DNA from: Candidatus Poribacteria bacterium
GTDB taxonomy: Bacteria > Abyssobacteria > SURF-5
Length of the DNA: 8,797 nt
NCBI GenBank assembly: GCA_016215705.1
Contig: JACRIR010000120.1
Span: 1 to 8,797 of the forward strand
Reading direction: 5' to 3'
Every line of letters starts with the position of its first letter. Position 1 is the first letter of the stretch. Shown here in pieces: positions 1 to 8,797 of the stretch. A program made the translations under genes and the position numbers. The notes beneath the pieces are model-generated. The model had not been told where the DNA came from and did no database searches. It saw only the letters and a program-made list of their open reading frames with translations.

Positions 1-16
1 ACGATGCGGCATCGTG
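1..16. repeat. Truncated copy of the CGATGC/GCATCG palindrome
   Basis: The first 16 bases repeat the core of the adjoining long palindrome (ACGATGCGGCATCGTG) and run straight into it. This looks like the right half of a second unit that begins outside the window, or an internal duplication. The left arm cannot be seen. Confidence 0.7.
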
Positions 17-58
17 TTTATTCGGGGACACGATGCGGCATCGTGTCCCCGAATAAAC
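16..58. repeat. REP-like 43-nt perfect palindrome, copy A
   Basis: A 21-bp perfect stem surrounds a single central G at position 37. The GC core is GGGGACACGATGC and its complement; the outer arms are AT-rich (TTTATTC / GAATAAA). Three more copies lie at 7690-7732, 7875-7917 and 8521-8561. It sits downstream of the pseudopilin gene and may end its transcript as a hairpin. It resembles extragenic palindromes mobilised by REP-associated Y1 transposases, but no transposase is present here. Confidence 0.9.
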
Positions 59-120
59 GTACGCGTCCTGTAAGCCCCTCAATGCCATTCTGAACAAAGA
101 GAAGACCCTCCTCTCTTCGA

Positions 121-735
121 TCACCGCACCTGGCTGCCGATATCGTCGCCAAGTGTGAGAGTCTCGCCGATGGTCGCATCGTCAAACGGCGTCTCCGTAG
201 TTCCATTCGGGCCGGCCGACAGAACGAACACATTGTGTTGCGCGCTGTTGGCGGGTCCATTCGCCCTCAAGAATCGGACGTTGATCATGTAAGAGTTTCC
301 CCAGGGGTCCAAAACATCGGAATTCAAGTACGGCCCGTTCCAGCCGGGGCGAAATCGAGGGTTGTCCGTGGTGGAATACCCCGGCGCATTCGAGATCAAC
401 TGATCGGGAATCAGGTCAACTACCCCAAAGCTTCCCCATCTGCTCGCGCCAGTGGCAACCGCATCATTACCGGGCGGCACATTCGCGGCCGTTCCCGTTA
501 TGAGATTGTCGATACTCTCGGCTGCACTGGCGATTGTTCTCGTTGGCCAGAGACCGCAGTCGGCGCGGAGTTGCGCGACGTTTTTTGCGATTGCCGCGCA
601 ATCGCTCTGCGCTCGCGCGACCTTGCCGGAGTTCAGACTCTGGATCACCGAGATTGTGACCACAGTCGATAGGGTCGCAACTATGAACAGGGCTATGATC
701 GCCTCGATTAATGTGAACCCGTTGGGTTTATTCAT
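121..735 (-). CDS. GspG-like type II pseudopilin (prepilin-type N-terminal methylation protein), copy 1
   Basis: Encodes 204 residues. The start at 735 gives a short class III leader, MNKPNG, followed by FTLIEA, so a PilD-type peptidase should cleave after Gly6 and methylate Phe7; Glu11 is the conserved +5 glutamate. Residues 7-30 form the hydrophobic assembly helix. The C-terminal half has GWNGPY (131-136), LDPWGN (142-147) and SAGPNG followed by acidic residues (173-199), the pattern of GspG major pseudopilins, where this end binds calcium. It is probably an inner-membrane-anchored subunit of a type II secretion or type IV pilus-like fibre. A longer GTG start at 792 would bury the leader and is less likely; the ribosome site is weak for either start. 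The next gene upstream is a paralogue. No other secretion gene is in the window, so the exact machine is unknown. Confidence 0.88.
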   Translation of the reverse strand: MNKPNGFTLIEAIIALFIVATLSTVVTISVIQSLNSGKVARAQSDCAAIAKNVAQLRADCGLWPTRTIASAAESIDNLITGTAANVPPGNDAVATGASRWGSFGVVDLIPDQLISNAPGYSTTDNPRFRPGWNGPYLNSDVLDPWGNSYMINVRFLRANGPANSAQHNVFVLSAGPNGTTETPFDDATIGETLTLGDDIGSQVR

Positions 736-812
736 TCTTGCATTCCATTTTGAGCCTGTCTGGCGACCATTATTGGCCTGTCCGGCAACCACGCAAAACG
801 CCCGGCCTTCTC

Positions 813-844
813 TTGTAGGGGCACGGCGCGCCGTGCCCCTACAA
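813..844. repeat. 32-bp perfect palindrome, GTAGGGGC family
   Basis: Perfectly self-complementary with no loop, centred on GGCGCGCC at 825-832 and bounded by TTGTAGGGGC and its complement. It fills much of the gap between the two pseudopilin genes. On the transcribed strand it would form a 15-16 bp hairpin and could attenuate or process the message. A 28-bp version is at 1800-1827. Confidence 0.9.
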
Positions 845-887
845 CCAAAAAATACTTGTCGGATGCGCTCATAATCCCATCTTATAC

Positions 888-1583
888 CTACGACGTTGCG
901 CCGCTCACGAGAAATCCGACGTCGTCTCCGCCGACCCCTGTGGCGGGAAGCGCCGTGGCATCATCGAATGAAGTCTCAAATAGACCATTCGGGCCGGCCG
1001 AAAGCACAAATACGGAATGGCTCGCTTCTTCGGCTGCGGTTACGCCGGTGACACTCGCTCCTCTGGCGTACCTGATGTTGCAGACAAACGGATTTCCCCA
1101 TGGATCAAGGGGAATGGTGTCGATATATGGACCATTCCAACCTTGCACGACCGGAGCTGACTTGCTTACCGTATACAGCGGGGTCGTATTCGCGTCTGCA
1201 TTAAGGATAAGAAGGTCCTCCATGGCCCCGGCAGTGCCTCCGTCTCCTCCGCCGTCCCAGTTGCCATCACCCGTGGCAGTGCCGGCGCCATCGGGTATCA
1301 TTGCCGCGTTAGCCACGTCTGCCCTATCCAACCCCACGAGACGGCTCAACTCTCCGGCGTCGTTGAGGACTCCGTCATCGCTTACCGGCCATTTACCGGT
1401 GTCCTTCAGGAAAGTGACTACGGCCGTGCCAATGGTTTGCGCATCACTGGCGGAGCGGGCGATCCTACCGTCATTGATGTACTTGACCACGCTGACGGCA
1501 ACAGCGGCTGAAAGAATCGCCACTATACCGACAGCAACAATCACTTCAATCAGTGTGAAGCCTGCAGACCTTTTCATCTTCAT
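888..1583 (-). CDS. GspG-like type II pseudopilin (prepilin-type N-terminal methylation protein), copy 2
   Basis: Encodes 231 residues. Start at 1583 is chosen because GGAGGAG lies 8 bases upstream and because it gives the normal short leader MKMKRSAG before FTLIEV; an in-frame ATG at 1664 would give an abnormally long 35-residue leader. Glu13 is the +5 glutamate. A transmembrane/assembly helix spans about 9-32. A Gly/Asp/Thr-rich insert at about 99-120 is absent from copy 1. C-terminal motifs GWNGPY (148-153), LDPWGN (159-164) and VFVLSAGPNG (191-200) match copy 1 closely, so the pair arose by tandem duplication. Expected role: subunit of a type II secretion or related fibre. It is probably transcribed first, with copy 1 downstream after a 152-base gap holding a palindrome. 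Confidence 0.9.
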   Translation of the reverse strand: MKMKRSAGFTLIEVIVAVGIVAILSAAVAVSVVKYINDGRIARSASDAQTIGTAVVTFLKDTGKWPVSDDGVLNDAGELSRLVGLDRADVANAAMIPDGAGTATGDGNWDGGGDGGTAGAMEDLLILNADANTTPLYTVSKSAPVVQGWNGPYIDTIPLDPWGNPFVCNIRYARGASVTGVTAAEEASHSVFVLSAGPNGLFETSFDDATALPATGVGGDDVGFLVSGATS

Positions 1584-1799
1584 TGCCCTTCTCCTCCTTC
1601 GGAATTCATTGCTTCGATTCTGAGACTGTTTGGTGAGAATTGAATAGAAGCTCTTGCCTGACATCCCCTCCTTTTCTTAAGTTGTTTTTCTGTGCGCACA
1701 TCGTTCATGACATCTGCCCTCCCCCGAGGTTCTACTCACTTTTACTGTTTGTTCGCGTCCCCCGACTAGTGTCAGATCAAGTTAATTCTGTTGGTACTT

Positions 1800-1827
1800 G
1801 TAGGGGCACGGCGCGCCGTGCCCCTAC
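1800..1827. repeat. 28-bp perfect palindrome, GTAGGGGC family
   Basis: Same core as the palindrome at 813-844 (GTAGGGGCACGGCG and its complement), with no loop. The two copies bracket the second pseudopilin gene. Confidence 0.9.
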
Positions 1828-1957
1828 GAAGAACCGCGCGTCGACACCCAAAGATATTGTCATGACATGATACTAGTCATTTGCCAGGGAAATGCCGATC
1901 TCACAATGTTCTCGGATTCAACACTTTACGGGCTGAATGTCGAAAAGGCATCTTTCG

Positions 1958-2028
1958 TGCCAGATTCCATGCCGGATGTTACGTCTGGCAGTTGTTGTGA
2001 TATAAGTCATCTATGTAAAAGGACTTAT
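1958..2028. other. Two consecutive stem-loops of unknown role
   Basis: The first pairs TGCCAGA (1958-1964) with TCTGGCA (1984-1990), 7 bp around a 19-base loop. The second pairs ATAAGTC (2002-2008) with GACTTAT (2022-2028), 7 bp around 13 bases. They lie in the long gene-free stretch and could be an RNA leader, a small RNA or operator dyads. Nothing identifies a family. Confidence 0.35.
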
Positions 2029-2029
2029 G

Positions 2030-2059
2030 TCGGATAGCTCAATGCGCGGAATGTTCAAG
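2030..2059 (-). promoter_or_regulatory. Sequence resembling the rrf2 promoter/operator
   Basis: Read on the minus strand this contains CTTGA, then TTCCGC, ATTGAGCTAT and CCGA. The rrf2 promoter at 5168-5201 has CTTGA, TTCCGC, ATTGTGCTAT and CCGA in the same order, with small gaps between blocks. Its -35-like TTGAAC is 16 bp from TATCCG, a poor -10. It may be a second binding site for the same regulator or a decayed promoter copy. Confidence 0.35.
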
Positions 2060-2180
2060 AAATGCTTGGCTAACGCTGGCAAGAGTTGTACAAATTAGGA
2101 CGGTTACTGGGCGAAAAGAGTGCTGGTAGTGAGGGTTCTAAATGATGTTGCACCAAAGGGAGTGATGCCGGTATGAGCAG

Positions 2181-2205
2181 GATCGCTTACGCAAGAGAAT
2201 GACAC
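2181..2205. repeat. Decayed short dispersed repeat
   Basis: GATCGCTTACGC followed by AGAATGACAC resembles the repeat at 3672-3698 (GATTCTTCGCTACGC, then AGAATGACAC). The left arm has diverged, so the hairpin is lost. Confidence 0.4.
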
Positions 2206-2218
2206 GTGCAGCATTTCC

Positions 2219-2247
2219 GTAGGGGCGACCCGGCGGGTCGCCCGTAC
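2219..2247. repeat. 29-nt palindrome, GTAGGGGC family, CGACCCG core
   Basis: Arms GTAGGGGCGACCCG and CGGGTCGCCCGTAC pair around a single G at 2233 with one mismatch. The outer GTAGGGGC box is shared with 813-844 and 1800-1827 but the core is different and still self-complementary. Confidence 0.85.
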
Positions 2248-2319
2248 AAAAGGAATTCACGACGGGAATTCACAATTTTGAAACTGAAGTAGTGCAGAGT
2301 TTGGGAACAGGCCTTCTTT

Positions 2320-3315
2320 TTACAAATCGAAATGAATTTCTATGGCGCCCGGTGGCTTCGGGTTGCTCAGAATATGGTTTCCGAAGGTTTCTCGCAACTT
2401 GTTCACGTATGAGTCCCACTTCTCGGGAATCTGGAAGAGGGCCCCGATCCTTGTTCTTCCGCATTCTTTCCCGTTCTCTTCGTACCAGCGAATGGTCGCA
2501 TCTATGAATTTGGGAACGTCGTCGTCAGAGAGGAACTCGGCTATCCTGTTCGCAATGAGCGGATGCCTGCCGTGTCTTCCGCCGACTCGTGCGACCCAGC
2601 CCTTGACCTCTTCCTTCCAGCTATCGGTCGGACAGGCGCGGATGCAGTCGCCGCAGTACAGACACTTTTCGGGAAAGTAGATGGGTTCTCCGGTTTCCGG
2701 ATGACTCTCGATGGCGCCCTCTTTGCATGCGCTCGCGCATATGCGACAGCCGATGCAAGTCTCCTTCTCCCACAATGGTTTCACGGCGCCCTGGAATCCC
2801 AGATCCATTTCGTTCGTCCGGGCGCAATCTATCGGGCAACCCGAAAACGATATCTTGAATTTGTGTGTAAGATCGTGGCCGAAGAATTTTTCGTCCACGA
2901 GTTTCGCCATTTTCTGGGTGTCCATCAAGCCATTAGGATTGTACTCGCATCCGGAGCACGCAGTGGGCACTCGTACGCGCGTGCCGCACGAAGCGATTTT
3001 CTGATCCACTTTCGCAAGCTCATCATGGATTGCCTTGAAGTTGCGGTAGTCGACATATGTGAGTTCGATGGACTGCCGGAAGGATAGGTGCACGTACTCG
3101 GCATATTTCTTCGCGACTTCCACGATTTTTTCGAGCTTCGAGATCGGGACCCGGCCGCCCGGACAGCGCAGCCTGACAGTGAACTTATCCTTCTGTTTCT
3201 GCTTGATCAAACCGCCCGATTTCAAAGTAGTGAAATCAATCTGGCCGGTCTTGCCCTCGACCTCAAGATCAACGCCTACTTTGCCGGATGGGTCTTCAAT
3301 AGACTTGTCGACCAT
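2320..3315 (-). CDS. Ferredoxin-type siroheme sulfite reductase, single subunit
   Basis: Encodes 331 residues (numbering below uses this start). Reduces sulfite to sulfide in the cytoplasm. Residues about 30-110 form a nitrite/sulfite reductase ferredoxin-like half domain. Siroheme/[4Fe-4S] motifs follow: TACSGCEYNPNG (118-129) and SGCPIDC (158-164), the latter the usual C-x3-C. A two-cluster ferredoxin insert has CIGCRICASAC (187-197) and CLYCGDCIRAC (218-228). The insert sits inside the second sulfite reductase half, as in AsrC/DsrAB-like enzymes. The usual first motif C-x5-C is replaced by C-x2-C. Start 3315 has GGGGAG 7 bases upstream; a GTG at 3330 would leave that site inside the gene. 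It begins one base after the tusA stop, so the two are translationally coupled. With CysH upstream, an assimilatory role is most likely; related dissimilatory-like proteins of unknown role exist. Confidence 0.85.
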   Translation of the reverse strand: MVDKSIEDPSGKVGVDLEVEGKTGQIDFTTLKSGGLIKQKQKDKFTVRLRCPGGRVPISKLEKIVEVAKKYAEYVHLSFRQSIELTYVDYRNFKAIHDELAKVDQKIASCGTRVRVPTACSGCEYNPNGLMDTQKMAKLVDEKFFGHDLTHKFKISFSGCPIDCARTNEMDLGFQGAVKPLWEKETCIGCRICASACKEGAIESHPETGEPIYFPEKCLYCGDCIRACPTDSWKEEVKGWVARVGGRHGRHPLIANRIAEFLSDDDVPKFIDATIRWYEENGKECGRTRIGALFQIPEKWDSYVNKLRETFGNHILSNPKPPGAIEIHFDL

Positions 3316-3316
3316 C

Positions 3317-3577
3317 TCAATACTCCCCACTCTTTCTTACCAGGAGCCTGAAACTGCCGTCGGCAAGTTTCTCCGCCTTGATGATTCGATGCCCTTCTTC
3401 TTTTATCGAGCGAGGCACATTCCCCATCGGCTCGCCGTCATCTATCCACAGTTCCAGAATCTCGCCCGCTTCCATTTCTTCCAGCTTCAATTTGGTCTTC
3501 ACAAAATTGATCGGACATCTAGTCCCCCTGAGGTCGAGTCTCGCATCGATTTGTTCGACCACAATATTAATGCTCAT
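3317..3577 (-). CDS. tusA: TusA-family sulfurtransferase
   Basis: Encodes 86 residues, the usual size of the family. TusA proteins carry sulfur as a cysteine persulfide and pass it to acceptor proteins. The signature LRGTRCPINFVKTKL puts the active Cys at residue 21, next to Pro22; the family often has CPxP, here CPIN. The C-terminal half (GEPMGNVPRSIKEEGH and onward) matches the beta-alpha-beta-beta fold. Start 3577 is preceded by GGAG 8-9 bases upstream; an open extension to 3649 lacks family similarity. The gene lies one base before the sulfite reductase start, and 238 bases after cysH. Its placement suggests it accepts or delivers sulfur for the reductase, but it could serve tRNA thiolation or molybdopterin synthesis instead. 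Confidence 0.88.
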   Translation of the reverse strand: MSINIVVEQIDARLDLRGTRCPINFVKTKLKLEEMEAGEILELWIDDGEPMGNVPRSIKEEGHRIIKAEKLADGSFRLLVRKSGEY

Positions 3578-3671
3578 GAGTTTTTCTCCTACCCGGCAAC
3601 GGTTTGACCGCAAAACTTCGGAACCTTTCCGCATGGCCTTCAGGAACACGCAGCCATGAAATCCATCGAGA

Positions 3672-3698
3672 GATTCTTCGCTACGCTCAGAATGACAC
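3672..3698. repeat. Short dispersed palindromic repeat
   Basis: Begins GATTCTTCGCTACGCTCAG and ends AATGACAC; the arms ATTCT (3673-3677) and AGAAT (3689-3693) pair. This type of sequence is common between genes in many uncultured-bacterium genomes. It lies in the cysH-tusA spacer. A relative with changed but matched arms is at 7922-7943. Confidence 0.6.
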
Positions 3699-3762
3699 TT
3701 GTCAACCTGTGTCGAGCATAACGACGACAGATTCTCTCATCTATGACATAAGTCACATTCCG

Positions 3763-3812
3763 CCCCTTTTCGGCTGTCTTTCCCTTTCGTCTTTGCCCTT
3801 TCGCCTTTCGCC
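3763..3812 (-). repeat. Purine-rich minisatellite (GGCGAAAGG units)
   Basis: On the minus strand, units such as GGCGAAAGG and GACGAAAGGG repeat imperfectly, starting three bases after the cysH stop. The same modules occur on the plus strand at 7390-7459 and 7600-7662. No coding potential. Confidence 0.75.
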
Positions 3813-3815
3813 TAC

Positions 3816-4547
3816 TTAAGTGAGCGCAGGCTCGGCGTACTTATCTTTCTTAAGCGGCCTGGTATGGATACCGCATTCTCCACCGCATTTGCTTGTTCCG
3901 ACCCAGCGTCCTGCCCTCTCGTTCGGGCCGGCCGCGATGCGTGTGCACGGGGCGCATCCGAGCGAGCGATAGCCTTTTGCGTACAGGGGGTTCACCGGCA
4001 CATGATTCAGGGCGATGTACTGCCAGACCTCGACCTCGTGCCATAGCAGAATCGGGTTGAGCTTGATCAGTCCCTTGTCGCGCTCCTCGATCTCCTGATA
4101 GTCCGTGCGCGTGCGTCCTTCGGTGCACCGCAGGCCCGTCACCCAGCAGGCAACATTCATTTCCTCGATCGCCTGTCTTGTCGGTCGGACCTTCAGGATT
4201 TCGCAGCACAAATCGGGATCAGTCTTGTGAAGCTCATCTGGTATGACATCGTCGCTCTTGAAAACCCGAAGTTCCGGATAACGGCCGACTTCGTGCTTCA
4301 TGAATTCCACAGTTTCCTGTGGCTTGAACCGTGTGGTGACTATGAAGCCACGGATATCCGGCGAGACCCGTTTTGCAAGATGCCAGACAACGACCGAATC
4401 TTTCCCCAAACTGTTGGCCACGGCAAGACGATTCCCGTATTGTTCGTATGCCTCGCGTATCAGGCCGAGCGAGCGGTCCACTTTTTCGACGAAATTGAGT
4501 TTATCCGCCAAACTGCGCATGTCCTGTGAAGCGGTTTTGCGAATCAT
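3816..4547 (-). CDS. cysH: Iron-sulfur adenylylsulfate (APS) reductase, CysH family
   Basis: Encodes 243 residues, typical for the family. It reduces adenylylsulfate to sulfite and AMP in sulfate assimilation. The nucleotide-binding motif SLGKDS is at 46-51. The two cysteine pairs that bind [4Fe-4S] in plant/bacterial APS reductases are present: CC at 114-115 and CAPC at 198-201. This points to APS rather than PAPS as substrate, since PAPS-specific enzymes lack the cluster. The catalytic cysteine is Cys225 in ECGIH (224-228). Start 4547 has AAAGGAGG 7-8 bases upstream. It follows the Rrf2 regulator by 136 bases. That spacer has a 7-base T run after a very weak stem (minus strand, around 4628-4640), so partial termination is possible, and a GAC-N7-GTC element at 4600-4612. 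ATP sulfurylase, the preceding step, is not in the window. Confidence 0.93.
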   Translation of the reverse strand: MIRKTASQDMRSLADKLNFVEKVDRSLGLIREAYEQYGNRLAVANSLGKDSVVVWHLAKRVSPDIRGFIVTTRFKPQETVEFMKHEVGRYPELRVFKSDDVIPDELHKTDPDLCCEILKVRPTRQAIEEMNVACWVTGLRCTEGRTRTDYQEIEERDKGLIKLNPILLWHEVEVWQYIALNHVPVNPLYAKGYRSLGCAPCTRIAAGPNERAGRWVGTSKCGGECGIHTRPLKKDKYAEPALT

Positions 4548-4683
4548 TATCGAGCCTCCTTTAAGAAAGAGTTTAGGGTTGAAGATATATCATCATCTCG
4601 ACCGATTAAGTCAGGATGGCAAGACAATAAAAAAAGGCTTGTCATCAGCTCGCGTTTTTGCATGAAGAACTCGGACCACCCTT

Positions 4684-5133
4684 TCAAATGTTGTAGTTGA
4701 GGATGAATTCGTTGCGCCTCAGGCACTCTTGCTCGACTAAATCCTCGAATGTCGTCGTATCGTAGACGGTCGAAAGCGCATCACGCACTCGATCCCACAT
4801 GGGAAGAAACGCGCAATCACCGTGAAGCGGACACTGCTCTCCGGAACTCCCGGCGATGCACTGCACCGGAGACAGCGGGCCCTCAATGAACCGGATGATC
4901 TCTCCGACCGTCAACGTAGCTCGCGGGCGCATCAGCACGTAACCACCGGCGCTTCCGCGTCTTGACTCCACAAAGCCTGCCTGCTTCAACTGGTTGAGAA
5001 TGACCTCGAGGAATCTGGTCGGAATCGCCTGCGCCTTCGCGATATCAGCAATTTTCAGCGGCCCTTCACCTTGGTGTTTGGCCAATTCGAACACAGAGCG
5101 AAGCGCATACTGGCATTTTTGGGAAATGGACAT
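4684..5133 (-). CDS. Rrf2-family transcriptional regulator (IscR/CymR-like)
   Basis: Encodes 149 residues. The N-terminus MSISQKCQYALRSVFELA and the winged helix-turn-helix (about 25-75, with RRGSAGGYVL at 58-67) are typical of Rrf2 proteins. Three cysteines, 92, 101 and 107, stand where IscR, NsrR and related regulators bind an iron-sulfur cluster, though the first spacing is longer than in E. coli IscR. Cys7 is an extra thiol. In Firmicutes the relative CymR controls cysteine metabolism. Here the gene leads a cysH - tusA - sulfite reductase set, so it is probably the local regulator of sulfur assimilation, sensing Fe-S, sulfide or redox state (inference). Start 5133 has GGAGG 6 bases upstream. 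A strong promoter and a dyad at the transcription start suggest autoregulation. Confidence 0.9.
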   Translation of the reverse strand: MSISQKCQYALRSVFELAKHQGEGPLKIADIAKAQAIPTRFLEVILNQLKQAGFVESRRGSAGGYVLMRPRATLTVGEIIRFIEGPLSPVQCIAGSSGEQCPLHGDCAFLPMWDRVRDALSTVYDTTTFEDLVEQECLRRNEFILNYNI

Positions 5134-5154
5134 CCGGAACCTCCATTAGCTTTC

Positions 5155-5171
5155 CCGCTATTGTCTATCGG
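5155..5171 (-). promoter_or_regulatory. Probable Rrf2 operator dyad
   Basis: The two 6-bp arms pair except for one position: on the plus strand CCGCTA, five bases, then TATCGG. The dyad lies immediately downstream of the -10 box and covers the expected transcription start, the usual place for an autorepressor. It does not match the E. coli IscR consensus well, so the regulator assignment is inference. Confidence 0.5.
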
Positions 5172-5200
5172 AATATAGCACAATGCGGAACTTTTGTCAA
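5172..5200 (-). promoter_or_regulatory. Sigma-70 promoter of the rrf2-cysH block
   Basis: On the minus strand the -35 box is TTGACA (5195-5200, perfect), the spacer is 17 bp, and the -10 box is TATATT (5172-5177, five of six). The start point should be near 5164-5166, leaving a leader of about 30 bases before the rrf2 ATG at 5133. Confidence 0.85.
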
Positions 5201-5253
5201 GCTTCTTTTATGGAAAGGGGTAAAGGGCGAAAAGGTTACTTTTTCCCTCGTTC

Positions 5254-5517
5254 TCAGGAGCAGCCACCGCCAACAGGCGGGAAAACACCCACATGATCGC
5301 CGTCGCAAAGCACGTAGTCATCGGACTGCATCTTCGAGTTGACGAAGGCGGTCTTCACTTCATCACCAGGAATGCCCAGCCGATGGTAGAGGGCGGTCAA
5401 TGTGGCCCCTTTGACCAGCTCGACCTCCATAGGCTCGTGCATTATTGAGCGGCCAATATACTTGGTGAGAGTCGCATAGAGCTTCACATATATCTTGATT
5501 GAGACTTCTTTGGACAT
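5254..5517 (-). CDS. MoaD/ThiS-family sulfur carrier with C-terminal Cys-Ser tail
   Basis: Encodes 87 residues with a beta-grasp ubiquitin-like pattern: VSIKIYVKLYATLTKYIG at the start, a middle helix (about 40-48) and GDHVGVFPPVGGG at the end. Members carry sulfur as a C-terminal Gly-Gly thiocarboxylate for molybdopterin, thiamine, cysteine or other products. Here the glycines (83-85) are followed by Cys86-Ser87, so the tail would have to be removed before E1-type activation. It follows aor by 117 bases, and MoaD-like genes are frequent partners of AOR, supporting a tungstopterin role; it also precedes the sulfur-assimilation block. ATG 5517 is preferred to a TTG at 5526, but neither has a clear ribosome site. 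Confidence 0.85.
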   Translation of the reverse strand: MSKEVSIKIYVKLYATLTKYIGRSIMHEPMEVELVKGATLTALYHRLGIPGDEVKTAFVNSKMQSDDYVLCDGDHVGVFPPVGGGCS

Positions 5518-5548
5518 ACGTTTCAATTGTCCGTTTTCGCCGGGAGGA

Positions 5549-5613
5549 CGAGATGAATCGCGCCACTACGGAACGGCCGGGTTTACGCCTGTGGGAGCGC
5601 AATTCATTTCGCC
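5549..5613. repeat. Decayed inverted REP pair
   Basis: The left unit GATGAATCGCGCCACTAC and the right unit TGTGGGAGCGCAATTCATT correspond, in order and orientation, to the pair at 8446-8512, with several substitutions. The gap between the CTAC and TGT boxes is 20 bases against 19 in the other copy, but its sequence is unrelated. In addition GCCACTAC (5562-5569) can pair with GTAGTGGC (5624-5631). It fills the aor-moaD spacer. Confidence 0.65.
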
Positions 5614-5634
5614 CTTTGCGGATGTAGTGGCAGA

Positions 5635-7368
5635 TCAGTAGTTATGGACCGAGTCCAGAGCCTCATGCGAAACGTCGAACACCGCGTTGTGCGGTGGCAG
5701 TTTTTCGGTCTCGAAGAACATCGGCAGCCGGTCGTCTTCCGCTGTAAATCCGGCTTTCTTGTTGAATTCTCGCTCGCACTTGAGGACCGATTTTCCGAGC
5801 GCAGCAACATCGTCCGGCCCCAACACGAGTCCATACTGCGCATTTATCATTTCGTAGACAGCCTCAAATGCAGCCGGTATGTCGAGCACTGCGAAGGCGA
5901 CAAACAGGCACAGGCCGGTGCTGTCAATTGCGGCGGTCGCAATCTGCAGGTTTCTGGAAAGCTCGACCTGTCCCTCCGGCTTGAGCGGGTCAACCCTGCC
6001 GCCGACATTGAGCACGTTCGCCGTGATGCTGTAACCCGCCGTGTGGTCGGCGCCCATCGGAGAAGTTGCGAACGTCACGCCGATTCCTTTTATGGAGCGC
6101 GGGTCGTAAGCGGGGAGAGCCTGCCTCTTGACTACCGGGACGCGGCAGACGCCGAATGCCTGGCCGGTGACCGCAGCGCCGCTGCCGAGGACGCGTCCGA
6201 GCGGTGTCGCCTTGCCGACCTCTTCCTTGATGAGCCCGATTGCGCCCGCGCCGTCGCCAAACTGTATGTATCCCGCCTCCATGAGAACGGCTAGCGTGGC
6301 GCCCATCTCGATGGTATCGAGCCCGATGTCGTCGTATAGCCGGTCGAGCTTCGCGATCACATCGAGATCGTTTATGCCGCAGTTGGGACCATTGGCCCAT
6401 ACGGTTTCGTATTCCGGCCCTTTCGTGAGGTACTTCTTGTTCTTGTCCATGTAGACGCGCGAGCATTGGATAACGCAGCCGTGGCTGCACGGGTGCGTCG
6501 CCACACCGCCGCGCTTGAGTATTGTCTCGCGCTGCATCTCGCCGCTCACTTTGTCGGCGTCCTCGAACTGGCCCGTGCTGAAATTGCGGGTCGGGAAACC
6601 CCCTGCCTCATTGATGATGTTTGTGAGAATATTGGTGCCATACGTGGGCAGCCCTTTTCCGGTGACTGCGTGTTCCTTCAGCGCCATCGCGAACTTTTTG
6701 GCGGCTGCTTTGAACGCCCCTTGATCCTTGATTGTGATCGGCGGCGCGCCATTGTCATCGAGAACAATCGCTTTCAAACCCTTTGAGCCCATGACCGCGC
6801 CGAGGCCTCCGCGGCCTGCATGTCGCGTCGGCCGATTCTCGAGGTCCGTCACGGCCACGCTGGCGGCCGACATCAGCCTTTCGCCAGCCGATCCGATTGT
6901 TATATAAGAAGCTTTCTCGCCGTACGTCTTCGTGAGTTTTTCGATCACCTTGTAATTGTTGGCGCCCGTCAGATCTTTTGCCGGTAGAAGCTCCAATTTG
7001 TTCCGGGTGATGACGAGCTTCCACAGGGTCCCCCTCGGGGCCTGGCCCTCGACCACGAGCGCCGCGATCCCGAGCTTCGCGAGTTTCTGAGATGCCGTTC
7101 CGCCCGCGTTGCTCTCCTTGATTCCGCCGGTGAGCGGGCTTTTCGCGCCGACCGAGAGACGGCCGGAGCACGGCGCGATAGTGCCCGAGAGGAGTCCGGG
7201 CGCAATCACGAGCTTGTTCTGAGCGCTCAGTGCATGGCACAGCGGCGGGACTTCGTCGTTCACGATCGCGGATGTGAGACCTCGCCCCGCGAGGCCGGAG
7301 TATTGGGCAGGAATCGGAAGTTCGGAAATCTTCTGGCTGCTCATGTCGACGCGGACTATCTTGTTCAT
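5635..7368 (-). CDS. aor: Aldehyde:ferredoxin oxidoreductase (tungsten AOR family)
   Basis: Encodes 577 residues, slightly shorter than the roughly 600 usual. AOR enzymes oxidise aldehydes to carboxylic acids, or the reverse, using a tungsten-bis-pterin centre, one [4Fe-4S] cluster and ferredoxin, in the cytoplasm of anaerobes. The N-terminal domain (about 1-205) has the family pattern GLAGRGLT, SGRLSVGAKSPLTGG (68-82) and RHAGRGGLGAVMGSKGLKA (182-200). Cluster ligands are C294-x3-C298-x3-C302 and Cys487 in the pterin motif DSTGLC (482-487). GPEYE (317-321) and GADHT (439-443) correspond to the acid and histidine region near tungsten. The exact substrate cannot be read. Start 7368 has AGAGGAGGG 7 bases upstream; an in-frame extension to 7578 translates purine repeats and is rejected. 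A moaD-like gene follows. A candidate promoter is at 7550-7578. Confidence 0.94.
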   Translation of the reverse strand: MNKIVRVDMSSQKISELPIPAQYSGLAGRGLTSAIVNDEVPPLCHALSAQNKLVIAPGLLSGTIAPCSGRLSVGAKSPLTGGIKESNAGGTASQKLAKLGIAALVVEGQAPRGTLWKLVITRNKLELLPAKDLTGANNYKVIEKLTKTYGEKASYITIGSAGERLMSAASVAVTDLENRPTRHAGRGGLGAVMGSKGLKAIVLDDNGAPPITIKDQGAFKAAAKKFAMALKEHAVTGKGLPTYGTNILTNIINEAGGFPTRNFSTGQFEDADKVSGEMQRETILKRGGVATHPCSHGCVIQCSRVYMDKNKKYLTKGPEYETVWANGPNCGINDLDVIAKLDRLYDDIGLDTIEMGATLAVLMEAGYIQFGDGAGAIGLIKEEVGKATPLGRVLGSGAAVTGQAFGVCRVPVVKRQALPAYDPRSIKGIGVTFATSPMGADHTAGYSITANVLNVGGRVDPLKPEGQVELSRNLQIATAAIDSTGLCLFVAFAVLDIPAAFEAVYEMINAQYGLVLGPDDVAALGKSVLKCEREFNKKAGFTAEDDRLPMFFETEKLPPHNAVFDVSHEALDSVHNY

Positions 7369-7389
7369 GGAAGGACCCTCCTCTGAAGT

Positions 7390-7459
7390 AAGGGGAAACG
7401 GGGAAACGGGAAAGGAAAGGCGAAAGGAGCAAGACGAAAGGAACAAGACGAAAGGGAAC
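7390..7459 (+). repeat. Purine-rich minisatellite in the aor leader
   Basis: Imperfect units GGGGAAAC, AAAGGCGAAAGG and CAAGACGAAAGGAA repeat on the plus strand. AAGACGAAAGG occurs twice, at a 15-base interval. The aor messenger would carry the pyrimidine-rich complement just before its ribosome site. Confidence 0.75.
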
Positions 7460-7549
7460 CAAGCTTGCTCATGGTTTTCAGTCTCCGCTTTCTTTTCCCA
7501 AGCAGCCCGTCGCAGCGGGCGACAGACGAACACCTTGGCCACTGGCCCA

Positions 7550-7578
7550 ATTATGCCACAGAGGGAAGCGCAATTCAA
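7550..7578 (-). promoter_or_regulatory. Candidate sigma-70 promoter of aor
   Basis: On the minus strand TTGAAT (7573-7578) is followed by a 17-bp spacer and CATAAT (7550-7555), matching four of six and five of six consensus bases. Transcription would start near 7543, giving a leader of about 175 bases. Confidence 0.5.
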
Positions 7579-7586
7579 ATTCCCTC
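7561..7586. promoter_or_regulatory. Inverted repeat around the aor -35 box
   Basis: GAGGGAA (7561-7567) and TTCCCTC (7580-7586) are perfect 7-bp arms around a 12-base centre that contains the -35 box. It could be an operator for an unidentified regulator, or another extragenic palindrome that happens to lie here. Confidence 0.4.
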
Positions 7587-7599
7587 TTCACCCCCTTTG

Positions 7600-7662
7600 A
7601 AGAGGCGAAAGGCAAAAGGGGAAAGGCGAGAGGCAAGAAGGGAAGAAGGGAAGAAGGAAGAC
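7600..7662 (+). repeat. Purine-rich minisatellite
   Basis: Plus-strand units AGGCGAAAGGC, AAAAGGGGAAAGGCGAG and a threefold GGGAAGAA-type run follow one another. It is related to the tract at 7390-7459 and, inverted, to 3763-3812. Confidence 0.7.
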
Positions 7663-7689
7663 GGTTCTCTCACCTATGTAAAGGGGAAA

Positions 7690-7732
7690 GAAAAATTAGG
7701 GACACGATGCGGCATCGTGTCCCCAATTTTTC
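7690..7732. repeat. REP-like palindrome, copy B, bidirectional-terminator shape
   Basis: Same GGGACACGATGC core as copy A, but the outer arms are AAAAATT and AATTTTT. One A/C mismatch at 7698/7724 in an otherwise continuous 21-bp stem with one unpaired central G. An A-rich 5' arm, GC core and T-rich 3' arm are what a bidirectional intrinsic terminator looks like. Confidence 0.88.
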
Positions 7733-7743
7733 CATTGTGCGAA

Positions 7744-7784
7744 CAATTTGGCGACCACAGAATTGCGTGTCAATTCGCCAATTG
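7744..7784. repeat. Nested, mutually exclusive hairpins
   Basis: TGGCGA (7749-7754) pairs with TCGCCA (7775-7780), extended by CAAT/ATTG across one bulge. GAATTG (7760-7765) can instead pair with CAATTC (7771-7776), which shares two bases with the outer stem. It directly adjoins the next inverted pair. Confidence 0.5.
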
Positions 7785-7842
7785 CGGGACAGTCCCTGTT
7801 CTATGGCCTAAAGAACTCTGCCCGTAAACAGGGACAGTCCGC
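7784..7842. repeat. Inverted pair of GGGACAGTCC units
   Basis: The left unit GCGGGACAGTCCCTGTT (7784-7800) and right unit AACAGGGACAGTCCGC (7827-7842) face each other across 26 bases. They are near-complementary, and each contains its own small GGAC/GTCC palindrome. The organisation is like a bacterial interspersed mosaic element. Confidence 0.75.
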
Positions 7843-7874
7843 TTCACGGCGCAGCCGCAACCAGAAACCGGCGG

Positions 7875-7917
7875 GCTTATTCGGGGACACGATGCTGCAT
7901 CGTGTCCCCGAATAAGC
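7875..7917. repeat. REP-like 43-nt perfect palindrome, copy C
   Basis: A 21-bp perfect stem with one central T at 7896. The core is as in copies A, B and D; the outer arms GCTTATTC / GAATAAGC nearly match copy A. It lies just downstream of the SCP-2 gene and may end its transcript. Confidence 0.9.
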
Positions 7918-7921
7918 AATG

Positions 7922-7943
7922 ATTGCGGCCCTTCGCTCGCAAT
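7922..7943. repeat. Short dispersed hairpin repeat
   Basis: ATTGCG (7922-7927) pairs with CGCAAT (7938-7943) around a CCTTCGCT-containing loop, followed by GACTCC. The loop and trailing GAC resemble the repeat at 3672-3698, whose arms are ATTCT/AGAAT. It follows copy C by four bases and ends 11 bases before the SCP-2 stop codon. Confidence 0.6.
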
Positions 7944-7954
7944 GACTCCGGGTG

Positions 7955-8392
7955 TTATTGGAGCACCAGATCGGCTCGGCCGATTTCCTTCAAGTATTGC
8001 GGATACGCCTCGAACAAGGGCGCGATGGAGGGCAGCAGCTTGAGGATTTTGGGAATAGGGCCTTTGGCGACAATCTTCTTGGTGGTAAGCGCCTTGGCCA
8101 GATTAACTTTCCCATGCCAGAATTCGTGCGCCGTGTCTCCGTCAAGCGTGAAGGTCGCAACCGGCGTCCTTGATGAATCGTTGATGAGTACGTCCATGGG
8201 GTTAGTGGTCGCGTCGATCGTCAGAGTCAGTTCGGGATTCTTCCATACGAACTTGCAAATGATGTCGTTTTTTGCGAGCGCCTCGTGGACACCCTTGGCG
8301 ACGGGGTCTCCCTCGGCAGCGCGCCTCGAGGCATTCTTGAAAAATCCACCCATTATTTCCGCCATTTCGTTCGCGTCTTTGAAGACTGTCAT
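7955..8392 (-). CDS. SCP-2 sterol-transfer family protein
   Basis: Encodes 145 residues. SCP-2 domains bind fatty acyl-CoA, lipids or other hydrophobic ligands. The C-terminal half is characteristic: DGDTAHEFWHGKVNLAKAL (84-102), KKIVAKGPIPKILKLLP (105-121) and a final amphipathic helix with YPQYLKEIG (130-138). There is no signal peptide, so it is cytoplasmic. Start 8392 is preceded by AGGAGGAG 5 bases upstream; an open extension to 8506 reads through extragenic repeats and is rejected. Between aor and a dehydratase activase, it may carry an acyl substrate for anaerobic acyl-CoA chemistry, but no substrate can be named. Confidence 0.82.
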   Translation of the reverse strand: MTVFKDANEMAEIMGGFFKNASRRAAEGDPVAKGVHEALAKNDIICKFVWKNPELTLTIDATTNPMDVLINDSSRTPVATFTLDGDTAHEFWHGKVNLAKALTTKKIVAKGPIPKILKLLPSIAPLFEAYPQYLKEIGRADLVLQ

Positions 8393-8445
8393 TGTGACTC
8401 CTCCTGAGTTAAGAACTCTGTTGCTGTTCCATTGGAATCGTGTTC

Positions 8446-8512
8446 GGGCGCGATGAATCGCGCCCCTACAAGATATCTTGATCCTGGCTGTAGAGGCGCA
8501 ATTCATTGCGCC
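8446..8512. repeat. Inverted pair of GTAGGGGC-type palindromes (BIME-like)
   Basis: The left hairpin GGGCGCGAT/ATCGCGCCC (8446-8465) is followed by CTACA; the right hairpin GGCGCAAT/ATTGCGCC (8495-8512) is preceded by TGTAG. The two are head-to-head across 19 bases that include the palindrome AGATATCT. Both have the loop or centre of a GATGAATC/AATGAATT type. It lies 53 bases upstream of the SCP-2 start. Confidence 0.85.
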
Positions 8513-8520
8513 ACGTCAAC

Positions 8521-8561
8521 GAAAATAGGGGACACAATGCGGCATCGTGTCCCCTATTTTC
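8521..8561. repeat. REP-like palindrome, copy D
   Basis: A 20-bp stem with one A/C mismatch (8536/8546) and one central G. The core matches copies A-C; the outer arms are GAAAATA / TATTTTC. It lies about 70 bases past the activase stop and could terminate its transcript. Confidence 0.88.
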
Positions 8562-8631
8562 CTTCTTGAGCGGGAAAATGTGGAATGTCTTCCTCACTCT
8601 GAGATTTATCCATGAAGGACACGAAGGCAAT

Positions 8632-8797
8632 TCACTCGCTTACTTTCTCCCGGGCGAAACATGCCGCCCCAAGCGCGCCGATGATCTGAGGGTCTGTCCC
8701 GTCGGGAAATTTCTTGAAATCTACCTTCAATTTCTTCTCGAGCGAGTCGAGCACGCCGCGATTCTTGGCGACGCCTCCGGTTACAACCACGTCTTGC
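8632..8797 (-). CDS. 2-hydroxyacyl-CoA dehydratase activase / BadF-BcrA ATPase, C-terminal fragment
   Basis: Only the last 54 residues are in the window; the gene continues beyond the right edge. The fragment starts DVVVTGGVAKNRGVLDSLEKK and contains PQIIGALGAACFA, the C-terminal signature of ATP-dependent activators such as HgdC and the BadF/BcrA subunits. These use ATP to drive an electron from a [4Fe-4S] cluster into a dehydratase or benzoyl-CoA reductase in strict anaerobes. GGVAKN is the adenosine-binding loop. The cluster cysteines lie upstream, outside the window. The short fragment cannot tell a stand-alone activator from a reductase subunit or from a larger fused protein. Confidence 0.85.
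   Translation of the reverse strand, partial: QDVVVTGGVAKNRGVLDSLEKKLKVDFKKFPDGTDPQIIGALGAACFAREKVSE

Follow-up and report, generated by a model that had tools for sequence, protein, structure and literature searches.

The sulfur carrier gene and its neighbourhood

The window, i.e., the whole stretch of 8,797 nucleotides analysed here, corresponds to contig C33 of a draft genome (G000) with a size of 5.47 Mb and a completeness of 92%. It carries a gene for a small sulfur carrier with an aldehyde:ferredoxin oxidoreductase (AOR) gene upstream and, downstream, genes for an Rrf2 regulator, CysH, TusA and a sulfite-reductase C-like protein (Table 1). Family searches confirmed these neighbours and hence the arrangement described in an earlier note on this DNA, which had placed the gene between aor and rrf2-cysH-tusA-sulfite reductase. 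Neither JAB and E1 genes, nor moaE and moeB, nor any Rfam element was found in the window. Three promoter-like sites were found in the region against 2.4 expected, and the one that separates moaD from rrf2 suggests that rrf2-cysH-tusA-sir may be a transcription unit of its own. The window also holds tandem genes for GspG-like pseudopilins (121-792 and 888-1664), both with N-methylation motifs.

Table 1. Features of the window, with positions counted from its first nucleotide
Feature	Position	Strand	Remarks
MoaD/ThiS-fold sulfur carrier, putative pro-form	5254..5517	minus	87 aa, end PPVGGG-CS
Cys-Ser tail codons + stop	5254..5262	minus	tail not conserved in relatives (AC; ATEHSVCGII)
Aldehyde:ferredoxin oxidoreductase (AOR)	5635..7578	minus	AFOR_N + AFOR_C; likely ATG start near 7368
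Promoter-like site TTGACA-17-TATATT	5172..5200	minus	extended TG, 11/12; consensus match only
Rrf2 regulator	4684..5133	minus	top score to CymR/IscR among named models
CysH, (P)APS reductase	3816..4547	minus	family searches
TusA-family sulfurtransferase	3317..3649	minus	family search
Sulfite reductase subunit C-like protein	2320..3330	minus	NIR_SIR + 4Fe-4S

Read from an ATG at 5517 to a stop codon ending at 5254 (an alternative in-frame TTG lies at 5526), the carrier translates as MSKEVSIK...DGDHVGVFPPVGGGCS*, and its C-terminus, DGDHVGVFPPVGGG-CS, has two residues (Cys-Ser) after the last glycine, as the earlier note had stated. The protein matches Pfam ThiS with an E of 4e-9 and 37.2 bits (gathering cut-off 22.5) and Ub-Mut7C with an E of 4e-8, and its profile matches the solved structure of P. 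furiosus MoaD (1vjk, E 2e-7). It reaches no curated NCBIfam cut-off of the canonical MoaD or ThiS models, scoring, for example, 21.1 bits against the MoaD model TIGR01682 with its curated cut-off of 66.15. A tblastn search against plasmids retrieved distant carriers only, and AlphaFold on the single sequence gave a pLDDT of 50 and no usable model. There is no encoded Gly-Gly terminus; the GG motif is internal, as in pro-carriers, and, judging from the translation, the carrier as encoded is two residues too long to work.

Tails and the putative processing machinery in related genomes

Three genomes of the phylum were compared, namely that of the window and those of two related Ca. Abyssobacteria (G001 and G002), a group whose member SURF_17 represents a deep-subsurface lineage (PMC6121073). 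The orthologues conserve the carrier core at 60-64% identity with an invariant PPVGGG, and what follows is GGG-CS in the window's genome, GGG-AC in G001 and GGG-ATEHSVCGII in G002; a check for conservation of the CS tail thus came out negative. Other carriers of these genomes have similarly variable ends: across the three, ThiS ends in GGG-TK, NHG or SQ, the SAMP1-like carrier in GG, GG-NAGIRRS... or GG-R, a second AOR-linked carrier in GG, GG-NTS or GG-KR, and a third carrier in GG, GG-KSPSC... or GG, while a fourth has more than 100 residues past GG in G000 and ends in GG-TA in G002. A tail is thus no special feature of the window gene, and its sequence is not conserved. The earlier suggestion that the tail cysteine could itself be functional is not supported, as the cysteine stands at tail positions 1, 2 and 7 in the orthologues, and its presence in 3/3 of them is indistinguishable from chance with six orthologue groups inspected post hoc. 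An AOR-linked carrier on another contig of the window's genome (G000:C235, L007) runs more than 100 residues beyond GG into CHSEPS/HSERSEES-type repeats, and this extension looks like the result of a lost stop codon.

In the QbsE/QbsD and HcyS/HcyD systems, the carrier is made too long, and a JAMM protease has to take off the surplus C-terminal residues. The window carrier resembles these pro-carriers in having residues past GG in a genome that has a JAMM protein with an intact motif; unlike those systems, wherein the protease lies beside the carrier and serves one pathway, here it is encoded on another contig (C84), and several carriers are tailed. This single clear Prok-JAB protein of the genome (C84 11561-11911) scores 80.7 bits, with the runner-up at 19.2 bits falling below the cut-off, and its motif HSHPDYPSRPSGYD aligns with the JAMM structure 2kcq, retaining HSHP..S..D (HxHx10D). 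Its cluster reads rrf2 / SAMP1-like carrier / MoeB / CysM / JAMM / DsrE / DsrE / MoeB / ThiI-like, and both E1 enzymes of the genome that exceed the ThiF cut-off are MoeB-type and belong to it. Thus, the search for a JAMM protease, a HesA/MoeB-like E1 and CysM found all three, clustered on C84. The best NCBIfam matches of the JAMM protein and of its neighbouring carrier are desampylase and SAMP1, respectively, both below the curated cut-offs. The cluster is largely retained in G001 and G002 and belongs to the class combining a carrier, an E1, a JAB protein and a cysteine synthase that was described in 2006 (PMC1779556). In its carrier, MoeB, CysM and JAMM it resembles the CysO-CysM-Mec+ type operon (row 4c, Iyer 2006); unlike the carrier of that operon, the window carrier lies outside the cluster.

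Tails and JAMM proteases across bacterial genomes

A first hint came from 24 genomes with a homologue of the carrier, wherein a strong JAMM protein was present in 11/13 with tails versus 3/11 without (p 0.011). The test set comprised 97 mostly phylum-diverse bacterial genomes, almost every one from a family of its own, with a completeness of 95% or more except for the window's own (92%); kinship was handled solely by taking one genome for each family. ThiS-family carriers and Prok-JAB proteins were searched in them, and the best 150 carriers listed were read past the last glycine, weaker ones lying outside these 150. Genomes with a match of at least 45 bits were scored as JAMM-positive, leaving aside weak PF14464 matches around 230-260 aa (likely RadC).

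Among the matches listed, residues past GG occur on 53/85 carriers in JAMM-positive genomes versus 2/65 in JAMM-negative ones, and at least one tailed carrier is found in 25/28 of the former genomes versus 2/41 of the latter (p 2.4e-13), or 20/23 versus 2/39 when the genomes that suggested the idea are excluded (p 3.9e-11). Within the same matches listed, the association is also seen with carriers located over 12 kb away from the JAMM gene (15/21 versus 2/39 genomes, p 1.1e-7), with short tails only (17/26 versus 2/41, p 1e-7) and, more weakly, with both restrictions together (7/19 versus 2/39, p 0.004). The mostly ThiS-like carriers with an xGGG end, taken by themselves, show it as well (8/17 versus 1/25 genomes, p 0.0014). 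Permutation within strata of carrier number gave p <= 5e-5 at every JAMM threshold used (25, 30, 45 and 60 bits), and genomes with a single carrier among the matches listed have it tailed in 2/3 JAMM-positive versus 0/25 JAMM-negative cases.

The only tailed carriers of JAMM-negative genomes, among the matches listed, are L131 (G014), ending in GGG-Q, and L230 (G041), ending in GG-N; a different Ubl protease may be present in these two genomes. Two tailed AOR-type carriers without a JAMM match come from the incomplete MAGs G228 (68% complete) and G032 (86%). Conversely, some carriers in JAMM-positive genomes are tail-less, so a tail is not required. Among the matches listed in the 97-genome set, long C-terminal domain extensions occur on carriers of JAMM-bearing genomes only. 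From reading the sequences, examples of these extensions can be named MoaE-like (L107, L109, L111 and L154), NIL-like (L123 and L128), rhodanese-like (L170) and ThiF-like (L224). The link between tails and JAMM is a correlation, and a shared sulfur lifestyle could account for part of it.

Proposed maturation in trans and the pathway served

Since the genome has a JAMM protease, MoeB-type E1s and CysM, and since tails track JAMM across bacteria, the earlier reading of the protein as a processed carrier is still the best one; it was too narrow in that tails occur on ThiS, MoaD and CysO-like carriers generally. As to the pathway served, an AOR-adjacent MoaD class for the tungsten cofactor has been published (Iyer, Burroughs and Aravind 2006, row 3; PMC1779556), and the window gene is like it in lying beside AOR and in its FPP[VI]xGG end; it is unlike it in the residues past GG and in having the partners elsewhere in the genome, with the E1s on C84 and MoaE on C261. 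There is one MoaE per family genome, with no carrier on its contig; that of the window's genome (L240 2342-4091) adjoins a MOT1-type molybdate transporter, with no other moa genes seen nearby. The proximity of AOR and moaD is kept in 3/3 family genomes (in G001, further ORFs intervene), 4/6 of the genome's own carriers adjoin AOR homologues, and among the nearest homologues in other families several also have an AOR as neighbour. A tree of ~160 carriers puts the window carrier among the FPP[VI]xGG carriers, several of them AOR-linked, with a support of 0.77 that is weak given the short sequences, and apart from the ThiS-like FMGGG carriers that lie beside JAMM in G027, G081, G087, G090 and G092.

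The reading that we favour, at a probability of about 0.68, is that the gene encodes a short pro-form of an AOR-type MoaD, which would be trimmed in trans by the JAMM protease and serve the tungsten cofactor of the neighbouring AOR. The protease would cut after the last glycine of PPVGGG, the freed GGG end would be adenylated and thiocarboxylated by one or the other of the two JAMM-adjacent MoeB-type E1s, and the carrier, together with the single MoaE, would deliver sulfur to the pterin dithiolene of the cofactor. The tail is then best read as a dispensable extension. A precedent is DRJAMM of Deinococcus radiodurans, which releases MoaD from MoaD-MoaE and on which MPT formation depends (PMC8832034): there the freeing of MoaD from a C-terminal extension by a JAMM protease has been observed, whereas here it is predicted, and there the extension is a MoaE domain, unlike the short drifting tail of the window carrier. 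If such a protease accepts almost any tail, selection on where the stop codon lies would be relaxed in JAMM-bearing genomes, and tails would drift freely on ThiS, MoaD and CysO-like carriers.

These patterns make it fairly probable that one JAMM protein acts as a common in-trans maturation protease for all the sulfur carriers of a cell—those for thiamine, the molybdenum/tungsten cofactor and cysteine—much as ubiquitin precursors are processed in eukaryotes, thereby allowing their C-termini to drift, to acquire tails and to become fused to other domains. JAMM processing of carriers as such already has precedents in QbsE, HcyS and DRJAMM; searches of an open-access library turned up no description of carrier tails depending on JAMM genome-wide, with ThiS and AOR-linked MoaD included and the protease acting in trans, which is not proof of novelty. 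Were such a dependence true, finding a JAMM gene would predict that one processing protease is needed for making thiamine, the molybdenum/tungsten cofactor and cysteine alike, ThiS and MoaD genes with extra residues would not be annotation errors, and it would be explained where carrier fusions (MoaD-MoaE, carrier-NIL, carrier-rhodanese and carrier-ThiF) can arise. Further, loss of JAMM should give several sulfur-cofactor defects together, in species with tailed carriers only.

Other accounts of the tail have to be weighed against this. It is unlikely that a different protease or a carboxypeptidase removes it, with the correlation between JAMM and tails reflecting shared ancestry or sulfur metabolism: the two short tails in JAMM-negative genomes and the two from MAGs that are incomplete and lack a JAMM match would fit such an account, as would MoaX of M. 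tuberculosis, which is cut after Gly82 by a protease not identified in that study (PMC4326299), but the association spans families, holds far from the JAMM gene and within carrier-number strata, and DRJAMM does such trimming in Deinococcus (PMC8832034). We give very little weight to the carrier being mainly a protein modifier, in the manner of sampylation, which the JAMM protease strips from its targets. Such a role is in keeping with the sub-threshold desampylase and SAMP1 matches on C84 and with the Ubl conjugates described for Thermus and Thermococcus (PMC3980101, PMC11323500); however, it cannot alone account for the co-occurrence of tails with JAMM, and the AOR linkage points to cofactor synthesis, although both roles could coexist. 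The window being a contig of a draft MAG, an assembly error or a decaying gene might be invoked, and this is hardly credible: both family relatives carry different residues after GGG, which makes a sequencing slip unlikely, and independent genomes of the family are tailed behind a conserved core.

A separate alternative concerns the pathway, i.e., that the carrier is part of the rrf2-cysH-tusA-sulfite reductase cluster and accepts sulfide in a thiocarboxylate route like that of Wolinella HcyS or of class 4e (Iyer et al. 2006), the second of the two roles that the earlier note had left side by side. The carrier adjoins cysH-tusA-sir in the window and cysH in G002, i.e., in 2/3 family genomes; the published class 4e unites ThiS/MoaD, JAB, E1, SirA/TusA, PAPS reductase and sulfite reductase (PMC1779556); the cysH-sir and the JAMM clusters each have a CymR-like Rrf2 at their head; and Thermococcus Ubls are partly interchangeable (PMC11323500). 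Yet class 4e is not matched by a window that has no JAB or E1, and G001 keeps AOR and moaD together with rrf2-cysH-sir on a separate contig devoid of any carrier. Moreover, the promoter-like site intervenes between moaD and rrf2, the carrier groups with the AOR-type rather than with the JAMM-adjacent FMGGG carriers, and the separate SAMP1-like carrier of the MoeB-CysM-JAMM cluster is available for that job. The link to assimilation is thus weak and such a role improbable. The AOR-linked grouping, the kept aor neighbour and the location of rrf2-cysH-sir in G001 favour, of the two roles, a putative supply of tungstopterin to the neighbouring AOR over one in sulfur assimilation.

The window Rrf2 (4684-5133) is ~39% identical to that of the C84 cluster (L024 8947-9387), and both are CymR/IscR-like; a common sulfur regulation of the cysH-sir and JAMM clusters by the two regulators is possible.
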